64,000 bases of DNA from contig NZ_PKOJ01000002.1 of the NCBI RefSeq assembly GCF_002860325.1, forward strand, positions 1 through 64,000, in the 5' to 3' direction. This document shows positions 1-64,000 of the stretch, in pieces. A model generated the notes under the pieces. It was not told where the DNA came from and searched no databases. It worked only from the letters and a program-made list of their open reading frames with translations. How positions within the stretch are numbered: the stretch's first letter is position 1; each line of letters opens with the position of its first letter. This stretch comes from Neptunicoccus cionae (GTDB taxonomy: Bacteria; Pseudomonadota; Alphaproteobacteria; Rhodobacterales; Rhodobacteraceae). The translations under genes were made by a program, and so were the position numbers.

Positions 1-155
1 AAGATCAGCAGACTGCAAATCGTAGCTTGCGTCACTGTCCGAATTTCGGGGGGTAGCTCAGTAGAATGAGCGCCGCAGATTAGCTACCCACTGCGCTTTA
101 TACTTCCGTCAGGGCCACGTTAACGGCAAAAAGTAACTACATCAGCGGCAATAGC

Positions 156-208
156 TGGTACCCGAGGCCGGACTCGAACCGGCAAACCTTGCGGCGGGGG
201 ATTTTGAA
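156..208 (-). repeat. Partial copy of tRNA-Leu 3' half (distal attachment site)
   Basis: These 53 bases are identical to 2226-2278, the 3' half of tRNA-Leu(CAA) from the anticodon loop to the CCA end, and lie in the same orientation. Identity stops at 208/2278, where the 5' half of the tRNA is missing here. Duplication of a tRNA 3' end is the usual scar of a tyrosine-recombinase element. The intact copy at 2226 would be the proximal att site and this one the distal site, bounding an islet of about 2.07 kb. No integrase gene lies between them. Confidence 0.8.
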
Positions 209-250
209 ACCAGTATAACTAATTTTATTTCAGTAACTTAAATGGAAAGA

Positions 251-291
251 TTCCCACTGACTTATGGTGAACGTAATGTGAAAGTGGGAAA
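251..291. repeat. Inverted and direct short repeats near the distal att site
   Basis: An 8-base inverted repeat (TTCCCACT at 251-258, AGTGGGAA at 283-290) lies 43 bases inside the left att copy. The 13-mer at 279-291 (TGAAAGTGGGAAA) recurs exactly at 2153-2165, near the right end and in the same orientation. Such end-proximal repeats could be arm-type recombinase binding sites; that is inference. Confidence 0.4.
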
Positions 292-652
292 ATAATCCTG
301 AGGCGCTTATGCCCGACTATTGACGCGTCTCGATGAAGGTCAAAATCGTTCCAACCAAAAGAGAGTTGCTCTTCTTTCATTAGGCAGCTTTGCGCAATAA
401 ACCGCCTTTCCAAAGTTTCGCGAACCGTCCAACTGAATTCTATGCATTGCGCAGCAGACACTTGCTTCGAGGCAGAATTTTCCCGCTGCAGCAATCGCCT
501 CGAATGTCCGGTCTTAAATTGGCGCCACAAACGAACCTTCTAAAAGATTTCCGAAATTTCACATTTTTGGCAACAAGCATGCAAAGAATAACGATGGAGT
601 CCTCTTTGGCTTTCGGGCACTATCTCGGGAAAAGGTCCGGAGATACAGAGCG

Positions 653-1363
653 ATGATGGAAGCAGTTGCACGACGAAAAGCACATTGGCTTTTCGGCTCT
701 GGGAGCGAGAAGAACTTTATCGGCAAGCGAAGACCACAAGAAGATATGGTGACATCTGCCGTGTTCGGTTCGATCGGACTGTTGTCCCCAAAAGATCGGT
801 GCAAGGCCATCGAAATACTCTTGGGACGCGATGCCTTTAATACTACTGGCCTCTCGAAAAATTGCGACATAGGGACAGAGCTCTGGCCGCGACTTACCAG
901 TCTAGAAGGACGGCGTCACGTTGAGCCCGACGTTTTGCTGAGGTCAGCGGATAAGACGACAATCGTCGAGGTCAAATGGCACGCCCCTCTTTCAAAAAGA
1001 CAACTCGAGCAGCAGGTTGAAGCAGTAGGCGCTGAAAATGTCAGTGCTGTTGTCTTGCTGGGTGAAGCGGGAGTAGGAGAGAATATTAGTGGCACGCCCT
1101 GCTTTCGACGCACTTGGCGAGACGTATCTGGTGATCTTCAGAATTGGCAGGACCAAAAAAGCAGTGCTCTAAGCCTTTGGGGCAAAACAATGCAGGCCTT
1201 TCTTCAAGAGACGGATATGGGACGCATTTTCAATGGCTTGCCGATACCCAGAAAAGCAAAAAAGGTTTCGTATAGCTTCAGAAAGCCAGGCCATCGGCCA
1301 TGGCTAGAGCCATGGCCGAACAAAGTCGAAACAGTTCAATACACATTTAAGCGAGGGGTATGA
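653..1363 (+). CDS. PD-(D/E)XK nuclease-like protein, islet gene 1
   Basis: A 236-residue protein with the layout of a PD-(D/E)XK phosphodiesterase fold: an acidic residue in an early helix (around E30-D31), then P92-D93, then E106-x-K108 in a strand reading TIVEVKW, followed by a Gln-rich helix (QLEQQ, about 118-122). These would be the metal ligands and catalytic lysine of a restriction-endonuclease-like core. I do not recognise the exact family. The start at 653 follows a weak GGAG-like site; an ATG one codon later is also possible. The stop overlaps the next gene by 4 bp (ATGA), implying translational coupling. The pair is the whole coding content of a tRNA-borne islet, which suggests an accessory, perhaps defence-related, role. 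Confidence 0.6.
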   Translation: MMEAVARRKAHWLFGSGSEKNFIGKRRPQEDMVTSAVFGSIGLLSPKDRCKAIEILLGRDAFNTTGLSKNCDIGTELWPRLTSLEGRRHVEPDVLLRSADKTTIVEVKWHAPLSKRQLEQQVEAVGAENVSAVVLLGEAGVGENISGTPCFRRTWRDVSGDLQNWQDQKSSALSLWGKTMQAFLQETDMGRIFNGLPIPRKAKKVSYSFRKPGHRPWLEPWPNKVETVQYTFKRGV

Positions 1364-1998
1364 AGGATATGGATACGGACAAGGCAGTTGAGAATGGTAA
1401 GATTCTTTTCCAATCGGCTGAAAATTTGATGCAAGCAGCTCTTGATCTCGACGCCCTTATGGAAAGCATCTGGGATCTCCTCGCTGAAGAAACATTCTTG
1501 GGCGGTGAGATGAAAGATTCTAGTCATGCAGACGATAATTCAGGCAATGATTGGATTACACCTATCTATTCAGCTAACGGTGAAGTCCGGGGCAAAGGAA
1601 AAGGGTCACCTCGGCTTGGAACAATAACCTATGTTGTTCGTTTGTGTGGGAAAGGGTCGCTACTACCCCCACTTCCAAATTGGCCATGGCTCGAACAAGC
1701 CAGTCTTTTCGTCGGCTGGCATAAGTTAAATGATTATTGGGGGCCGGAGGATTTCGAGCCGTCAGAAGCTGACAATCTTCACCATCGCGGACATGGACTC
1801 TGGGCTTATCGGGATGAAAAAGACAGGCAGGACTATGGCCATTTTTTTGCTCTTCCGCTCTTTTCGCTCAGGACCGAGAACGATCTAAAACGGTTTATAG
1901 TGACCCCACTCAAGACACTCTTTCAAGCTGACGATCTCGAGGCAGTCGTCAAAGAAGCCCTTCGCGAGGTTCCTGTGCTTTTGCCCTCATCAGGATGA
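1360..1998 (+). CDS. Unrecognised partner protein, islet gene 2
   Basis: A 212-residue acidic protein I cannot assign. The N-terminal 50 residues look helical (ENLMQAALDLDALMESIWDL), followed by a polar linker and a compact C-terminal half with aromatic-rich stretches (NWPWLEQASLFVGWHKLNDYWGPEDF) and a final helix. There are no membrane segments, signal peptide or zinc motif. It starts inside the stop codon of the nuclease-like gene (ATGA overlap), so the two are probably made in fixed ratio and may form a complex, immunity pair or effector/sensor pair. Base composition is AT-richer than the genes to the right, consistent with acquisition. Confidence 0.55.
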   Translation: MKDMDTDKAVENGKILFQSAENLMQAALDLDALMESIWDLLAEETFLGGEMKDSSHADDNSGNDWITPIYSANGEVRGKGKGSPRLGTITYVVRLCGKGSLLPPLPNWPWLEQASLFVGWHKLNDYWGPEDFEPSEADNLHHRGHGLWAYRDEKDRQDYGHFFALPLFSLRTENDLKRFIVTPLKTLFQADDLEAVVKEALREVPVLLPSSG

Positions 1999-2152
1999 CA
2001 GAAATTGTTCGAATGCAAACACTAGCCGAGTCGCACGATAGGTCACTTTGTCTGAACATCTGCCCCTTGTGGAGCCCCCTGAAAATGCCTTCAAACTACC
2101 CGTGGGATTAAATGAGCTTTGAACACACACTAACGATCAAAAGCAGGAACAC

Positions 2153-2165
2153 TGAAAGTGGGAAA
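2153..2165 (+). repeat. 13-bp direct repeat near the proximal att site
   Basis: An exact copy of the 13-mer at 279-291, lying 61 bases from the tRNA gene. Together with the left copy it flanks the two islet genes. It may be a recombinase arm site; nothing else in the 227-bp gap 1999-2225 stands out. Confidence 0.35.
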
Positions 2166-2225
2166 CTTTTTTTGGTGAGAAATCTGAAGAGCGCCCCGTA
2201 AGGGGAATTTCTCAATGATTTCAAG

Positions 2226-2310
2226 TGGTACCCGAGGCCGGACTCGAACCGGCAAACCTTGCGGCGGGGGATTTTGAATCCCCTGCGTCTACCAATTCCG
2301 CCACTCGGGC
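2226..2310 (-). tRNA. tRNA-Leu(CAA)
   Basis: Read on the minus strand this is an 85-nt class II tRNA. It has acceptor GCCCGAG paired with CTCGGGT (a terminal G-U wobble), a D-arm, an anticodon stem GGGGA/TCCCC with loop TTCAAAA (anticodon CAA, bases 2274-2276), a variable arm, a T-arm with GTTCGAGTC, and an encoded CCA end. The gene is intact; its 3' half is duplicated at 156-208, marking it as the integration target of the islet to its left. Confidence 0.95.
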
Positions 2311-2375
2311 AACGCTTGGCTGATTTAGCCTTCCCGATTATCCGCGTCAACGGAAAAATCGGGTTTTTCCGGCTC

Positions 2376-3227
2376 TTATAGCGCAGAGGCGCCGAAGGTG
2401 TCGCATTGCCGGATGTCGGCGGTTTCAAAACCGCGTTGGAACCAGTTCTGGCGCTGTGCGGATGTGCCGTGCGTAAAACTGTGGGGGTTCGGGCGCTGGC
2501 CGGCGTTGCGTTGCAGTGTGTCGTCTCCGATCTGGCGGGCCGCATTCAGCGCCTCTCCCAGATCGCCCCGTTCCAGCGTGCCAAGCCGGTCCTGTGCATA
2601 GCGCGCCCATATGCCGGAAAAACAGTCCGCTTGCAGTTCGATCATCACGGACACGCGGTTGCTCTCCGCCTGCCCCATCCGCGAGCGTGCCTTGTTCGCT
2701 TCGGCCAGAATGCCCAGCTCGTTTTGCACGTGATGGGCGATTTCATGGGCGACAACATAGGCAGCGGCAAAATCCCCCGACGCGCCTAGCCTGCGGGACA
2801 ATGTGGTGAAGAAATCCGTGTCGAGATAGGCTTTCCGGTCTGTGGGGCAGTAAAACGGACCCGAAGCACCATTTGCACCGCCACAGGGGGATTGGGTCGC
2901 GCCTTTGAATAGAACCATCGTGGCCGGGCGATAAGTAGCATTCAGCTGCTGTTCGAAAATTTCGGCCCATACGGTTTCCGTATCCGCCAGCGTCACCGAG
3001 ACAAATTCTGCCGCCTGTTCGTCTTGCGGTGTCAGTTCCACGCTACGACCGTTGGTGATCTGACTGCCGCCGGGATTGAGGAATGGCGTCACATCCACCC
3101 CGAGAAAGTATCCGATGGCCAGCACAGCAAGCAGACCGAAGCCCCCGATGCCGCCCGCAGCCCGAACCCCGCCGGAGCGACGGCGGTCCTCTATGTTACG
3201 GCTTCCCTGCCGGCCTCTCCATTTCAT
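2376..3227 (-). CDS. ypfJ: YpfJ-family neutral zinc metallopeptidase
   Basis: A 283-residue putative metalloprotease. An N-terminal Gly/Arg-rich stretch is followed by one membrane segment (GGFGLLAVLAIGYFLGV) and a periplasmic domain carrying the zincin motif HEIAHHVQNELG. Downstream conserved blocks (ELQADCFSGIW and the C-terminal HSFTHG region) fit the YpfJ/zinc_peptidase family, whose usual length is about 285. The longest frame extends to 3413, but the extra 62 residues look untranslated; the ATG at 3227 begins MKWRGR, the usual family start. It ends 65 bp from the tRNA gene. Confidence 0.9.
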   Translation of the reverse strand: MKWRGRQGSRNIEDRRRSGGVRAAGGIGGFGLLAVLAIGYFLGVDVTPFLNPGGSQITNGRSVELTPQDEQAAEFVSVTLADTETVWAEIFEQQLNATYRPATMVLFKGATQSPCGGANGASGPFYCPTDRKAYLDTDFFTTLSRRLGASGDFAAAYVVAHEIAHHVQNELGILAEANKARSRMGQAESNRVSVMIELQADCFSGIWARYAQDRLGTLERGDLGEALNAARQIGDDTLQRNAGQRPNPHSFTHGTSAQRQNWFQRGFETADIRQCDTFGASAL

Positions 3228-3313
3228 CTCAGCACTCCCGAAAACGTGATTTTTATTGAAACTAGCGCAGCCGCGTCGGGGCGCAAGGCTTGACCCGTAC
3301 CGGACTACGGGGC

Positions 3314-3922
3314 ATGAGAAACAAAAAACGAGAGGCGCTTGCAGTGTTACGCAGATTTTACGAGTGGATTCTGTCTCTGGCCCAATCCCGCTGGGCGCTG
3401 GCGGCGCTGGCAATTATCGCCTTTGTGGAAAGCTCGGTTTTTCCGATCCCGCCCGATGTACTGCTGATCCCGCTGATCCTTGCAGCCCCGACCCGCGCCT
3501 TCATGATTGCGGCGGTCTGTACAGTGTCATCCGTTCTGGGGGGCGCCTTTGGCTATTACATCGGGGCAGAGTTGTTTGACGCCATCGGCCGCCCGATTCT
3601 TGATTTCTACCACAAGGCCGAAGCTTTCGAGACGTTCAAAACGCGCTTTAACGAACAGGGCCACTGGGCGGTTCTGTTCGCGGGCATCACGCCGTTCCCC
3701 TACAAGGTCATAACGATCACGTCGGGCGCAACAGACCTGCCCTTTTGGTCCTTCCTGTTCTGGTCCCTGATCGCGCGCGGTATACGATTCTTCATCGTGG
3801 CGACTCTTTTGTGGCACTTCGGCGCACCCATCCGTGATTTCATTGAACGCCGCCTTGCCTTGGTGTTCACTGTGTTTCTGATACTTCTGGTTCTCGGATT
3901 CTGGGCGGTGAAATACTTCTGA
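3314..3922 (+). CDS. YqaA/DedA-like membrane protein (VTT domain)
   Basis: A 202-residue inner-membrane protein with four or five hydrophobic segments and the SNARE-associated/VTT-type pattern: FVESSVFPIPPDVLLIPL near residues 37-54, and a second re-entrant element FAGITPFPYKVITITSGA. Related DedA proteins act in membrane homeostasis and lipid flipping. I chose the ATG at 3314 over a TTG eight codons upstream. The stop overlaps the dsbB start (TGATG), so the two are probably co-transcribed. It is divergent from the ypfJ-like gene. Confidence 0.8.
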   Translation: MRNKKREALAVLRRFYEWILSLAQSRWALAALAIIAFVESSVFPIPPDVLLIPLILAAPTRAFMIAAVCTVSSVLGGAFGYYIGAELFDAIGRPILDFYHKAEAFETFKTRFNEQGHWAVLFAGITPFPYKVITITSGATDLPFWSFLFWSLIARGIRFFIVATLLWHFGAPIRDFIERRLALVFTVFLILLVLGFWAVKYF

Positions 3923-4386
3923 TGCAACAGAGACTTATATTACTGGCAGCCCTTGGCTCCGCACTGATGCTGGCAGCGGCTTTCGGATTTCAGCACATCG
4001 GTGATCTTGCGCCGTGCAAACTTTGTATCAACCAGCGCTGGCCCCATGCGGTGGCGGTTCTGATCGGTCTGGTGGCGGCCCTGTTCCCGCACCGGATACT
4101 GGCCCTGTTCGGCGCGGCTGCGGCCTTCACCACATCTGCCATCGGATTTTATCACGCCGGAGTGGAGTGGAAATGGTGGGAAGGCCCGACGACCTGCACA
4201 TCCGGTCCGGTCGGCGATCTGGCGGTGAAGGATCTGCTGAACCAGATTCTCGAAGCACCGATGGTACGCTGTGACGAAATCCCGTGGGAGTTGTTCGGCC
4301 TGTCCATGGCAGGCTGGAACGGTGTTATCTCACTTGGCCTGACGCTGATCTGGCTGGCGGCGGCATTTCAGCCCAAAACCCGTTAA
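3922..4386 (+). CDS. dsbB: Disulfide bond formation protein DsbB family
   Basis: A 154-residue, four-helix membrane protein that would reoxidise periplasmic DsbA and pass electrons to quinone. The first redox pair is CKLC (residues 32-35), in the APCKLCINQRWPH block typical of DsbB. The second pair is the separated cysteines in TTCTSG and MVRCDE of the large periplasmic loop. It overlaps the upstream VTT-domain gene by one base. Confidence 0.9.
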   Translation: MQQRLILLAALGSALMLAAAFGFQHIGDLAPCKLCINQRWPHAVAVLIGLVAALFPHRILALFGAAAAFTTSAIGFYHAGVEWKWWEGPTTCTSGPVGDLAVKDLLNQILEAPMVRCDEIPWELFGLSMAGWNGVISLGLTLIWLAAAFQPKTR

Positions 4387-4407
4387 CACTCCAAGGAACC
4401 CTGCGGC

Positions 4408-4992
4408 TCAGGCTTCCAGTTCGGCATCCCAGTAGAGAAAATCCATCCAGCTTTCGTGCAGGTGGTTCGGAGGAAACTTGCGCCCAGCGTTCAAAAGCTG
4501 GTTGGCCGAAGGCTGCATCGGGGTGCGGCGCAGTTTCATGTTTGCCTGCCGCAAGGACCGCGCGCCCTTGCGCAGGTTGCACGGCCCGCAGGATGCCACC
4601 ACATTCTGCCATGTCGTCTTGCCGCCACGGGATCGGGGCACGACGTGATCAAAGGTCATATCCCCGCGCGAACCACAGTACTGGCAGGTAAATTCATCCC
4701 GCAAGAACAGGTTAAAGCGGGTAAAAGCGGTGGTCTGGGCCGGTTTGACATAATCCTTCAGGACAATCACCGAAGGAATCCGGATCTCGACCGAGGGCGA
4801 ATGCACCGTGCGCTCGTACTCGGCAACGATTGTAACACGGTCAAGGTAGGCCGCTTTCACAGCCTCCTGCCAGCGCCAGACGGAAAGGGGAAAATAGCTT
4901 AGTGGTCTGAAATCCGCATTCAGGACAAGCGCGGGGTTCTCCCGCAGGCCAGCCGGATTTCGTATGAACTCTTGTGTAAACTCGGAAGTCAT
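4408..4992 (-). CDS. HNH endonuclease
   Basis: A 194-residue HNH nuclease. A conserved N-terminal part (ALVLNADFRPLSYFPLSVWRWQEAV) is followed by the zinc-stabilised HNH core: CQYCG, then TFDHVVPRSRGGKTTWQNVV, then CGPCNLRKG. This chromosomal family is widespread in alphaproteobacteria and is not by itself a mobile-element marker. I prefer the ATG at 4992 (MTSEFTQEF); an in-frame ATG at 5031 would add 13 residues. It is convergent with dsbB. Confidence 0.88.
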   Translation of the reverse strand: MTSEFTQEFIRNPAGLRENPALVLNADFRPLSYFPLSVWRWQEAVKAAYLDRVTIVAEYERTVHSPSVEIRIPSVIVLKDYVKPAQTTAFTRFNLFLRDEFTCQYCGSRGDMTFDHVVPRSRGGKTTWQNVVASCGPCNLRKGARSLRQANMKLRRTPMQPSANQLLNAGRKFPPNHLHESWMDFLYWDAELEA

Positions 4993-5133
4993 TAGCGTCA
5001 CGCATCCCTGCTCTGTTGCGTTGATTGGCATCAGAGCGGGGCATCCCGCCCGTCACCGTAAGGAAAACTATATATAGATGCTTTCCTAGAACAACCCTCT
5101 ATATTCAGCAGGTAACAGGCTTATGACCGATCA

Positions 5134-5742
5134 CTAAGTTCCGGATTTATCTTCTTCGGTGCTGTAACGGGCGAACAGAGGCCCCTGAACGATAAAGAAA
5201 ACGAACACAAGCGCGGTCAGCCCGAAGGTTTTGAAATTCACCCATGCGTCGGTAGACATGAACCGCCAGACCAGTTCGTTCGCCAGCGCAAGGGACAGAA
5301 AAAACGCGCAGACCCGTTTGGTCAGGATCATCCAGCCCTCGTGTGTCATGGGCACCATTTCATCCATCACAGTGCGCAGATAGGATTTGCCCTGCAACAG
5401 GCCGATCCCGAGCAGGCCACCAAACAGCAGGTAGATAATCGTCGGTTTCATCTTGAAGAAGCGGTCGTCATTGAACCAGATCGACATGCCGCCAAAAACA
5501 ACCACCAGAACCGCCGTCATCAACTGCATCCGCGACAGTTTGCCCGTCAGCCACCACAACAATCCGGTCGATACCAGAAGAACGGGAATAAAGGCCGCCG
5601 TTGCGATGATAAAGCCCTCATAGCTTTGACCGAAGATTTCAAACTCGCGGTCCTTGATCCGTGTATAGGCCACAAAGAACAGGACAACCGGTCCAAGCTC
5701 CAGCCCGAGTTTCACCATCGGGTTGACTGATTTCTCGCTCAT
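5134..5742 (-). CDS. yciB: YciB family inner-membrane protein (septation protein A)
   Basis: A 202-residue protein with five to six membrane spans. It carries family blocks LGLELGPVVLFF at the N-terminus, KPTIIYLLFGGLLG centrally, and a C-terminal NELVWRFMSTDAWVNFKTFG. YciB is an intracellular septation/envelope integrity protein. A GAGG ribosome site precedes the ATG. It lies 34 bp downstream of a DMT transporter gene on the same strand, so they may share a transcript. Confidence 0.9.
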   Translation of the reverse strand: MSEKSVNPMVKLGLELGPVVLFFVAYTRIKDREFEIFGQSYEGFIIATAAFIPVLLVSTGLLWWLTGKLSRMQLMTAVLVVVFGGMSIWFNDDRFFKMKPTIIYLLFGGLLGIGLLQGKSYLRTVMDEMVPMTHEGWMILTKRVCAFFLSLALANELVWRFMSTDAWVNFKTFGLTALVFVFFIVQGPLFARYSTEEDKSGT

Positions 5743-5776
5743 GAAAATTTGCCTCTAAACTGTCGTTTCTTGTGGT

Positions 5777-6691
5777 TTAGCCGCTAAACTCTACCAAAAC
5801 TGCACCGGCTGCAATGGCTACCATCAGGGTTGCGCGCAAAAGACCGACTTTCTCGTGCAGGAACAGCCAGCCGATCAAAGCAGCGAACACCACAGAGGTT
5901 TCCCGCAGCACAGCGACCTCGCCCACTTTATCCAGCCGCGTTGCAAACATGATAGAGCCAAAGCTTGCGAAGGCCACTAATCCACCGATGACACCCCGCA
6001 CCGCCATTGACCGCACCGAGGGTTGTACAGCCATTTTCCGGTATCGGTAGACTGCGATCCAAGGGAACACCAAACCGTCCAGAAAGAACAGCCAGAAGAT
6101 AAAGGTAAACGGATTGAGCGTGGCACGCACCCCGTAAGCATCCCAAGTGGTATAGGCCGCCACGCCAAAGCCTGTCAGCACCGCATAAAACAGCCCCATC
6201 CCCATCGTGCGCCGGTCAATACCGCCCTGCATCAGGTTGATCCCCGCCAGCAGAAAGATGGCAGAGGACAGCAGGATCACCCCGGACCATTGCACCAGAT
6301 TATAGCTTTCGTGAAAGCGGTCCTGAAACAGAACGCCCACAAACAACATCGTCACCAGTGGCCCCATGCCCCGCACGACCGGATAGACCACAGTGTAGCT
6401 GCCGCGCGCGTAAGCCATGGCCTGAAAGAATTTATACACTAGATGGATACCCATCGCCCCGAACAGCAAGGGCCACACATGTGGTTCGGGCCAAGGCACC
6501 AGAAACAGGATAACCGGCAATGCCATTACACTGTAACTTACATCAATCGCGCCCCGCGCCAGCCAGGGATCAAGTTTGCCTTTTTGCAGTGCACCAAACA
6601 CAGCATGAAGAACTGCAGCCAGTACCGCCAGTGCCAGCGCAAGATTGCGCCCGAACTGGGTTCCGTCTACTTCTAGTAACCACTCGGTCAT
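5777..6691 (-). CDS. EamA/DMT-superfamily transporter
   Basis: A 304-residue, roughly ten-span integral membrane protein made of two EamA-like halves. Typical DMT features are the block ARGSYTVVYPVVRGMGPLVTMLFVGVLF ending the first half, and VAVLRETSVVFAALIGWLFLHEKVG in the second. The substrate cannot be told from sequence. It is probably co-transcribed with yciB downstream and is divergent from the MgtC-like gene at 6719. Confidence 0.85.
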   Translation of the reverse strand: MTEWLLEVDGTQFGRNLALALAVLAAVLHAVFGALQKGKLDPWLARGAIDVSYSVMALPVILFLVPWPEPHVWPLLFGAMGIHLVYKFFQAMAYARGSYTVVYPVVRGMGPLVTMLFVGVLFQDRFHESYNLVQWSGVILLSSAIFLLAGINLMQGGIDRRTMGMGLFYAVLTGFGVAAYTTWDAYGVRATLNPFTFIFWLFFLDGLVFPWIAVYRYRKMAVQPSVRSMAVRGVIGGLVAFASFGSIMFATRLDKVGEVAVLRETSVVFAALIGWLFLHEKVGLLRATLMVAIAAGAVLVEFSG

Positions 6692-6718
6692 ATCCGGCCT
6701 GCAATTTCAGGATCTAAC

Positions 6719-7246
6719 ATGTATTCAGCCCTCGTCGACGAGTTCCAGATCAACGGATCGGTTGTGCCACTGGGTATCGTCATATTCCGTATGTTCGCAG
6801 CTACTCTTATGGGTGGTATTATCGGTTGGGAACGGGAACACAACGCCCGCGCCGCCGGTTTACGCACCCATATGATGATTTCCGTTGCGTCCTGCCTGTT
6901 TGCAATCGTCGCGCTCGACCTGATTGCGCTGGATACAGAGGATCAGGAACGGATCAAGGCGGACCCGATCAAACTGATCAGCGCGATTACATCCGGTGTA
7001 GCCTTTCTCGCTGCCGGTTCGATCATCATTTCAGGAGGTAAAGTTCACGGTCTAACCACAGGGGCCAGCATGTGGCTTGTAGGGGCAGTCGGGCTAAGCT
7101 GTGGCACCGGACGTATCCCGCTTGCCCTTGTAGCGACGGTGATCGCCCTGATCATCCTGTGGATTGTGAACCGCGTGGCAGAGCGACCCAAGAAGAAAAT
7201 CGAAGACGCAAGGGACGATGATGAGGACGAAGCGGAACCGGCCTAG
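6719..7246 (+). CDS. MgtC/SapB family membrane protein
   Basis: A 175-residue protein whose N-terminal hydrophobic domain shows the MgtC signature: LMGGIIGWEREHNARAAGLRTHMMISVASCLF, then ITSGVAFLAAGSII and LTTGASMWLVGAVGLSCG. It ends in a short charged tail (KKKIEDARDDDEDEAEPA). MgtC relatives act in Mg2+ homeostasis and acid or intracellular stress; this short form lacks the C-terminal ACT-like domain. It converges on ftsY, with only 22 bp between stop codons. Confidence 0.88.
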   Translation: MYSALVDEFQINGSVVPLGIVIFRMFAATLMGGIIGWEREHNARAAGLRTHMMISVASCLFAIVALDLIALDTEDQERIKADPIKLISAITSGVAFLAAGSIIISGGKVHGLTTGASMWLVGAVGLSCGTGRIPLALVATVIALIILWIVNRVAERPKKKIEDARDDDEDEAEPA

Positions 7247-7268
7247 CGCCCGCCAAGCGGCAGGCGCC

Positions 7269-8720
7269 CTACTCCAGACCTGTTAGCGCGCGGGCAAATT
7301 CCTCGGGGTCAAAGGGCGCCAGATCGTCGATCTGCTCCCCCAGCCCAATTGCATGGATCGGCAGCCCGAACCGGTCCGCCAGCGCCACCAGTACGCCGCC
7401 CTTGGCGGTGCCGTCCAGCTTGGTCATGACCAGCCCCGAAACATCTGCGATCTTCTGGAAAATTTCCACCTGTGACAGCGCGTTCTGCCCTGTGGTCGCA
7501 TCCAGCACCAATAACGTGTTGTGGGGCGCCTCTGGGTCTTTCTTGCGGATCACCCGAACGATTTTGGCCAGTTCTTCCATCAGATCCTGACGGTTCTGCA
7601 ACCGCCCCGCCGTGTCGATCATCAACAGGTCTGCCCCGTCCTGTTCCGCCTTGGTCATGGCGTCAAACGCCAGCGACGCCGGATCGGACCCTTCGGGCGC
7701 AGTCAGAACCGGAACGCCGGCCCGTTCTCCCCAGACCTGTAACTGTTCCACGGCGGCAGCGCGGAATGTGTCACCAGCGGCAATCACCACCGTCTTGCCA
7801 GCCGCTTTGAACTGGCTGGCCAGTTTGCCGATTGTCGTCGTCTTGCCAGAGCCGTTGACCCCGACCACCAGAACCACCTGCGGGCGTTTGGTGTAAAGGG
7901 GCATCGGGCGGGCCACAGGTTCCATGATCCGCGCCACTTCGCTGGCCAGCAGCGCTTTCAGCTCTGCGGTGGACAGCTTCTTGCCCATGCGCCCTTCGGC
8001 CAGATTGGCGGAGACCCGCATAGCGGTTTCAACGCCCATATCGGCTGTAATCAACAAATCCTCGATGCTTTCCAGCATGGCATCGTCAAGCGCACGGCGC
8101 ACGACTGTCTTTTCCGCGGTCCGTCCGCCGAACAAACGCCCCAGAAGGCCTGGCTTTGCGGCATCAGCCTCTTGCGCCGCTTTGGCTGCCTCTGCCTGTG
8201 CAGCTGCCTGACGGGCTGTTTCGGCTTCGGCTGCGGCCTGCTCTGCGCGGCGGCGCTCTTCGGCCTCTGCTTCCCTCTCAAGGCGGGCCTGTTCTTCGGC
8301 CTCAATCCGCGCCAGTCGCGCAGCCTCGGTTGCTTCGGCAGCCTTGCGGGCGGTGTCTTCTGCCTCCTGCTCTGCCTTGACGCGGCTCTCGGCATCAAGT
8401 CGTGCATTTTCCCGAGCTTCTGCTTCCAGCTGTTCCGCATGACGCCGTGCAGCTTCTTCCCGCTCGGCTCGCGCCGCTGCTGCAGCTGCCTCTGCTTCAC
8501 GCGCTGCTTCTTCCTGTTCAGCCAGTTCCCGCGCAGCAGCCGCCTGCGCCTCTTGCGCTTCCCGTGCCGCAGCGGCTTCGGCTTCGGCCTGACGGGCCAG
8601 TTCTGCCTCTCCGGTCTCTGTATCGGTGGTCCCGCCATCCTCTACGATCGCGTCAAGCCCCTCTTCAATCTTGGAAGAAGATTTGAACATGCGGTCTTTG
8701 AGTTTCTTGAAAAAGGACAT
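7269..8720 (-). CDS. ftsY: Signal recognition particle receptor FtsY
   Basis: A 483-residue SRP-receptor GTPase for co-translational membrane targeting. The first roughly 190 residues are an Ala/Glu/Arg-rich A domain, followed by the N domain and the G domain with GVNGSGKTTTIGKLA (P-loop), DTFRAAAVEQL, DTAGR, and TKLDGTAKGG. The C-terminal block GEQIDDLAPFDPEEFA is typical of FtsY. AAAGGA precedes the ATG. The A domain is low-complexity and probably helical. Confidence 0.97.
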   Translation of the reverse strand: MSFFKKLKDRMFKSSSKIEEGLDAIVEDGGTTDTETGEAELARQAEAEAAAAREAQEAQAAAARELAEQEEAAREAEAAAAAARAEREEAARRHAEQLEAEARENARLDAESRVKAEQEAEDTARKAAEATEAARLARIEAEEQARLEREAEAEERRRAEQAAAEAETARQAAAQAEAAKAAQEADAAKPGLLGRLFGGRTAEKTVVRRALDDAMLESIEDLLITADMGVETAMRVSANLAEGRMGKKLSTAELKALLASEVARIMEPVARPMPLYTKRPQVVLVVGVNGSGKTTTIGKLASQFKAAGKTVVIAAGDTFRAAAVEQLQVWGERAGVPVLTAPEGSDPASLAFDAMTKAEQDGADLLMIDTAGRLQNRQDLMEELAKIVRVIRKKDPEAPHNTLLVLDATTGQNALSQVEIFQKIADVSGLVMTKLDGTAKGGVLVALADRFGLPIHAIGLGEQIDDLAPFDPEEFARALTGLE

Positions 8721-8847
8721 ATGACGGTTGCTCTTGATAGAAGTGATTTCACATGCAGGATGCTTTATTGCACCTAACGCCCGACAGAGGATTTTTAAAG
8801 CCCGATTTTAACGTGCCCTGCCCGCCCATAGCGATATATTTCCCATT

Positions 8848-9729
8848 ATGCGCCTGATTTTCATTCTTTTCCTGCTGGCTTCTCCGGCATTTGCCGAACC
8901 ACCAGACCGGCAATGTAATAGAGGCCGCTGGGGTGAAATCTGGTGTATCCGGAACGACTTCATTGCCTATGACACCTGTCAGGCGATCCGCGATGCTGCA
9001 GGTCTTCACAAGCTGGACACAGGCTTTTTCGCCCGACTGATCTGGCAGGAGAGCCGGTTTGATCCTTACGCCCTGTCCCCTGCGGGGGCGGAAGGCGTGG
9101 CCCAGTTCATGCCCGCCACAGCCAAACTGCGCGGTCTTGGCGCCAGCTACAATCCCGCAGAGGCGCTGGATCATTCGGCCCATTACCTTGCAGAGCTGAT
9201 CGCCCGATTTGGCAACGCAGGGCTGGCCGCAGTCGCCTATAACGGAGGCGAGAGACGGGCAGCGGAATTTATCGCAGGAAGCGGCGGGCTGGCCCAAGAA
9301 ACCGAAGACTATGTGCGCATCATCACCGGCCAAAGCGCGCAGGACTGGCGCGACACACCGCCGAAGGAGCTCGATATGGCGCTGGTGAAGGACCAGCCTT
9401 TCCTGCCCGCCTGTCTTGCTCTGACCCGAACAAGCCGCGTCAGCAAGCTGAAATCCCTGCGCCCTGTCCCAAGCCTGCCGCCCTGGGGCGTCCAGCTTGC
9501 CGCCGGTTCCACACAGGCCAAAGCCGCGAGCAGCTTTGAACGTAACTCCCACGCCTGTGACGCGGAAATCGGCAGCCAAAAGCCGGACTACATACGCAAA
9601 AAACCACAGGTGCGCGGCCGAAAACCCTATTTCGTGGCACGCCTTGGCGCCCCCTCGCGCGGGGCGGCCCAGCAATTGTGCAACCGCCTGCGCAAATTCA
9701 ATTGCGCCTGCGCGGTCTATAAGAACTGA
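8848..9729 (+). CDS. Lytic transglycosylase (SLT domain)
   Basis: A 293-residue exported murein hydrolase. A signal peptide (MRLIFILFLLASPAFA) is followed by a goose-lysozyme/SLT-type catalytic domain with IWQESRFDPYALSPAGAEGVAQFMPATA (the Glu in QESRF is the likely catalytic acid) and AAVAYNGGE. The C-terminal 50 residues (PYFVARLGAPSRGAAQQLC) resemble a short SPOR-like repeat, which would target septal peptidoglycan; that part is tentative. It is divergent from ftsY, with a 127-bp gap. Confidence 0.88.
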   Translation: MRLIFILFLLASPAFAEPPDRQCNRGRWGEIWCIRNDFIAYDTCQAIRDAAGLHKLDTGFFARLIWQESRFDPYALSPAGAEGVAQFMPATAKLRGLGASYNPAEALDHSAHYLAELIARFGNAGLAAVAYNGGERRAAEFIAGSGGLAQETEDYVRIITGQSAQDWRDTPPKELDMALVKDQPFLPACLALTRTSRVSKLKSLRPVPSLPPWGVQLAAGSTQAKAASSFERNSHACDAEIGSQKPDYIRKKPQVRGRKPYFVARLGAPSRGAAQQLCNRLRKFNCACAVYKN

Positions 9730-9848
9730 CACCTTTCCCCATTAGCCTAGAAATAAATTGTGCAAACCAGACGCAAGGCATAGGATCAACGCAATTCCTT
9801 GTTTTTTCATTAAGCTATTTATTTCCCTCGCACGGAAAGGTGGACCCA

Positions 9849-10853
9849 ATGGCTGCCAGCAAAGACAGCGCAATCATCGAAAGTTATGCGTCCGACAACT
9901 TTAACAAAGCTTTGAGAATAATAAATAAAGACAAAGATACCGCGATAGGTATTTTGTCGCAAAACCTGTCGAAAATTAAAAGCATCGCGATTCCGATTTC
10001 CACGAAAGGAGTGTCGGAGTACGCAAAGAACAAAGCCAGTTGCGAGAAAGCTTACAAAGCTTTCATGCAAGAAATGAACGCGGTTTGGAGTAAAAAGGCC
10101 AAAAGCGGCAAGAAGCTCGACACGCTATATGACAATTACTGCCAGACAATTGCCGAATTAGAAGCCGAGAATGATCGCTGGACCGCGGTGCTCGGGGCGG
10201 ATTTCATTCTGAAGGTTTCAAGCGGCTTGCAGCAATTGTTAAAAATGCGCGAGATGATGAAACTACGTGCCAGCGAACTGTTGACGGAAATTGAAGCCCT
10301 CAAGAAAGATTTGAAAAAGGCTGAAAAAGAGGAGTGGCACACTTATGTCAAGAACGGCATTTCGATTTGCTGGTCTGTTGCGACCATGGTTATTCCACCG
10401 CTTCGGGCCATGAGCATGGTGCATAAACTGGCGGCGACAGGACTGATTGTGTTGTCTTCCGACGCGATTTTCGGGTCCAAAAGCGATATTGCCGAAGATG
10501 GAACCACCACTGCACTGGACGGCATGAAGATCGCATCAGTAGCCAAAAAGATGGAACGTGCCGCAACTGGTTTTGGCGCGGCGTCATTGGCTTTGAAGGC
10601 TGTGGTAATCCACGGAGACGCAAAGGAAGTGGCCGAAGTGCGCTCTAAAGTCGAAGTGCTGAAGGCCAAAATTGATAACGCGCAAAAGTCTGTAAATTAT
10701 ATGAGCAAAACCCTGCGGAAAACCGAGGGTGAGGCAATAAAGATCAAGACCAGTTTGCGTCAGTTGGAAAAGAAGATGATGGCACAGGTCCAAAAGGGAC
10801 GCGATGCCAGCAAGATGCATAAGAGCCTGCTGGCAAAACGCGCGAAGCCTTAA
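9849..10853 (+). CDS. Coiled-coil protein of unknown function
   Basis: A 334-residue protein I do not recognise. Charged Lys-rich heptad stretches occupy roughly residues 60-175 (LLTEIEALKKDLKKAEKEE) and the C-terminal 90 residues (LKAKIDNAQKSV onward). Between them lie two mildly hydrophobic stretches (about 185-215 and 250-275) that could insert in a membrane. There is no signal peptide. I chose the ATG at 9849, about 8 bases after GGAAAGG; a GTG three codons earlier is an alternative. Its AT-rich first 200 bases and Lys-rich composition differ from neighbours and hint at transfer. Confidence 0.6.
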   Translation: MAASKDSAIIESYASDNFNKALRIINKDKDTAIGILSQNLSKIKSIAIPISTKGVSEYAKNKASCEKAYKAFMQEMNAVWSKKAKSGKKLDTLYDNYCQTIAELEAENDRWTAVLGADFILKVSSGLQQLLKMREMMKLRASELLTEIEALKKDLKKAEKEEWHTYVKNGISICWSVATMVIPPLRAMSMVHKLAATGLIVLSSDAIFGSKSDIAEDGTTTALDGMKIASVAKKMERAATGFGAASLALKAVVIHGDAKEVAEVRSKVEVLKAKIDNAQKSVNYMSKTLRKTEGEAIKIKTSLRQLEKKMMAQVQKGRDASKMHKSLLAKRAKP

Positions 10854-10859
10854 AGATAG

Positions 10860-10883
10860 GGCGCCCTAAGTGATCAGGGCGCC
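10860..10883. terminator. Hairpin between convergent genes
   Basis: A perfect 8-bp inverted repeat, GGCGCCCT and AGGGCGCC, with an 8-base loop sits in the 39-bp space between the coiled-coil gene and fabG, which converge here. Neither strand has a strong U-tract, so it may be a weak bidirectional terminator or 3'-end stabiliser. Confidence 0.5.
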
Positions 10884-10892
10884 TTATCCGGT

Positions 10893-11630
10893 TTAGATCA
10901 TCGCCATGCCGCCGTTGACATGCAGGGTCTGGCCGGTGACATAGCTGGCCTCCTCGGATGCCAGATAAGCGACCGCCGAAGCGATCTCCCCCGCATCACC
11001 CATACGCCCCATCGGGATCGAAGACAGCATTCCCTCTTTCACTGAATCACCCAGTTCGGCTGTCATCGCGGTTTCAATAAAGCCCGGAGCCACGCAGTTG
11101 GCGGTAATCCCGCGGGATGCGATTTCCTGTGCATAGGATTTGGTCATGCCGATCATGCCCGCCTTACTGGCCGCATAGTTCACCTGCCCCGCGTTGCCCG
11201 TCACACCCACAATCGAAGTGATGTTGATCACTCGGCCCCATTTCTGTTTCATCATCGGACGCATGACCGATTTCATCAGACGCATGGTAGAGGTGAGGTT
11301 CACGTCGATCACGTCCTGCCAGTCCTCGTCCTTCATCCGCATGAACAGGTTGTCCCGTGTGATGCCAGCGTTGTTCACAAGGATATGCAAACCGCCCATA
11401 GCCTCGGACGCCTGCCCCGCCAGCGCGGTCACGGCCTCTGCGTCACCCAGATTACACGGGGTGACAAAAGCACGATCACCCAGTTTTGCAGCCAGTTCTT
11501 CCAGCGGACCAACGCGGGTTCCGGAAAGGGCCACAGTCGCGCCCTGTCCGTGCAATGCGGTTGCAATCGCTCCGCCAATACCGCCCGATGCGCCTGTGAC
11601 CAGTGCGCATTTTCCTGTCAAATCAAACAT
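10893..11630 (-). CDS. fabG: 3-oxoacyl-ACP reductase FabG
   Basis: A 245-residue short-chain dehydrogenase for the NADPH-dependent reduction step of fatty-acid elongation. Motifs: cofactor loop TGASGGIGGAIA, NNAGITRDNLFMRM, catalytic Ser (INITSIVG) and YAASKAG, and C-terminal TLHVNGGMAMI. The ATG at 11630 begins MFDLTGK, four bases after the fabD stop; the longer frame uses a TTG inside fabD and is unlikely. Close spacing implies a fabD-fabG operon. Confidence 0.97.
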   Translation of the reverse strand: MFDLTGKCALVTGASGGIGGAIATALHGQGATVALSGTRVGPLEELAAKLGDRAFVTPCNLGDAEAVTALAGQASEAMGGLHILVNNAGITRDNLFMRMKDEDWQDVIDVNLTSTMRLMKSVMRPMMKQKWGRVINITSIVGVTGNAGQVNYAASKAGMIGMTKSYAQEIASRGITANCVAPGFIETAMTAELGDSVKEGMLSSIPMGRMGDAGEIASAVAYLASEEASYVTGQTLHVNGGMAMI

Positions 11631-11634
11631 TCGA

Positions 11635-12573
11635 TTATCCAATCTTTTCTGCTGCGGCTTTGGCCCCGTCAGGGTCGTTCACGGCCACACATTCAATTTC
11701 GCGGGCAATCCGGCGGATCATACCCGACAGCGCCTTACCGGCACCGATTTCATAGATTTCGCTCACACCCTGCGCCGCAGCATAACCCATGCTTTCACGC
11801 CAGCGCACGGAGCCTGTCACCTGCTCTACCAGCAGATCGCGGATCGTGGCGGCATCGGAGACAGCTTCGGCCCGTACATTTGCAATCAGGGGCACAGCGG
11901 GGGCGTTAATGGTCACTTCGGCCAGCGCTTCGGCCATCCGGTCTGCGGCGGGTTGCATCAATGCGCAGTGAAACGGTGCAGAAACCGGCAGCAGCATCGC
12001 CCGTTTTGCGCCTTTTTCCTTGGCAATCACCAATGCCCGCTCGACTGCAGCTTTATGGCCGGACACAACCACTTGAGAGGGATCATTGTCATTGGCCGCC
12101 TGACAGACCTCGCCTTGTGCGGCTTCTTCAGCAACTTCGGTGGCAGTGGCGAAATCCAGTCCCAGCAGCGCCGCCATGGCGCCAACGCCCACGGGAACCG
12201 CCTTTTGCATCGCCTCGCCACGGATGCGCAGCAGGCGAGCAGTATCAGCCAACGAAATCGAGCCTGCAGCACAAAGTGCTGAATATTCCCCGAGACTGTG
12301 CCCCGCAACATAAGACGCCGCCGTGACCGAAACGCCTTCGGCTTCCAGAGCCGCCATCGCCGCCAGAGATGTGGCCATCAACGCGGGTTGTGCATTTTGC
12401 GTCAGGGTCAGGGTTTCAATGTCACCTTCCCAGATCAGACCGGACAGGCTCTCGCCCAGGGCTTCGTCCACTTCATCAAATACAGCTTTCGCCGCCGGAT
12501 AAGTGTCCGCAAACGCCTTACCCATACCGATGGTCTGGGCGCCCTGGCCCGGAAATACAAATGCTCTTGTCAT
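11635..12573 (-). CDS. fabD: Malonyl-CoA:ACP transacylase FabD
   Basis: A 312-residue acyltransferase that loads malonate onto ACP. Visible signatures are FPGQGAQTIGMGK at the N-terminus, the nucleophile elbow GHSLGEYSAL (Ser about 92), and LPVSAPFHCALM containing the catalytic His. GAGG precedes the ATG. It is the first gene of the fabD-fabG pair and divergent from rpsF. Confidence 0.97.
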   Translation of the reverse strand: MTRAFVFPGQGAQTIGMGKAFADTYPAAKAVFDEVDEALGESLSGLIWEGDIETLTLTQNAQPALMATSLAAMAALEAEGVSVTAASYVAGHSLGEYSALCAAGSISLADTARLLRIRGEAMQKAVPVGVGAMAALLGLDFATATEVAEEAAQGEVCQAANDNDPSQVVVSGHKAAVERALVIAKEKGAKRAMLLPVSAPFHCALMQPAADRMAEALAEVTINAPAVPLIANVRAEAVSDAATIRDLLVEQVTGSVRWRESMGYAAAQGVSEIYEIGAGKALSGMIRRIAREIECVAVNDPDGAKAAAEKIG

Positions 12574-12685
12574 TGGTGCCTCTTTTTTGCTTCACGTATT
12601 TTTAGTGCCTGTTAAGGTTGGGGACAAGAAACTTCAACACACAGGCCCGATTAACCGGCAAATCCCCCTGTCGGACGCTTACAGC

Positions 12686-12713
12686 TTGCATTCACCTCAG
12701 GCTTCGCTATACC
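12686..12713 (+). promoter_or_regulatory. Candidate sigma-70 promoter for rpsF operon
   Basis: TTGCAT (12686-12691) and TATACC (12708-12713), separated by 16 bp, form a plausible housekeeping promoter in the 239-bp fabD/rpsF gap. Transcription would begin near 12720, at the base of the hairpin described next. Confidence 0.45.
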
Positions 12714-12719
12714 CGCCCC

Positions 12720-12774
12720 ATCTTCCGCAGATTTACGTTCACGCGGATGCCTCTCGTACCGGGGGGCGGAAGAT
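12720..12774 (+). promoter_or_regulatory. Structured leader of the rpsF operon
   Basis: A perfect 9-bp inverted repeat (ATCTTCCGC at 12720-12728, GCGGAAGAT at 12766-12774) encloses a 37-base loop that contains ACCGGGG and can pair further (CGG with CCG). It lies between the candidate promoter and the rpsF start. In many bacteria the S6:S18 complex binds a CCG-bearing leader of this operon to repress it; whether this hairpin is that motif is inference. Confidence 0.4.
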
Positions 12775-12812
12775 TAACCCGGTTTTGAAGCACGCTTACA
12801 TATGGTGATAAA

Positions 12813-13166
12813 ATGGCGCTCTACGAGCACACATTTATTGCGCGTCAGGATCTTTCCAACGCGCAGGCCGAAAGCCTGATCGAGCATTTCGGCGCCGTTC
12901 TGACAGACAACGGTGGTAAAGTTGTCGAGAACGAATACTGGGGCCTGAAGACTATGGCCTACAAAATCAACAAAAACCGCAAGGGCCACTATGCCTTCCT
13001 GAGAACAGACGCCCCTGCGCCGGCTGTTGCAGAGATGGAACGCCTGATGCGTTTGCACGATGACGTAATGCGCGTTCTGACCATCAAAGTTGATGAGCAC
13101 GAAGAAGGCCCATCCGTTGTAATCCAAGCTAAAAACTCCCGCGACGAACGTCGCCGCGAACGTTAA
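12813..13166 (+). CDS. rpsF: 30S ribosomal protein S6
   Basis: A 117-residue S6 with the family opening MALYEHTFIARQDLS, a central block ENEYWGLKTMAYKINKNRKGHY, and a basic tail (NSRDERRRER). It binds 16S rRNA together with S18. First gene of the rpsF-rpsR-rplI operon, 16 bp before rpsR. Confidence 0.98.
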   Translation: MALYEHTFIARQDLSNAQAESLIEHFGAVLTDNGGKVVENEYWGLKTMAYKINKNRKGHYAFLRTDAPAPAVAEMERLMRLHDDVMRVLTIKVDEHEEGPSVVIQAKNSRDERRRER

Positions 13167-13182
13167 GAAAGGACGCTAAATC

Positions 13183-13410
13183 ATGGCTAACAAACCATTT
13201 TTCCGTCGTCGCAAATCTTGCCCGTTCTCTGGCGACAATGCGCCGAAGATCGACTACAAAGATACGAAACTTCTGCAACGCTACATTTCCGAGCGCGGCA
13301 AGATCGTTCCGTCCCGTATCACCGCAGTCTCTGCCAAGAAACAACGCGAGCTGGCTAAAGCCATCAAACGCGCACGGTTTCTGGCCCTGCTGCCCTATGC
13401 TGTGAAGTAA
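13183..13410 (+). CDS. rpsR: 30S ribosomal protein S18
   Basis: A 75-residue S18: [12 protein letters not shown], then the conserved [21 protein letters not shown] and [20 protein letters not shown]. It partners S6 on the platform of the small subunit. AAAGGA precedes the ATG, and rplI follows after 11 bp. Confidence 0.98.
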
Positions 13411-13421
13411 GGAGAAAATCC

Positions 13422-14054
13422 ATGGATGTTATCCTTCTCGAACGTGTGGCCAAACTGGGCCAAATGGGTGATGTAGTTTCCGTAAAGCAAGGTTACGCCC
13501 GTAACTTCCTGCTGGCCCAAGGCAAGGCGCTGCGCGCCACCAAAGGCAACATGGAAAGCTTTGAAAACCGCAAAGCCCAACTTGAAGCACAAAACCTCGA
13601 AACCAAAAAAGAAGCCGAAGCAGTGGCTGCGAAACTGGACGGACAACAGTTCGTTGTGATTCGCTCCGCATCCGATTCCGGCTCGCTTTACGGTTCTGTT
13701 TCCACACGGGACGCAGCAACTGCTGCTACCGAAGCCGGCTTCACAGTCGACAAGAAACAGATGGTTCTTGAAGCTCCGATCAAGGAACTGGGCGTACACA
13801 CCATGAAAGTGGTTCTGCACCCTGAAGTCGAATGTTCCATCGAAATCAACGTTGCCCGTTCTGCCGAAGAAGCCGAACTGCAAGCCTCCGGTAAATCCAT
13901 TCAGGAACTGGAAGCAGAAGCAGAAGCGGAAGCAGAATTCGAAATCGCCGAACTGTTCGACGATATCGGCGGTGCTGCGCTCGACGATCTGGAAGACAAT
14001 GTTCCGGCTGCCGAAGAAGAGGCAACCGGCGAAGAAGAAGAGCCAAAAGCTTAA
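13422..14054 (+). CDS. rplI: 50S ribosomal protein L9 with acidic C-terminal extension
   Basis: A 210-residue L9. The N-terminal RNA-binding domain is standard ([31 protein letters not shown]), with the connecting helix and C-terminal domain to about residue 150. The last 60 residues are an unusually long Glu-rich extension ([18 protein letters not shown] and EEEEPKA). Typical L9 is near 150 residues; extended forms occur in the Roseobacter group. A good AAGGAG ribosome site precedes the ATG, and an intrinsic terminator follows. Confidence 0.97.
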
Positions 14055-14088
14055 TCTTCCCGACTGTTTTTCAGTTCAGAACAAATTT

Positions 14089-14122
14089 GAAAGGCCCGCT
14101 TTAACCAGCGGGCCTTTTCTTT
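14089..14122 (+). terminator. Intrinsic terminator of rpsF-rpsR-rplI
   Basis: AAAGGCCCGC and GCGGGCCTTTT form a GC-rich stem with an 8-base loop followed by a T-rich run, 35 bp after the rplI stop. It could also stop leftward transcription from the lipoprotein gene at 14146. Confidence 0.85.
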
Positions 14123-14145
14123 TGTCCGGTTCGTGGCAGGGTGCC

Positions 14146-14556
14146 CTATCCCGCCATCCTCGAGATGGTTTCGCTCAGGCGACGGGCATCCGCAATTGCC
14201 TTGCTCAGGCTTTCCACCCGCGCCGGATCAGACCGCAGTGCAGCAGCCACCTGCCCCTCTTGGGTTGGGGACAGTTTCACGCCTGCGGCTTGTGCCTTGC
14301 TGCGGGCTGCAATCAGGTCGGATTTGGCGCGGCTGTGTTCGCCCCGCAACCGGGCAAGTTCGGCCGTTAATCGCGCGTTTTCTGCCTGTGCGCGATCCAC
14401 CTCTGCCTGACGGGTGGCGACCCGTCGGTCATAGGTGCCGTTGCTGGCTCCGGCCACACCGTTAAAGAAACCGCCATCGCCGGGATCTTCGGAGGTGACA
14501 CATCCGGCGAGGATCAGTGCAGCCGCTGCCATTGTGAACAGGTTGGATACAGTCAT
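14146..14556 (-). CDS. Small coiled-coil lipoprotein
   Basis: A 136-residue probable lipoprotein of unknown role. The signal sequence ends in lipobox ALILAGC (Cys 19). After a Gly-rich linker, residues 45-135 form an Ala/Arg/Glu-rich coiled coil (EVDRAQAENARLTAELARLRGEH). The start overlaps the stop of the upstream gene by 4 bp (ATGA), so the two are coupled and probably act together at the envelope. Confidence 0.7.
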   Translation of the reverse strand: MTVSNLFTMAAAALILAGCVTSEDPGDGGFFNGVAGASNGTYDRRVATRQAEVDRAQAENARLTAELARLRGEHSRAKSDLIAARSKAQAAGVKLSPTQEGQVAAALRSDPARVESLSKAIADARRLSETISRMAG

Positions 14557-15260
14557 GACTTGGTCACACCTTTCATCTGATTAGCCACAGATTTCATCGC
14601 GGCAATCCTTTGCGACAGCAGCGCGATTTCGTTATCGATTCCGGTTGCCTGCCCTTTGACCAAGCGCAGCGAACGGGTTGATTTGAATTCCTTTTCCCAT
14701 TTCTGCGCTCCCTTGATTGCCTTGCTCATGTTATTGAGATTGGCCTTGGCCTGTTTCAGCTCCTTGCGTATCTGCCGCTTTTTCGCACCCGAAGCCCGCA
14801 GCGTGTCCAACTCGCTTTGTTGAAAGGCTACGACCGCCTGCATTGTCGCGATTGAGGCTGCAAGTTCCTGATTGGCGCGGTTTACATCGTCGCGTATCCG
14901 TTCCAGCCGCAGTTCCTTGCGGCGGTATTTCTGCTGAAGCCGCGCAACATAGCTGCCCGCCAGCGCACCCGATCCAATGCCGATCTGCACGCCGGAATTG
15001 TTATCGTTGCTGCTCAACATATCCGCCAGCAACCCGACCGCTGCCCCCGCGACGATCCCTTCCGCCATGGTGCGCTGAAACGCCTTTGCCTGCCGCGCCA
15101 GTTCCGCTTCGCTGTAGTGGCTGGCCGCAGATTTCGGTTGGTTGCGAGTGAGCGGCGGGTCTTCACCAAGGGCGCGGGTACGCGCGCCCTGCGCAGCTGC
15201 CGTTGTTATCTGGAGTGTGATCAGGGCTGCAACCAGCCCTGCAAGAAACAATCTAAACAT
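14553..15260 (-). CDS. Exported coiled-coil protein with glycine-zipper-like segment
   Basis: A 235-residue exported protein I cannot name. A signal peptide (MFRLFLAGLVAALITLQITTAAAQ) is followed by a charged stretch, then a small-residue hydrophobic segment about residues 68-105 (GIVAGAAVGLLADM and GIGSGALAGSYVA) resembling glycine-zipper membrane-inserting segments. A long Lys/Arg-rich coiled coil runs to the end. The ATG at 15260 is preferred over an upstream extension that lacks a signal sequence. It is coupled to the lipoprotein gene downstream. Confidence 0.65.
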   Translation of the reverse strand: MFRLFLAGLVAALITLQITTAAAQGARTRALGEDPPLTRNQPKSAASHYSEAELARQAKAFQRTMAEGIVAGAAVGLLADMLSSNDNNSGVQIGIGSGALAGSYVARLQQKYRRKELRLERIRDDVNRANQELAASIATMQAVVAFQQSELDTLRASGAKKRQIRKELKQAKANLNNMSKAIKGAQKWEKEFKSTRSLRLVKGQATGIDNEIALLSQRIAAMKSVANQMKGVTKS

Positions 15261-15343
15261 AACAAAACCCTTCCGGTTCGTTGCGTTACCCCCAAGGTAC
15301 GGCGAGAACAGACCGGATAGAAATGCCAAAGATCACTGTTTTT

Positions 15344-15387
15344 CCGATCCGCTTCCTTTTCCGATCCGCTTCCTTTTCCGATCCGGT
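15344..15387 (+). repeat. Three tandem 17-bp repeats in a divergent promoter region
   Basis: The unit CCGATCCGCTTCCTTTT occurs at 15344-15360 and 15361-15377, with a third partial copy from 15378. It lies in the 225-bp gap between the divergent genes at 15260 and 15486. The spacing is close to, but not exactly, 1.5 helical turns. It may be an array of transcription-factor sites, or a simple slippage expansion. Confidence 0.75.
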
Positions 15388-15485
15388 CACTTTTACGTTT
15401 TGATGCTATCGCAGTTGATTTTTTCGGCTAAGCTCGGGGGAATTATCCAACCAATTCTCTTTCCGAAACCTTTGGGAGTTTTACT

Positions 15486-16019
15486 ATGAAGATCATTGCA
15501 ACCATCGGCTCCGGCCTGCTCGGCCTGTCCATTGCCACTGCTGCACTGGCTGCCGGCGATGGCAACAGCAGTTCTACGCCAACTGAAGCCGCTTGCAAAA
15601 AGAAGGGTATGGTACTCGACCCGAAAACCGAAAAATGTGTTGAGGCTGAACGGGGCATGTTCCCCGATGAACTTCTTTATATCAACGCGCGCAGCATGGC
15701 CTATGACGGCCAGTATGAAGACGCGATCCGGCTTTTGTCGCTTGTTCGGGAAAAGGATGACCCCCGTGTGCTGAACTATCTGGGTTTTTCCCATCGCAAG
15801 CTCGGCGATTTGCAAACCGCGCTGATTTATTACCAACGGGCCTTGGAAATTGATCCCGATTACATCCTCGCCCGCAGCTATATGGGTCAAGGATTTGTGG
15901 CAGACGGCAATATGGAAGGCGCACGACAGCAGCTCGGCGAAATCCGCACCCGGGACGGTGAATCATCCTGGGCTTATGTCATGTTGGAAAACGCGATTGA
16001 AACGCGCGTAACCTATTAA
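15486..16019 (+). CDS. Exported tetratricopeptide-repeat protein
   Basis: A 177-residue periplasmic protein. A signal peptide (MKIIATIGSGLLGLSIATAALAA) is followed by a short Cys-containing segment (ACKKKGMVLDPKTEKC, a possible disulfide) and about three TPR motifs from residue 62, the clearest being PRVLNYLGFSHRKLGDLQTALIYY and the following ALEIDPDY. TPRs mediate protein contacts; the partner is unknown. It is transcribed away from the 17-bp repeat array. Confidence 0.8.
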   Translation: MKIIATIGSGLLGLSIATAALAAGDGNSSSTPTEAACKKKGMVLDPKTEKCVEAERGMFPDELLYINARSMAYDGQYEDAIRLLSLVREKDDPRVLNYLGFSHRKLGDLQTALIYYQRALEIDPDYILARSYMGQGFVADGNMEGARQQLGEIRTRDGESSWAYVMLENAIETRVTY

Positions 16020-16105
16020 GGCCATAACAGGCCGCCCTTTGATTTTCCGTGACAAATCCCTTTTGCGCGTCCTATCAATACTGACACGCAAAAGGGACAA
16101 AACTC

Positions 16106-16492
16106 GTGACGAAGACCGGAATGGACCAAAGCCTGAACGTACTCGGAGAGGCACTGAAGCCTTGCTCCACAGACCCGATGACCGGCTTTTACAGGGACGG
16201 TTGCTGCAATACCGGACCGGCCGATCATGGTAAACATACGGTGTGTTGCCTGATGACGGAGGCGTTTCTCGCCTTTTCCAAATCCAGAGGAAACGACCTG
16301 TCTACCCCCCGCCCCGAATACGGCTTTCAGGGATTGAAACCGGGGGACCGCTGGTGTTTGTGCGCTGACCGTTGGGTTCAGGCCGACGCTTTTGATGCTG
16401 CGCCTCATGTTGTATTGGAATCCACGCATATCAATACGTTAGAGACCATCCCGTTTGAAATCCTGCGCCAGCGTGCTTTGGATATGAACTGA
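16106..16492 (+). CDS. DUF2237 family protein
   Basis: A 128-residue cysteine-rich protein matching the DUF2237 pattern: LNVLGEALKPCSTDPMTGFYRDGCCNTG, HTVCCLMTEAFLAFSKSRGNDLSTPRPEYGF, and GLKPGDRWCLCADRW. The function is unknown. I use the GTG at 16106 because AAAGGGA lies 9 bases upstream; an ATG at 16121 is possible. Confidence 0.8.
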   Translation: MTKTGMDQSLNVLGEALKPCSTDPMTGFYRDGCCNTGPADHGKHTVCCLMTEAFLAFSKSRGNDLSTPRPEYGFQGLKPGDRWCLCADRWVQADAFDAAPHVVLESTHINTLETIPFEILRQRALDMN

Positions 16493-16644
16493 ACCGGCAA
16501 TGACCGGACGGGTCAATCTGGCGCTATCCGGTGAAAACTCTGGCCCTATGAAACAGGCGCATTTTGCCCCTTTCCTATTGTCAGATAATCACGCAGGGTA
16601 CGCCCCAAGTGACCCCCTCTTACAGACCCAGAAAGGTGCCCGTC

Positions 16645-18027
16645 ATGGATGCGATAACCACCAACGACATCGAAGAAATTATTGAGACAGACCGTGCCCA
16701 CGTGTGGCACCACCTGATCCAGCACAAGCCTTTTGAAACCATCGACCCCAAGATCATTGTAGAGGGTAAGGGCAACCGTGTTTGGGATGCCCGCGGCAAG
16801 GAGCACCTTGACGCTGTCTCCGGTGGTGTCTGGACCGTCAATGTCGGCTACGGCCGCGAACGGATCGCCAATGCGGTGCGCGACCAGTTGGTCAAAATGA
16901 ACTATTTCGCCCAAACTGCCGGGTCTATCCCCGGGTCTATCTTCTCCAAGATGCTGATCGACAAGATGCCCGGCATGAAGCGTGTGTATTATGCCAACTC
17001 CGGTTCGGAAGCGAACGAGAAAGCTTTCAAAATGGTGCGCCAGATCGCCCATTCCAAACATGGCGGCAAGAAGTACAAAATCCTTTACCGCGAACGGGAT
17101 TACCACGGTACGACGATTGCCTGCCTGTCCGCTGGCGGTCAGCCGGAACGTAACGCTCAATACGGCCCCTTCACACCCGGTTTCGTAGAAGTGCCCCACT
17201 GTCTGGAATACCGCAACCAGCACGGCGTCACAGCCGAGCAATACGGCGAGGCTTGTGTCAAAGCCACAGAAGAAGTGATCCTGCGCGAAGGCCCCGATAC
17301 AATCGGTGCCATCTGTCTGGAACCGATCACTGCAGGTGGCGGTGTTATCGTTCCACCCAAAGGATATTGGGAAGGCATTCAGGCGCTTTGCAAGAAATAC
17401 GAAATCCTGCTGCACATTGACGAAGTCGTTTGCGGCGTAGGCCGGACCGGTACTTGGTTCGGATACCAGCACTACGGCATCCAGCCGGATTTCGTTTCTA
17501 TGGCAAAAGGCGTGGCATCGGGCTATGCGGCGATTTCCTGTCTGGTGACAACAGAGGAAGTGTTCAACAACTTCAAAGACAATGTGGACGATCCGCTGAA
17601 CTACTTCCGCGATGTTTCTACCTTTGGCGGATGTGCTTCCGGTCCGGCAGCCGCGATCGAGAACATGAAGATCATCGAAGAAGAAAACCTGCTGCAAAAC
17701 ACTATCGACACGGGCGAATATTGTTTGGGCAAGCTGGGCGAACTGATGGACAAGCATAAAGTCATCGGCGAAGTGCGCGGCAAGGGCCTGTTCCTTGGTG
17801 CCGAACTGGTAGCAGATCGCGACAGCAAGGAACCGATGGACGAAAAGAAAGTCGCGGCCGTTGTCGCTAACTGTATGGCGCAAGGGGTGATCATCGGCAT
17901 GACCAACCGCTCCCTGCCCGGCCTGAACAACACACTCTGCCTGTCACCTGCCCTGATTTCGACGAAAGACGACATCGACGAAATCACAGGCGCTATGGAC
18001 AAGGCACTGGGCGAAGTTTTCGCTTAA
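16645..18027 (+). CDS. Class III PLP aminotransferase, taurine:pyruvate type
   Basis: A 460-residue fold-type I, class III omega-aminotransferase. Visible motifs: LDAVSGGVWTVNVGYG, YYANSGSEANEKAFKM, HIDEVVCGVGRTG with the PLP-contacting Asp, and the Schiff-base lysine in FVSMAKGVASGYAAIS. The N-terminus (ETDRAHVWHHLIQHK) and overall pattern recall taurine-pyruvate aminotransferases of the Roseobacter group, but a beta-alanine or other omega-amino acid substrate cannot be excluded. The ATG at 16645 follows GAAAGG; an upstream extension is unlikely. A terminator follows. Confidence 0.8.
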   Translation: MDAITTNDIEEIIETDRAHVWHHLIQHKPFETIDPKIIVEGKGNRVWDARGKEHLDAVSGGVWTVNVGYGRERIANAVRDQLVKMNYFAQTAGSIPGSIFSKMLIDKMPGMKRVYYANSGSEANEKAFKMVRQIAHSKHGGKKYKILYRERDYHGTTIACLSAGGQPERNAQYGPFTPGFVEVPHCLEYRNQHGVTAEQYGEACVKATEEVILREGPDTIGAICLEPITAGGGVIVPPKGYWEGIQALCKKYEILLHIDEVVCGVGRTGTWFGYQHYGIQPDFVSMAKGVASGYAAISCLVTTEEVFNNFKDNVDDPLNYFRDVSTFGGCASGPAAAIENMKIIEEENLLQNTIDTGEYCLGKLGELMDKHKVIGEVRGKGLFLGAELVADRDSKEPMDEKKVAAVVANCMAQGVIIGMTNRSLPGLNNTLCLSPALISTKDDIDEITGAMDKALGEVFA

Positions 18028-18052
18028 ACGCCGGCTAGGCGGATGAAACGAA

Positions 18053-18081
18053 GGGCTGCTCCTTACGGGGCAGCCTTTTTC
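18053..18081 (+). terminator. Intrinsic terminator after aminotransferase
   Basis: GGCTGC and GCAGCC form a stem with a 9- to 10-base loop, followed by TTTTT, 25 bp after the aminotransferase stop. Confidence 0.8.
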
Positions 18082-18146
18082 AATTACGGGAAGAAGGTGC
18101 TGGGCGATCGGGTTCAAAGATAACTCCCCCCTGTGCACTATGTTAT

Positions 18147-18554
18147 TTACTCTGAGTCACTGCTCCCCTGTCTCGGTGTGGCTATCCACCAAATATTTCC
18201 ACAAGGATCCGTAACACCGGCCATCCGCTCCCCGTGTGGTCGCATATTCGGTTCCATTAGACATTCAGCCCCGGCATCTAATGCCCGCTCAAATGCTTGA
18301 TCTGTGTTGTCCACGTATAGATGCATTTGCGATGTATTGGCCGGATAGATGTCTGTACTTTCATTCAACATGACAAGCGAATTGCCTATTCGCAGCCTTG
18401 CATGCTGGAGACTGCCATCATCGTATCTGCTTTCTTTCGTCACAATCGCTCCGAACGCGGTTGTCAGAAACTCTATCAGTCGATCCGCGCCAACCACCGT
18501 GAAGTACGGTGTAATCGACTGGTGTGCCCCTTCCGTTCCGGTCCTGTCGTTCAT
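18147..18554 (-). CDS. VOC/glyoxalase-fold protein
   Basis: A 135-residue single-domain vicinal-oxygen-chelate protein of the PhnB/YaeR-like type. ITPYFTVVGADRLIEFLTTAFGA opens the first beta-alpha-beta module, and GERMAGVTDPCGNIWWIATP ends the second. Members bind metal or act in antibiotic resistance or lyase chemistry; the specific role is unknown. AAGGAG is well placed before the ATG. Confidence 0.8.
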   Translation of the reverse strand: MNDRTGTEGAHQSITPYFTVVGADRLIEFLTTAFGAIVTKESRYDDGSLQHARLRIGNSLVMLNESTDIYPANTSQMHLYVDNTDQAFERALDAGAECLMEPNMRPHGERMAGVTDPCGNIWWIATPRQGSSDSE

Positions 18555-18641
18555 GTCGAACTCCTTATAAAGGTGTGCGTTCCCAATGCAGCACCGCCTG
18601 CGATTCTGGAACGCTGCCTCTGTTACCTACAACACCCATAG

Positions 18642-18675
18642 AAAAAAGGCCCGTCCTTCGCGGGACAGGCCTTTC
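18642..18675 (-). terminator. Intrinsic terminator of the Pit transporter gene
   Basis: On the minus strand AGGCCTGTCCC and GGACGGGCCT form a stem with one mismatch, followed by a T6 run, 20 bp beyond the transporter stop. The opposite strand also has a short U-tract. Confidence 0.8.
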
Positions 18676-18694
18676 TGAATAACCCTAAAACGTC

Positions 18695-20179
18695 CTAGCC
18701 CGCGACGGCGTTCAGCAACAGGAACACGACACCGGACAGGATTGAGGCTGCAGGTACGGTGATCACCCAAGCCGCGATGATGGTCAGGAAGTGGGACCGG
18801 CGCACCAGTTTGCGGTGTTTGCGCTTTTTCTTGTCCGCCTTGCCCGCTTCGGTCTCGACAACTTCCTTTACCACCTCTTTGTTGTGGGTCACACGCCAAT
18901 GGGCTTCACGGAAGAAACCTACGCCGAAAACCGCACCTACAGCGATATGGGTAGAGGATACAGGCAAGCCAAGCCAGCTTGCCACGATCACTGTGATCGC
19001 TGCGGAAAGCGCCACACAATACGCGCGCAACGGGTTCAGCTTGGTAATCTGCTGGCCCACCATGCGGATCAGTTTCGGACCGAACAGCAGCAGGCCGAAC
19101 GACAGGCCGAACGCCCCCACAATCATCACCCAGAACGGGATCGACACTTTGGCAACCACTTCCGAAGCCTCGGCCGTGTGCACAATAGCAGCAAGAGGAC
19201 CGATGGCGTTGGCAACATCATTCGCACCGTGGGCAAAGGACAGCAAAGCCGCCGCACAAATCAGCGGCAAGGTGAACAGGTTGCGTACAGTATCCTTTGA
19301 GTTCTCTTTGCCTTCGGACTGTTTGCGGATCATCGGATGAGAGATGAAATAGAACAGAACCGCCGATACAGCGCCAATCAGAAGCGCGTATTGCAAATCA
19401 ATCGCGACGATTTTTTTCAGCCCCTTCACCGAAAGGTAAGTGGCAAAAGCCCCTGCCATAATCGCGATCAAAATCGGCACCCATCGGCGGGCTGCGGTTA
19501 TCTTGTCCTTTTGATCGGACACTTGGGATTTGATCAACCACAGGAACAGGGCTGCAATGACACCGCCCAGCACGGGCGAAATCACCCAGCTTGCGGCGAT
19601 CTGGCTCATTTTCGGCCAGTTAACTGCGGCAAAGCCAGCCGCAGCAATCCCTGCGCCCATCACCCCACCCACAACCGAGTGGGTGGTCGAAACCGGCGCA
19701 CCGACCCAGGTGGCAAGGTTCACCCAGACAGCAGATGCGATCAGCGCTGACATCATTGCCCAGATAAAGATGCGTGGTTCCGAAACAGCAGTAGGATCGA
19801 TAATTCCCTTGGAGATCGTGCCGACCACATCACCACCAGCCAGCAACGCACCCGCGCTTTCGAAAATGGCAGCGATAATCAGCGCACCGCCCATAGACAG
19901 CGCATTGGCCCCCACAGCAGGGCCAACGTTGTTGGCCACGTCATTGGCGCCGATGTTCAGCGCCATATAAGCCCCGAGACCGGCGGCCAGCGCGATAATC
20001 AGGCCATTGCCTGCCCATCCGAACGCCAGACTGGTCAGCAGGATCGCAACCACAATGAACACCCCGCCCAATGCGGGGGCCACCAGTGGTTTGCGAATGG
20101 CATAGTTGGCATTTTCCAACAAGACACGGCTACCGAGATCCCGGTCGAGTGTCTTGTTAGGGCGAGCTGATTTGACCAT
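18695..20179 (-). CDS. PiT-family inorganic phosphate transporter
   Basis: A 494-residue, roughly 12-span permease of the PiT family, which moves phosphate (as metal phosphate) with protons or sodium. The duplicated signature is present twice: NIGANDVANNVGPAVGANALSM near residue 75 and GANDVANAIGPLAAI near residue 320. A cytoplasmic basic insert (KADKKKRKHRK) precedes the last span. GGAGG precedes the ATG at 20179. A candidate PhoB box lies upstream. Confidence 0.93.
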   Translation of the reverse strand: MVKSARPNKTLDRDLGSRVLLENANYAIRKPLVAPALGGVFIVVAILLTSLAFGWAGNGLIIALAAGLGAYMALNIGANDVANNVGPAVGANALSMGGALIIAAIFESAGALLAGGDVVGTISKGIIDPTAVSEPRIFIWAMMSALIASAVWVNLATWVGAPVSTTHSVVGGVMGAGIAAAGFAAVNWPKMSQIAASWVISPVLGGVIAALFLWLIKSQVSDQKDKITAARRWVPILIAIMAGAFATYLSVKGLKKIVAIDLQYALLIGAVSAVLFYFISHPMIRKQSEGKENSKDTVRNLFTLPLICAAALLSFAHGANDVANAIGPLAAIVHTAEASEVVAKVSIPFWVMIVGAFGLSFGLLLFGPKLIRMVGQQITKLNPLRAYCVALSAAITVIVASWLGLPVSSTHIAVGAVFGVGFFREAHWRVTHNKEVVKEVVETEAGKADKKKRKHRKLVRRSHFLTIIAAWVITVPAASILSGVVFLLLNAVAG

Positions 20180-20221
20180 GAGAGTCCTCCACGAAAGCGG
20201 CGATTCCCGCAAACGCGACCG

Positions 20222-20254
20222 CTATATGAATCTTTTGTAACAAAGATGTGACGA
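20222..20254 (-). promoter_or_regulatory. Candidate PhoB box and -10 element for the Pit gene
   Basis: On the minus strand, two half-sites of the type GTCAC and GTTAC are spaced 11 bp apart (complement of 20237-20254), and a CATATA-like -10 element follows about 10 bp later (20223-20228). That is the geometry of a PhoB-activated promoter, though the match to CTGTCAT is only partial. Confidence 0.35.
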
Positions 20255-20304
20255 TGTTCGGAAAATTCCAGAGATTTTCCTGATTGGCGCGGGCGGGCGC
20301 CGGA

Positions 20305-20523
20305 TCATTGCTGATCCGGATCTTCCTTGCCCACACCTTTGAAAACGAATTTGAAGGGCAAAGCCCAGGCCACGCCAAGCACGATGTAGATCAGCAGTTC
20401 CACCAGCATGGGAAACCTCGGGATTGCGTTCATCACTGTCACAGCGATAACGCAATAAATCGGCAACCACACAAGCAACAGAACCAAAGACCAGCGCCGG
20501 CGCGCCTTATAGGACAATGCCAT
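20305..20523 (-). CDS. DUF2842 small membrane protein
   Basis: A 72-residue protein with two hydrophobic helices (SLVLLLVWLPIYCVIAVTVM and MLVELLIYIVLGVAWALPF) between a basic N-terminus (MALSYKARRRW) and an acidic end (KEDPDQQ). This is the DUF2842 pattern, an alphaproteobacterial family of unknown function. It sits 11 bp downstream of purA and is probably co-transcribed with it. Confidence 0.85.
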   Translation of the reverse strand: MALSYKARRRWSLVLLLVWLPIYCVIAVTVMNAIPRFPMLVELLIYIVLGVAWALPFKFVFKGVGKEDPDQQ

Positions 20524-20534
20524 TCAAACGTTCC

Positions 20535-21830
20535 TTAGTCAGCAAACGGGTCAGTCACGAGGATCGTGTCTTCCCGCTCGGGTGAGGTAGAGAGCATGGC
20601 AACCGGACAACCGATCAGCTCTTCCACGCGACGCACGTATTTGATCGCCTCGGCGGGCAGATCGGCCCAGGACCGCGCTCCTTCGGTGCTTTGGGACCAT
20701 CCGGGCATTTCTTCGTAGATCGGTGTGCAACGGGCCTGCTGGTCCGCAGCCGTTGGCAGATAGTCCAGACGTTTGCCATCCAGATCGTAAGCCACACAGA
20801 TTTTCAACGTATCAAAACCGTCCAGAACGTCGAGTTTGGTCAGGGAGATCCCTGTAACACCCGAAGTTGCGCAAGTTTGACGGACCAGTGCAGCGTCAAA
20901 CCAGCCGCAGCGGCGCTGACGACCTGTAACAGTACCAAATTCGTGGCCCCGCTCCCCCAGACGTTGACCGTCTGCATCTTGCAGTTCGGTCGGGAACGGG
21001 CCTTCGCCCACGCGGGTGGTATAGGCTTTAACGATGCCAAGGACATAATCAATGGACCCCGGCCCGATGCCCACACCGGTCGCCGCCTGCCCTGCAATCA
21101 CGTTAGACGAGGTCACAAACGGGTAGGTACCGAAATCAATGTCGAGCAACGCGCCTTGCGCGCCTTCAAACAGGATTCGCTTGCCTGCCTTGCGCTCTTC
21201 GTTCAGCACTTTCCAGACGGGTGCTGCATATGGCAGGATTTCCTTGGCAATCTCGCGCAGTTGCGCGATCAGCCCGTCGCGGTCCACAGGCTCGATGCCA
21301 AGCCCTTTGCGCAGCGGATCATGGTGCTGCAACGCACGGTCAACACGTGCAATCAGGGTCGCCTCGTCTGCCAGATCGGCAACACGAACAGACCGGCGGC
21401 CTACTTTATCTTCATAAGCCGGACCGATGCCGCGCCCTGTGGTGCCAATCTTGGTCCCCTTGGAAGCCGCTTCTTCCCGTGCGCGATCCAGTTCGCCGTG
21501 AATTGGCAGGATCAATGGCGTATTTTCCGCAATCATCAGGGATTCGGGGGAGATTTCCACGCCCTGCTCCCGAATCTTGGCAATTTCCTGAACCAGATGC
21601 CAAGGATCAAGCACCACGCCGTTACCGATTACCGACAGTTTTCCACCGCGCACCACACCGGAGGGCAGCGCGTTCAGTTTGTATACCTTGCCGTCGATGA
21701 CCAGAGTGTGGCCGGCATTATGGCCGCCCTGAAACCGTGCGATGATGTCCGCACGCTCTGACAACCAGTCAACAATCTTCCCTTTGCCTTCGTCACCCCA
21801 TTGTGCGCCGACAACTACTACATTGGCCAT
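20535..21830 (-). CDS. purA: Adenylosuccinate synthetase
   Basis: A 431-residue enzyme converting IMP, aspartate and GTP to adenylosuccinate in AMP synthesis. It has the N-terminal [14 protein letters not shown] loop, GGHNAGHT, the [16 protein letters not shown] block and a C-terminal [13 protein letters not shown]. Length is standard. A DUF2842 gene follows directly; it is divergent from a thioesterase gene. Confidence 0.98.
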
Positions 21831-21947
21831 TTTGGCTGCCTCTTGATGTCTAAAAAACCCTACCCCGTATAACGACCCAACGAAGCGGCTGAAACACCAA
21901 AAACGTCACAGGTTGCTGTTAGTTGAAAAAACTGCTTCAAATCCGGC

Positions 21948-22391
21948 ATGACAGATCACAGCCCGCTCAACCCCGACTATAAAATTGATGTTGCTCGTTC
22001 CTTTGCAAAACAGGGCATGATGGAAACACTGAACGCCGAACTGACAGAGGTTTCTGCCGGAACGGTTACAATAACCGCGCCGATCGGGCCACAAACCTCC
22101 CAGCAGGACGGCTTTGCCCATGCCGGTTTGCTCTGGACGGTCGGTGACAGCGCTGCGGGTTATGCCACTTTATCCCTTATGGGCGCGGAAGAACGGGTTC
22201 TAACCGTCGAAATGAAGATCAACCTTCTCTCACCCGCAGTGGGTGACACGATTACAGCCGTCGGGCGCGTCATCCGCTTCGGGCGGAATCTGTGCACTTC
22301 GGCGGCGGAAATTTATACCCACGGGCCAAACGGTAAAAAACATGTGGCAACCATGATCGGCACCACAACCCGATTGCGCCCTGACGGTTGA
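21948..22391 (+). CDS. PaaI-type hotdog thioesterase
   Basis: A 147-residue single hotdog-fold protein of the PaaI/YiiD-like group. The block GFAHAGLLWTVGDSAAGYATLSLM contains the helix and acidic residue expected for acyl-CoA thioester hydrolysis, followed by VLTVEMKINLLSPAVGDTI. The physiological substrate is unknown. It is divergent from purA, with a 117-bp gap. Confidence 0.82.
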   Translation: MTDHSPLNPDYKIDVARSFAKQGMMETLNAELTEVSAGTVTITAPIGPQTSQQDGFAHAGLLWTVGDSAAGYATLSLMGAEERVLTVEMKINLLSPAVGDTITAVGRVIRFGRNLCTSAAEIYTHGPNGKKHVATMIGTTTRLRPDG

Positions 22392-22527
22392 ACCATCGCG
22401 CCCTGACGCCCATGTGCAAATCATCGCCAGAGGGGGGCACTTCCCAATAGACACCCCCAGCACAATCCGTTAGACACCCCCCGAAGCCGGCCGATCCGGC
22501 CCACAGGCACAAAATCCGAGACCGCAC

Positions 22528-22890
22528 ATGCAGAACATCGTCCTTGTTATCCTTCTTATTCTGGCCCTGAGCCTGATTGTGACCGTGCTGATGCAGCGCT
22601 CCGAGGGTGGTGGACTTGGCATTGGCGGCGGTGGCGGCAACATGTCAGGACGCCCGCCAGCAACACCCGCAGCCAAATTCACCTGGATTTTGGGCGCCGG
22701 TTTCATGGCTGCCAGCCTTGCCCTGACAATCATCGCAGCCCGCGAAGACGGGAACAATTCGCTGCTGAACGGCGATCTGACAGCGCCTGCTGTCTCCCAG
22801 TCCGAAGACAGCACGACACCGCTTGGCGGCAACCTGCTGCCTCCTTCGGCAACAGATGGTCCGGCCACACCGCCTAAAGCGGAAGACTGA
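22528..22890 (+). CDS. secG: Preprotein translocase subunit SecG
   Basis: A 120-residue SecG. The N-terminal helix is followed by the conserved cytoplasmic loop MQRSEGGGLGIGGGGGNMSGR and a second helix (WILGAGFMAASLALTIIAA). The last 45 residues are a Ser/Thr/Pro-rich tail common in alphaproteobacteria. It associates with SecYE to ease protein export. Located upstream of pyrG, as in related genomes. Confidence 0.95.
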   Translation: MQNIVLVILLILALSLIVTVLMQRSEGGGLGIGGGGGNMSGRPPATPAAKFTWILGAGFMAASLALTIIAAREDGNNSLLNGDLTAPAVSQSEDSTTPLGGNLLPPSATDGPATPPKAED

Positions 22891-23081
22891 CCCTATAAAT
22901 AGTTGATCTATGCCCGTGCTCCACAAGATCATGGGCAAAACACCCTAAAATCAAACATGAATCAAAGTGGCAGGTCTTGCTTTGCCACCCCGAATCCCGT
23001 TATCCTTAAACCCCGTGAGTAGCGGGGCTGAACAGGTTATCGGCCCACTAGTTTTTTTCTGACACGGGAGCTTTCCAGTCT

Positions 23082-24725
23082 ATGGCGCGTTATATTTTCA
23101 TCACCGGTGGCGTGGTTTCATCCCTTGGCAAAGGTCTGGCCTCTGCGGCATTGGGTGCCTTGCTGCAAGCCCGCGGCTACTCGGTGCGTCTGCGCAAACT
23201 GGACCCCTACCTGAACGTCGATCCGGGCACCATGTCCCCGTTTGAACACGGCGAGGTTTTTGTGACCGACGACGGTGCGGAAACTGATCTGGACCTTGGC
23301 CATTACGAACGTTTTACCGGTGTGGCAGCCCGCAAAACCGATTCCGTGTCTTCCGGTCGGATTTATTCAACCGTTCTGGAAAAGGAACGGCGCGGTGATT
23401 ATCTGGGTAAAACCATTCAGGTGGTGCCTCACGTGACCAACCAGATTAAGGAATTCCTTGAAATCGGCGATGATGAAGTCGATTTCATGCTGTGTGAAAT
23501 TGGCGGCACCGTGGGTGACATCGAAGGCCTGCCCTTTTTTGAAGCCATCCGCCAGTTCGGCCACCAGCGTCCGCGCAACAACTGCATCTACATGCACCTG
23601 ACCCTGCTGCCGTATCTGGCAGCCAGCGGTGAGTTGAAAACCAAACCGACACAGCACAGTGTGAAGGAACTGCAATCCATCGGGATTGCGCCGGATGTGC
23701 TTGTGTGTCGCTCCGAACACCCGATTCCCGATAAGGAACGTGAAAAACTGGCGCTGTTCTGTAACGTGCGTCCTGAATCCGTGATCGCTGCCTATGATCT
23801 CGGCTCGATCTATGATGCGCCACTGGCCTATCACAAAGAAGGTCTGGATCAGGCTGTTCTGGATGCCTTCGGCATTACCCCTGCCCCGAAACCGAAACTC
23901 GCCACCTGGAAGGACGTGTCCGACCGCGTACACAACCCCGACGGGACCGTGCGCGTGGCAATTGTCGGGAAATACACCCAGTTGGAAGACGCCTATAAAT
24001 CCATTGCAGAGGCACTGGTACACGGCGGCATGCACAACCGTGTGAAGGTCAAGATTGAATGGGTCGATGCGGAACTGTTCGATACACAGGACCCTGCGCC
24101 CTATCTGGAAGGTTTCAACGCTATTCTGGTGCCCGGCGGTTTTGGCGAACGGGGCACGGAAGGCAAGATCAAAGCGGCTGAATTCGCCCGCACACGTAAG
24201 GTGCCCTACCTCGGCATCTGTCTTGGCATGCAAATGGCCGTGATCGAGGCAGCGCGCAATCTGGCAGGGCTGAAGGATGCGGGCTCTGAAGAATTTGACC
24301 ACGAAGCCGGCAAGAAACGCTTTACGCCTGTGGTCTATCACCTGAAAGAATGGGTGGAAGGCAACCGCACGATCCAGCGGGACGCAGATGACGATAAAGG
24401 CGGCACCATGCGTCTGGGCGCCTATAACGCCACTTTGAACGAAGGATCGCAAGTCGCCAAAATTTATGGCGCTACCGCGATTTCAGAACGCCATCGCCAC
24501 CGCTATGAAGTGGATATAAAATATCGCGACGACCTTGAAAAATACGGTCTGGAATTCTCCGGTATGAGCCCGGACGGCCGCCTGCCAGAAATCGTCGAGT
24601 TCAAAGATCATCCGTGGTACATCGGCGTCCAGTTCCACCCCGAACTGAAAAGCAAGCCGTTCGAGCCCCACCCGCTGTTCCGTGACTTCATCAAAGCCGC
24701 GGTAGAACAGTCCCGGCTGGTATAG
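23082..24725 (+). CDS. pyrG: CTP synthase
   Basis: A 547-residue enzyme aminating UTP to CTP with glutamine. The synthetase domain opens with [17 protein letters not shown]. The C-terminal class I amidotransferase domain has the nucleophile in [15 protein letters not shown] and the His-Glu pair in [12 protein letters not shown]. Standard length. A strong terminator follows. Confidence 0.98.
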
Positions 24726-24757
24726 CTCCGCGGCAGGAGCGACAAATTTCAAAATTT

Positions 24758-24794
24758 GCGGCGCAGGGCCCCAAGCCTTGCGCCGCTTTTTTTT
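24758..24794 (+). terminator. Intrinsic terminator of pyrG
   Basis: GCGGCGCAGG pairs with CCTTGCGCCGC (one G-T), followed by a T8 run, 33 bp after the pyrG stop. Confidence 0.9.
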
Positions 24795-24904
24795 CAAGCG
24801 GTTTCCACCGGATTTTACCCCCACGGTTGAATTGAGAAAGCTTACCTAACGTCAACAATTTATGTTACGCTATGTCTTTAGCCAATTATCGTTGGGAGGG
24901 CATA

Positions 24905-25870
24905 ATGGCAAAATCACCTAAGCTTGAAAAAATTAAACTATCAAAACTAGACGACATCATCCAAGCAAATGATCCTTACACAAAATATGATGACAAAGGT
25001 GGACTTGATCTGGCCGTCATCGGAGGGAGCATTTCCGACTTTTCTTTGGAAACCAAGGGTAAAAAGAAGATCATTCTAACCGATGAAACCGGCGATGTGT
25101 TCGAATTCAAGAAAGTCGAAACACTGTTGTTCGACGGCGGAACGCCGGGGGATAGCACAGATGATGTAATTTACAATCTGGACCTCGGAACATTCACTTC
25201 ACTGGATACCACTTTGGATTCGTCCGGTTTAACCGGGACTGGCAACATGCTGGTCGGGAGCGGCATCCCCGGATCGGATTTTGTCGTCACACGACAGGAA
25301 GACAGCGGTGTCGAACTTGGGTTAGGCATCCGTTACCGTCAGGGTCCGGCAGTAGACGCTGCCTCTGTCGACAATGACGGTGCCATCCGCTTCGAGGTGA
25401 ACACTGGCGGCCAGTCTACTGCAAACGGATCTTCCGGCAATCACGCAGGACGCGCTGCGTGGAGCTTTCAGTATTCGGCAATTACCGGTCTGAACGGGGA
25501 AACCACCGACCTGTCGGATTTCACATTTGTTTTAAAAATAGACACGGATGTAACCGAAGGCACAGACTTCCGCGTCCTGACAATGGAGCCAACCAGCTTT
25601 CCGAACGCCACCGGATTTATCTGGGTGGATCAGGACGGCACCCCCACGATCGCAGACGATGGTGGCAATGGAAATGTCGCGCAGAATTCGCAAAATTTTG
25701 CCTTTGGCTTCGTCAACCATTTCATCGATGCGGATCCGGACACACCAGGAATGCAAGGTTATGCCACTTCAGGTTTCACCGAAGCGGAATTTGATATCAT
25801 TCTGGAAGCCTACGATGGAAGCAAACTTATCGCCGACACCCATATCGTCGTCGATGTGATTGACATGTAA
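24905..25870 (+). CDS. Unrecognised acidic, possibly exported beta-rich protein
   Basis: A 321-residue Asp/Gly/Thr-rich protein with no classical N-terminal signal peptide. The first 110 residues (IIQANDPYTKYDDKGGLDL, EFKKVETLLFDGG) recall Ca-binding or adhesin-like repeats of proteins exported by type I systems, although no clear GGxGxD nonapeptides are seen. Residues 125-320 form one domain (GSGIPGSDFVVTRQEDSGVELGLG, AAWSFQYSAITGLNG, DADPDTPGMQGY, ending HIVVDVIDM) that I recall as part of secreted proteins of unknown function. GGGAGGG places the start at 24905. The upstream 150 bp are AT-rich. Confidence 0.6.
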   Translation: MAKSPKLEKIKLSKLDDIIQANDPYTKYDDKGGLDLAVIGGSISDFSLETKGKKKIILTDETGDVFEFKKVETLLFDGGTPGDSTDDVIYNLDLGTFTSLDTTLDSSGLTGTGNMLVGSGIPGSDFVVTRQEDSGVELGLGIRYRQGPAVDAASVDNDGAIRFEVNTGGQSTANGSSGNHAGRAAWSFQYSAITGLNGETTDLSDFTFVLKIDTDVTEGTDFRVLTMEPTSFPNATGFIWVDQDGTPTIADDGGNGNVAQNSQNFAFGFVNHFIDADPDTPGMQGYATSGFTEAEFDIILEAYDGSKLIADTHIVVDVIDM

Positions 25871-25876
25871 GTGAAC

Positions 25877-25905
25877 GCGCCGGGGAAAATCCCGGCGCCT
25901 TTTCT
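25877..25905 (+). terminator. Intrinsic terminator
   Basis: GCGCCGGG and CCCGGCGC form a perfect 8-bp stem with a GAAAAT loop, followed by a T-rich run, 6 bp after the stop of the acidic protein gene. Confidence 0.85.
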
Positions 25906-25941
25906 CTTGCCCGCACGCAATGCTGCCCCTAATTGTAAAGC

Positions 25942-26394
25942 ATGTTTCAAGCTCTGATAGACCTCTTCACCGTTCCTGATGCCCGTGCCGATCTTCAACC
26001 CGAAGACGCACGTGCTGCTTTGGCCACCTTGCTTGTGCGGATTGCCCGTGCAGACGACCATTATGATCCGGCAGAGCACCAGATGATTCTGGATGTGCTA
26101 CAGGATCGTTACCAACTTGGTCTGGAAGCGGCCGAGCAGTTGAAAGCAGATGCAGAGCGGCTGGAGTCCCAAGCACCTGACACCGTGCGCTTTACCAAGA
26201 TCGTCAAGAATGCCGTCCCATACGAGGAACGTATCGGCGTGGTAGAGGCGCTTTGGCGTGTGGCTATGGCAGACGGGCAGCGGGACCATGAAGAGGACGG
26301 TTTCCTGCGTCTGGTGGTAAACCTGCTGGGTGTGAACGACCGCGACAGCGGGTTGGCCCGCCAAAGGGTGATTGCGTCGCTCGATAATGGCTAA
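25942..26394 (+). CDS. TerB-like protein
   Basis: A 150-residue all-helical protein of the TerB/DjlA-N family. It has paired metal-binding style blocks: VRIARADDHYDPAEHQMILDVL near residue 35 and WRVAMADGQRDHEEDGFLRLV near residue 110. Members are linked to tellurite and other stress resistance, but lone copies like this have no proven role. A bidirectional terminator follows. Confidence 0.82.
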   Translation: MFQALIDLFTVPDARADLQPEDARAALATLLVRIARADDHYDPAEHQMILDVLQDRYQLGLEAAEQLKADAERLESQAPDTVRFTKIVKNAVPYEERIGVVEALWRVAMADGQRDHEEDGFLRLVVNLLGVNDRDSGLARQRVIASLDNG

Positions 26395-26442
26395 AATTTC
26401 TAAAACTTGCGGCTGCTGGCTTTGTGCCTGTTTCAGCCTGAT

Positions 26443-26489
26443 AAATCCGGCCCTGCGATTTGCTGATCGTCAGGGCCGGATTTGTTTTA
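26443..26489. terminator. Bidirectional terminator between terB-like gene and gcdH
   Basis: A perfect 13-bp inverted repeat (AAATCCGGCCCTG and CAGGGCCGGATTT) with a 15-base loop, followed by GTTTT on the plus strand, sits between the convergent genes. Confidence 0.85.
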
Positions 26490-26496
26490 AGGCTTG

Positions 26497-27720
26497 TTAA
26501 AAGAACGCTTGAAGGCCGGTTTGCGCACGGCCAAGGATCAGCGCGTGCACGTCGTGGGTGCCTTCATAGGTGTTAACCGTTTCAAGGTTCATCATGTGTC
26601 GGATCACCTGAAACTCCTGCGAAATTCCGTTACCACCGTGCATGTCCCGCGCCATCCGCGCAATATCAAGCGCCTTGCCGCAGTTGTTGCGCTTGATGAT
26701 GGAAATCATCTCCGGCGCTGCATTTGCGGCATCCATCAGGCGCCCCACTTGCAAGGCAGCTTGCAGGCCAAGTGTGATTTCGGTCTGCATATCCGCCAGC
26801 TTTTTCTGGAACAATTGGGTTTGCGCCAGCGGTTTGTTGAACTGCTTGCGGTCCAGCCCGTATTGCCGCGCTGCATGCCAGCAGAACTCCGCCGCCCCCA
26901 TTGCGCCCCACGCGATTCCGTAACGGGCACGGTTCAGACAGCCAAACGGCCCCTTGAGACCTTCAACATTCGGCAAAAGCGCATCGTCCGGCACTTCGAC
27001 ACCGTCCATCACAATTTCACCTGTGATCGACGCACGCAGGGACATCTTGCCTTCGATCTTGGGTGCAGACAGCCCCTTCATGCCTTTCTCCAGCACAAAG
27101 CCGCGAATTTTACCGCCGTGTTCGTCCGATTTGGCCCAAACCACAAAGACATCCGCAATCGGCGCGTTGGAGATCCACATCTTGGTGCCGTTCAGCACAT
27201 ACCCGCCCTGCACCTTTTCGGCGCGTGTTTTCATTCCGCCCGGATCAGAACCGGCATCCGGTTCTGTCAAACCGAAACAACCGATGGATTCACCACTGGC
27301 CAGTTTGGGTAGATACTTCTTGCGCTGTTCTTCCGAACCATAGGCATAGATCGGGTACATCACCAAAGAGGATTGCACCGACATCATGGAGCGGTAACCG
27401 GAATCGATCCGCTCTACCTCTCGCGCGACCAGACCATAGGTTACATAACCCGCGCCAATCCCGCCGTATTCCTCGGGGATAGTCGTGCCCAGCAAGCCCA
27501 TCTCGCCCATTTCACGGAAGATTTCAGGGTCCGTAGTTTCTTTTGCGAAAGCCTCGATCGCGCGCGGGGCGAGCTTTTCTGTCGCATAGGATTTGGCTGC
27601 ATCGCGGATCATCCGCTCTTCTTCGTTCAGTTGGGATTCCAGCAGCAGCGCGTCCTCCCACTGAAACGACCCCAAATCCGGTTTGTCTTTTGCCTTCAGG
27701 CTTGGCGCTTGCGCGGTCAT
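26497..27720 (-). CDS. gcdH: Glutaryl-CoA dehydrogenase
   Basis: A 407-residue FAD acyl-CoA dehydrogenase for lysine/tryptophan degradation (glutaryl-CoA to crotonyl-CoA). Diagnostic parts: [20 protein letters not shown] at the start, [35 protein letters not shown], and the catalytic Glu in [20 protein letters not shown]. The ATG at 27720 follows AGGAAG; the longer frame adds 121 unlikely residues. No other lysine-pathway gene is adjacent. Confidence 0.93.
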
Positions 27721-27873
27721 GATGTCACTTCCTGCTATTATATATAATTTGCTGGTCAAAGGGGTAAGGCACCACCGCCCGATTGGCAAGTGTGCCCGCA
27801 GCGCTGTTCTATCCGCTTGCCTGCCCCTGCCACTCTGTGCAAGCTGTGGCCAAACAACTCTTACAGGTGAATT

Positions 27874-28563
27874 ATGAAAATCGGTATTCTGCAGACTGGC
27901 AGATCCCCCGAACAGCTTGTGGCCGAGCACGGCGAATACGGTGAAATGTTTCAGACCATGTTGGCAGACCGCGGCTTTGACTTTCAAACCTATGATGTAA
28001 TTGAAAGCCGATTTCCCGAGAACATTGACGAATGTGATGGCTGGATCATCACCGGTTCGAAGTTCGGCGCTTATGAAGACCACCCCTGGATTCCCCCGCT
28101 CGAATCACTGATCCGCACGCTGCACAAGGCAAAGCGGCCACTGATCGGCGTTTGCTTCGGCCATCAGATCATTGCCCAAGCTTTGGGCGGCAAGGTCGAA
28201 AAATTCAGCGGCGGCTGGTCTGTAGGGCGCGTTGATTACCCGATGAGCGACGGACGCACCCTGCCCCTGTTTGCATGGCATCAGGATCAGGTGACAACAC
28301 CGCCTCCCGAAGCTGTGACAGTGGCAAGCACAGAGTTCTGTAGACATGCAGCGCTTACAATCGGGGATCACATCTACACCATCCAGCCCCACCCCGAATT
28401 CAAGGCAGGCTTTGTCGAAGGGCTGGCGATGACGCGGGCGGTCGGAGTTGTGCCCGAACCCCAGCGGCTCGCTGCAATTGAAAGCACCAGAATGCCTGTA
28501 TCCCAAACGGAAATGGCCGATCTCTTTACTGCAATTCTTAAAGGAGCCATGGCTCATGGATGA
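27874..28563 (+). CDS. Class I glutamine amidotransferase-like protein
   Basis: A 229-residue stand-alone GATase1 domain of the GMP-synthase-like type. The nucleophile elbow is [10 protein letters not shown], with the His in [12 protein letters not shown]. It overlaps the next gene (glutamine synthetase-like) by 8 bp, and an FAD oxidase follows. That context suggests hydrolysis of a gamma-glutamyl intermediate, the job PuuD does in putrescine degradation; this is inferred from position, not from close similarity to PuuD. Confidence 0.8.
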
Positions 28564-29926
28564 TAGTTTGAAATGGATCGAAAAGATCCCGCAGGCTGCT
28601 CAGGACTATATCGCCAACCGCCGTCTTGAAGAGGTGGAGTGTATTATCTCGGACACCACCGGCATCAGCCGCGGCAAATGCATGCCCGCGCGCAAATTCG
28701 GTCGGCTGGATCCGATGTATCTGCCCGACAGTATTTTTTATCAAACCGTAACAGGGTCTTACGTCGATATCGAAAACATCGAAAACCAGTATACCGAAGG
28801 GGATATGGTGCTCTCGCCGGATTTCTCTTCGGCAACGGCGGCGCCGTGGACCGGCGATGTGACGCTGCAGATCATTCACAACGTAACGGATGTCCACGGC
28901 GCGCCCATGCCTCTGGTGCCGCGCAATGTGCTGCGCCGTGTGTTGTCCTATTACGAGGCCGAAGGCTGGGAACCCGTGGTCGCACCGGAGATGGAGTTCT
29001 ATCTTGTCGCCCGCAACACGGATCCGAACCAGCCTGTCGTGCCGAAACTCGGCCGCACCGGACGGCCTGCCGCCTCCATGCAAGCCTATTCCATGTCTGC
29101 CGTGGACGAATACGGCCCCGTGATCGATGATATTTACGACTTTGCCGAAGAACAGGGATTTGAAATTGATACGATCATACAGGAAGGCGGTGCAGGTCAG
29201 GTTGAAATCAACCTGAAGCACGGCCATCCGATAAAGCTCGCCGATGAAGTATTTTACTTTAAACGGCTGATCAAAGAGGCCGCCTTGCGCCACGATTGCT
29301 ATGCAACTTTCATGGCCAAACCGATGGGCGACCAGCCCGGTTCGGCCATGCATATCCATCATTCCGTTCTGGATAAAGAAACTGGCAAGAACATCTTCAA
29401 CGATGCCCAAGATCAGGCGACACCCGCTTTCGGTCACTTCATCGCCGGCCTGCAAACCCACCTGCCCGCCGCCACCCCCTTTATCGCGCCTTATGTAAAC
29501 AGCTACCGCCGCTACGTGGCGAATTTCTCGGCGCCGATCAATCTGGAATGGGCCGAGAACAACCGCACGACTGGTATTCGTGTTCCAATCTCGTCACCGG
29601 AATCCCGTCGGGTTGAAAACCGCGTGGCTGGCATGGATTGCAATCCCTACATCGGGCTCGCCGCATCTCTGGCCTGCGGCTTTCTGGGCATGAAAAACAA
29701 GCTTGAACCGAGGATCGCAGCTTTGGGCGAGGCTTATGACGCGGATCGCGACATCCCGCCCACCATGTATGAAGCCCTGACCCTGCTCTCCGAAAATGAC
29801 GAACTGGCTGAAATGATGGGACCGGAGTTCACTGCCGTCTACACAGCTGCAAAAAACAAGGAGTACGACGAGTTTCAGGAGGTCATCAGCCCGTGGGAAC
29901 GGGAACACCTGTTGATGAACGTCTGA
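28556..29926 (+). CDS. Glutamine synthetase-like gamma-glutamylpolyamine ligase
   Basis: A 456-residue ligase of the GlnA superfamily, closer to PuuA-type gamma-glutamylputrescine synthetases than to GlnA. Visible: APEMEFYLVARN (metal site), EGGAGQVEINLKHG, SAMHIHHSVLD, and ENNRTTGIRVPISSPESRRVENRVAG. It would join glutamate to an amine with ATP. AAAGGAG lies 10 bases before the ATG at 28556, inside the upstream gene. The next gene starts within its stop codon. Confidence 0.85.
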   Translation: MDDSLKWIEKIPQAAQDYIANRRLEEVECIISDTTGISRGKCMPARKFGRLDPMYLPDSIFYQTVTGSYVDIENIENQYTEGDMVLSPDFSSATAAPWTGDVTLQIIHNVTDVHGAPMPLVPRNVLRRVLSYYEAEGWEPVVAPEMEFYLVARNTDPNQPVVPKLGRTGRPAASMQAYSMSAVDEYGPVIDDIYDFAEEQGFEIDTIIQEGGAGQVEINLKHGHPIKLADEVFYFKRLIKEAALRHDCYATFMAKPMGDQPGSAMHIHHSVLDKETGKNIFNDAQDQATPAFGHFIAGLQTHLPAATPFIAPYVNSYRRYVANFSAPINLEWAENNRTTGIRVPISSPESRRVENRVAGMDCNPYIGLAASLACGFLGMKNKLEPRIAALGEAYDADRDIPPTMYEALTLLSENDELAEMMGPEFTAVYTAAKNKEYDEFQEVISPWEREHLLMNV

Positions 29927-31239
29927 TGGCTTTGAACCTTCTCCACGCCAATGACACGGCCGGCGCCTACCCCCAAAGCTGGTACGCAGCAACCGCGAAT
30001 ACCCTGCCCCCCTTCCCGATACTGGAAGGGGACCACAATGCGGATGTCTGCGTCATCGGCGGCGGGTTCACCGGATTGTCAACCGCGCTGCATCTGGCTG
30101 AACGGGGCTTTCGCGTTTCCCTGCTGGAGGCGCAACGGGTCGGTTGGGGGGCCTCGGGGCGTAACGGTGGTCAGGTCGGTTCCGGCCAGCGCCGGGACCA
30201 GATGGATCTTGAAAAAATGGTCGGGCCGGATGATGCCCGCCATCTGTGGTCCCTATCCCAAGAGGCCAAAGCACTGGTTAAATCCCTTTCCGAAACCCAT
30301 GGCATAGATTGCGCCCACAAACCCGGCGTGGCCCATGTGGACTGGAAAGCCGCCGATGTTCCCCACGAACACGCCTATGCAGAACACCTTGCGAAAACTT
30401 ACGGTTACACGGACATCACGCCGCTGGACCGTGCGGCTGCTTGCGATCTGCTTGGTACCGAAGTTTATCATGGTGGTACGCTTGATATGGGCGCGGCCCA
30501 TATTCACCCGCTAAACTTTGCGCTGGGACTGGCCGGTGCAGCACAAAAGGCAGGTGTAACCATTTTCGAACGATCCGAAGTCACGGGCATCGAACAAGGC
30601 GACCCGGTCATCGTTACGACGGCACAGGGTAAGATCAACGCCAAACATCTTGTGGTGGCGTGCAACGGTTACCTTGGCGGATTACATGAAAAAACTGCTG
30701 CGCGTGTGATGCCGATTAACAATTTCATCGTGGCGACAGAACCGCTCGGGCAGGATGGTGCAGAGGCGCTGATTTCGCAGGATGTGGCGATTGCAGACAG
30801 CAAATTTGTGGTGAATTACTATCGCCGCTCCGCTGACCACCGATTGTTGTTTGGCGGAGGGGAGACCTACAGCTACCGCTTTCCCAAGGACATCCGCGCG
30901 CTGGTGCGCAAGCCCTTGCTGGAAATCTACCCGCAACTCAAAGACGTGAAACTCGATTACGCATGGGGCGGCACGCTAGGGATCACCGTGAACCGGATGC
31001 CCTATTTCGGAAGGATCGCACCGAATATCCTGACCGCTTCGGGGTATTCCGGCCACGGCGTCGCGCTCGCCACGCTGGCGGGCCGGATCACAGCGGCGGC
31101 AATTGCCGGACAGGCCGAAGATTTTGATGTCATGTCCCGCGTTCCGACTTTCCCTTTTCCGGGCGGACGCGCCCTGCGCTACCCGAACCTTGTGCTCGCT
31201 ATGTCATGGTATGCGCTGCGGGACCGGCTGGGGCTGTGA
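29926..31239 (+). CDS. FAD-dependent amine oxidase, PuuB-like
   Basis: A 437-residue DAO-family flavoenzyme. The Rossmann motif is VCVIGGGFTGLSTALHLAERG (about residues 42-62), with GWGASGRNGGQVGSGQRRDQ, typical of gamma-glutamylputrescine oxidases, and a C-terminal GYSGHGVALATLAG. It would oxidise the gamma-glutamylated amine to an aldehyde. It starts in the ligase stop codon (TGATG). No aldehyde dehydrogenase follows, so the pathway must be completed elsewhere. Confidence 0.85.
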   Translation: MALNLLHANDTAGAYPQSWYAATANTLPPFPILEGDHNADVCVIGGGFTGLSTALHLAERGFRVSLLEAQRVGWGASGRNGGQVGSGQRRDQMDLEKMVGPDDARHLWSLSQEAKALVKSLSETHGIDCAHKPGVAHVDWKAADVPHEHAYAEHLAKTYGYTDITPLDRAAACDLLGTEVYHGGTLDMGAAHIHPLNFALGLAGAAQKAGVTIFERSEVTGIEQGDPVIVTTAQGKINAKHLVVACNGYLGGLHEKTAARVMPINNFIVATEPLGQDGAEALISQDVAIADSKFVVNYYRRSADHRLLFGGGETYSYRFPKDIRALVRKPLLEIYPQLKDVKLDYAWGGTLGITVNRMPYFGRIAPNILTASGYSGHGVALATLAGRITAAAIAGQAEDFDVMSRVPTFPFPGGRALRYPNLVLAMSWYALRDRLGL

Positions 31240-31244
31240 CGCCC

Positions 31245-31268
31245 CGGCTCTTTTTGGTTCAAATATCC
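31245..31268 (+). repeat. 24-bp intergenic repeat, copy 1
   Basis: These 24 bases, containing CTCTTTTTGGTTCAAATATC, recur exactly at 54230-54253. Both copies begin 4-5 bases after the stop codon of a plus-strand gene. The role is unknown. Confidence 0.7.
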
Positions 31269-31277
31269 GACCCCGCC

Positions 31278-33698
31278 CTAGCTGCGCAAACGATGGCCCG
31301 CAGGATCAAACGGTGGCTCTGCCAGAATGACCGCGCGGTGGGGACGGCCCAACACCGCCACATCCAGCGCGGTTCCCGCTGCCGCGTGGGCCGTGTTGAT
31401 GAAAGCGAGCGCACAGGAGGCATCAACGGTATAGCCGTAAGCCCCTGAGGTGATGCGCCCTACAGGGGTTCCGTCCGGCAGGAAAATCGGCTCCCCGCCT
31501 GAACTGTCAGCGTCCTGCGTATCTATCCGCAAACTGACCAGTATCTCCCGTGGCGGCTTGTCCATGATCGCAGCATAAGCGTCACGGCCCAGAAATTCCG
31601 GTTTGTCCATCTTCACCAACCGCTCGAAGCCTACTTCCTGCGGCCAGTACTCCGGCGAATATTCGCGGCTCCACGAGCCGTAGCCTTTTTCGATCCTCAA
31701 AGCGCCAAGCGAGCGGCTGCCCACCGGCACCACGCCAAGATCCAGCCCTGAATCAAACAACGCATCCCAGAGTTTTATCTGATCCGCCTCTGCCACATAG
31801 ATTTCCCAGCCCAGATCTCCCGTGAAAGACACCCTGATCCCGATCGCCTCGATTCCGGCAATGGTAAAGCGGCGGGAGCGCATGAACGGCCAGCTGGTGT
31901 TTGACAGGTCTTCCTGTGTCAGACGTGCCAGCAATTCGCGGGATTTCGGCCCCGCAACGTTTACACCGCAATAGGCTTCGGTCACGATGGAAAACTTCAC
32001 GGTATCCGGCAGCGGTACCATCTGGAAATAGCGCTGGTGATAACGTTCGGCCATGCCAGTGCCGACCATAAAAAAGTGATCTTCGGCCAGTTTAGTGATG
32101 GTGAAATCCCCCGCGATCCCGCCCCGAAGGCCCAGCATCGGTGTCAGGCAGGAGCGGCCAACCTCTGTCGGGACGTGGTTCGCCACCACACGGTTCAACC
32201 AGTCGGCAGCACCCGCGCCGGTGATCTCGTATTTTCCGAAATTTGATATATCAATCACACCGACATGTTCCCGCACGGCACGGCATTCCCGCCCGACAGG
32301 CTCGAACCAGTCCTGACGGGTAAAGCCATAGCTTTCGCGCCCTGTCTCCCCCTCTCCGGCATACCAGAGCGGATGCTCCCAGCCGTAGTTCAACCCGTGC
32401 ACCGCCCCCATTTCCTTTTGACGTTGATAAAGCGGGCGCAACCGCGTTTCGCGTCCCGCCTGCCGTTCCTCATAGGGGAAATGGATGGCAAAGCGGTTGG
32501 CGTATTGGTCTGCCACTTTCTCCATCGTGAACTTGCGATCCGCCCAAGGACCAAAACGGCTGAGGTCCCAAGGGAACATGTCAAATTCCGGCTCTCCCTC
32601 TACGATCCATTGCGCCGTCATCAGCCCCAGACCACCGGACTGGCTAAAGCCCGGAATGATGCCGCAGCAGCAGAAATAGTTCCTGAGTTCGGGCACCGGC
32701 CCGTAAAGCGCGGCGCTGTCGGGGGACCAGATCATCGGCCCGTTTATGACCCGTTTGATTCCGGCTGTGGCTGCCACCGGAACCCGCTCCATTGCCCGCT
32801 CCAGATTTTCCATAATCCGGTCGAGGTCTCCGTCAAACAGCTCATGCCCGAAATCTTGCGGAGTCCCGTCTTCGGCCCAGAATTTAAGGTGTTTCTCGTA
32901 GGCGCCGATCAGCAGGCCGTTGCCTTCCTGACGCATGTAATATTCCCCGTCCCGATCCGCCACCGAAGGCAGACGCGTGTTCATTGCGGCAATTTCGGGG
33001 ATGGTTTCCGTGACAAGATACTGGTGTTCAGTCGGTTGTAGCGGCAGGTTGACGCCTGCCATTGCCGCCACTTCCCGCGCCCAGAGCCCGCCCACATTCA
33101 CCACCAACTGCGTGTGGATATTGCCTTTGGGCGTCTCTACGATCCAACTACCGTCAGGCTGCGGCCGTGTTGCCGTTGCGGGACAGAAGCGGTAAATCTC
33201 CGCCCCCATCTGACGCGCGCCAGCGGCATAGGCCTGTGTCACACCGGACGGGTCCACATTGCCGCCGTCCTCTTCAAACATGATGCAGCGCACCCCGTCG
33301 AGGTTTAGCAGCGGGTTCTTTTCAAGAGCCTGATCAGGGGTAAGTTCGTAGAATTTCTCACCGAAATACCGTGCCTTGGATTCCTGCAAACGCAGTTGGT
33401 GTTCGCGCGCTTCGGTTTGGGCCAGATAGATGGAACCGGGCTGAAACACACCACAGCCCTGTCCGGTTTCCCGCTCCAGTTCCTTGTAAAGGTTCATCGT
33501 ATAATACTGGATTTTCGAGATATTATTGTTGTCATGCAGCCCGTGCAGGTTCGCCGCTGCGTGCCATGTGGAACCGGAGGTGAGTTCGTCCCGTTCAAGC
33601 AGAACCACATCCTTCCAACCCAGTTTGGCGAGGTGATACAGGATAGAGCAGCCCACCAGACCGCCTCCGATAACAACAGCTTGTGCGTGAGATTTCAT
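31278..33698 (-). CDS. FAD/GcvT-type demethylating dehydrogenase (dimethylglycine or sarcosine dehydrogenase-like)
   Basis: An 806-residue two-part enzyme. Residues 1-370 are a DAO flavin domain (VVIGGGLVGCSILYHLAKLGW, with LTSGSTWHAAANLHG, the usual covalent-FAD His region). Residues 425-806 are a GcvT-like folate-binding domain (IDISNFGKYEITG, FTGDLGWEIYV, GSRSLGALRIEKGY). Such proteins oxidatively demethylate dimethylglycine, sarcosine or similar amines and hand the methyl carbon to tetrahydrofolate. AGGAG precedes the ATG at 33698. It probably ends an operon with the Rieske oxygenase. Confidence 0.88.
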   Translation of the reverse strand: MKSHAQAVVIGGGLVGCSILYHLAKLGWKDVVLLERDELTSGSTWHAAANLHGLHDNNNISKIQYYTMNLYKELERETGQGCGVFQPGSIYLAQTEAREHQLRLQESKARYFGEKFYELTPDQALEKNPLLNLDGVRCIMFEEDGGNVDPSGVTQAYAAGARQMGAEIYRFCPATATRPQPDGSWIVETPKGNIHTQLVVNVGGLWAREVAAMAGVNLPLQPTEHQYLVTETIPEIAAMNTRLPSVADRDGEYYMRQEGNGLLIGAYEKHLKFWAEDGTPQDFGHELFDGDLDRIMENLERAMERVPVAATAGIKRVINGPMIWSPDSAALYGPVPELRNYFCCCGIIPGFSQSGGLGLMTAQWIVEGEPEFDMFPWDLSRFGPWADRKFTMEKVADQYANRFAIHFPYEERQAGRETRLRPLYQRQKEMGAVHGLNYGWEHPLWYAGEGETGRESYGFTRQDWFEPVGRECRAVREHVGVIDISNFGKYEITGAGAADWLNRVVANHVPTEVGRSCLTPMLGLRGGIAGDFTITKLAEDHFFMVGTGMAERYHQRYFQMVPLPDTVKFSIVTEAYCGVNVAGPKSRELLARLTQEDLSNTSWPFMRSRRFTIAGIEAIGIRVSFTGDLGWEIYVAEADQIKLWDALFDSGLDLGVVPVGSRSLGALRIEKGYGSWSREYSPEYWPQEVGFERLVKMDKPEFLGRDAYAAIMDKPPREILVSLRIDTQDADSSGGEPIFLPDGTPVGRITSGAYGYTVDASCALAFINTAHAAAGTALDVAVLGRPHRAVILAEPPFDPAGHRLRS

Positions 33699-33762
33699 TT
33701 GCGGGCTCCTGGGAAATTCGGCGCGGTGGAAATTGAGTATTTCGGGAACATTGAAGGTGATT

Positions 33763-33981
33763 TCAGCTTTCACGCCCGAATGATTTTAACGTGGAGTGAA
33801 GCTCTTGCGCTTCCGCGAGTCCTGCTTCGAGCGCGTAGATATATGCATGGGTCAGGTAAAAGCAGCCCCGTGTTTCATCTTCCGCCAGTGCAGCTTTTCC
33901 GGCTTGGCGATAAAGCCGCACCAGAGCGCTGTTGTCCTTTGCGTTATGTGCCGCAAGCAGAGCCTGATCGAGCGGAGTCAC
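33763..33981 (-). CDS. Small helical protein coupled to the Rieske oxygenase
   Basis: A 72-residue soluble protein with GTG start, overlapping the upstream stop by 4 bp (GTGA). It looks like a tandem helical hairpin (LDQALLAAHNAKDNSALVRLYRQAGKAAL, then RGCFYLTHAYIYALEAG), resembling a single TPR-like unit. I do not recognise the family. Tight coupling between the oxygenase and the demethylase suggests an accessory role. Confidence 0.65.
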   Translation of the reverse strand: MTPLDQALLAAHNAKDNSALVRLYRQAGKAALAEDETRGCFYLTHAYIYALEAGLAEAQELHSTLKSFGRES

Positions 33982-35144
33982 TTTTCAGCCTCGACCGTTG
34001 CGCCGATTAGCGCATCTGCCACCCACTTGTGGAACAGGTGGGTCGGCCCGTCCATCACAGGCGAGAATTTACCGCCGTCAAAAAACGGGGCGTGCCGTCC
34101 CTTTTGCATGCCTTCCACTACGAATATGTCTTCCTTAAAAACCTCTTTCCACTGCGCAGTATTCTTTTCACGCAGGGGCGCGAACTGCGGAGAAGTCGCT
34201 TCCGGTTGGGCGTAGAATATTTCGACATGCTCGCGGGTTTTATCGAGAGAAACGGGTTCGAGCAAAATGGCGAAGTAATGGTCACGGTGAACCCCCAGCA
34301 ACACGTTGGGAAACACGCTGACATATTCCGCGCCCGTGTCCCATTCTGACCCGAGTCCTTCGAAGTCCGGAAAGACCGTTTCGTTATCGCCTGCAAGCTG
34401 ACGGTACACCAGTGTGCCCTGCCCCGCGTAACGATCCGCTTTGGTGATGTTGTAGTGATCCTCCAGCCGCGAGTAACTGTTCAATCCGGGGTGAACCCAA
34501 GGCAGGTGGTAGCTTTCGCAGTAATTCTCTACCGCAAGCTTCCAGTTGCAGGAAACTTCCAGACGAAAAGAACTGTCGTCCCCCGCATGATACAGCGGCT
34601 TTTCAAACATAGACCAGCGCGCCATCAGGTCTTTGTGGACCTCCTCAAACGGAGCGGCTTTGCCCGATACATTCACATAAACAACGTCAAGCCAAACATA
34701 ACTGCTGATTTCGATCAGGCCCAATTCATCCCGCTTGATGTCTTCGTGAACATTCTGCCCCGGCCCGCCCACATGCGGGGTGGAACGCAGGCGGCCGTCC
34801 AACCCGTAGCACCAGCTGTGATAGGGGCAGCGGATTGTACCGCGGATGTTGGCAGGTTTGTCGATCAGGATCATGCCGCGATGGCGGCAGGTGTTCTGGT
34901 AAACACGGACCCGCCCTTCGTGATCCCGCAGGATCAGCAGCGGCACGCCGAGGAAGTCAACGGGTTTGGCATCGCCGGAACGGGGCACATCCTTGGCAAA
35001 TCCGATACCGGACCAATTATCGAACAGTACAGATTTCCGTTCCTGATCAAAGACATCCTGATCTGTGTAATGGGCGTTTGGCAGCCCGCGTGCCAATGCG
35101 ACGTCTTGCGTTACTGCATTCAAATCCGAAAGAGCGATTGTCAT
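33978..35144 (-). CDS. Rieske non-haem iron oxygenase, alpha subunit
   Basis: A 388-residue ring-hydroxylating-type oxygenase. The Rieske cluster ligands are CRH and CPYH in CRHRGMILIDKP...IRCPYHSWCYGLDG (about residues 86-116). The mononuclear iron site is in ENYCESYHLPWVHPG. Relatives with this architecture demethylate quaternary amines such as glycine betaine, carnitine or stachydrine. With the downstream FAD/GcvT enzyme a two-step demethylation is likely. No ferredoxin reductase partner is nearby. Confidence 0.87.
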   Translation of the reverse strand: MTIALSDLNAVTQDVALARGLPNAHYTDQDVFDQERKSVLFDNWSGIGFAKDVPRSGDAKPVDFLGVPLLILRDHEGRVRVYQNTCRHRGMILIDKPANIRGTIRCPYHSWCYGLDGRLRSTPHVGGPGQNVHEDIKRDELGLIEISSYVWLDVVYVNVSGKAAPFEEVHKDLMARWSMFEKPLYHAGDDSSFRLEVSCNWKLAVENYCESYHLPWVHPGLNSYSRLEDHYNITKADRYAGQGTLVYRQLAGDNETVFPDFEGLGSEWDTGAEYVSVFPNVLLGVHRDHYFAILLEPVSLDKTREHVEIFYAQPEATSPQFAPLREKNTAQWKEVFKEDIFVVEGMQKGRHAPFFDGGKFSPVMDGPTHLFHKWVADALIGATVEAEK

Positions 35145-35237
35145 CCTGTCACCCGTCCCAATATGGTTTCCTGCTGTCGACTATGATTGTGAAAAAGTCG
35201 AAGTGCCAATATCGAGAAACTTGTTTTTGAGATGAAA

Positions 35238-36131
35238 TCAGCTCACGTGACGTGCGCACATCCAATCGTACAGGGTTCTTGTAGCTTCGGGCATGTCGGG
35301 GTTGGCTGCGATCAGGTAATATGCCCCCGGAGCCGCGCAGCTATGTTCATCCAAGGGCACCAGCGCCCCCTGTTCCAAAAGCGGTGCTGTCAGCTTGCGC
35401 CAGCCGAGCGCCAGCCCCGCCCCTTCCTGAGCCAGTTGAATAGCGATGGAGTAGTTGTTTACCCGACGTGCAGGCGCGATGGGGCCGTGATATTTCATCA
35501 TATCAAACCACACGGCCCATGTGGTCCAGTTCTCGTTGCGGGCGTCCATGTTGATCAGCGGTTCTCTGGCGAGTTCTTCAAGGCTTGCACCCTGCAGCCG
35601 TTCCGCCAGAGCCGGTGTGCAAACCGGCACCAGTTCATCCCCGAATAAACGTGTGTGTTCCGGTTCCCTTGGCGGCACCAGACGGTATTCGATTGCCAAA
35701 TCCGCGTGGATCGGCCTTTGCAACAAACGGTCCGAGATCTGTTGGTTGATCTGAATGCTTTCGTATTCCCGCCAGAACGAAATGATCCGCGGTGTGAGCC
35801 AGAGAGACGAAACCGCCGTGGTCGTCGCAATCTCTACCTTCGGTGTATCCGCCTGATTGCGCAGCGAGGCCGTTATGGCCGCTATGTCACGAAAACTGTG
35901 GCTGAGCACGGCAAACAGCCTCTCGCCGTCATCCGTGAGGGTCACAGACCGGTGCCCGCGTGTAAACAAGGCCAGTCCCAGCCATTTTTCCAAAGCCTTG
36001 ACCTGATGACTGACGGCACCCGGCGTAACGTTCAACTCGGCCGCAGCCTCGTTGAAGGCACCGCGACGTGAGGCTGCCTCGAACGCACGCAACATGGTGA
36101 GCGGCGGCATGTCATAGGGTTTGGATCGCAT
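35238..36131 (-). CDS. LysR-family regulator, GcvA-like
   Basis: A 297-residue LysR regulator. The N-terminal helix-turn-helix reads LRAFEAASRRGAFNEAAAELNVTPGAVSHQVKALEKWLG, a GcvA-type pattern, followed by the effector domain. It lies 93 bp upstream of the Rieske gene on the same strand, so it probably regulates the Rieske/FAD operon and might be part of it. The ATG at 36131 is preferred over an upstream start at 36149. Confidence 0.88.
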   Translation of the reverse strand: MRSKPYDMPPLTMLRAFEAASRRGAFNEAAAELNVTPGAVSHQVKALEKWLGLALFTRGHRSVTLTDDGERLFAVLSHSFRDIAAITASLRNQADTPKVEIATTTAVSSLWLTPRIISFWREYESIQINQQISDRLLQRPIHADLAIEYRLVPPREPEHTRLFGDELVPVCTPALAERLQGASLEELAREPLINMDARNENWTTWAVWFDMMKYHGPIAPARRVNNYSIAIQLAQEGAGLALGWRKLTAPLLEQGALVPLDEHSCAAPGAYYLIAANPDMPEATRTLYDWMCARHVS

Positions 36132-36188
36132 CGGCGCACCTGCACACAAATAGGTTGTCAGAACAGGTTACACATGTTTGCAGCGGGT

Positions 36189-36857
36189 TCAATCAGCCAA
36201 TGGCTCCCGCAGTTGCGGACCTTCGACGCGACCTGAATTCACCTCAAGCCCGACGCGGTGACGGGCGAAATAGGACGGATCGGCAGACTGCATTAATGTG
36301 GCAGCGCCTTTGCCTTCCTCTCCGAGCCAGAGACCGAAGTTTTCCGGTTTCACAGTAACCGGTTCACGGTGGTGGACTTCGGCAATGTCCGCACCCGCTT
36401 GGGTTGTGACCATCGCGCAAGTAACGGAGCGCTGGCCATCTGCTCCTGTCCAGACCTGCCAGATACCGGCAAAGGCCATCAGCGGATCTTCTGACGCATA
36501 GATATACCAGGGTTCCTTGCCTTTGCCCTTCTCGCGGTGCCATTCGTAAAACCCGTCAGCCGGAATAAGACAGCGACGGCTGCGTACCGCTTCGCGAAAA
36601 GCAGGCTTCTCGGCAATGGTCTCCGCTCGGGCGTTGATCAGTAGTGGGCCGTCACTTGGAGTTTTGTACCATTTTGGCAAAAATCCCCAACGCATTGGCA
36701 CCAGATGGCGTGCACCTTCGTGGAGCACAGCCACCGGGATATCCTGAGTGGGGCAGATGTTATAGCGCGGTTGCTCCCACTGAGCAGTGATTTCTGTCGC
36801 GCCGAACCAGCCAGCGACAGCATCCGTGGGAAGGGTCAGGGCAAAGCGGCCACACAT
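36189..36857 (-). CDS. SRAP-domain DNA-protein crosslink protein (YedK/HMCES family)
   Basis: A 222-residue protein starting MCGRFAL: once the initiator Met is removed, Cys2 forms a thiazolidine crosslink with abasic sites in single-stranded DNA. Other conserved blocks are RYNICPTQDIPV, LINARAETIAEKPAFREAVRSRRCLIPADGFYEW and MVTTQAGADIAEVHHREPV. It protects replication forks from abasic lesions. No SOS box was identified. Confidence 0.93.
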   Translation of the reverse strand: MCGRFALTLPTDAVAGWFGATEITAQWEQPRYNICPTQDIPVAVLHEGARHLVPMRWGFLPKWYKTPSDGPLLINARAETIAEKPAFREAVRSRRCLIPADGFYEWHREKGKGKEPWYIYASEDPLMAFAGIWQVWTGADGQRSVTCAMVTTQAGADIAEVHHREPVTVKPENFGLWLGEEGKGAATLMQSADPSYFARHRVGLEVNSGRVEGPQLREPLAD

Positions 36858-36875
36858 GTGGTTCCTCCTGCGCGG

Positions 36876-37841
36876 TTACTCCACGCGAAAATCCGGCCCC
36901 ATCCACGGAAATTTCTGCAAACAGGGTTCCATCAGCTTCTTGCGGATCAGCGGGCGCATCAAGGCTGCGACATCTCCGGCGATACTGTCCATTTCACCCT
37001 GACGCGCAATCAGTGAAATGCTGCGGGTCAACGCCTTGAACGGCAACGGCATCACATCAAGCGCGCCGTGAAAGCGTTGCGCGCTCATATAACCCAAGGG
37101 CGTTGTCACCGACCAGCTACGCCCGCTTGCAACCATCGAAAGGATCGCATGATAGCTGCCGAATTCAAACCGGTTTGGCAGATTGATCCGCTGGCGGGAC
37201 AAATGGGCTTCGATCTGGCGCCCCATCATCTGACGGGAGGAATAGCGCACGAATGGCAGTTTTTCCAACTGTTCGAATACAGGCTTGGCCTGATCCACAT
37301 AGCCTTTGGGAGCAACAGCAACAAAAGGTTCCTGCATCAGGCTGTGCACCTGCATCCATTTCTCGGCAATGTTGAGGTCCGCAACCACCACAAGATCCAG
37401 AGCGCGGGAATCCAAGGCATCTGTAAGGGTATAACTGCTCGCACTTTCCAGCAGGAACTGGCACCCTTTCAGCGCTCCGGCAAGCTGCTCCATCAGGGCG
37501 GGTGTGACTTCTGCGTCAAAATCCTCAATCAGCCCCAAGCGCAAACGGCTCATCTGGGAAAAGTTGTAAACCGCAAGCTCTGCTTTGGCCTGATTGGCTT
37601 CCGAGAGAATACTTTGGGCCCGTTTTAAAAAGAGCCCGCCCGCAGGGGTTAGTTGTTGGGGCCGCGTACTGCGATCCAGCAGGCTCGCCCCGAGTGCGGT
37701 TTCCAAATTGGTTAACTGTTGCGAGACGGAAGAAATGCTCGCCGAAAGACGTTTGGCCGCATTAGACACAGAGCCTTCTTCCACAGCCGCAATAAAAACT
37801 TCGATCGCCCAGAGCGATAATTTTCCAGGGGTATCTACCAT
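36876..37841 (-). CDS. LysR-family transcriptional regulator
   Basis: A 321-residue LysR protein. The winged helix is WAIEVFIAAVEEGSVSNAAKRLSASISSVSQQLTNLETALG, with effector-binding domain from about residue 95 (RLRLGLIEDFDAEVTPALMEQLAG). The target is unknown: both neighbours on this strand are a SRAP gene and another LysR gene, so it is not adjacent to a divergent operon. Confidence 0.85.
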   Translation of the reverse strand: MVDTPGKLSLWAIEVFIAAVEEGSVSNAAKRLSASISSVSQQLTNLETALGASLLDRSTRPQQLTPAGGLFLKRAQSILSEANQAKAELAVYNFSQMSRLRLGLIEDFDAEVTPALMEQLAGALKGCQFLLESASSYTLTDALDSRALDLVVVADLNIAEKWMQVHSLMQEPFVAVAPKGYVDQAKPVFEQLEKLPFVRYSSRQMMGRQIEAHLSRQRINLPNRFEFGSYHAILSMVASGRSWSVTTPLGYMSAQRFHGALDVMPLPFKALTRSISLIARQGEMDSIAGDVAALMRPLIRKKLMEPCLQKFPWMGPDFRVE

Positions 37842-37892
37842 GGCACCATTAAGGACAGCATGTGGATTTGGACAAGCCCTTTTATATTATAA

Positions 37893-38816
37893 TCATGGTT
37901 TTGAACGGTAAGAGATTTCCGCGCGCATCCGGTTCAACCTGTCGTCGACATGATCCAGAAAGGTTTGGATTAACGGCAGCCTGACGTTGTTTTTCCGCCA
38001 TTGGGCAAAGAATTCAAGCTGTCGGACTGGCAAATCTTCTAATACCTGCACCAGCCGCCCACTTACCAGATCGGCTCCGATCCGTGATTTTGGCAGGATA
38101 GCAAGCCCTGCACCGGACCGGCACAAATTATGAACCAGCCCGATATCATCGCATTTTATCCGGTAGGAAATCGCCGGAAACACGCTGCCCGAGCCACGGT
38201 AAAACAGTTTTGCCCAATCAGAAGCGGAATAATCGGTTCCAAGCAGGATCGGGATTTTTGCAGGTATGTCGCAGAGCGGGGTGGCTTTTACCCGTTCCGC
38301 CAGATCCGGCGCGGCATAAAAGGCGGCTCCGGTTCCTTCAATTTTACGAAAACTGATATCGTCGCTCGTCGGACTGTCCGAGGATACGACCAAATCGAAC
38401 AGTTCAAGTCCTTTTTCAGAGGTATCCGGCTCGAAGTTCAGTTCGATGCTGACTATCGGATGCGCAAGGAGGAAATCCTGCACAACTTCACGCAGGATAC
38501 CGCCCGACAGGAACACCGGCATATCCAGACGCAACACCTGTGCACGGGAACTGCGTTCGCTGGTCAGGGACTGAAGGCCTTCGGTGCCAATCTCCAACAT
38601 TTCCCGCGCAGCCTGATATATCCTGTGTCCCTCCGCCGTCAGATCGAACGAACGGGCCCGCTGGATCAACAGTTGTTTGCCGAGGTGGTCTTCAAGGTTT
38701 GCGATAAGATCAGAAGCTTTACTTTCCGACAGCCCAAGCGCCTTCGCTCCGGCTTTTACAGAGTTTTTGTCAACGACATAGGCAAAGGCGATCATCGCGA
38801 AATGTGGGTCAATCAT
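37893..38816 (-). CDS. LysR-family transcriptional regulator
   Basis: A 307-residue LysR protein with a rather divergent helix-turn-helix (FAMIAFAYVVDKNSVKAGAKALGLSESKASDLIANLEDHLG) and an ordinary effector domain. The ATG at 38816 (MIDPHF) is preferred; the longer frame to 38927 looks noncoding. It is the upstream member of a tandem LysR pair 51 bp apart. Confidence 0.82.
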   Translation of the reverse strand: MIDPHFAMIAFAYVVDKNSVKAGAKALGLSESKASDLIANLEDHLGKQLLIQRARSFDLTAEGHRIYQAAREMLEIGTEGLQSLTSERSSRAQVLRLDMPVFLSGGILREVVQDFLLAHPIVSIELNFEPDTSEKGLELFDLVVSSDSPTSDDISFRKIEGTGAAFYAAPDLAERVKATPLCDIPAKIPILLGTDYSASDWAKLFYRGSGSVFPAISYRIKCDDIGLVHNLCRSGAGLAILPKSRIGADLVSGRLVQVLEDLPVRQLEFFAQWRKNNVRLPLIQTFLDHVDDRLNRMRAEISYRSKP

Positions 38817-38979
38817 GCCAGTCTGGCCAATGTTGAATAATAAAGGGACAAACAACGTTAACGTTACCGTAGCAGGAAAGTTTCCCCCGCTCAATATACG
38901 GGAGGTTGAATATTTCCGCCCCAACAACTACCTTAGAGAGAAGAGGACCAAAAAGCGTTTTCCGGTGCAGATTTGGCAG

Positions 38980-40230
38980 CTACTGCGGTGCGGACAGACT
39001 GTTCAAAAAGCGGATGAGTTGCTCCACCTGCCTTTGGCTCAGTGTGGTGGGCACCTGCGCTTTTGGCGGATAGGCTTCGAATGCTGCGCGCCTGCGGCGC
39101 AATTCTGTAGCATCCACATAGTGGCCGATGCCTTCGGGCACTGAAAAGGAGTCCAGGCTTTCAAGGGGATTCATATGATGCCGGATTACAGCGTTTAATG
39201 TCGGAAAAACGCCATTGTGGCCATAGGGCGCTGTCTGCGCGACATTGCGCAAGAACGGTGTGCGAAACCGGTAACTGTCCTCAATGCGATCAGTGACCGC
39301 CAGACGCCCTGTATCCCGCGCTACGGGATCAAAGCGGCGGGTACGACCCGGCCCAAGGGGCGGCACCGCAAGATTATGGAACGCCTGATCCGACAGTAAC
39401 GGGCCACTGTGGCATTGGCTGCACTGTGCCGCCCCGTAGAACAGGGCCATGCCCGCACGCTGGTCCGCATCCAACGCAGAACGCTCCCCCGCAAGATACC
39501 GGTCAAAATCCGATCCGTTGGTGCGGAAAGTGGTGGAAATATAGGCCGCCAGAGCGTTTGCGATTCCTGCTATGTCGATCTCGGCTTGGCCTGCCAGTTG
39601 CCGATAGCTTGCGACCGCACCAACCCGCTTTGCAATGGCGCCCCAAGCGTCGGGCGCCCCCTTTAGAACAGCCGCGGCGATTTCATTGCTTTCAGGAGGG
39701 CCGGCCATTTCGGTATGTGCGATAAGCGGAAACAGTACCTGCGCCGCCAGCAGGCTTTTTAACCCTTCCGGCAAATGTTCCCCTGCAGGGGAACGGATCA
39801 CTGCCCCTTGTTGCTCGACCCGACCGTCATGGAACAACCTCCGCACCTGATGTGCCCCCAAATCCCAGAGCGCCGGAGCGTTACGGGCCTGACGTTGCAA
39901 CGCCTGTCCCATCTGGCGGTCTGTTCCCTGCCCTGTTCCCCCTGCCCCGATCCCGAGCGCAAGACCATCGCTCCCGCCATAGGCAGGATTGTGACAGGTC
40001 GCGCAGCTTATGTTCCGGTTGCCGGATAACACCGGATCAAAGAAGAGCGCACGACCAAGAGCAACTTCCTGCTCGCTGAAAGTCGCGAAATCACCCGCCA
40101 CCAAAGGCTTGGGCAACTCCTGCGCCTGTGCTACCCCTGCGAACAGCCCTGCACAGCAAAGGATAAACCGATGCGCAAACTTGCCATTGCCGCCTGCTTT
40201 CTTGCGGCCCCCGCGCTTGCTGAAATGCAA
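38980..40230 (-). CDS. MauG/cytochrome c peroxidase-family dihaem protein
   Basis: A roughly 416-residue periplasmic dihaem protein. Two c-type haem sites are visible, CATCH near the N-terminus and CSQCH in the second half, with LGRALFFDPVLSGNRNISC and YGHNGVFPTLNAVIRHHMNP typical of MauG/CcpA enzymes. The export signal is ILCCAGLFAGVAQA. No ATG or GTG lies in a sensible place: the nearest in-frame candidate is TTG at 40230, without a clear ribosome site, so the start is uncertain. The 5' end overlaps the divergent Sel1 gene. Confidence 0.8.
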   Translation of the reverse strand: MHFSKRGGRKKAGGNGKFAHRFILCCAGLFAGVAQAQELPKPLVAGDFATFSEQEVALGRALFFDPVLSGNRNISCATCHNPAYGGSDGLALGIGAGGTGQGTDRQMGQALQRQARNAPALWDLGAHQVRRLFHDGRVEQQGAVIRSPAGEHLPEGLKSLLAAQVLFPLIAHTEMAGPPESNEIAAAVLKGAPDAWGAIAKRVGAVASYRQLAGQAEIDIAGIANALAAYISTTFRTNGSDFDRYLAGERSALDADQRAGMALFYGAAQCSQCHSGPLLSDQAFHNLAVPPLGPGRTRRFDPVARDTGRLAVTDRIEDSYRFRTPFLRNVAQTAPYGHNGVFPTLNAVIRHHMNPLESLDSFSVPEGIGHYVDATELRRRRAAFEAYPPKAQVPTTLSQRQVEQLIRFLNSLSAPQ

Positions 40231-40647
40231 ATGGCGCGCGATGCGTTCCAGCGGGGACAATTTACCAGAACAGTCGCGCTTCTTACCCCTGCCGCGCAAT
40301 CGGGGAATGCAGAAGCCGAGTTCCTTTTGGGGCGCATATATATGTTGGGTCTCGGGCATCCTGTTGATACCTTGCGCGGCGTGGAATTTCTGAAACGCGC
40401 CGCAGGCAGGGGCCATCCGGCCGCGCAATTGCATCTTTCCAAATCCTACGCAAGCGGCTCCGGACTGGCTGCTTCTGATCCCCTTCGTGCGGCACTTTGG
40501 GCAGAGCTTGCTGCGCAAGCAAAGGCAGAAGGCGCTGCGGCACATCTGGCCCAGCAACGCCGCAACCTGTCGGAACAGGATAAATCCCGTCTTGTGCCAT
40601 TGCTGTCCGATTATCGCAGGCATCTGTTCCCCTTCAGCCCCGAGTAA
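40171..40647 (+). CDS. Exported Sel1-repeat protein
   Basis: A 158-residue periplasmic protein. A clean signal peptide (MRKLAIAACFLAAPALA) is followed by Sel1-like repeats around residues 45-105 (GNAEAEFLLGRIYMLGLG, then GHPAAQLHLSKSYASGSG). Such repeats mediate protein-protein contacts. Its start lies on the opposite strand to the signal region of the dihaem peroxidase, so the two genes overlap head to head. Confidence 0.78.
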   Translation: MRKLAIAACFLAAPALAEMQMARDAFQRGQFTRTVALLTPAAQSGNAEAEFLLGRIYMLGLGHPVDTLRGVEFLKRAAGRGHPAAQLHLSKSYASGSGLAASDPLRAALWAELAAQAKAEGAAAHLAQQRRNLSEQDKSRLVPLLSDYRRHLFPFSPE

Positions 40648-40768
40648 CACAGAAATCCGATCCGACTGCAACATCGGACACCGCGCTGCGCGTTGATCCA
40701 TCTTCCCCCTTGGAACAGTTGCACAGCCAGCCTATAACGCAGCCAAACACCAGCAAAGGCCCTGCCCC

Positions 40769-41362
40769 ATGCGCACAGCGACCCTGACACGAAACACCGC
40801 CGAAACCGCCATTACGGTTGAAATCAACCTCGATGGGACCGGCATTTACGACAATGAAACCGGCGTCGGCTTTTTCGATCATATGCTGGATCAACTGTCC
40901 CGCCACGCGTTGATTGATATGAAGGTGCGGGCCAAGGGCGATCTGCACATTGACGACCACCACACCGTCGAAGATGTGGGGCTGGCGCTGGGCAAGGCTC
41001 TGGCCGAGGCTGTGGGCGACAAACGGGGCATCCGGCGCTATGGCTCCTGCCTGCTGCCGATGGATGACGCATTGGTACGTGCTGCCCTTGATCTGTCGGG
41101 ACGGCCCTATCTGGTCTGGAAAGTCGATCTGCCTACCGCGAAAATCGGCAGTTTTGACACCGAACTGGTGCGCGAATTCTTTACTGCATTTGCCATGCAG
41201 GGAGGCATTACCCTGCATGTTGAAGCGCTTGACGGGTTTAACAGCCACCACATCGTGGAAGCCGCTTTCAAATCGGTCGCGCAGGCCCTGCGTGCAGCGC
41301 TTGAAACCGACCCGCGCAAATCTGATGCGATCCCGTCAACCAAAGGCACCCTGTCCGAATGA
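40769..41362 (+). CDS. hisB: Imidazoleglycerol-phosphate dehydratase
   Basis: A 197-residue monofunctional HisB for histidine synthesis. It has the duplicated metal-binding fold with [29 protein letters not shown] and the second-half [13 protein letters not shown]. It overlaps hisH by 4 bp (ATGA). First gene of the local his cluster. Confidence 0.97.
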
Positions 41363-41994
41363 TTACCGCAATTGTTGATTATAACTCCGGCAACCTGCGC
41401 TCTGCAGAAAAGAGCTTCCAGCGGATGGCGGCTGAAGTAGGCGGTGGTGACATCATCGTAACAGACGACCCCGAACAGGTGCGCCGTGCGGATCGGGTAG
41501 TTCTTCCGGGTGTTGGTGCTTTTGCCGATTGCCGTCAGGAACTTGGCGCGATTGACGGGCTGTTCGGCGCGATCGAAGAAAAGGTCAAAGCGGGCAATCC
41601 GTTTTTGGGAATCTGCGTTGGGATGCAGATGATGGCCACTTGGGGCCGCGAACATGGCAACCACACGGGCTTTGACTGGATCAAGGGCGAAGTGGTCGCC
41701 CTGACACCGAACGATCCGGCGTTGAAAATCCCGCACATGGGCTGGAACAGCCTGAACCAGTCACCGGATCACCCTGTGTTTGAAGGTATTACAGCAGGCG
41801 ATCACGTCTATTTCGTGCATTCCTACCATCTGGTTCCCGAAAACCCCGCCGACATCGTGGCGACAGTGGATTACGGAGGCGGCATCATCGCAGCCGTGGG
41901 GCGTGACAATATCATCGGCACCCAGTTCCATCCTGAAAAAAGTCAGGCGACCGGATTGCGCCTGATCGGAAACTTTCTGAAATGGAACCCTTAA
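41359..41994 (+). CDS. hisH: Imidazole glycerol phosphate synthase, glutaminase subunit
   Basis: A 211-residue class I amidotransferase that feeds ammonia to HisF. The nucleophile is in [11 protein letters not shown], the oxyanion region PGVGAFADC, and the His-Glu pair is in [12 protein letters not shown]. It is translationally coupled to hisB. Confidence 0.97.
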
Positions 41995-42023
41995 CTGGGG
42001 TCCATTTCAGTTCAGGCTTTTGG

Positions 42024-42413
42024 CTACTTCACCCTCGCCCATGATCCGCCGCTGCGGCACACGCCAAGCACGCAGCCTTTGACGTTCAGGCTGTTCCCGC
42101 TTAGCACCAGTTTGCCGGAATAGGTCTTGTCGCGGTCAGGCGAATAAACCTTGCCGCCGCCATAGTTTCCGCCACCTTTGTTTTCCATATCCCAGATCAG
42201 CTTGCGTCCCTGGTTTTCCGACTTGAACGCCTTGCCGTTGCTGTCAAAGGAATTGACCAGAACACCGCAGATCTTGCTGCCGCAGGAACTGATCTTGATA
42301 TGACCCGAGTTTCCGTTGTCATCCGCAATCGTGCGCCATGTGCCATAGATATCATCCGCATAAGCCGGAGCCGACAGGCTCGCCAGTACTGCGATTATTG
42401 CCAGTTTTTTCAT
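42024..42413 (-). CDS. DUF2147 exported protein, reversed inside the his operon
   Basis: A 129-residue protein with a signal peptide ([19 protein letters not shown]) and a DUF2147 beta-barrel-like domain: [33 protein letters not shown], then [29 protein letters not shown]. Two Cys pairs probably form disulfides. GGGAGG precedes the ATG. It lies between hisH and hisA but on the opposite strand. Function unknown. Confidence 0.85.
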
Positions 42414-42548
42414 AGTATCCTCCCTGTTTTTTTGATCCTGCGCAGAGCGCTGCCGCCGGTCAAGCAAAACCCAAGGGAAAGCGGACCTTTGCAATTCGGC
42501 GCCTATGGGGCTAGAGGAAAGCGGAAAGACAAAACTTCGGGCGACACC

Positions 42549-43271
42549 ATGATTCTATACCCTGCGATTGACCTTAAAGATGGCGCCTGCGTGCGTCTTT
42601 ACAAAGGCGAGATGGATCAGGCGACCGTGTTTAATGATGATCCGGCCGCACAAGCACAGGCCTTTGTGGATCAGGGCTGTGACTGGCTGCATCTGGTGGA
42701 TCTTAACGGGGCTTTTGCAGGGGAACCGGTGAATGCCCGCCCTGTGGAGGACATCCTGAAGTCCGTTATAGTCCCTGCCCAGCTTGGCGGCGGTATTCGC
42801 GACATGGCCACCATCGAAGGCTGGCTGTCCAAAGGGTTGCAGCGGGTCATCCTTGGCACCGTTGCGGTGGAGAATCCCGATCTTGTGCGCGAAGCGGCCA
42901 GAGCGTTCCCCGGTCATGTGGCCGTTGGCATTGATGCGCGCAACGGTATGGTCGCAACCCGCGGCTGGGCCGAGGAAACCACAATCAACGTGACCGATCT
43001 GGCCCGCCAGTTTGAAGACGCCGGCGTTGCCGCGATCATCTACACCGACATTAACCGCGACGGCGCGATGCAAGGCCCGAATGTCGAAGCTACTGCCGAT
43101 CTGGCCCGCGCGGTTTCCATCCCTGTGATTGCGTCGGGTGGTGTATCTTCTATGGCTGACCTTCAGGCGCTCAAGGATTGCGGGGCGCCACTGGACGGCG
43201 CCATCTCCGGCCGTGCGCTTTATGACGGACAAATCAACGTGGCCGATGCCGCGGCACTTCTGAAGGCATGA
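42549..43271 (+). CDS. hisA: ProFAR isomerase HisA
   Basis: A 240-residue (beta/alpha)8-barrel isomerase. It shows [14 protein letters not shown] with the catalytic Asp, QLGGGIRDM, and the second Asp in [15 protein letters not shown]. The ATG at 42549 is in the usual family position; the longer frame runs back through the antisense DUF2147 gene and is spurious. It overlaps the next small gene by 4 bp. Confidence 0.97.
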
Positions 43272-43546
43272 AACTGAAACAGATCCTCGTCATTCTCTAT
43301 ACCCTGCCGCTGATGGTGTTTCTTTGTACCACCATATTTGCGGTAATTGCGGATATGATCGGAAGCTGCGCCTATAACGATGGCACCATAACCCATTGCA
43401 CCGCTTGGGGACGCGACTACAGCTGGTTGTACGACACCGCCACACCGGTCGGTTTTATGTCGAACTGGGCCTTCCTTGTCGCATGGATTTTACTCGGCGG
43501 CTGTACTATGTATGCGCTTGACTGGTTGAAGAAACGAAATGCTTAA
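43268..43546 (+). CDS. Small membrane protein embedded in the his operon
   Basis: A 92-residue protein with two hydrophobic helices ([21 protein letters not shown] and [19 protein letters not shown]) separated by a loop carrying [11 protein letters not shown], whose two Cys could form a disulfide. It overlaps both hisA (ATGA) and the hisF start (8 bp), so it is translated as part of the operon. Unrecognised; no link to histidine synthesis is obvious. Confidence 0.75.
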
Positions 43547-44297
43547 AACCCGAATTATTCCCTGCCTTGATGTAAAAGACGGTCGCGTTGTGAAAGGCGT
43601 GAACTTCGTGGACCTGATAGACGCAGGCGACCCTGTAGAATCTGCGAAAGCCTATGACGCGGCTGGCGCGGACGAGTTGTGTTTTCTGGACATCGCGGCA
43701 ACGGTCGAAAACCGTGGCACCATGTTTGATGTGGCGCGGCGCACTGCGGAACAATGCTTCATGCCGCTGACCATCGGCGGTGGTGTGCGTTCGCCCGATG
43801 ATGTGCGCAACCTTTTGCTGGCGGGCGCGGATAAGGTTTCCTTTAATTCCGCCGCTGTTGCCGATCCTGATGTGGTGGCCCAATCGGCAAACCGTTTCGG
43901 ATCACAATGTATCGTTGTGGCGATTGATGCGAAAACGGTCTCGCCCGGAAAATGGGAAATTTTCACACACGGCGGGCGCAAAGGGACCGGAATTGACGCG
44001 GTAGAGTTCGCGAGGGATATGGCAGCAAAAGGTGCCGGAGAAATCCTGCTCACAAGTATGGACCGCGATGGCACGCGCGCCGGTTTCAATCTGCCCCTGA
44101 CCCGCGCGATTTCAGACGCCGTTGCCATACCCGTAATCGCCTCTGGCGGTGTCGGCACGCTCGACCATCTGGTGGATGGCGTGAAGGAAGGCGGCGCGTC
44201 GGCCGTCCTTGCCGCATCAATCTTCCACTTTGGCGACTTCACAATTCAAGAGGCCAAGCAGCACATGCAGGCCGCAGGAATACCGGTAAGGCTCTGA
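43539..44297 (+). CDS. hisF: Imidazole glycerol phosphate synthase, cyclase subunit
   Basis: A 252-residue barrel enzyme using HisH-derived ammonia. Visible: [19 protein letters not shown] with the catalytic Asp, [12 protein letters not shown], and the second Asp in [13 protein letters not shown]. It overlaps the small membrane protein gene and precedes hisE by 4 bp. Confidence 0.97.
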
Positions 44298-44301
44298 TAA
44301 C

Positions 44302-44619
44302 ATGGCAAATGTACTAACGCGGCTGGCCCGCACCATTGAGTCCCGCAAAGGGGCTGACGACAAAAAATCCTACGCGGCAAAGCTGTTTGCCCGCGGCCCG
44401 GAAAAATGCGCCGAAAAATTTGGCGAAGAAGCCGTAGAAGCCATTATTGAAGCGGTGAAAGGCGACAGATCAAAGCTGACCGAGGAAGCCGCTGATGTGT
44501 TGTTCCACCTGTTGGTGATGCTTTCCGCGCACGACGTAAAGCTTGAGGACGTCTACAAAGAGCTGGAACGGCGTGAAGGCACTTCCGGTATTGTGGAAAA
44601 GCAGTCCCGCTCCAAGTAA
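44302..44619 (+). CDS. hisE: Phosphoribosyl-ATP pyrophosphohydrolase
   Basis: A 105-residue MazG-like HisE for the second step of histidine synthesis. It has the helical acidic metal site (KFGEEAVEAIIEAVKGD, then LTEEAADVLFHLLVML). Last gene of the his cluster, four bases after hisF. Confidence 0.96.
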   Translation: MANVLTRLARTIESRKGADDKKSYAAKLFARGPEKCAEKFGEEAVEAIIEAVKGDRSKLTEEAADVLFHLLVMLSAHDVKLEDVYKELERREGTSGIVEKQSRSK

Positions 44620-44646
44620 TCCCGAAAGCGGCGGGCACTGCCCGCC

Positions 44647-45723
44647 CTATCGGTACCACATATTCGCTTTCTTGATCCGCTGCCGGATCGCCTGTTCTTT
44701 TCGCGGCAGGTTATCCCTGTCGAACATATCCCGCAGCTTTTGCCCCTTCCCTTGGAACACAAGCCGGCGGAAAGGTTCGTGTGCCTTCACCACCTTCTTG
44801 ATCGGGTTCGGGGCAAGCACTTTTTCCAACACCTCTACCGTCTCGTCAGGTGCTGTTGCATAGAGCAGCGGCAGGTAGCGGTAATGCCAGCTCACCGATC
44901 CGTCCAGCAGGCCGGAAGGGATTGTATCCCGTGCCCCGCCCAGTTTGTGGATCACCAATGGCAGCGCGATCTGGTCCAGCCACGGATAGAGCTGTTGTGT
45001 CTCGATTTGCCAGGGTGGATCCCTTTCAATCTCGCTCGCATAATGGGTGAAATAGGTGGCGAATTCGGCGGGGTCTTTGTAGAAAAACCACCCCGCATTA
45101 AAATAGAGATAACGTTTCCAGTATTCATCGGGCTGCGACAGGTCCAGTGAACTGGCATAGTCCAGATCGAATTTATCGTAGAGAGACTTCCACATCTCTC
45201 CATAACCCGGCCCGTAAAGATCCACCTCCGGCCATGTATTTTCCCGTTTCATGGATGCGGTTGGCCGATTGAAATCAAACGGAACTGTATTCAGCCGGCC
45301 GGTGAAAATGGTATCCGTGTCAAAGAACACAAAAGGTTCGTTGTCCGGCAAGGCCGTTAAACCAATGATTTTGTTTCCGTTCGGGTAGCGGCTGCCGAAA
45401 ACGCCGTTCTGGAAGGGAACGATTTCAGCGCCAAGATCCTGCAAAAGGCGACGCACCTGCGGGTTTTGTATGCGCGGATCATAGTCCCAGCGCTCCGAAG
45501 GCTGCGGTTCACCGAGGATCAGGCGTCCGGTAAAATTAGGATTCCGGTTAAAAAACGAAGCGATGAAAAGAACCGCTTCGTATTCGAGCCGTCCTCCCTG
45601 TACGATTGCATAAACGTTATAGTCCTGTGCCACTGCCACTGCCCGTTCTTGTTTTGCCGACCTATAGCCAATCGGGGCAAAAAATGGAATGGAGTCAAAC
45701 CCGTCGGGCGAAATTTCTTGCAA
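44647..45723 (-). CDS. Glycosyltransferase-like protein (GT-A-type DxD)
   Basis: A protein of up to 358 residues. The core contains YNVYAIVQGGRLEYEAVLFIASF and the sequence FVFFDTDTIFTG, a DxD-type metal-nucleotide sugar site, followed by YLYFNAGWFFYKDP and HKLGGARDTIPSG, which fit a family 8-like or capsule-type transferase. There is no membrane span. The N-terminus is uncertain: the frame opens with TTG and has no ATG before the conserved part, so translation may begin at a GTG near residue 30. Confidence 0.6.
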   Translation of the reverse strand: MQEISPDGFDSIPFFAPIGYRSAKQERAVAVAQDYNVYAIVQGGRLEYEAVLFIASFFNRNPNFTGRLILGEPQPSERWDYDPRIQNPQVRRLLQDLGAEIVPFQNGVFGSRYPNGNKIIGLTALPDNEPFVFFDTDTIFTGRLNTVPFDFNRPTASMKRENTWPEVDLYGPGYGEMWKSLYDKFDLDYASSLDLSQPDEYWKRYLYFNAGWFFYKDPAEFATYFTHYASEIERDPPWQIETQQLYPWLDQIALPLVIHKLGGARDTIPSGLLDGSVSWHYRYLPLLYATAPDETVEVLEKVLAPNPIKKVVKAHEPFRRLVFQGKGQKLRDMFDRDNLPRKEQAIRQRIKKANMWYR

Positions 45724-45767
45724 ATCCGGTCTGGAAACGCAGAATTTCAGTATAGAGAGGTCCTGTT

Positions 45768-46265
45768 ATGCGCAAAAACTTTGTTTTCCCTCCAATCCTT
45801 TCAAGCGGTGAGACTGGACGAAACAACCGCGCCAAAATCGCGGGTACAATCGTGTTATTGTGCTTGTCGCCCGTTCTGGCGGTGACACTCCCTCATCCGG
45901 CTTTGGCGCAAACCAAGTTTGTAACTGCTGCCCAGATCAAACCCATCCTGACCGCGACCAAGGGAAACTGGATCGCGCTTCGCGAGTACGGAGAGCAGGA
46001 TTTGCTATATTTTACACATCTTCTGTCCTGGCGATGCGGGCTGACACAGATAAGCTACAGCCTGAACGATGAAGAAACCTTTAACGTCTGGCCTCTTGGT
46101 ATCTGCGATGAAGACCTGCCCAACCCGAATGTGCTGGCAGAAGACCAGAAGATATACACCGGTTTTCCCTTAGGTTCGGTTCAATCTGTAACGGTACGGA
46201 TTACCTATGACGACGAAACTACGGATGAGAACCGCTACGAGCGTAAATCGGTGATGATTCCCTGA
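45768..46265 (+). CDS. Exported protein of unknown function
   Basis: A 165-residue protein with a long n-region then a hydrophobic export signal (IAGTIVLLCLSPVLAVTLPHPALA). The mature part has two cysteines (SWRCGL and GICDED) likely to form a disulfide, and a beta-rich C-terminus (SVQSVTVRITYDDETTDENRY). I do not recognise the family. AGAGAGG gives a good ribosome site. Confidence 0.65.
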   Translation: MRKNFVFPPILSSGETGRNNRAKIAGTIVLLCLSPVLAVTLPHPALAQTKFVTAAQIKPILTATKGNWIALREYGEQDLLYFTHLLSWRCGLTQISYSLNDEETFNVWPLGICDEDLPNPNVLAEDQKIYTGFPLGSVQSVTVRITYDDETTDENRYERKSVMIP

Positions 46266-46275
46266 ACTGTACTGC

Positions 46276-46306
46276 ACAAAAAAGGGGCCGGAAACCGACC
46301 CCTTCT
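46276..46306 (-). terminator. Intrinsic terminator for the minus-strand gene at 46328
   Basis: On the minus strand AGGGGTCGG and CCGGCCCCT form a stem with a TTT loop, followed by T6. It may also serve the plus-strand gene ending at 46265. Confidence 0.75.
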
Positions 46307-46327
46307 TCCATCTATGCGCTTACGAAA

Positions 46328-46930
46328 TCAGTTGCTGGTTTCGTTCTCTTCTTCGGTTTGGATTTTCACCGCTGCATCAGCCTCGGCTTGCGCTTCAACG
46401 CCGGTGCTCTGCGCCTCTTCCATTGCATCGCTCGCCGCTTCCATTGCAGAATTTGCGGTTTCGCTCAGGCTTTCCATAGCCGTACCGGCCATATCGGCTA
46501 CGCCCTCTGCAGCCGCTGATGCAGTGTCCTGTACAGCCTCTACAGCCGCCGCAGCAGCCTCCGGAGCGGCGTCAACAGCCTGCTCCGTCGTTTCCACGAC
46601 ATCTGCAACGGCATCCGAAGCGGCTTCGGTAACAGCGTCGATCGTTGCAGAAGCTGTGTCCTGAATTTCCTGAACTGCATCCTGCGCAGTTTCTTCCAGA
46701 GTTTCCGCGGTTTCCGCTACATCAGCTTCGGTTTCTGCATCCACCGCAGCAGAGGCCTCTGCTTCCACTTCGGCAGTATCCGCCGCAGGCGTTTCAGGAA
46801 CAGTCGTGACAGTCACATCGACGGTTTCCGCTGGCTGGTTCTGGGACCAGATCAGGAATCCGCCCGCAGCCACAACGATTACACCACCAATGATTAATAT
46901 GTTCTTCACGGTATTTTTCCATTTCTTCAT
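46328..46930 (-). CDS. Membrane-anchored Ala/Glu-rich helical protein 1
   Basis: A 200-residue protein with an N-terminal anchor (NILIIGGVIVVAAGGFLIWS), then about 165 residues of very acidic, Ala-rich sequence in which blocks such as AVEAVQDTASAAAEGVADMAGTAM recur in about 11-residue periodicity. It probably forms an extended amphipathic helix in the periplasm, like apolipoprotein- or LEA-type proteins. The start at 46930 lacks a strong ribosome site. No family recognised; it pairs with the similar gene at 47104. Confidence 0.6.
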   Translation of the reverse strand: MKKWKNTVKNILIIGGVIVVAAGGFLIWSQNQPAETVDVTVTTVPETPAADTAEVEAEASAAVDAETEADVAETAETLEETAQDAVQEIQDTASATIDAVTEAASDAVADVVETTEQAVDAAPEAAAAAVEAVQDTASAAAEGVADMAGTAMESLSETANSAMEAASDAMEEAQSTGVEAQAEADAAVKIQTEEENETSN

Positions 46931-47103
46931 GATTGTTGAACCATCCCCGCATCTGCGTGGAAAGAACTTCAACGGCAAGGGCTAAGTTATTGGTGGAAAG
47001 GCATATAGGCTGAAAAGCGCTGAAACCAAGAGCGGCGGCAAAACTGCCGCCGCTTTTCATTTAAGTAATTCTTTATCCTAAAAAGGATACACTGCATTCT
47101 AGG

Positions 47104-48375
47104 CTATTGAAGCGCCTCGAAACGGCTCTGGGCCTCGTCGGCGGCAGACTGACGCGCAGTTGTCTGTTCTGCGGCTTCGGCTGCTTCTTCCTGAGCATTG
47201 GCAGCCTCGGTCTGTGCTGCTTCTACAGCGGATCTCGCCTCGGTTTCTGCTTGCATTGCTGCGTCCAGTTCTGCCTTGGCCTGATCCAAGCTGGCCTTGG
47301 CATTCTCGATGGACTCACGCGCAGTCTGAAGCGCAGCCTCTGCCTGTGCCTGCGCGTTGGAAGCATCACCGGCTGCCGCTTCGGCGTCGCTGACCAGCAA
47401 GGCTGCGGTCTCGTACTCGGATTCCGCTTGTGCCAACTCCGCGCGGCGCTGTTCTGCTGCCGCTTCCGCATCGTCGAGAGCGGCTTGTGCTTCGGCGATC
47501 GCATTCTTGAAAGATGCCGCAGCTTCTGTCGCAGTCTCAAGACGTTCCCGGGCAGAATCTGCCTGTGCCTGATCGCTTTGAGCCTTGGTTTCAGCAGCGT
47601 CCAATGCTTCCTGCGTGGCCCGTGCAGCCTCGCGCGCTGTTTCGGCCGCCTTGCGGGTCTGGTCCAGAAGGGTTTCGTCTAAAACCGGTTGGTTGCCTTC
47701 ACTGCCGGATGCACCAGCCTGCCCTTCCAGTTCAGTCAGTTTTCCTTCCGCAGCCTCGGCATTGGCTTCCGCCTGTTCGGCAACGTCACGTGCATTGCGC
47801 GCAGAACCGGCAGAGGCTTCAACCGCGGCAGTCGCGCTGTTCAGTTCCCGTTCGGCTACGGCTTCTTGTGCGACTTCGTTCTGACCGTCAGATTCGGCCT
47901 GATCCAGTGCCTTTTGGGCGTCGAGGATGTCATCTTGTGCCTTGGCGTAGGCCGCTTTGGCCCCTTCAAGCGTTGCTTTTGGTCCATCCAGAGACTTTTC
48001 CTGAACGGCGTCACGGGCAATTTGGGCCGCTTGCGCAGCCTTTTCCACCAGAGTTTCGGCCTCCGGAAGGGCTGCCTCGGCTGCCGCGACGGCTTCCTCC
48101 GCTGCTGCAACGGCGTCCTGAGCAGCTTTGACTGCTGCTTCCTTGTCGGTCACGTTTTGCTGGGCCGTTTCCACCGCAGCACCCGCAGTTTCGGCCCGCG
48201 CCACGGCATCTGCCTGCGCCTGAGCAGCAGTCTGAGCAGCCACTTGCGCTGTTTCGGCTTCATTTTTTGCGGCGTCAAATACAGCCTGACGATCCCGCGA
48301 GGTCTTGTCTACGAAGCCCCACACAGCGATCAGCACGATCAGCCCGAGCGCGATAAATCCAGCAATCTTTTTCAT
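47104..48375 (-). CDS. Membrane-anchored Ala-rich coiled-coil protein 2
   Basis: A 423-residue protein with an N-terminal membrane anchor (IAGFIALGLIVLIAVWGFV) and about 390 residues of almost uninterrupted Ala/Glu/Gln coiled coil (ATQEALDAAETKAQSDQAQA; AEAALQTARESIENAKASL), interrupted by a Gly/Ser-rich break near residue 215 (GQAGASGSEGNQP). Similar long helical proteins act as envelope tethers or spacers. The ATG at 48375 sits 6 bases after AAGGG. No family recognised. Confidence 0.6.
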   Translation of the reverse strand: MKKIAGFIALGLIVLIAVWGFVDKTSRDRQAVFDAAKNEAETAQVAAQTAAQAQADAVARAETAGAAVETAQQNVTDKEAAVKAAQDAVAAAEEAVAAAEAALPEAETLVEKAAQAAQIARDAVQEKSLDGPKATLEGAKAAYAKAQDDILDAQKALDQAESDGQNEVAQEAVAERELNSATAAVEASAGSARNARDVAEQAEANAEAAEGKLTELEGQAGASGSEGNQPVLDETLLDQTRKAAETAREAARATQEALDAAETKAQSDQAQADSARERLETATEAAASFKNAIAEAQAALDDAEAAAEQRRAELAQAESEYETAALLVSDAEAAAGDASNAQAQAEAALQTARESIENAKASLDQAKAELDAAMQAETEARSAVEAAQTEAANAQEEAAEAAEQTTARQSAADEAQSRFEALQ

Positions 48376-48590
48376 TTCCATCCCTTGGTCTTTTAACAAG
48401 CCACTCCCAAATCCGCAGTGGCAATAGTGCGCTTCTCAGCTTGGGGATTTGGACAGAGCTTGCAAGACCTAATTGGAATTTCAGGCGATGCCTTGCGTTT
48501 TCCGGTCCGAACAGAAATGGGAGGTTGAACCTTTCGCGGTGCAGGGCTACATAATAAGCACATTTTAAAGCTACAAAGGACTAGAAACCG

Positions 48591-49142
48591 ATAGCCCGCA
48601 GACCTCATCACGCGCCACCACAGCGCGACACCGGCCCCCGCGTCAATGAACGCATTACAACCAACGAAATCCGTCTTATCGGAGCAGAAGGCGAAAACGT
48701 CGGCGTTGTCACGCCTGCGCGCGGAAGAGAACTGGCCGCACAAGCCGGTTTGGATCTGGTTGAGATCTCGCCAAATGCCAAGCCACCTGTCTGTAAGATT
48801 ATGGATTTCGGCAAGTTCAAGTACGAACAGCAAAAGCGCGAGTCCGAAGCCCGCAAGAAGCAGAAAATCATTGAAGTCAAAGAAGTCAAATTCCGGCCCA
48901 ATACGGATAGCAACGACTTTGACGTGAAAATGCGTAATGTTTTCAAGTTTCTGGGCAATGGCGACAAGGTAAAGATCACCCTGCGCTTTCGCGGTCGTGA
49001 GATGGCGCACCAGCGTTTGGGCGCGGAACTCCTGCACCGTGTTGCAGATGCTGTAACCGAAGCCGAGGCCGGCAAAGTGGAAAACATGCCCAAGATGGAA
49101 GGTCGTCAGATGATTATGATGATCGGCCCCGTCAGCAAATAA
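48591..49142 (+). CDS. infC: Translation initiation factor IF-3 with non-AUG start
   Basis: A 183-residue IF-3. The conserved N-terminal block [22 protein letters not shown] begins at ATA (48591), 10 bases after AAAGGA. An in-frame TAG at 48582 rules out an upstream start, and no ATG, GTG or TTG occurs until 48750, deep inside the protein. Downstream blocks [25 protein letters not shown] and [17 protein letters not shown] confirm the identity. Near-cognate starts let IF-3 autoregulate its own translation. It is not followed by rpmI-rplT; a terminator follows. Confidence 0.92.
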
Positions 49143-49177
49143 GCGGCAGCTCCTATTTTCGGAGACAACAGAGATTG

Positions 49178-49206
49178 AAAGGCGCCTCCGGGCGCCTTTT
49201 TTATTG
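49178..49206 (+). terminator. Intrinsic terminator of infC
   Basis: GGCGCC, TCCG loop, GGCGCC, then T6, 36 bp after the infC stop. The stop codon of the convergent gene lies in the T tract, so this element may end both transcripts. Confidence 0.88.
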
Positions 49207-50091
49207 GGCCTTTACAGCTTTTGCCTGCGCTTTCACCCTATCAAATTCCGCCCGTTTCGCGGCAATTTCCTCTGAACTCAGCAGGTCGGGGTTGGAGTAG
49301 TCCTTTTGCCAGTCGGGTGCACCGGACCACAAAACCGGCGATTGCATCGTGGTTCGCGGTGCAGCAGCCTCTTCCAGCATAGTAACCGCCAGACGCGCTG
49401 TTTCCAGTTGCGCCTTTGGATCGTCGGGTAAACCTGCAGCGTTGCCCAAGGGGAAATTGCTGAACAACAGCCGCGGAACGCCAACCCGTTCAACAATATC
49501 CCGTGCACACCCCATCACCACCGTAGAAATACCCGCAGCCTCCAGAGCATGGGCCGCAATAGACACCGACTGATGGCACACCGGACAATTGGGCACCAGC
49601 ACCACCCCGTCCAGCGCGTCGTCCTTCGCGAATGCGACCAGCTTCGCCGCATCTTCCCGCGTGCGCGACTGGGACCGGTTGGTGGGTAGCCCGTAAAACC
49701 GCTCTGCAACAGCCCCGATGTATCCGGCGGCAGCCAGCTTTTGCATCGCCTGTAACGGAAAATAACTTCGCTGATCCGCAGCGGATGTATGCACGCGATC
49801 ATAAGCGATATGGGAAATCCCCAATACGGGTTCGGGATTTACCGGCGCAGCAAAGGGCTCAAAATACTTTGCAGCCCCGTTATAGGGTGCGCCTGCGCCC
49901 TGTTCACCCGCCCCCGCTTTAAACGGTGCTGCCGTAGTGACAATTCCGATCCGTGCCGCACCAAGGGGTTTGACCAAAGGAGAAAAAGGCACAGTATCAT
50001 ACGCCGCCCATTCGTAAGGTGCGCCATAGCCAAGCGCTTGATAATAGGCGCGAATGCGCGGGATATAGGCCAATGGTTGGTCCGCTGTCAT
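49201..50091 (-). CDS. GrdB-like reductase-family protein
   Basis: A 296-residue protein resembling the glycine/sarcosine/betaine reductase B-component (GrdB-like) family. It has an N-terminal IGIVTTAAPFK strand, AYDRVHTSAADQRSYFPLQAM, the signature PNCPVCHQS, then GISTVVMGCARDI and LLFSNFPLGNAAG. In selenoprotein relatives a Cys of this signature is, as I recall, selenocysteine; here it is Cys. The role in an aerobe is unclear. GGGAGATGAC precedes the ATG. It is divergent from the nitrile hydratase-like operon, 73 bp away. Confidence 0.7.
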   Translation of the reverse strand: MTADQPLAYIPRIRAYYQALGYGAPYEWAAYDTVPFSPLVKPLGAARIGIVTTAAPFKAGAGEQGAGAPYNGAAKYFEPFAAPVNPEPVLGISHIAYDRVHTSAADQRSYFPLQAMQKLAAAGYIGAVAERFYGLPTNRSQSRTREDAAKLVAFAKDDALDGVVLVPNCPVCHQSVSIAAHALEAAGISTVVMGCARDIVERVGVPRLLFSNFPLGNAAGLPDDPKAQLETARLAVTMLEEAAAPRTTMQSPVLWSGAPDWQKDYSNPDLLSSEEIAAKRAEFDRVKAQAKAVKAQ

Positions 50092-50164
50092 GTCATCTCC
50101 CGTTCTGAATTTACCCTACGTTACGTGCCTTGCTCCTGCAATCCAACTCCCCTAACGTCACCTT

Positions 50165-50509
50165 ATGGAAACTGACAAAATTCACCGTTGGCACGATATG
50201 GGCGGCCAGCCCGCCGGAGAGATCAAACGCGAGGAGCATGATTTCGCGCTTTGGGAAAAGCGGGTGGATGCCTTGCAGGTTCTGACCTCCGGAAAGGGCT
50301 ATTTCACCGTGGACGGATTGCGCCGCGTGCTGGAGGATATGGGCGAAGAAGCCTTTGAAACAATGTCCTACTACGAGCGCTGGGTGCAATCGGTAAACCA
50401 GAATCTGCTGGAAGCCGGTGTTTACACCATAGCCGAGCTGGCCGAACGCATGGAACAGGTACAGGCCCGCGGTGAAACCTACGGCGAATGTGCCGGATCG
50501 GGTGAATGA
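50165..50509 (+). CDS. Nitrile hydratase beta, N-terminal-half subunit (ScnB-like)
   Basis: A 114-residue protein matching the N-terminal half of nitrile hydratase beta: HRWHDMGGQPAGEIKREEHDFALWEKRVDAL, then MSYYERWVQSVNQNLLEAGVYT. In ordinary nitrile hydratase this is fused to the SH3-like half encoded by the next gene. Separate halves are the arrangement of thiocyanate hydrolase and toyocamycin nitrile hydratase. It overlaps the next gene by 4 bp. An activator protein is a weaker alternative. Confidence 0.8.
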   Translation: METDKIHRWHDMGGQPAGEIKREEHDFALWEKRVDALQVLTSGKGYFTVDGLRRVLEDMGEEAFETMSYYERWVQSVNQNLLEAGVYTIAELAERMEQVQARGETYGECAGSGE

Positions 50510-50787
50510 TGGGACTGCCGCAGAAGGTTCGCGTGAAAAACTGGCATCCCCCCGGCCATGTCCGCGCGCCGATGTACCTGCGCGGCAAAACCGGTGAGAT
50601 CGAACGTGAACTTGGTCCCTTTGGCAACCCTGAAGAGCTCGCCTACGGGCATGAGGCCAGCCGCCGACGCCTGTTGCGGGTTCGCTTTACGATGGGCGAA
50701 CTTTGGGGAGCGGAAGCGGAAAACCCTGCCGATATTCTTGAAGCTGAAATTTACGAACACTGGTTGGATCCGATAAATGCCCCATGA
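50506..50787 (+). CDS. Nitrile hydratase beta, C-terminal-half subunit (SH3-like, ScnA-like)
   Basis: A 93-residue protein matching the SH3-like C-terminal half of nitrile hydratase beta: VRVKNWHPPGHVRAPMYLRGKTGEIE, then RFTMGELWGAEAENPADILEAEIYEHWL. It overlaps its neighbours on both sides (4 bp and 11 bp), so all three subunits should be made together. Confidence 0.85.
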   Translation: MMGLPQKVRVKNWHPPGHVRAPMYLRGKTGEIERELGPFGNPEELAYGHEASRRRLLRVRFTMGELWGAEAENPADILEAEIYEHWLDPINAP

Positions 50788-51430
50788 CCACCACGACCAT
50801 TCCCATGATACCGACGGGCTCAGCCCGTCAGGGCATCCCTATAGACCAGATCAGGATCACAAGCTAACCCGCTGGCAGGCCATGGAAATTGCCATGCGTG
50901 AACTGTTGGTGGAGAAGGGTATCGTCACCGCGGCAGAGATTACAGAAACCGTCGAACAGATGGACCGTCGCTCACCTGCGGACGGGGCGAAGGTCGTGGC
51001 ACGGGCTTGGGTAGACCCGTCCTTCAAGGCACGGTTACTGGAAAACGGAACAGAAGCGATCCGCGAACTGGGGATTGAACCCGGCGTATTGAAACTCATC
51101 GCCGTGGAGAATACAGCCCGCACGCACAATGTTGTCGTCTGTACGCTGTGTTCCTGCTATCCCCGCAACCTTCTCGGGTTGCCGCCGGACTGGTACAAAC
51201 AACGGGCCTATCGCTCCCGCGTTGTAAAGACGCCGCGCAAGGTTCTGGCGGAATTCGGGCTGGAACTGCCGGAATCGACACAGGTGCGCGTACATGACAG
51301 CACCGCCGATATGCGCTATCTCGTGGTGCCTGCCCGTCCTGAAGGGACAGAAGGGCTGGACGAAGCTGCTCTGGCCGAATTGGTCAGCCGCGATGCCATG
51401 ATCGGTGTTGCCACCGCGCGGCACCCGTAA
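50777..51430 (+). CDS. Nitrile hydratase alpha / thiocyanate hydrolase gamma-like subunit
   Basis: A 217-residue metal-binding subunit. The active-site claw is CTLCSC (about residues 120-125) in VVVCTLCSCYPRNLLGLPPDWYK; the Thr form is typical of cobalt enzymes, and the outer two Cys are normally oxidised to sulfenic/sulfinic acids. An N-terminal His-rich stretch (MPHDHHDHSHD) may bind metal. With the two upstream half-subunits it fits a three-subunit nitrile hydratase or thiocyanate hydrolase. The stop overlaps the transporter start by one base. Confidence 0.88.
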   Translation: MPHDHHDHSHDTDGLSPSGHPYRPDQDHKLTRWQAMEIAMRELLVEKGIVTAAEITETVEQMDRRSPADGAKVVARAWVDPSFKARLLENGTEAIRELGIEPGVLKLIAVENTARTHNVVVCTLCSCYPRNLLGLPPDWYKQRAYRSRVVKTPRKVLAEFGLELPESTQVRVHDSTADMRYLVVPARPEGTEGLDEAALAELVSRDAMIGVATARHP

Positions 51431-52329
51431 TGGCAAGGTTCAACCGGTACTGGAGCGGGCTCGGTCCGCTGGCCAGGGGTGCGCTGATGTTCATCCTGAC
51501 CATCTTTTTATTTTCCATCATGGACACTATCGCTAAATCGCTCTCGCAGCGCCACCACCCGCTAGAGGTCGTCTGGGCCCGTTATACATCGCAGACCGTT
51601 ATAGCATTCATAGTGCTTTCGCCCCATTTGCGGCGGTTGCTGCGCACGGATCACCTGATGCTGCAAATCATACGCTCCGCCTTCCTGTTTGGCGCAACCA
51701 TGTCGTTTTTCACGTCTCTGGCTTTTATGGAAATGGCCTCGGCTACAGCGATTTTTGAAATCTCGCCTCTTTTCCTGACAATTGCGGGGTATTTCGTGTT
51801 GAAGGAAAAGGTCGGACCGCGCCGCTGGATCGGGGTATTCGTCGGTCTTGTCGGAGCAATGATTATCATCCGTCCCGGCTCGGATGTGTTCTCGCCGGTT
51901 GCCCTTCTGCCCGCACTGGCCGCCGCTTGCTTCAGCGGATACGCTATCTCCACCCGATTTCTGGGGCAGGAAGAAAGCCCCTGGACCAGTTTTCTTTACA
52001 CTGCCCTGATCGGCTGCATTGCCAGTTGTTTCATCGTCCCCTTCGTATGGTCAACTCCGTCATTGCCGGATGTTGCCCGCATGTCGATGATGGGGGTTGT
52101 GGGCGGCATTGGCCACTTGTTCCTGATCCGCGCCTTCACGATCACCGAAGCCTCGTATCTCGCGCCCTTTGGCTATCTCACGCTGCTGTTCAATGCGTTC
52201 TGGGCCTATATGTTCTTTGCAGAGGTACCGGACCGCGCAACGGTTATCGGCGGCGCAGTCATCGTCTTTGCTGGCGTCTACGTCTGGTATCGGGAAAGTT
52301 TCGGCTCGAAAAACGCGAACCCGTCGTAG
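51430..52329 (+). CDS. EamA/DMT-superfamily transporter
   Basis: A 299-residue, ten-span permease with two EamA halves: LEVVWARYTSQTVIAFIVL and MEMASATAIFEISPLFLTIAGYFVLKEKVG in the first; YLAPFGYLTLLFNAFWAYMFFAE in the second. It starts in the stop codon of the nitrile hydratase-like alpha gene (TAATG), so it is probably the last gene of that operon and may move its substrate or product. Specificity unknown. Confidence 0.83.
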   Translation: MARFNRYWSGLGPLARGALMFILTIFLFSIMDTIAKSLSQRHHPLEVVWARYTSQTVIAFIVLSPHLRRLLRTDHLMLQIIRSAFLFGATMSFFTSLAFMEMASATAIFEISPLFLTIAGYFVLKEKVGPRRWIGVFVGLVGAMIIIRPGSDVFSPVALLPALAAACFSGYAISTRFLGQEESPWTSFLYTALIGCIASCFIVPFVWSTPSLPDVARMSMMGVVGGIGHLFLIRAFTITEASYLAPFGYLTLLFNAFWAYMFFAEVPDRATVIGGAVIVFAGVYVWYRESFGSKNANPS

Positions 52330-52341
52330 GGACCGAAAGGC

Positions 52342-53043
52342 TCAGTCAAGCTGCCGTGCTGCAAGCACAGGACCAAGGTTCTCGGACTGCACAACAACAG
52401 CGTAATGGGCAGATGCTTCTACCGGATGGGTCAGGCTCATTGGAGAATCACCATCCCACTGGCCGATCGTCGCCCAACCCGTCACAGTATTCACATAATC
52501 CACCATGCGGCCTGCATTCTCACCGTGTTTGATCTTCACCTTGACGCTCGGTTCGTAAGAAATCACATGTACATCGGACGGGACGGACTGTCCCTTCACC
52601 GGTGTCAAAACGATCTTGAGCGCCCCGTTATCCCGTGAAAGAACGATATTCGCGCGCTCCGGTTCGGCAGAAAGCATTTCGACGTAGTCGAGAATCTTCT
52701 GGCGTTTTGCACCGGCCACATAATCCCGCCCGTTAAAGATCATCTGTGGCGTCACAAGCCGGTACTTGCTGTCCATTTTTGCGTTGAATGCCGCCTGCCG
52801 CACAGCAAATTCGGGCTGAGCCAGATGATCCTGCCAACCGAGGTAATCCCAGTAGTCCACGTGCAAACCAAGCGCGAGCACATTTTCCCGCTCCGAAATC
52901 TCGGACAGAATTTCGTCCGCCTCCGGACAGGAAGAACACCCCTGAGAGGTATAAAGCTCGACCACAACCACAGAGTCACCTGCTTGTGCCGTCTGAATAA
53001 AACCGGTTGTGGAAATGGCCAAAGCGGCCAGAAATCTGCGCAT
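52342..53043 (-). CDS. DUF1223 thioredoxin-like exported protein
   Basis: A 233-residue exported protein. A signal peptide (MRRFLAALAISTTGFIQTAQA) is followed by a thioredoxin-like domain with ELYTSQGCSSCPEADEIL, carrying a CSSC redox pair. HVDYWDYLGWQD and TPQMIFNGRDYVAG complete the DUF1223 pattern. It probably acts in periplasmic thiol or oxidative chemistry. An ATG at 53058 would add five residues. Confidence 0.85.
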   Translation of the reverse strand: MRRFLAALAISTTGFIQTAQAGDSVVVVELYTSQGCSSCPEADEILSEISERENVLALGLHVDYWDYLGWQDHLAQPEFAVRQAAFNAKMDSKYRLVTPQMIFNGRDYVAGAKRQKILDYVEMLSAEPERANIVLSRDNGALKIVLTPVKGQSVPSDVHVISYEPSVKVKIKHGENAGRMVDYVNTVTGWATIGQWDGDSPMSLTHPVEASAHYAVVVQSENLGPVLAARQLD

Positions 53044-53211
53044 GTACTGTGCTCGCATCAATGAGTGTTAACCCGTTTATAACCGTTCTTTTCGGGCTTT
53101 TGCCAATAAAGGTTTCGAGAGGATAATGTTACAAACCTGAACCCACCCTATTGATGCAAGTCGCAACAGCCTTAGGGTAAGGGAAACCCGGCGTAACATT
53201 GGACTGATGGC

Positions 53212-54225
53212 ATGATCTCCACCCAACATCCTGTGGTAATTTTCGGCGCTGGCGCCATCGGCTGCTATCTGGGCGCGCAATGGGCCGGTGCCGGAATGCC
53301 TGTCACCCTGCTCGGACGGGACAGGCTGCTGGCGCTTTCCAAAACGGGTTTCGAGATTGAATCCGGCCCCCGTTTAAGCAGCGCAAAACTGTCCGAGAAC
53401 CCCAGGATCACAACAGATCCTCTGTGTCTGGCAAAGGCCGGCCTTATTGTGGTGACGGTCAAAGCAACGGCGCTGAATGCAGCTATTACTCAAATCCGCG
53501 AACACAGCACGCCAGAGACGCCTGTTCTGTGCCTGCTCAACGGCATCGCCCCTGCCCGAAGGCTTGAAACAGCACTACCCGACTGGCGTATTTCGGCTGG
53601 AATGGTTCCCTTTAACGTGGTCTGGAGCAGCGAAACCACTCTGCGGCGCTCCTCTGTCGGTGAGGTTGTTCTGGAACGCACCGCCGCAACCGAACAACTG
53701 GTCGCAAGCCTTGGCACAAACGCGCCGGAGATCCGTCTGAGCGATGACATTCGCGCGGTGCAATACGGGAAGCTTTTGCTCAACCTGAACAATCCGGTAA
53801 ACGCGCTGTCCGGCAAGTCCCTTTACCACCAATTGCGCGAACGTCCCTACCGACTGGTGTACGCTGCGGCCCTGCAAGAAGCACTCGATGTTTACGAAGG
53901 TGCGCAAGTTGTTCATGCAAAATCCGGCCCCCTGCCTGCACGTCAGATCGTCCGGATGTTGCGCGCTCCGGACTGGCTGTTCAACACTGTTGCCCTGCGT
54001 CTGCAAAAACTCGATCCGCAATCACAAACCTCTATGGCGCAGGATCTGGCGGCTGGCAAACCCACGGAAATTGACACGATCAACGGCGAAATTGTCGATC
54101 TGGCGACAGAAACCGGCCAGTTCGCGCCCGTCAACGCCAGACTTGTGGAACTGGTCCGCAGCGCCAGCGCCGGTGGTCAGACATACTTCTCCGGCCCAGA
54201 ACTCTGCCGCGCCGTCTTGTCCTAA
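53212..54225 (+). CDS. panE: 2-dehydropantoate 2-reductase family
   Basis: A 337-residue NADP-dependent reductase of the ApbA/PanE family. It has VVIFGAGAIGCYLGAQWAGAG (dinucleotide fold), VTVKATALNAA, and the substrate domain with KLLLNLNNPVNAL and GKPTEIDTINGEIV. The pantothenate role is assigned by family; related ketopantoate-reductase-like enzymes can use other 2-keto acids. It converges on acnA. Confidence 0.85.
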   Translation: MISTQHPVVIFGAGAIGCYLGAQWAGAGMPVTLLGRDRLLALSKTGFEIESGPRLSSAKLSENPRITTDPLCLAKAGLIVVTVKATALNAAITQIREHSTPETPVLCLLNGIAPARRLETALPDWRISAGMVPFNVVWSSETTLRRSSVGEVVLERTAATEQLVASLGTNAPEIRLSDDIRAVQYGKLLLNLNNPVNALSGKSLYHQLRERPYRLVYAAALQEALDVYEGAQVVHAKSGPLPARQIVRMLRAPDWLFNTVALRLQKLDPQSQTSMAQDLAAGKPTEIDTINGEIVDLATETGQFAPVNARLVELVRSASAGGQTYFSGPELCRAVLS

Positions 54226-54229
54226 GCCA

Positions 54230-54253
54230 CGGCTCTTTTTGGTTCAAATATCC
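54230..54253 (+). repeat. 24-bp intergenic repeat, copy 2
   Basis: An exact match to 31245-31268, again starting a few bases after a plus-strand stop codon (panE). A terminator hairpin follows about 20 bp later here, but not at the first copy. Confidence 0.7.
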
Positions 54254-54273
54254 AAATCCCGTCCCCGAAACAC

Positions 54274-54304
54274 AAAAAAGGCGCCGCAGAGGGCGCCTTT
54301 TTCA
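54274..54304. terminator. Bidirectional terminator between panE and acnA
   Basis: GGCGCC and GGCGCC with a short loop, flanked by A6 on one side and T5 on the other, so it can function for both convergent genes. Confidence 0.88.
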
Positions 54305-54324
54305 TTTATTCTTTGTCAGTGAAA

Positions 54325-57105
54325 TCAGGCTGTTTTTGCCAGATTGCGCAGAACATAGTGCAGAACACCACCGTTTTTGATGTAGTCGATTTCTACTTCG
54401 GTATCGATCCGGCACTTCAGTGTAATCTCTTTCACATCGCCGTTCGGGTAGGTGATGGAGCACAGAACCTCTTGCAGAGGCTTCACGGTTTCCAGACCTT
54501 TGATCGAAACGGTTTCCTCACCGGTCAGGCCAAGTGATTTACGTGTGTCGTCGCCAGTGAATTCGAACGGAACAACACCCATCCCTACCAAGTTAGAGCG
54601 GTGAATACGCTCGAAGCTCTCGGCGATCACAGCTTTCACACCAAGAAGCGCAGTACCTTTGGCCGCCCAGTCACGGCTGGAACCGGCACCGTATTGAACA
54701 CCGCCAAAGATCACCAGCGGCGTGCCGTTGGCCTGATGGGCCATCGCCGCATCATAGATCGAGGTTTGTTCGCCATCGACACCTTTGGTGTAACCGCCTT
54801 CAACACCGTCCAGCATCTCGTTTTTGATACGGATGTTGGCAAAAGTGCCGCGCATCATCACTTCGTGGTTCCCGCGACGGGAGCCATAAGAGTTGAATTC
54901 ACGCACAGGCACCTGATGGTCTGTCAGATACTGACCAGCCGGTGTGGACTGTTTGAACGAACCCGCAGGGGAGATGTGGTCGGTGGTGATCATATCACCC
55001 AACAACGCCAGAACCTTAGCCCCTTCGATGCTGCTGATCTCGGACGCAGGCTCTTTGGACATGCCTTGGAAATACGGCGGGTTGCGCACGTAGGTGGAGG
55101 ACGCTGGCCAGTCGTAAGTCAGGCTGTCCGTGGTTTCCACGCCCTGCCACTTTTCGTCACCTTCGAATACGGAAGCGTATTTCTCAAGGAAGGCTTCGCG
55201 TGTCACCGTTTGCTCTACCAGTTCTGCAACTTCCTGTGTGGAAGGCCAGATGTCCTTTAGGTAGACGTCATTGCCGTCTTTGTCCTGACCCAGAACTTCT
55301 GTGGTGATGTCCACATTCATGTCACCCACCAGAGAGTAGGCAACAACCAGTGGAGGAGAGGCCAGATAGTTGGCGCGCACATCAGGGCTGATCCGCCCTT
55401 CAAAGTTCCGGTTGCCCGACAGGATCGACGTGGCGATCAGATCATAATCGTTGATGGCCTTGGAGATTTCAGGCTCAAGCGGACCGGAGTTGCCGATACA
55501 GGTCGTACAGCCGTATCCCACGAGGTTAAAGCCGATGGCATCCAGATCTTCTTGCAGATTGGCGGCTTCCAGATAGGCCGAAACCACCTGGCTGCCCGGT
55601 GCGAGCGATGTTTTCACCCAAGGCTTGCGGGTCAGGCCTTTTTCACGGGCCTTACGCGCCACCAGACCGGCACCGATCATCACATAAGGGTTGGATGTGT
55701 TGGTACAGGATGTGATCGAGGCAATAACGATGGAACCGTCGTGCAGTTGGTAGTTGCCGTCTTCGGTGGCAACATAGCCGCGCTGGTGATGGCCTTCATC
55801 GCCCGGAATCTCGCGCGGTTCTGGCTGTCCGCCCTCACCTTCCCAACGGACTTCCGCCCGCTCGCTGGTGTCTTTTGCAGTCCGCTCGCCCTTCACATAT
55901 TCAGAGAAAGTCTTGCTCGCCTTGTTCAGTGCAATGTAATCCTGCGGACGTTTCGGGCCGGAGATCGCAGGAACGATTGTTCCCATATCCAAAGAAAGCG
56001 TGTCCGTGTAAACAGGCGCATAGTTTTCGTCGCGCCACATGCCGTTTTCCTTGGCATAGGCTTCAACCAGCTTGATGCGGGCCTCGTCGCGGCCTGTTGT
56101 GCGCAGGTAGCGCAGGGTTTCAGCGTCGATCGGGAAGAAACCGCAGGTCGCGCCGTATTCCGGTGCCATGTTGGCGATTGTCGCACGGTCAGCCAGTGGT
56201 AGTTTGTCGAGACCCGAACCGTAGAATTCCACGAATTTGCCAACCACGCCTTTTTCGCGCAGCATTTCCACAACCTTGAGAACAAGGTCGGTACCTGTTG
56301 TGCCTTCAACCATCGCGCCGGTCAGTTCAAAGCCGATCACTTCAGGGATCAGCATGGAAATAGGCTGGCCGAGCATGGCTGCTTCGGCCTCGATGCCGCC
56401 AACGCCCCAACCCAGAACAGCAGCACCGTTAACCATGGTGGTGTGGCTGTCTGTACCAACCAGCGTGTCCGGATAAGCAACTTCAACGCCGTTCTGGTCC
56501 TTGTCTGTCCAAACTGTCTGGGACAGATACTCGAGGTTTACCTGGTGACAGATACCTGTGCCCGGTGGCACAACGCGGAAGTTGTCAAAGGCGCTTTGAC
56601 CCCATTTCAGGAATGTGTAGCGTTCCATGTTGCGTTCGTACTCGCGGTCCACGTTCATCTGGAACGCCCTCGGGTTGCCGAATTCGTCAATCATCACAGA
56701 GTGGTCAATGACCAGATCAACAGGGTTCAACGGGTTGATCTGCTCGGCATCGCCGCCCAGTGCCACAATCCCGTCGCGCATTGCAGCCAGATCCACAACA
56801 GCCGGAACACCTGTAAAGTCCTGCATCAGAACACGGGCCGGACGGTATGCGATCTCACGAGGGTTCTTACCGCCGTTCGCGCCCCATTTGGCAAATGCCT
56901 TGATGTCGTCCACGGAAACCGTGCGACCGTCATCCTCAAAGCGCAGCATGTTTTCCAGAACAACCTTCAATGCTGCTGGAAGCTTGGTGAAATCCCCGAG
57001 ACCGGCTTCTTGTGCCGCGGGAATCGAATAATAGTCCACAGAAACGCCATCAACACTGAGGGTTTTGCGGGTTTTGCTGGTATCGTTGCCGACGGATACG
57101 GTCAT
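54325..57105 (-). CDS. acnA: Aconitate hydratase A
   Basis: A 926-residue TCA-cycle aconitase of the IRP1/AcnA type. The [4Fe-4S] ligands are visible in VGYGCTTCIGNSGPL and in the SITSCTNTSNP region. Also FGGVQYGAGSSRDWAAKG and GIGGIEAEAAMLGQP-type blocks. CGGAGG precedes the ATG at 57105. It sits beside zntB and ccm genes, the usual Rhodobacterales order. Confidence 0.97.
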   Translation of the reverse strand: MTVSVGNDTSKTRKTLSVDGVSVDYYSIPAAQEAGLGDFTKLPAALKVVLENMLRFEDDGRTVSVDDIKAFAKWGANGGKNPREIAYRPARVLMQDFTGVPAVVDLAAMRDGIVALGGDAEQINPLNPVDLVIDHSVMIDEFGNPRAFQMNVDREYERNMERYTFLKWGQSAFDNFRVVPPGTGICHQVNLEYLSQTVWTDKDQNGVEVAYPDTLVGTDSHTTMVNGAAVLGWGVGGIEAEAAMLGQPISMLIPEVIGFELTGAMVEGTTGTDLVLKVVEMLREKGVVGKFVEFYGSGLDKLPLADRATIANMAPEYGATCGFFPIDAETLRYLRTTGRDEARIKLVEAYAKENGMWRDENYAPVYTDTLSLDMGTIVPAISGPKRPQDYIALNKASKTFSEYVKGERTAKDTSERAEVRWEGEGGQPEPREIPGDEGHHQRGYVATEDGNYQLHDGSIVIASITSCTNTSNPYVMIGAGLVARKAREKGLTRKPWVKTSLAPGSQVVSAYLEAANLQEDLDAIGFNLVGYGCTTCIGNSGPLEPEISKAINDYDLIATSILSGNRNFEGRISPDVRANYLASPPLVVAYSLVGDMNVDITTEVLGQDKDGNDVYLKDIWPSTQEVAELVEQTVTREAFLEKYASVFEGDEKWQGVETTDSLTYDWPASSTYVRNPPYFQGMSKEPASEISSIEGAKVLALLGDMITTDHISPAGSFKQSTPAGQYLTDHQVPVREFNSYGSRRGNHEVMMRGTFANIRIKNEMLDGVEGGYTKGVDGEQTSIYDAAMAHQANGTPLVIFGGVQYGAGSSRDWAAKGTALLGVKAVIAESFERIHRSNLVGMGVVPFEFTGDDTRKSLGLTGEETVSIKGLETVKPLQEVLCSITYPNGDVKEITLKCRIDTEVEIDYIKNGGVLHYVLRNLAKTA

Positions 57106-57362
57106 ATTGGTCCTCCGAAACTGGATGAATAGAACTGGCTGGCCCGTCAATGCACCATTTTACTGAGTCCTGCAAGGGTGTCGGTATACAATTGTGCACA
57201 ATAAATCGCCGATCCCTATTACCCGATAAATTTACACAAGTTTATAAAGGCTAAACTGCGTTGCCGCTATGTGCGGACCGGCACGGAACGGACAGGAAAA
57301 CGGCTTGTGCAAAACATGCTTTTTCGGATGACAGCCTACCGATTGCAGGGCAAACTCGCCCG

Positions 57363-58346
57363 ATGACGACAGGACCCAAACACCCCGCCCCCCATACCAG
57401 TTGCGCTTTTCTGTTTGACGGCAGCGGCGGGGCTGTGCCTGTCGATTTGGCAGAGACCAAATCCGTACCAGAAACCGGTTTTCTCTGGGTGCATCTGGTG
57501 CGCAGCGACGCGGCTACCGCGCCCTGGCTCGAACAGGCCGGACTGCCACCCATTATCGAAGCCGCCATTACCGCAGAAGATACCCGCCCCCGCTGCACCC
57601 CCCATGGCAATGAAGCTGTGGTAATCCTGCGGGGCGTCAATCTGAACGAAGGCGCGCGGGCAGAGGATATGGTTTCGATCCGGCTCTGGGTAAGCGAACA
57701 CCGCGTCATCAGCTTTGCGCAGCGCCGCCTGCGCGCGCTTGAGGATATACAGGACAATGCCACCAACGGACTGACAGCCCATAGTCCGGGCGATTTCCTC
57801 GGGCGGCTGACACAGCGACTGGCAGACCGCGCCGAGCCGACCGTATCCGAACTGAACGAGCAGCTTGACGGAATAGAAGAAACGCTGCTGGAGGATGGCA
57901 CCCTGCCCGACCGCGGCAATCTCGGGGAAATCCGGCGCACGGCCATTACCCTGCGCCGCTATATGATGCCGCAACGGGATGCCCTGACCACCCTATTGAT
58001 AGAAGATTTCACCTGGTTGTCCGATGCCGATCTGGCTCGCCTGCGGGAAGCCACTGAACGCATTACCCTTCTGTCCGAAGAACTCGACGCCATCCGCGAC
58101 CGTGCGCAGGTTGTGCATGACCAGATACTCGATAAACGCTCTGAAACCATGAACCACCAGATGTTTATCCTGTCCTCGGTCGCGGCAATATTCCTGCCGC
58201 TCGGACTGATCACCGGCTTGCTTGGCATTAACGTCGGCGGCATTCCGGGCACGGAAAACCCCAGCGCCTTTGCTCTGGTTACAATAGGTCTTGTGGCCAT
58301 GGGCGGACTGCTGGTCTGGCTCTTCCGCAAATGGGGCCTGCTTTAA
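57363..58346 (+). CDS. zntB: CorA-family zinc transporter, ZntB-like
   Basis: A 327-residue CorA-superfamily channel or transporter. A long cytoplasmic N-terminal domain and stalk helix are followed by two C-terminal spans (MFILSSVAAIFLPLGLITGLLG and FALVTIGLVAMGGLLVWLF). The loop reads GINVGGIPG instead of the Mg-selective GMN, which points to ZntB rather than CorA. The ATG at 57363 is preferred over an upstream extension. It is divergent from acnA. Confidence 0.87.
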   Translation: MTTGPKHPAPHTSCAFLFDGSGGAVPVDLAETKSVPETGFLWVHLVRSDAATAPWLEQAGLPPIIEAAITAEDTRPRCTPHGNEAVVILRGVNLNEGARAEDMVSIRLWVSEHRVISFAQRRLRALEDIQDNATNGLTAHSPGDFLGRLTQRLADRAEPTVSELNEQLDGIEETLLEDGTLPDRGNLGEIRRTAITLRRYMMPQRDALTTLLIEDFTWLSDADLARLREATERITLLSEELDAIRDRAQVVHDQILDKRSETMNHQMFILSSVAAIFLPLGLITGLLGINVGGIPGTENPSAFALVTIGLVAMGGLLVWLFRKWGLL

Positions 58347-58400
58347 CCTGCGCCCATTGGTCCCTTCCCCACCGCAAACAAATCCCGTAAGGCTTCGCCT

Positions 58401-59027
58401 ATGATGACAGTCACCGATCTAGACTGCCTGCGCGGGCAAAGATGCGTGCTGAAAGGGGTCTCCTTTTCGCTCGACGCTGGTGATTGCCTGATCCTGCGCG
58501 GCCCGAACGGTGCCGGAAAAACCACTCTATTGCGGACCCTTGCGGGATTGAGCCCCTCACCGGAGGGCAGGCTTTCCGCGCCGCCCGAAGCCATTGTCTA
58601 TACAGGCCATCTGGACGCCGTGAAGCCACAACTGAGTGTCAGGGAAAATTTGGCTTTCTGGCAGGGTATCTATCAGAACGCGCCGAAAGATACACTGACA
58701 CGCTTTGATCTGGACGAACTGGCCGAACGACCTGCCGCCACACTGTCTGCCGGTCAGAAGCGCCGTCTCGGCCTGGCGCGGTTGCATGTGTCAGGTCGCA
58801 TGATCTGGTTGCTGGACGAACCGACGACGGCCCTTGATGCGGATCACGTGGCCCGATTCACCGCTATTCTGACGGATCATTGCAGCAGCGGTGGCATTGC
58901 CATTATCTCAACCCATCTGGACCTTGACCTTCCGCGCGCGCAAACCCTGAATGTTGCGGATTTCGCAGCTCCGACCGGCAATGGTTCGACAACCAGTGAC
59001 GACCCCTTTTTGCAAGGGTCCTACTGA
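58401..59027 (+). CDS. ccmA: Cytochrome c biogenesis ATP-binding protein CcmA
   Basis: A 208-residue ABC ATPase that with CcmB/C/D releases haem-loaded CcmE. Walker A GPNGAGKTTLLRTLAG, signature LSAGQKRRLGLARL, Walker B IWLLDEPTTALD and switch ISTHLDLDL are all present. The stop codon overlaps the ccmB start by one base. First gene of ccmABCDG (hel operon). Confidence 0.95.
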   Translation: MMTVTDLDCLRGQRCVLKGVSFSLDAGDCLILRGPNGAGKTTLLRTLAGLSPSPEGRLSAPPEAIVYTGHLDAVKPQLSVRENLAFWQGIYQNAPKDTLTRFDLDELAERPAATLSAGQKRRLGLARLHVSGRMIWLLDEPTTALDADHVARFTAILTDHCSSGGIAIISTHLDLDLPRAQTLNVADFAAPTGNGSTTSDDPFLQGSY

Positions 59028-59683
59028 TGCTGGCGCTATGCAGACGTGACATCCTTCTAGCCGTCCGCTCTGGCGGCGGATTCGGTCTGGCACTGGCCTT
59101 CTTCCTGATCCTTGTTATGTTTGTCCCCTTCGGCGTGGGACCGGACCGTGCAGTACTAGCCCGCATTGCACCCGGCATCTTGTGGATCGGCGCATTGTTG
59201 GCCTGCCTGCTGTCACTGGACCGCGTGTTCCAGCTGGACGCAGAAGATGGCACGCTTGAGGCGCTCGCCACCTCCCCGATCCCTCTGACAGGTCTGGTCA
59301 GCGCCAAAGCCGCCGCCCACTGGATCACCACCGGCCTGCCCCTGACACTGGCCAGCGCGCCACTCGGCTATCTGCTGGGATTGCCCGCAGAGGGATATAT
59401 CTGGCTCGTGACAAGCCTTGCAGTGGGCACGGTTTCGCTGTCGTTCATTGGAACCTTCGGTGCAGCGATCACAGTCGGCATCAAGCGCGGCGGGCTTTTG
59501 TTGTCCCTGCTGGTGCTGCCGCTTTATATCCCCACGCTGATTCTCGGGGCGCAGGTGGTCACACGGGCGGTGAGCGGCCAGAACCCTGTCGCCTCACTGG
59601 CGCTGCTTGGCGGGCTGACCTTGCTGACGCTGGCCCTGATTCCGATTGCCGCCGCTATGGCGCTGCGGGCGAATTTGCGTTGA
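59027..59683 (+). CDS. ccmB: Haem exporter protein CcmB
   Basis: A 218-residue six-span permease subunit with the family start LALCRRDILLAVRSGGGFGLALAFFLILV and the block LAPGILWIGALLACLLSLDRVFQLDAEDGTLEAL. It partners CcmA. It starts in the ccmA stop; ccmC follows after 94 bp. Confidence 0.95.
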   Translation: MLALCRRDILLAVRSGGGFGLALAFFLILVMFVPFGVGPDRAVLARIAPGILWIGALLACLLSLDRVFQLDAEDGTLEALATSPIPLTGLVSAKAAAHWITTGLPLTLASAPLGYLLGLPAEGYIWLVTSLAVGTVSLSFIGTFGAAITVGIKRGGLLLSLLVLPLYIPTLILGAQVVTRAVSGQNPVASLALLGGLTLLTLALIPIAAAMALRANLR

Positions 59684-59777
59684 TCCCACAGTCCCGATTG
59701 AGCCAGCGAAACACAGTTACGAACCTGTGACCCGATGTCCATTGGCGGGGTCGAGAAAACCCGTTACATAAGCGCTT

Positions 59778-60506
59778 ATGTCGCTCTGGGAATATGCAAA
59801 TCCGGTTAAATTCATGGCTCTCTCGGGCCGCATCCTGCCGTTTGCAACCGTGCTCTCGGCTGCCCTTCTGCTGACGGGCCTGATCTGGGGATTTTTCTTC
59901 ACAGCAGATGATTTCAAACAGGGCTCCACCGTCAAGATTATCTTCCTGCATGTCCCAGCAGCACTGATGGCGATTAACATCTGGCTGATGATGCTGGTGG
60001 CGTCTCTGGTCTGGTTGGTGCGCCGCCATCATGTCTCGGCACTGGCGGCCCGCGCTGCCGCGCCGATTGGCATCACCATGACGCTGATTGCCCTGTTTAC
60101 CGGTGCGATCTGGGGCAAACCCATGTGGGGCACCTACTGGGCGTGGGATCCGCGACTGACTTCTTTCATGATCCTCTTTGTGTTTTATCTCGGCTATCTC
60201 GCCCTGTGGCAGGCGGTAGAAGATGACGACACCGCCGCGGATCTGACATCGATCCTGTGCATGGTCGGATCGGTCTTCGCGCTTTTGTCACGCTATGCGG
60301 TGAACCTGTGGAATCAGGGACTGCATCAGGGCGCCACGCTAACCGCCACCAAAGAAAGCCCGATTGACGGCAGTTATTACTACCCGCTGCTCGTCTGCAT
60401 TGTCGGCTTTATCACCCTGTTTGTAACGCTGGTATTGCTGCGCACACGGATGCACATCCGACTGCGGCGCAGTCGCGCTGTGCTCGCAAGGGAGGCCTCG
60501 AGATGA
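59778..60506 (+). CDS. ccmC: Haem-handling membrane protein CcmC
   Basis: A 242-residue six-span protein delivering haem to CcmE. The tryptophan-rich periplasmic signature is visible (WGKPMWGTYWAWDPRLTSF), with flanking histidines for haem (HVPAALMAIN and LWNQGLHQGATL). It overlaps ccmD by 4 bp (ATGA). Confidence 0.96.
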   Translation: MSLWEYANPVKFMALSGRILPFATVLSAALLLTGLIWGFFFTADDFKQGSTVKIIFLHVPAALMAINIWLMMLVASLVWLVRRHHVSALAARAAAPIGITMTLIALFTGAIWGKPMWGTYWAWDPRLTSFMILFVFYLGYLALWQAVEDDDTAADLTSILCMVGSVFALLSRYAVNLWNQGLHQGATLTATKESPIDGSYYYPLLVCIVGFITLFVTLVLLRTRMHIRLRRSRAVLAREASR

Positions 60507-60655
60507 TCCCCGATCTTGGTAAATACGCCAGCGATGTGCTCTCGGCATATGCCATCGCACTGCTGCTGCTGGGGGGGCTGGTGGTGATCAGCCTGCGCCA
60601 GTCCGCAAAGGCGCGTAAAATACTGGAAGACGCAGAACGAAAGACCCGTAAATGA
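60503..60655 (+). CDS. ccmD: Cytochrome c biogenesis small protein CcmD
   Basis: A 50-residue protein read directly from the sequence: MIPDLGKYASDVLSAYAIAL, then a hydrophobic segment (LLLGGLVVISLRQSAK) and a charged tail ending ERKTRK. Size, the YxxxVxxAY pattern, a single span and its place between ccmC and ccmG identify CcmD, which holds CcmABC and CcmE together. It overlaps both neighbours by 4 bp (ATGA). Confidence 0.92.
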   Translation: MIPDLGKYASDVLSAYAIALLLLGGLVVISLRQSAKARKILEDAERKTRK

Positions 60656-61185
60656 GCCGCATTTCTCCGTGGGTGGTGCTGCCGCCCGTGCTTTTCCTCT
60701 CTATTGCTGCAACGTTCCTGCTGGGGCTGAACCGCACCGACCCGGATGCTCTGCCGTCCACAATGATCGGCAGACAGGCCCCGCCCTTGCAAGTCGAAGC
60801 GCTTGGCGATTTACCCCCTGCAACAGAAGAGATGCTGCGCAGCGGCGACTTCAAGCTGGTAAACTTCTGGGCAAGCTGGTGCGGCCCCTGCCGCGTGGAA
60901 CACCCGAACCTGACCGAACTCGCCGCAAACGGCATGCCGGTGATCGGGCTGAACTACAAAGACAACCCCGCCAATGCGCTGGCCTTTCTTGAAGAACTGG
61001 GAAACCCCTATGTGGGCACTTCGTCCGTTGACGGACGCGCAGCACTGGAATGGGGGGTTTACGGAGTGCCGGAGACTTTCCTGCTGGACGCAGACGGAAC
61101 CATCCTGATGCGCGCTGCCGGTCCGGTAACGCAACGCATAATCCGCGAAAGACTGGTCCCCGCTATGGAGGCAGCGCGCAAATAG
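60652..61185 (+). CDS. ccmG: Thiol:disulfide interchange protein CcmG/DsbE
   Basis: A 177-residue membrane-anchored thioredoxin-like protein (the Rhodobacter HelX type). An N-terminal anchor (WVVLPPVLFLSIAATFLLGL) is followed by the redox centre NFWASWCGPCRVEHPN and the cis-Pro region GVYGVPETFLLD. It reduces apocytochrome c for haem attachment. It overlaps ccmD. Confidence 0.95.
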   Translation: MSRISPWVVLPPVLFLSIAATFLLGLNRTDPDALPSTMIGRQAPPLQVEALGDLPPATEEMLRSGDFKLVNFWASWCGPCRVEHPNLTELAANGMPVIGLNYKDNPANALAFLEELGNPYVGTSSVDGRAALEWGVYGVPETFLLDADGTILMRAAGPVTQRIIRERLVPAMEAARK

Positions 61186-61207
61186 GCGCGCCGCCCGTTG
61201 GCAAGGT

Positions 61208-61627
61208 TTACATCGCCAGAACCGATTTGACCGCACTTGCAGCCTCGGCACCTTTTTTAACGAAATGGGCTTTGTAAAACGCCTCGTGCTCGGCTGTTTC
61301 CTGATAGTGATGGGGTGTAAGGCTGACCGAAAACACCGGCACACCCGTATCCATCTGGGCCCGCATCAGGCCATCCACAACCGCTGCGGCGACGAAATCG
61401 TGACGGTAGATACCTCCGTCCACAACCAGTGCTGCTGCAACGACAGCATCAAATTCGCCTGTCTCGGCCAGTTTTTTGGCCAGAAACGGCATCTCAAATG
61501 CACCGGGCACATCGAAGGGTTTTACTTCTGCATCCGGCATCTCTGCCAGAAATCCCTCGTAAGCGCGGTCTACGATATCCGCATGCCAGCGGGCTTTGAT
61601 AAAAGCTATTTTAGCGGGTTTTGTCAT
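61208..61627 (-). CDS. ribH: 6,7-dimethyl-8-ribityllumazine synthase, RibH2 type
   Basis: A 139-residue lumazine synthase for the penultimate riboflavin step. IAFIKARWHADIVDRAYEGF, DVPGAFEMPFLAKKL, VVDGGIYRHDFVAAAVVDG and SLTPHHYQET match the RibH2 (Brucella/Mesorhizobium) subgroup rather than the common icosahedral RibH1. The ATG at 61627 follows GGAAAGGATC. An FMN riboswitch lies upstream on the same strand. Confidence 0.93.
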   Translation of the reverse strand: MTKPAKIAFIKARWHADIVDRAYEGFLAEMPDAEVKPFDVPGAFEMPFLAKKLAETGEFDAVVAAALVVDGGIYRHDFVAAAVVDGLMRAQMDTGVPVFSVSLTPHHYQETAEHEAFYKAHFVKKGAEAASAVKSVLAM

Positions 61628-61709
61628 TGCTCTGATCCTTTCCTTCAACAAGACAAGACCCAGAGCGTTCAGACCTCTGCCCCCCCCAAAAGGGGAACAA
61701 AGCTCCATT

Positions 61710-61820
61710 CTCTTCCATCCGGACTATACCGTCGGCTCCGGAATTTCACCGGTATCTGCCCTGTGACAGGCTCGCGGGCTGTAACCGCCGGTGGGGAATT
61801 GCACCCCGCCCTGAGAATAC
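61710..61820 (-). promoter_or_regulatory. FMN riboswitch (RFN element)
   Basis: Read on the minus strand, the conserved RFN blocks are all visible: GGGCGGGGTGCAATTCCCC at the start, then ACCGGCGGTTACAGCCCGCG, AGCC..., GGTGAAATTCCGGAGCCGAC and GGTATAGTCCGGATG at the end. It lies 83 bases before the ribH start. A CCCCTTTTGGGG hairpin (61685-61695 region) between aptamer and gene could form the expression platform. Confidence 0.93.
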
Positions 61821-62007
61821 GCAATCGCTAGCAAGCCCTGCGCGGCGAGACAAGCCAAAACATGCCGACATTACGTCATTTTCACACCCTTCAATGTTCC
61901 AAAAATACTCACCCGACCCGCTGCATCAAAACGCGACCGCCCGAAACTCCTTGCCCACCCGCCGTTGAGTTTTGTATCAGCAGGCAACAACACAGGAGCA
62001 TTCTCGC

Positions 62008-63045
62008 ATGACCAGCCTTACCATCCGCCGCCCCGACGACTGGCACCTGCATTTACGCGACGGGGATATGTTGCGCGGCGTTCTGCCCGAAACCGCGCGC
62101 GATTTTGCCCGTGCGATCGTCATGCCGAATCTGGTGCCCCCTGTGGTCACCGCAAAAGACGCCGCTGCCTATAAGGAGCGCATCCTTAGCGCCCTGCCTG
62201 CAGGCAGCGACTTCCAGCCGCTGATGACGTTGTATCTGACAGAAACCACCGATCCAAATGATGTGGCTGCCGCCTTTGCAGACGGTCTGATCCACGCGGT
62301 CAAACTATACCCCGCCGGTGCCACCACAAATTCGGCCTCCGGTGTGAAAGACATCAACAAGGCGATGCCGGTGCTGGAAAAAATGGCCGAGATCGGCGTG
62401 CCCATGTGTGTTCACGGCGAAGTCACCGATGCGGATGTGGATATTTTCGACCGCGAGGCTGTGTTCATCGACACGAAACTTGATCCTCTGCGCCGCCGCC
62501 TGCCGGAACTGCGGGTGGTGATGGAGCATGTGACCACCAGTGACGGGATTGATTACATCAGCGAGGCAGAAGAAAATCTGGCCGGTACCATCACCACTCA
62601 TCACCTGATCATCAACCGGAACCACCTGCTGGTGGGGGGCATCAAACCCCATTACTACTGCTTGCCCGTGGCCAAACGCGAAGAACACCGCCTTGCCCTG
62701 CGCCGCGCTGCTACCTCCGGCGACGAACGGTTCTTCCTTGGTACTGATTCCGCCCCTCACACCGACCCGAACAAACTCTGCGATTGCGGCTGTGCAGGCG
62801 TGTTTTCTGCCACCAACACGATGGCCTGCCTTGCCCATGTGTTCGAAGAAGAAAACCGGCTCGATAATCTGGAGGCTTTTGCCTCACTCAACGGTCCGGC
62901 CTATTACAAACTGCCGGTGAACGAGGCGACGTTGACTTTGACCAAGCAGGACTCTCCGGTCAGCTATCCCAAAACCATCGAAACCGGTGAAGGCCCTGTC
63001 ACCCTGTTTGATCCGGGTTTTCCGCTTTACTGGTCCGCATCCTGA
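62008..63045 (+). CDS. pyrC: Dihydroorotase, class II (PyrC)
   Basis: A 345-residue dihydroorotase of the short, homodimeric PyrC type for pyrimidine synthesis. Zinc ligands are in [13 protein letters not shown]; the carboxylated-lysine region is [14 protein letters not shown]; further ligands are in MCVHGEV and VVMEHVTT, with [14 protein letters not shown] late in the protein. CAGGAG precedes the ATG at 62008. Confidence 0.95.
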
Positions 63046-63054
63046 GCCTGACAC

Positions 63055-63300
63055 AAAAAACCCGGCTGCCAAAGCAGCCGGGTAAGTGCACCTGATGAAT
63101 GACCGCCGACCTCGGAGGGAAGGACAGTCATGAGGCAGTTAAGAGAACGACAGTCCGAGTCTAACCGAAATTAGCAATGTTGGGTGGCCGGCGCACAAAA
63201 ATCGGATCAGCTTACGCATCACCGAGACGAGGATTTGCACGCAGACAATCCACACCCGATTCGCGTCCTCACAAGAGAAACCTAGCATGAATTGTATTGA
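63055..63300 (-). ncRNA. Candidate small RNA between pyrC and dnaB
   Basis: The 447-bp gap 63046-63492 has no gene, but a strong hairpin at 63061-63082 (CCCGGCTGC / GCAGCCGGG) has its T-run on the minus-strand side only. It would therefore terminate a leftward transcript, and no leftward gene exists here. Minus-strand sequence upstream contains further pairing segments. A TTGCAT/TAGGTT pair near 63280-63305 could be a promoter but is weak. Start, size and existence are unproven. Confidence 0.35.
63059..63083 (-). terminator. Intrinsic terminator facing left
   Basis: A 9-bp perfect stem plus an A-T pair with a 4-base loop; the minus strand continues into TTTTTT. The plus side reads TAAGTG, so it is a poor terminator for pyrC. 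Confidence 0.7.
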
Positions 63301-63405
63301 TGCAAAAGTTTTCCACTATATTTTGTGTTATACCATTTTAAACCCGAATTTTTTTCGGTTCTGAAGAACTTCGCTTAACCCTGCCGTTCCAACGGTTTTT
63401 CGGGC

Positions 63406-63425
63406 TTATCCACAGGCTGTCCACA
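63406..63425 (+). promoter_or_regulatory. DnaA-box pair upstream of dnaB
   Basis: TTATCCACA (63406-63414) is a perfect DnaA box, followed 2 bases later by CTGTCCACA, a degenerate second copy. They lie about 70-90 bp before the dnaB start and may link helicase expression to DnaA; they are too few to propose an origin. Confidence 0.5.
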
Positions 63426-63492
63426 GCGTTTTGCAGATTGCCATTTGCCGCCCGATAAACCACATTACAGGCAATCAGAAAAAGAGGACGAG

Positions 63493-64000
63493 ATGAGCGG
63501 AATCGCAGCAATACCGGACCCCGGCCCGACCCCTGACTCAGGCGAAAAATCGACCCCGCTACCCCATTCAATCGAAGCGGAACAGGCGCTGCTCGGGGCG
63601 TTGCTTGTGAACAACGAAGTCTATGACCGGGTCGCTTCGCTGGTAAATGAAACCCATTTTTTCGATCCCGTGCACGGGCGCATCTTTGAGGTTATCGCGC
63701 GGCGCATCCAGAAGAACGCGCTCGCCTCCCCCGTTACGATCAAGGCATTTCTGGAAGATGATCCCGGGCTGGCCGAACTGGGTGGTCCGGCCTATCTTGT
63801 ACGCCTTGCAGGGGCATCCATGTCGATCTTTGCCGCGCGGGATTACGCGCAGATGATCTATGACATGGCCATCCGCCGTGACCTGATCGCCATTGGTGAG
63901 GAAATCAGCGCCAAAGCCACTGCCATGAGCGTTGATGACGAACCGAAAGAGCAAATCGTCGCCGCCGAGCAACGGCTTTACGCGCTTGGGGAACAAGGCA
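63493..64000 (+). CDS. dnaB: Replicative DNA helicase DnaB, N-terminal part (runs off window)
   Basis: An open frame from ATG 63493 (after AAAGAGG) to the window edge, at least 169 codons. The sequence LPHSIEAEQALLGALLVNNEVYDRV, then FFDPVHGRIFEVI and LGGPAYLVRLAG, is the DnaB N-terminal collar domain that contacts primase. The ATPase domain is outside the window. DnaB is the hexameric fork helicase. Confidence 0.95.
   Translation, partial: MSGIAAIPDPGPTPDSGEKSTPLPHSIEAEQALLGALLVNNEVYDRVASLVNETHFFDPVHGRIFEVIARRIQKNALASPVTIKAFLEDDPGLAELGGPAYLVRLAGASMSIFAARDYAQMIYDMAIRRDLIAIGEEISAKATAMSVDDEPKEQIVAAEQRLYALGEQG

Follow-up and report, generated by a model that had tools for sequence, protein, structure and literature searches.

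On balance, the DNA between a tRNA-Leu(CAA) gene and a partial copy of that gene at the left end of the window (the whole stretch of 64,000 nt that was analyzed, G000:C10:1-64000) is probably the trimmed remainder of an integrative element, in which a nuclease gene and a partner gene have stayed intact and most likely form an anti-phage effector module. The features are as follows.

1-61, no strand assigned: end of a multi-copy element (by eye, an insertion-sequence end) at the contig break, with matches at other contig ends
156-208, minus strand: distal copy, the 3' part of tRNA-Leu(CAA) that runs from around the anticodon through CCA, identical to 2226-2278
583-652, plus strand: probably what is left of the terminal (3') part of an AAA+ ATPase gene, with indels that break the frame, from an end-anchored alignment to the AAA gene of a Thioclava locus (L009)
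653-1363, plus strand: P0001, predicted PD-(D/E)XK-type nuclease of the PDC-M15A family, from PADLOC model PDLC04456, site residues, structure model and Foldseek
1360-1998, plus strand: P0002, partner protein without known family, from relatives beside P0001 relatives and a structure model
2199-2225, no strand assigned: bases beside the whole tRNA, common to the related genome G298
2226-2310, minus strand: complete tRNA-Leu(CAA) gene, the likely integration target, from ARAGORN

The tRNA-Leu(CAA) gene is the single tRNA that ARAGORN found in the window. The initial annotation had described an exact 53-bp repeat of its 3' part bracketing about 2.07 kb and had taken the enclosed DNA for a cargo-only islet without an integrase. 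Indeed, 156-208 and 2226-2278 form a direct repeat that is identical at 53/53 bases, does not extend leftward, has a start-to-start spacing of 2070 and is far above chance expectation. The G+C content of 212-2225 is 47.7%, compared with 56.2% for 2311-64000, and none of the 299 overlapping windows of equal size in the latter stretch was as low; a direct repeat of a tRNA 3' end thus brackets DNA of differing composition, as in tRNA-borne islands. Two ORFs of the islet are intact, P0001 (236 aa) and P0002 (212 aa), and they overlap by ATGA. The lengths of the remaining ORFs of at least 60 aa that touch the islet range from 63 to 145 aa, and a Pfam scan of three of them (101, 103, and 145 aa) matched no family. 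No integrase was found in the islet by ORF and family scans: apart from P0001 and P0002, neither of which matches integrase families, there is no ORF of integrase size between the contig end at base 1, which bounds this search at the left, and the tRNA. Both descriptions therefore held. No packaging gene was recognized within the 2 kb, promoter-like sites occurred at chance level, and literature searches on tRNA-Leu islands and phage defense candidates gave nothing bearing on the P0001-P0002 pair.

The left edge of the window is a contig end inside multi-copy sequence. Positions 1-61 have exact matches of 41 to 61 bases at or near the termini of contigs C9, C6 (at both), C7, and C1; the opposite end of C10 has such a match, too, and that of C9 a further one of 25 bases. 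The repeat copy at 156 lies only 155 bases from this assembly break, which cuts off the rest of the site. Contig C9 (L053, 8289 bases) carries type I restriction-like genes (by eye), is bounded by the same multi-copy sequence and may belong near the islet.

We compared the site with that of related genomes. The closest relative is G298, with 94% identity over 1195 bases of flank, and G310 has 90%. Past the tRNA, both share a flank that includes LLM-family and OsmC genes (named by eye); in G298, these are preceded by about 2.4 kb with a hydrolase-like and an aminotransferase-like gene. The flank with the LLM gene is located close to the end of contig C15 in the window genome. In G310, a contig opens with the same 53 bases, followed by a gene for 457 aa (L047 126-1499, G310:C10; weak VRR-NUC match, E = 0.085) and then by LLM, in a position where a true fragment repeat and overlapping contig ends are indistinguishable. 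This gene, following the same fragment, suggests that tRNA-Leu(CAA) is a hotspot for small nuclease cargo. The 53-base sequence (up to 3 mismatches) is present in 15 of 33 genomes of the genus and occurs twice in three of them (G000, G310, and G313), the two copies of G313 matching across the whole tRNA. Both window copies are of the G298/G310 variant, not of that in the other 12 genomes, which points to recent exchange inside this lineage. Moreover, 2199-2225 is identical at 21/27 bases to the same place in G298, and the tRNA-proximal end is therefore not unique to the islet. In a comparison of relatives, as proposed in the initial annotation, P0001 was found in 0 of the 32 congeners searched, and no clean empty site was seen beside the common LLM gene, where G298 and G310 bear other genes.

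P0001 matched five PDC-M15A models of PADLOC with E values of 2e-17 to 1e-6, the top match being PDLC04456 (E = 2.1e-17; best stretch, residues 1 to 128). The earlier statement that the pair matches no named system thus has to be withdrawn for the nuclease. In an alignment of six sequences, the window's P0001 among them, E30, D93, and E106-x-K108 are invariant (6/6). An AlphaFold model computed from 5 sequences had a mean pLDDT of 61, with blocks of residues 31 to 140 at 66 to 86 and values below 50 in residues 1 to 25 and 188 to 236; E30 lies in a block with a mean of 48. The core of the model runs helix-strands-helix-strand, the order expected for PD-(D/E)XK. Foldseek gave five matches with an E value of at most 0.001, namely, three chains of XPB-Bax1 complexes, one R2 retrotransposon protein and AF1548, and the next match was an McrBC chain (E = 0.0096), all of which we take to hold PD-(D/E)XK nuclease domains; TM-scores were low (query normalized, 0.23 to 0.33 for the five best) and the rmsd was large. 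Judged by its invariant residues, its model, and the Foldseek matches, P0001 is a PD-(D/E)XK-type nuclease with a predicted cutting activity. No significant family was found for it in Pfam, NCBIfam, or PHROGs, and a sequence search of solved structures gave only weak matches to TolR (E = 0.05 to 0.3), which were taken as chance.

P0002 gave only insignificant matches in Pfam and PADLOC (best E = 0.023) and none in NCBIfam and PHROGs. Its model (4 sequences; mean pLDDT, 71) has a long N-terminal helix, beta strands, and C-terminal helices. The fold search yielded no significant match, the best PDB entry being a secretion-chaperone complex (E = 0.32), and a sequence search of solved structures found nothing. 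We also tested for homology of P0002 to PDC-M15B, but the PDC-M15B models were matched neither by P0002 nor by its two nearest relatives (from Thioclava and G262), and a profile comparison using hhalign gave a probability of 0.1% (E = 0.52), so that homology was not demonstrated. By these comparisons, P0002 would be a divergent or a different partner relative to PDC-M15B, and the profile searches suggested at the outset for both proteins succeeded for P0001 with PDC-M15A and failed for P0002 with PDC-M15B. Relatives of P0002 do adjoin relatives of P0001 in Thioclava (L009), G262 (L015), and G047 (L014), the last of which lies close to the end of a contig and is reduced to 152 aa. Alignment indicated more distant, likely relatives in L061, L067, L069, and L070 (20 to 25% identity), of which the L061 protein (158 aa) seems shortened. 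The second gene is a clear PDC-M15B in two genomes (L062 and L068; E = 5e-25 and 7e-27), that of L072 resembles that of L068 (tblastn; E = 2e-6), those of L076 and L077 are alike by eye only, and the 309-aa product of the second gene on a Moellerella plasmid (L060) had no match. Compared with their Thioclava relatives, the P0001-type gene has a dN of 0.26 and a dS of 2.73 and the P0002 gene a pN of 0.37 and a pS of 0.82, silent sites being near saturation. Amino acid-changing differences are thus fewer than silent ones in both genes, which we counted for the effector-pair reading.

In all 15 loci examined, the P0001-type gene (A) is directly followed by a second gene (B) on the same strand, with gaps of -14 to +70 bases; L070 and L071 hold the same pair, which gives 14 distinct pairs, and most of the loci were collected by A-gene searches, so that the count is conditional on A. 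Together with the site residues and the fold match, this supported the coupled nuclease-like pair that had been read from the sequence. The A-gene family is rare, which limits inference. P0001 was found in 3/295 genomes of the family sample and in 1/33 genomes of the genus, the window's own genome being included in both counts; a housekeeping pair was rejected on this distribution (0/32 congeners searched). PDLC04456 was matched in 2/385 genomes of the class, an alignment of P0001 relatives (A3) in 3/398 of the phylum and an alignment of P0002 relatives (A2) in 3/390 of the order (G000, G262, and G766, the Thioclava of L009), again with the own genome included; these samples overlap. In each of the three A2-positive genomes, a nuclease gene adjoins. 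One of 14 control genomes, that of the archaeon Methanosarcina acetivorans, also had a match to PDLC04456.

The settings of the A-gene pairs comprise a tRNA islet, conjugative plasmids, phage-like contigs, and operons with AAA+ and WYL genes. Six plasmid records matched P0001 and none matched P0002; the loci of two of the six were examined. The IMG/VR viral contigs contributed three loci and two more, and a scan of GTDB contigs contributed one, from Thioclava. On phage-like contigs, the genes for a head protease and a major head protein flank the pair and one small ORF in L076, L069 has the operon between portal and terminase genes, and L077 carries terminase and transposition-protein genes. 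No match was found in phage records for P0001 or the G1010 nuclease, in plasmids for the G1140 nuclease, or in viral contigs for the P0002 relatives (A2) or the M15B alignment. The pair seems to be exchangeable cargo, and the plasmid, phage-like, and AAA-WYL settings are contexts usual for defense cargo.

One AAA+ family and a WYL gene were found by tblastn in 4 of the 15 loci and in none of the remaining 11 stretches; three of these (L062, L067, and L068) are just 3.3 to 3.6 kb long, and the window was searched over its first 12 kb. The order is AAA, A, B, WYL in L009, where the contig ends within the open AAA frame and the gene is visible in part, and AAA, WYL, A, B in L069, L070, and L071. 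In L069, the operon (2928-7355) is flanked by the phage genes mentioned above. Downstream in L009, an integrase-like ORF and a DUF6538 ORF (4363-6661) separate the Thioclava pair from a tRNA-Gln gene; the former matches Phage_integrase just below the cutoff (E = 2.9e-5), and this pair therefore also seems to be in a tRNA-borne island. By blastp, the AAA gene of pAMI7 was unrelated to the other AAA genes. Plasmids of Fuscovulum and Leisingera (L090 and L091) carry the same AAA family and WYL, followed by ADP-ribosylglycohydrolase and PD-(D/E)XK genes, and the P0001-P0002 pair was not found by tblastn in five AAA-WYL plasmid stretches. As for an AAA+ ATPase acting in trans, three generic AAA matches were observed in the window genome (best E = 9e-11, over 140 residues).

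In an end-anchored comparison only, the DNA directly upstream of P0001 resembled the end of such an ATPase gene. An end-anchored alignment of 583-652 to the end of the L009 AAA gene scored 20, whereas the best of 300 shuffles scored 6; when the last 20 bases were left out, the scores were 13 and 6. In L014 and L015, the sequence that precedes the pair scored 0 in the same test. Unanchored local alignment scored 19, which 241/500 shuffles equaled, and tblastn gave nothing significant for the relic and found no WYL remnant after P0002. We regard 583-652 as a probable ATPase gene relic, on good, not final, evidence from one anchored test against one relative. The islet is therefore probably what trimming has left of an operon, with the effector pair preserved, in line with the option of a decayed island that had been raised at the start.

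We propose the following sequence of events. An integrative element would once have sat in the 3' end of tRNA-Leu(CAA), and the islet would be what remains of it. The element may earlier have borne a longer operon of AAA+ ATPase, nuclease, and partner genes, possibly including a WYL regulator, like the Thioclava operon; integrase and ATPase would then have been lost and the nuclease-partner pair kept intact. P0001 would cut DNA, that of the invader or, as a last resort, that of the host, and P0002, encoded on the same message and translationally coupled, would hold, fold, or direct P0001 until infection, acting as its controller or loader in an antiviral role. A bolder version, to which we give a distinctly lower probability, is that P0002 founds a chaperone-like family that loads or restrains a PD-(D/E)XK nuclease and that the A-B cartridge is exchangeable among AAA-WYL operons, phage head-gene clusters, plasmids, and tRNA islets, the ATPase being dispensable.

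The same coupling of two genes in every locus examined, several of them on conjugative plasmids and phage-like contigs, would also be expected of a toxin-antitoxin-like addiction module that stabilizes mobile DNA, with P0001 as the nuclease toxin, P0002 as its neutralizer, and defense as a secondary effect. However, the enzyme gene comes first, both proteins here exceed 200 aa, and AAA and WYL genes stand beside the pair in four loci; such neighbors suit defense operons more than addiction pairs, and we consider an addiction module rather unlikely. Of similarly low probability is a living satellite-like element, not a decayed island, whose mobilization in trans would depend on an integrase from elsewhere in the cell. 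The repeat is still perfect although its distal copy has no tRNA function, and the contig end of G310 bears the same 53 bases followed by other cargo, as a satellite would allow. On the other hand, the 2 kb hold no recognized integrase or packaging gene, the probable ATPase relic points to deletion, and a megablast search of PLSDB plasmids with the islet DNA found nothing similar. Least probable of the three is that the pair acts in DNA repair or recombination, its nuclease being Bax1-like or resolvase-like. Bax1 complexes are among the best fold matches of P0001, and its relative in G262 has a weak match to an Hjc profile (E = 0.078), but the finding of P0001 in just 1/33 genomes of the genus and 3/295 of the family sample, with relatives in mobile contexts, speaks against it. 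The trimmed remainder with an intact effector pair thus remains the reading that we prefer. The locus is a minimal natural version of a PDC-M15-like system, with two genes in 2 kb, and is directly testable; we found no published test of this candidate family in the open-access literature. Comparison with the AAA-WYL versions bears on whether the pair can dispense with the ATPase, and the copies on phage-like contigs suggest a role between competing phages.

How does the islet compare with known systems? The helix and strand order in the model of P0002 resembles what we take to be that of the T3SS-chaperone/YbjN (TY-Chap) fold, and Foldseek gave weak matches to SycE and ExsC, but no match was significant and the long N-terminal helix sets P0002 apart, so that the model gives a hint of likeness to secretion chaperones. 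With tRNA-borne genomic islands, the islet shares the repeat and the differing composition, whereas it has no integrase and is only 2 kb long. It is linked to the AAA-WYL operons by the pairs that adjoin the same AAA+ family and WYL and by the probable relic, but it has no ATPase, WYL, or ADP-ribosylglycohydrolase gene. The AAA-WYL operons on the Fuscovulum and Leisingera plasmids have other effectors, including ADP-ribosylglycohydrolase, PD-(D/E)XK, and UvrD genes, and in our reading their makeup recalls the ARG-centric systems predicted in section 3.8 of PMC9503650, to which they may belong; that section does not name the AAA family of the pair loci, and the paper also describes the TY-Chap fold. 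PADLOC's PDCs, mostly those of a single gene, are described in PMC12988326 as unvalidated putative candidates from guilt-by-embedding, and none of the open-access papers searched names PDC-M15, whose composition of A plus B we take from the PADLOC model names. P0002 does not match PDC-M15B, and profile comparison gives no connection; P0001 does match PDC-M15A, the two-gene order is that of L062 and L068 with PDC-M15B second, and the genes of the islet are adjacent and overlapping on one strand. By sequence comparison, the islet pair is a putative divergent variant of the cataloged candidate defense system PDC-M15.
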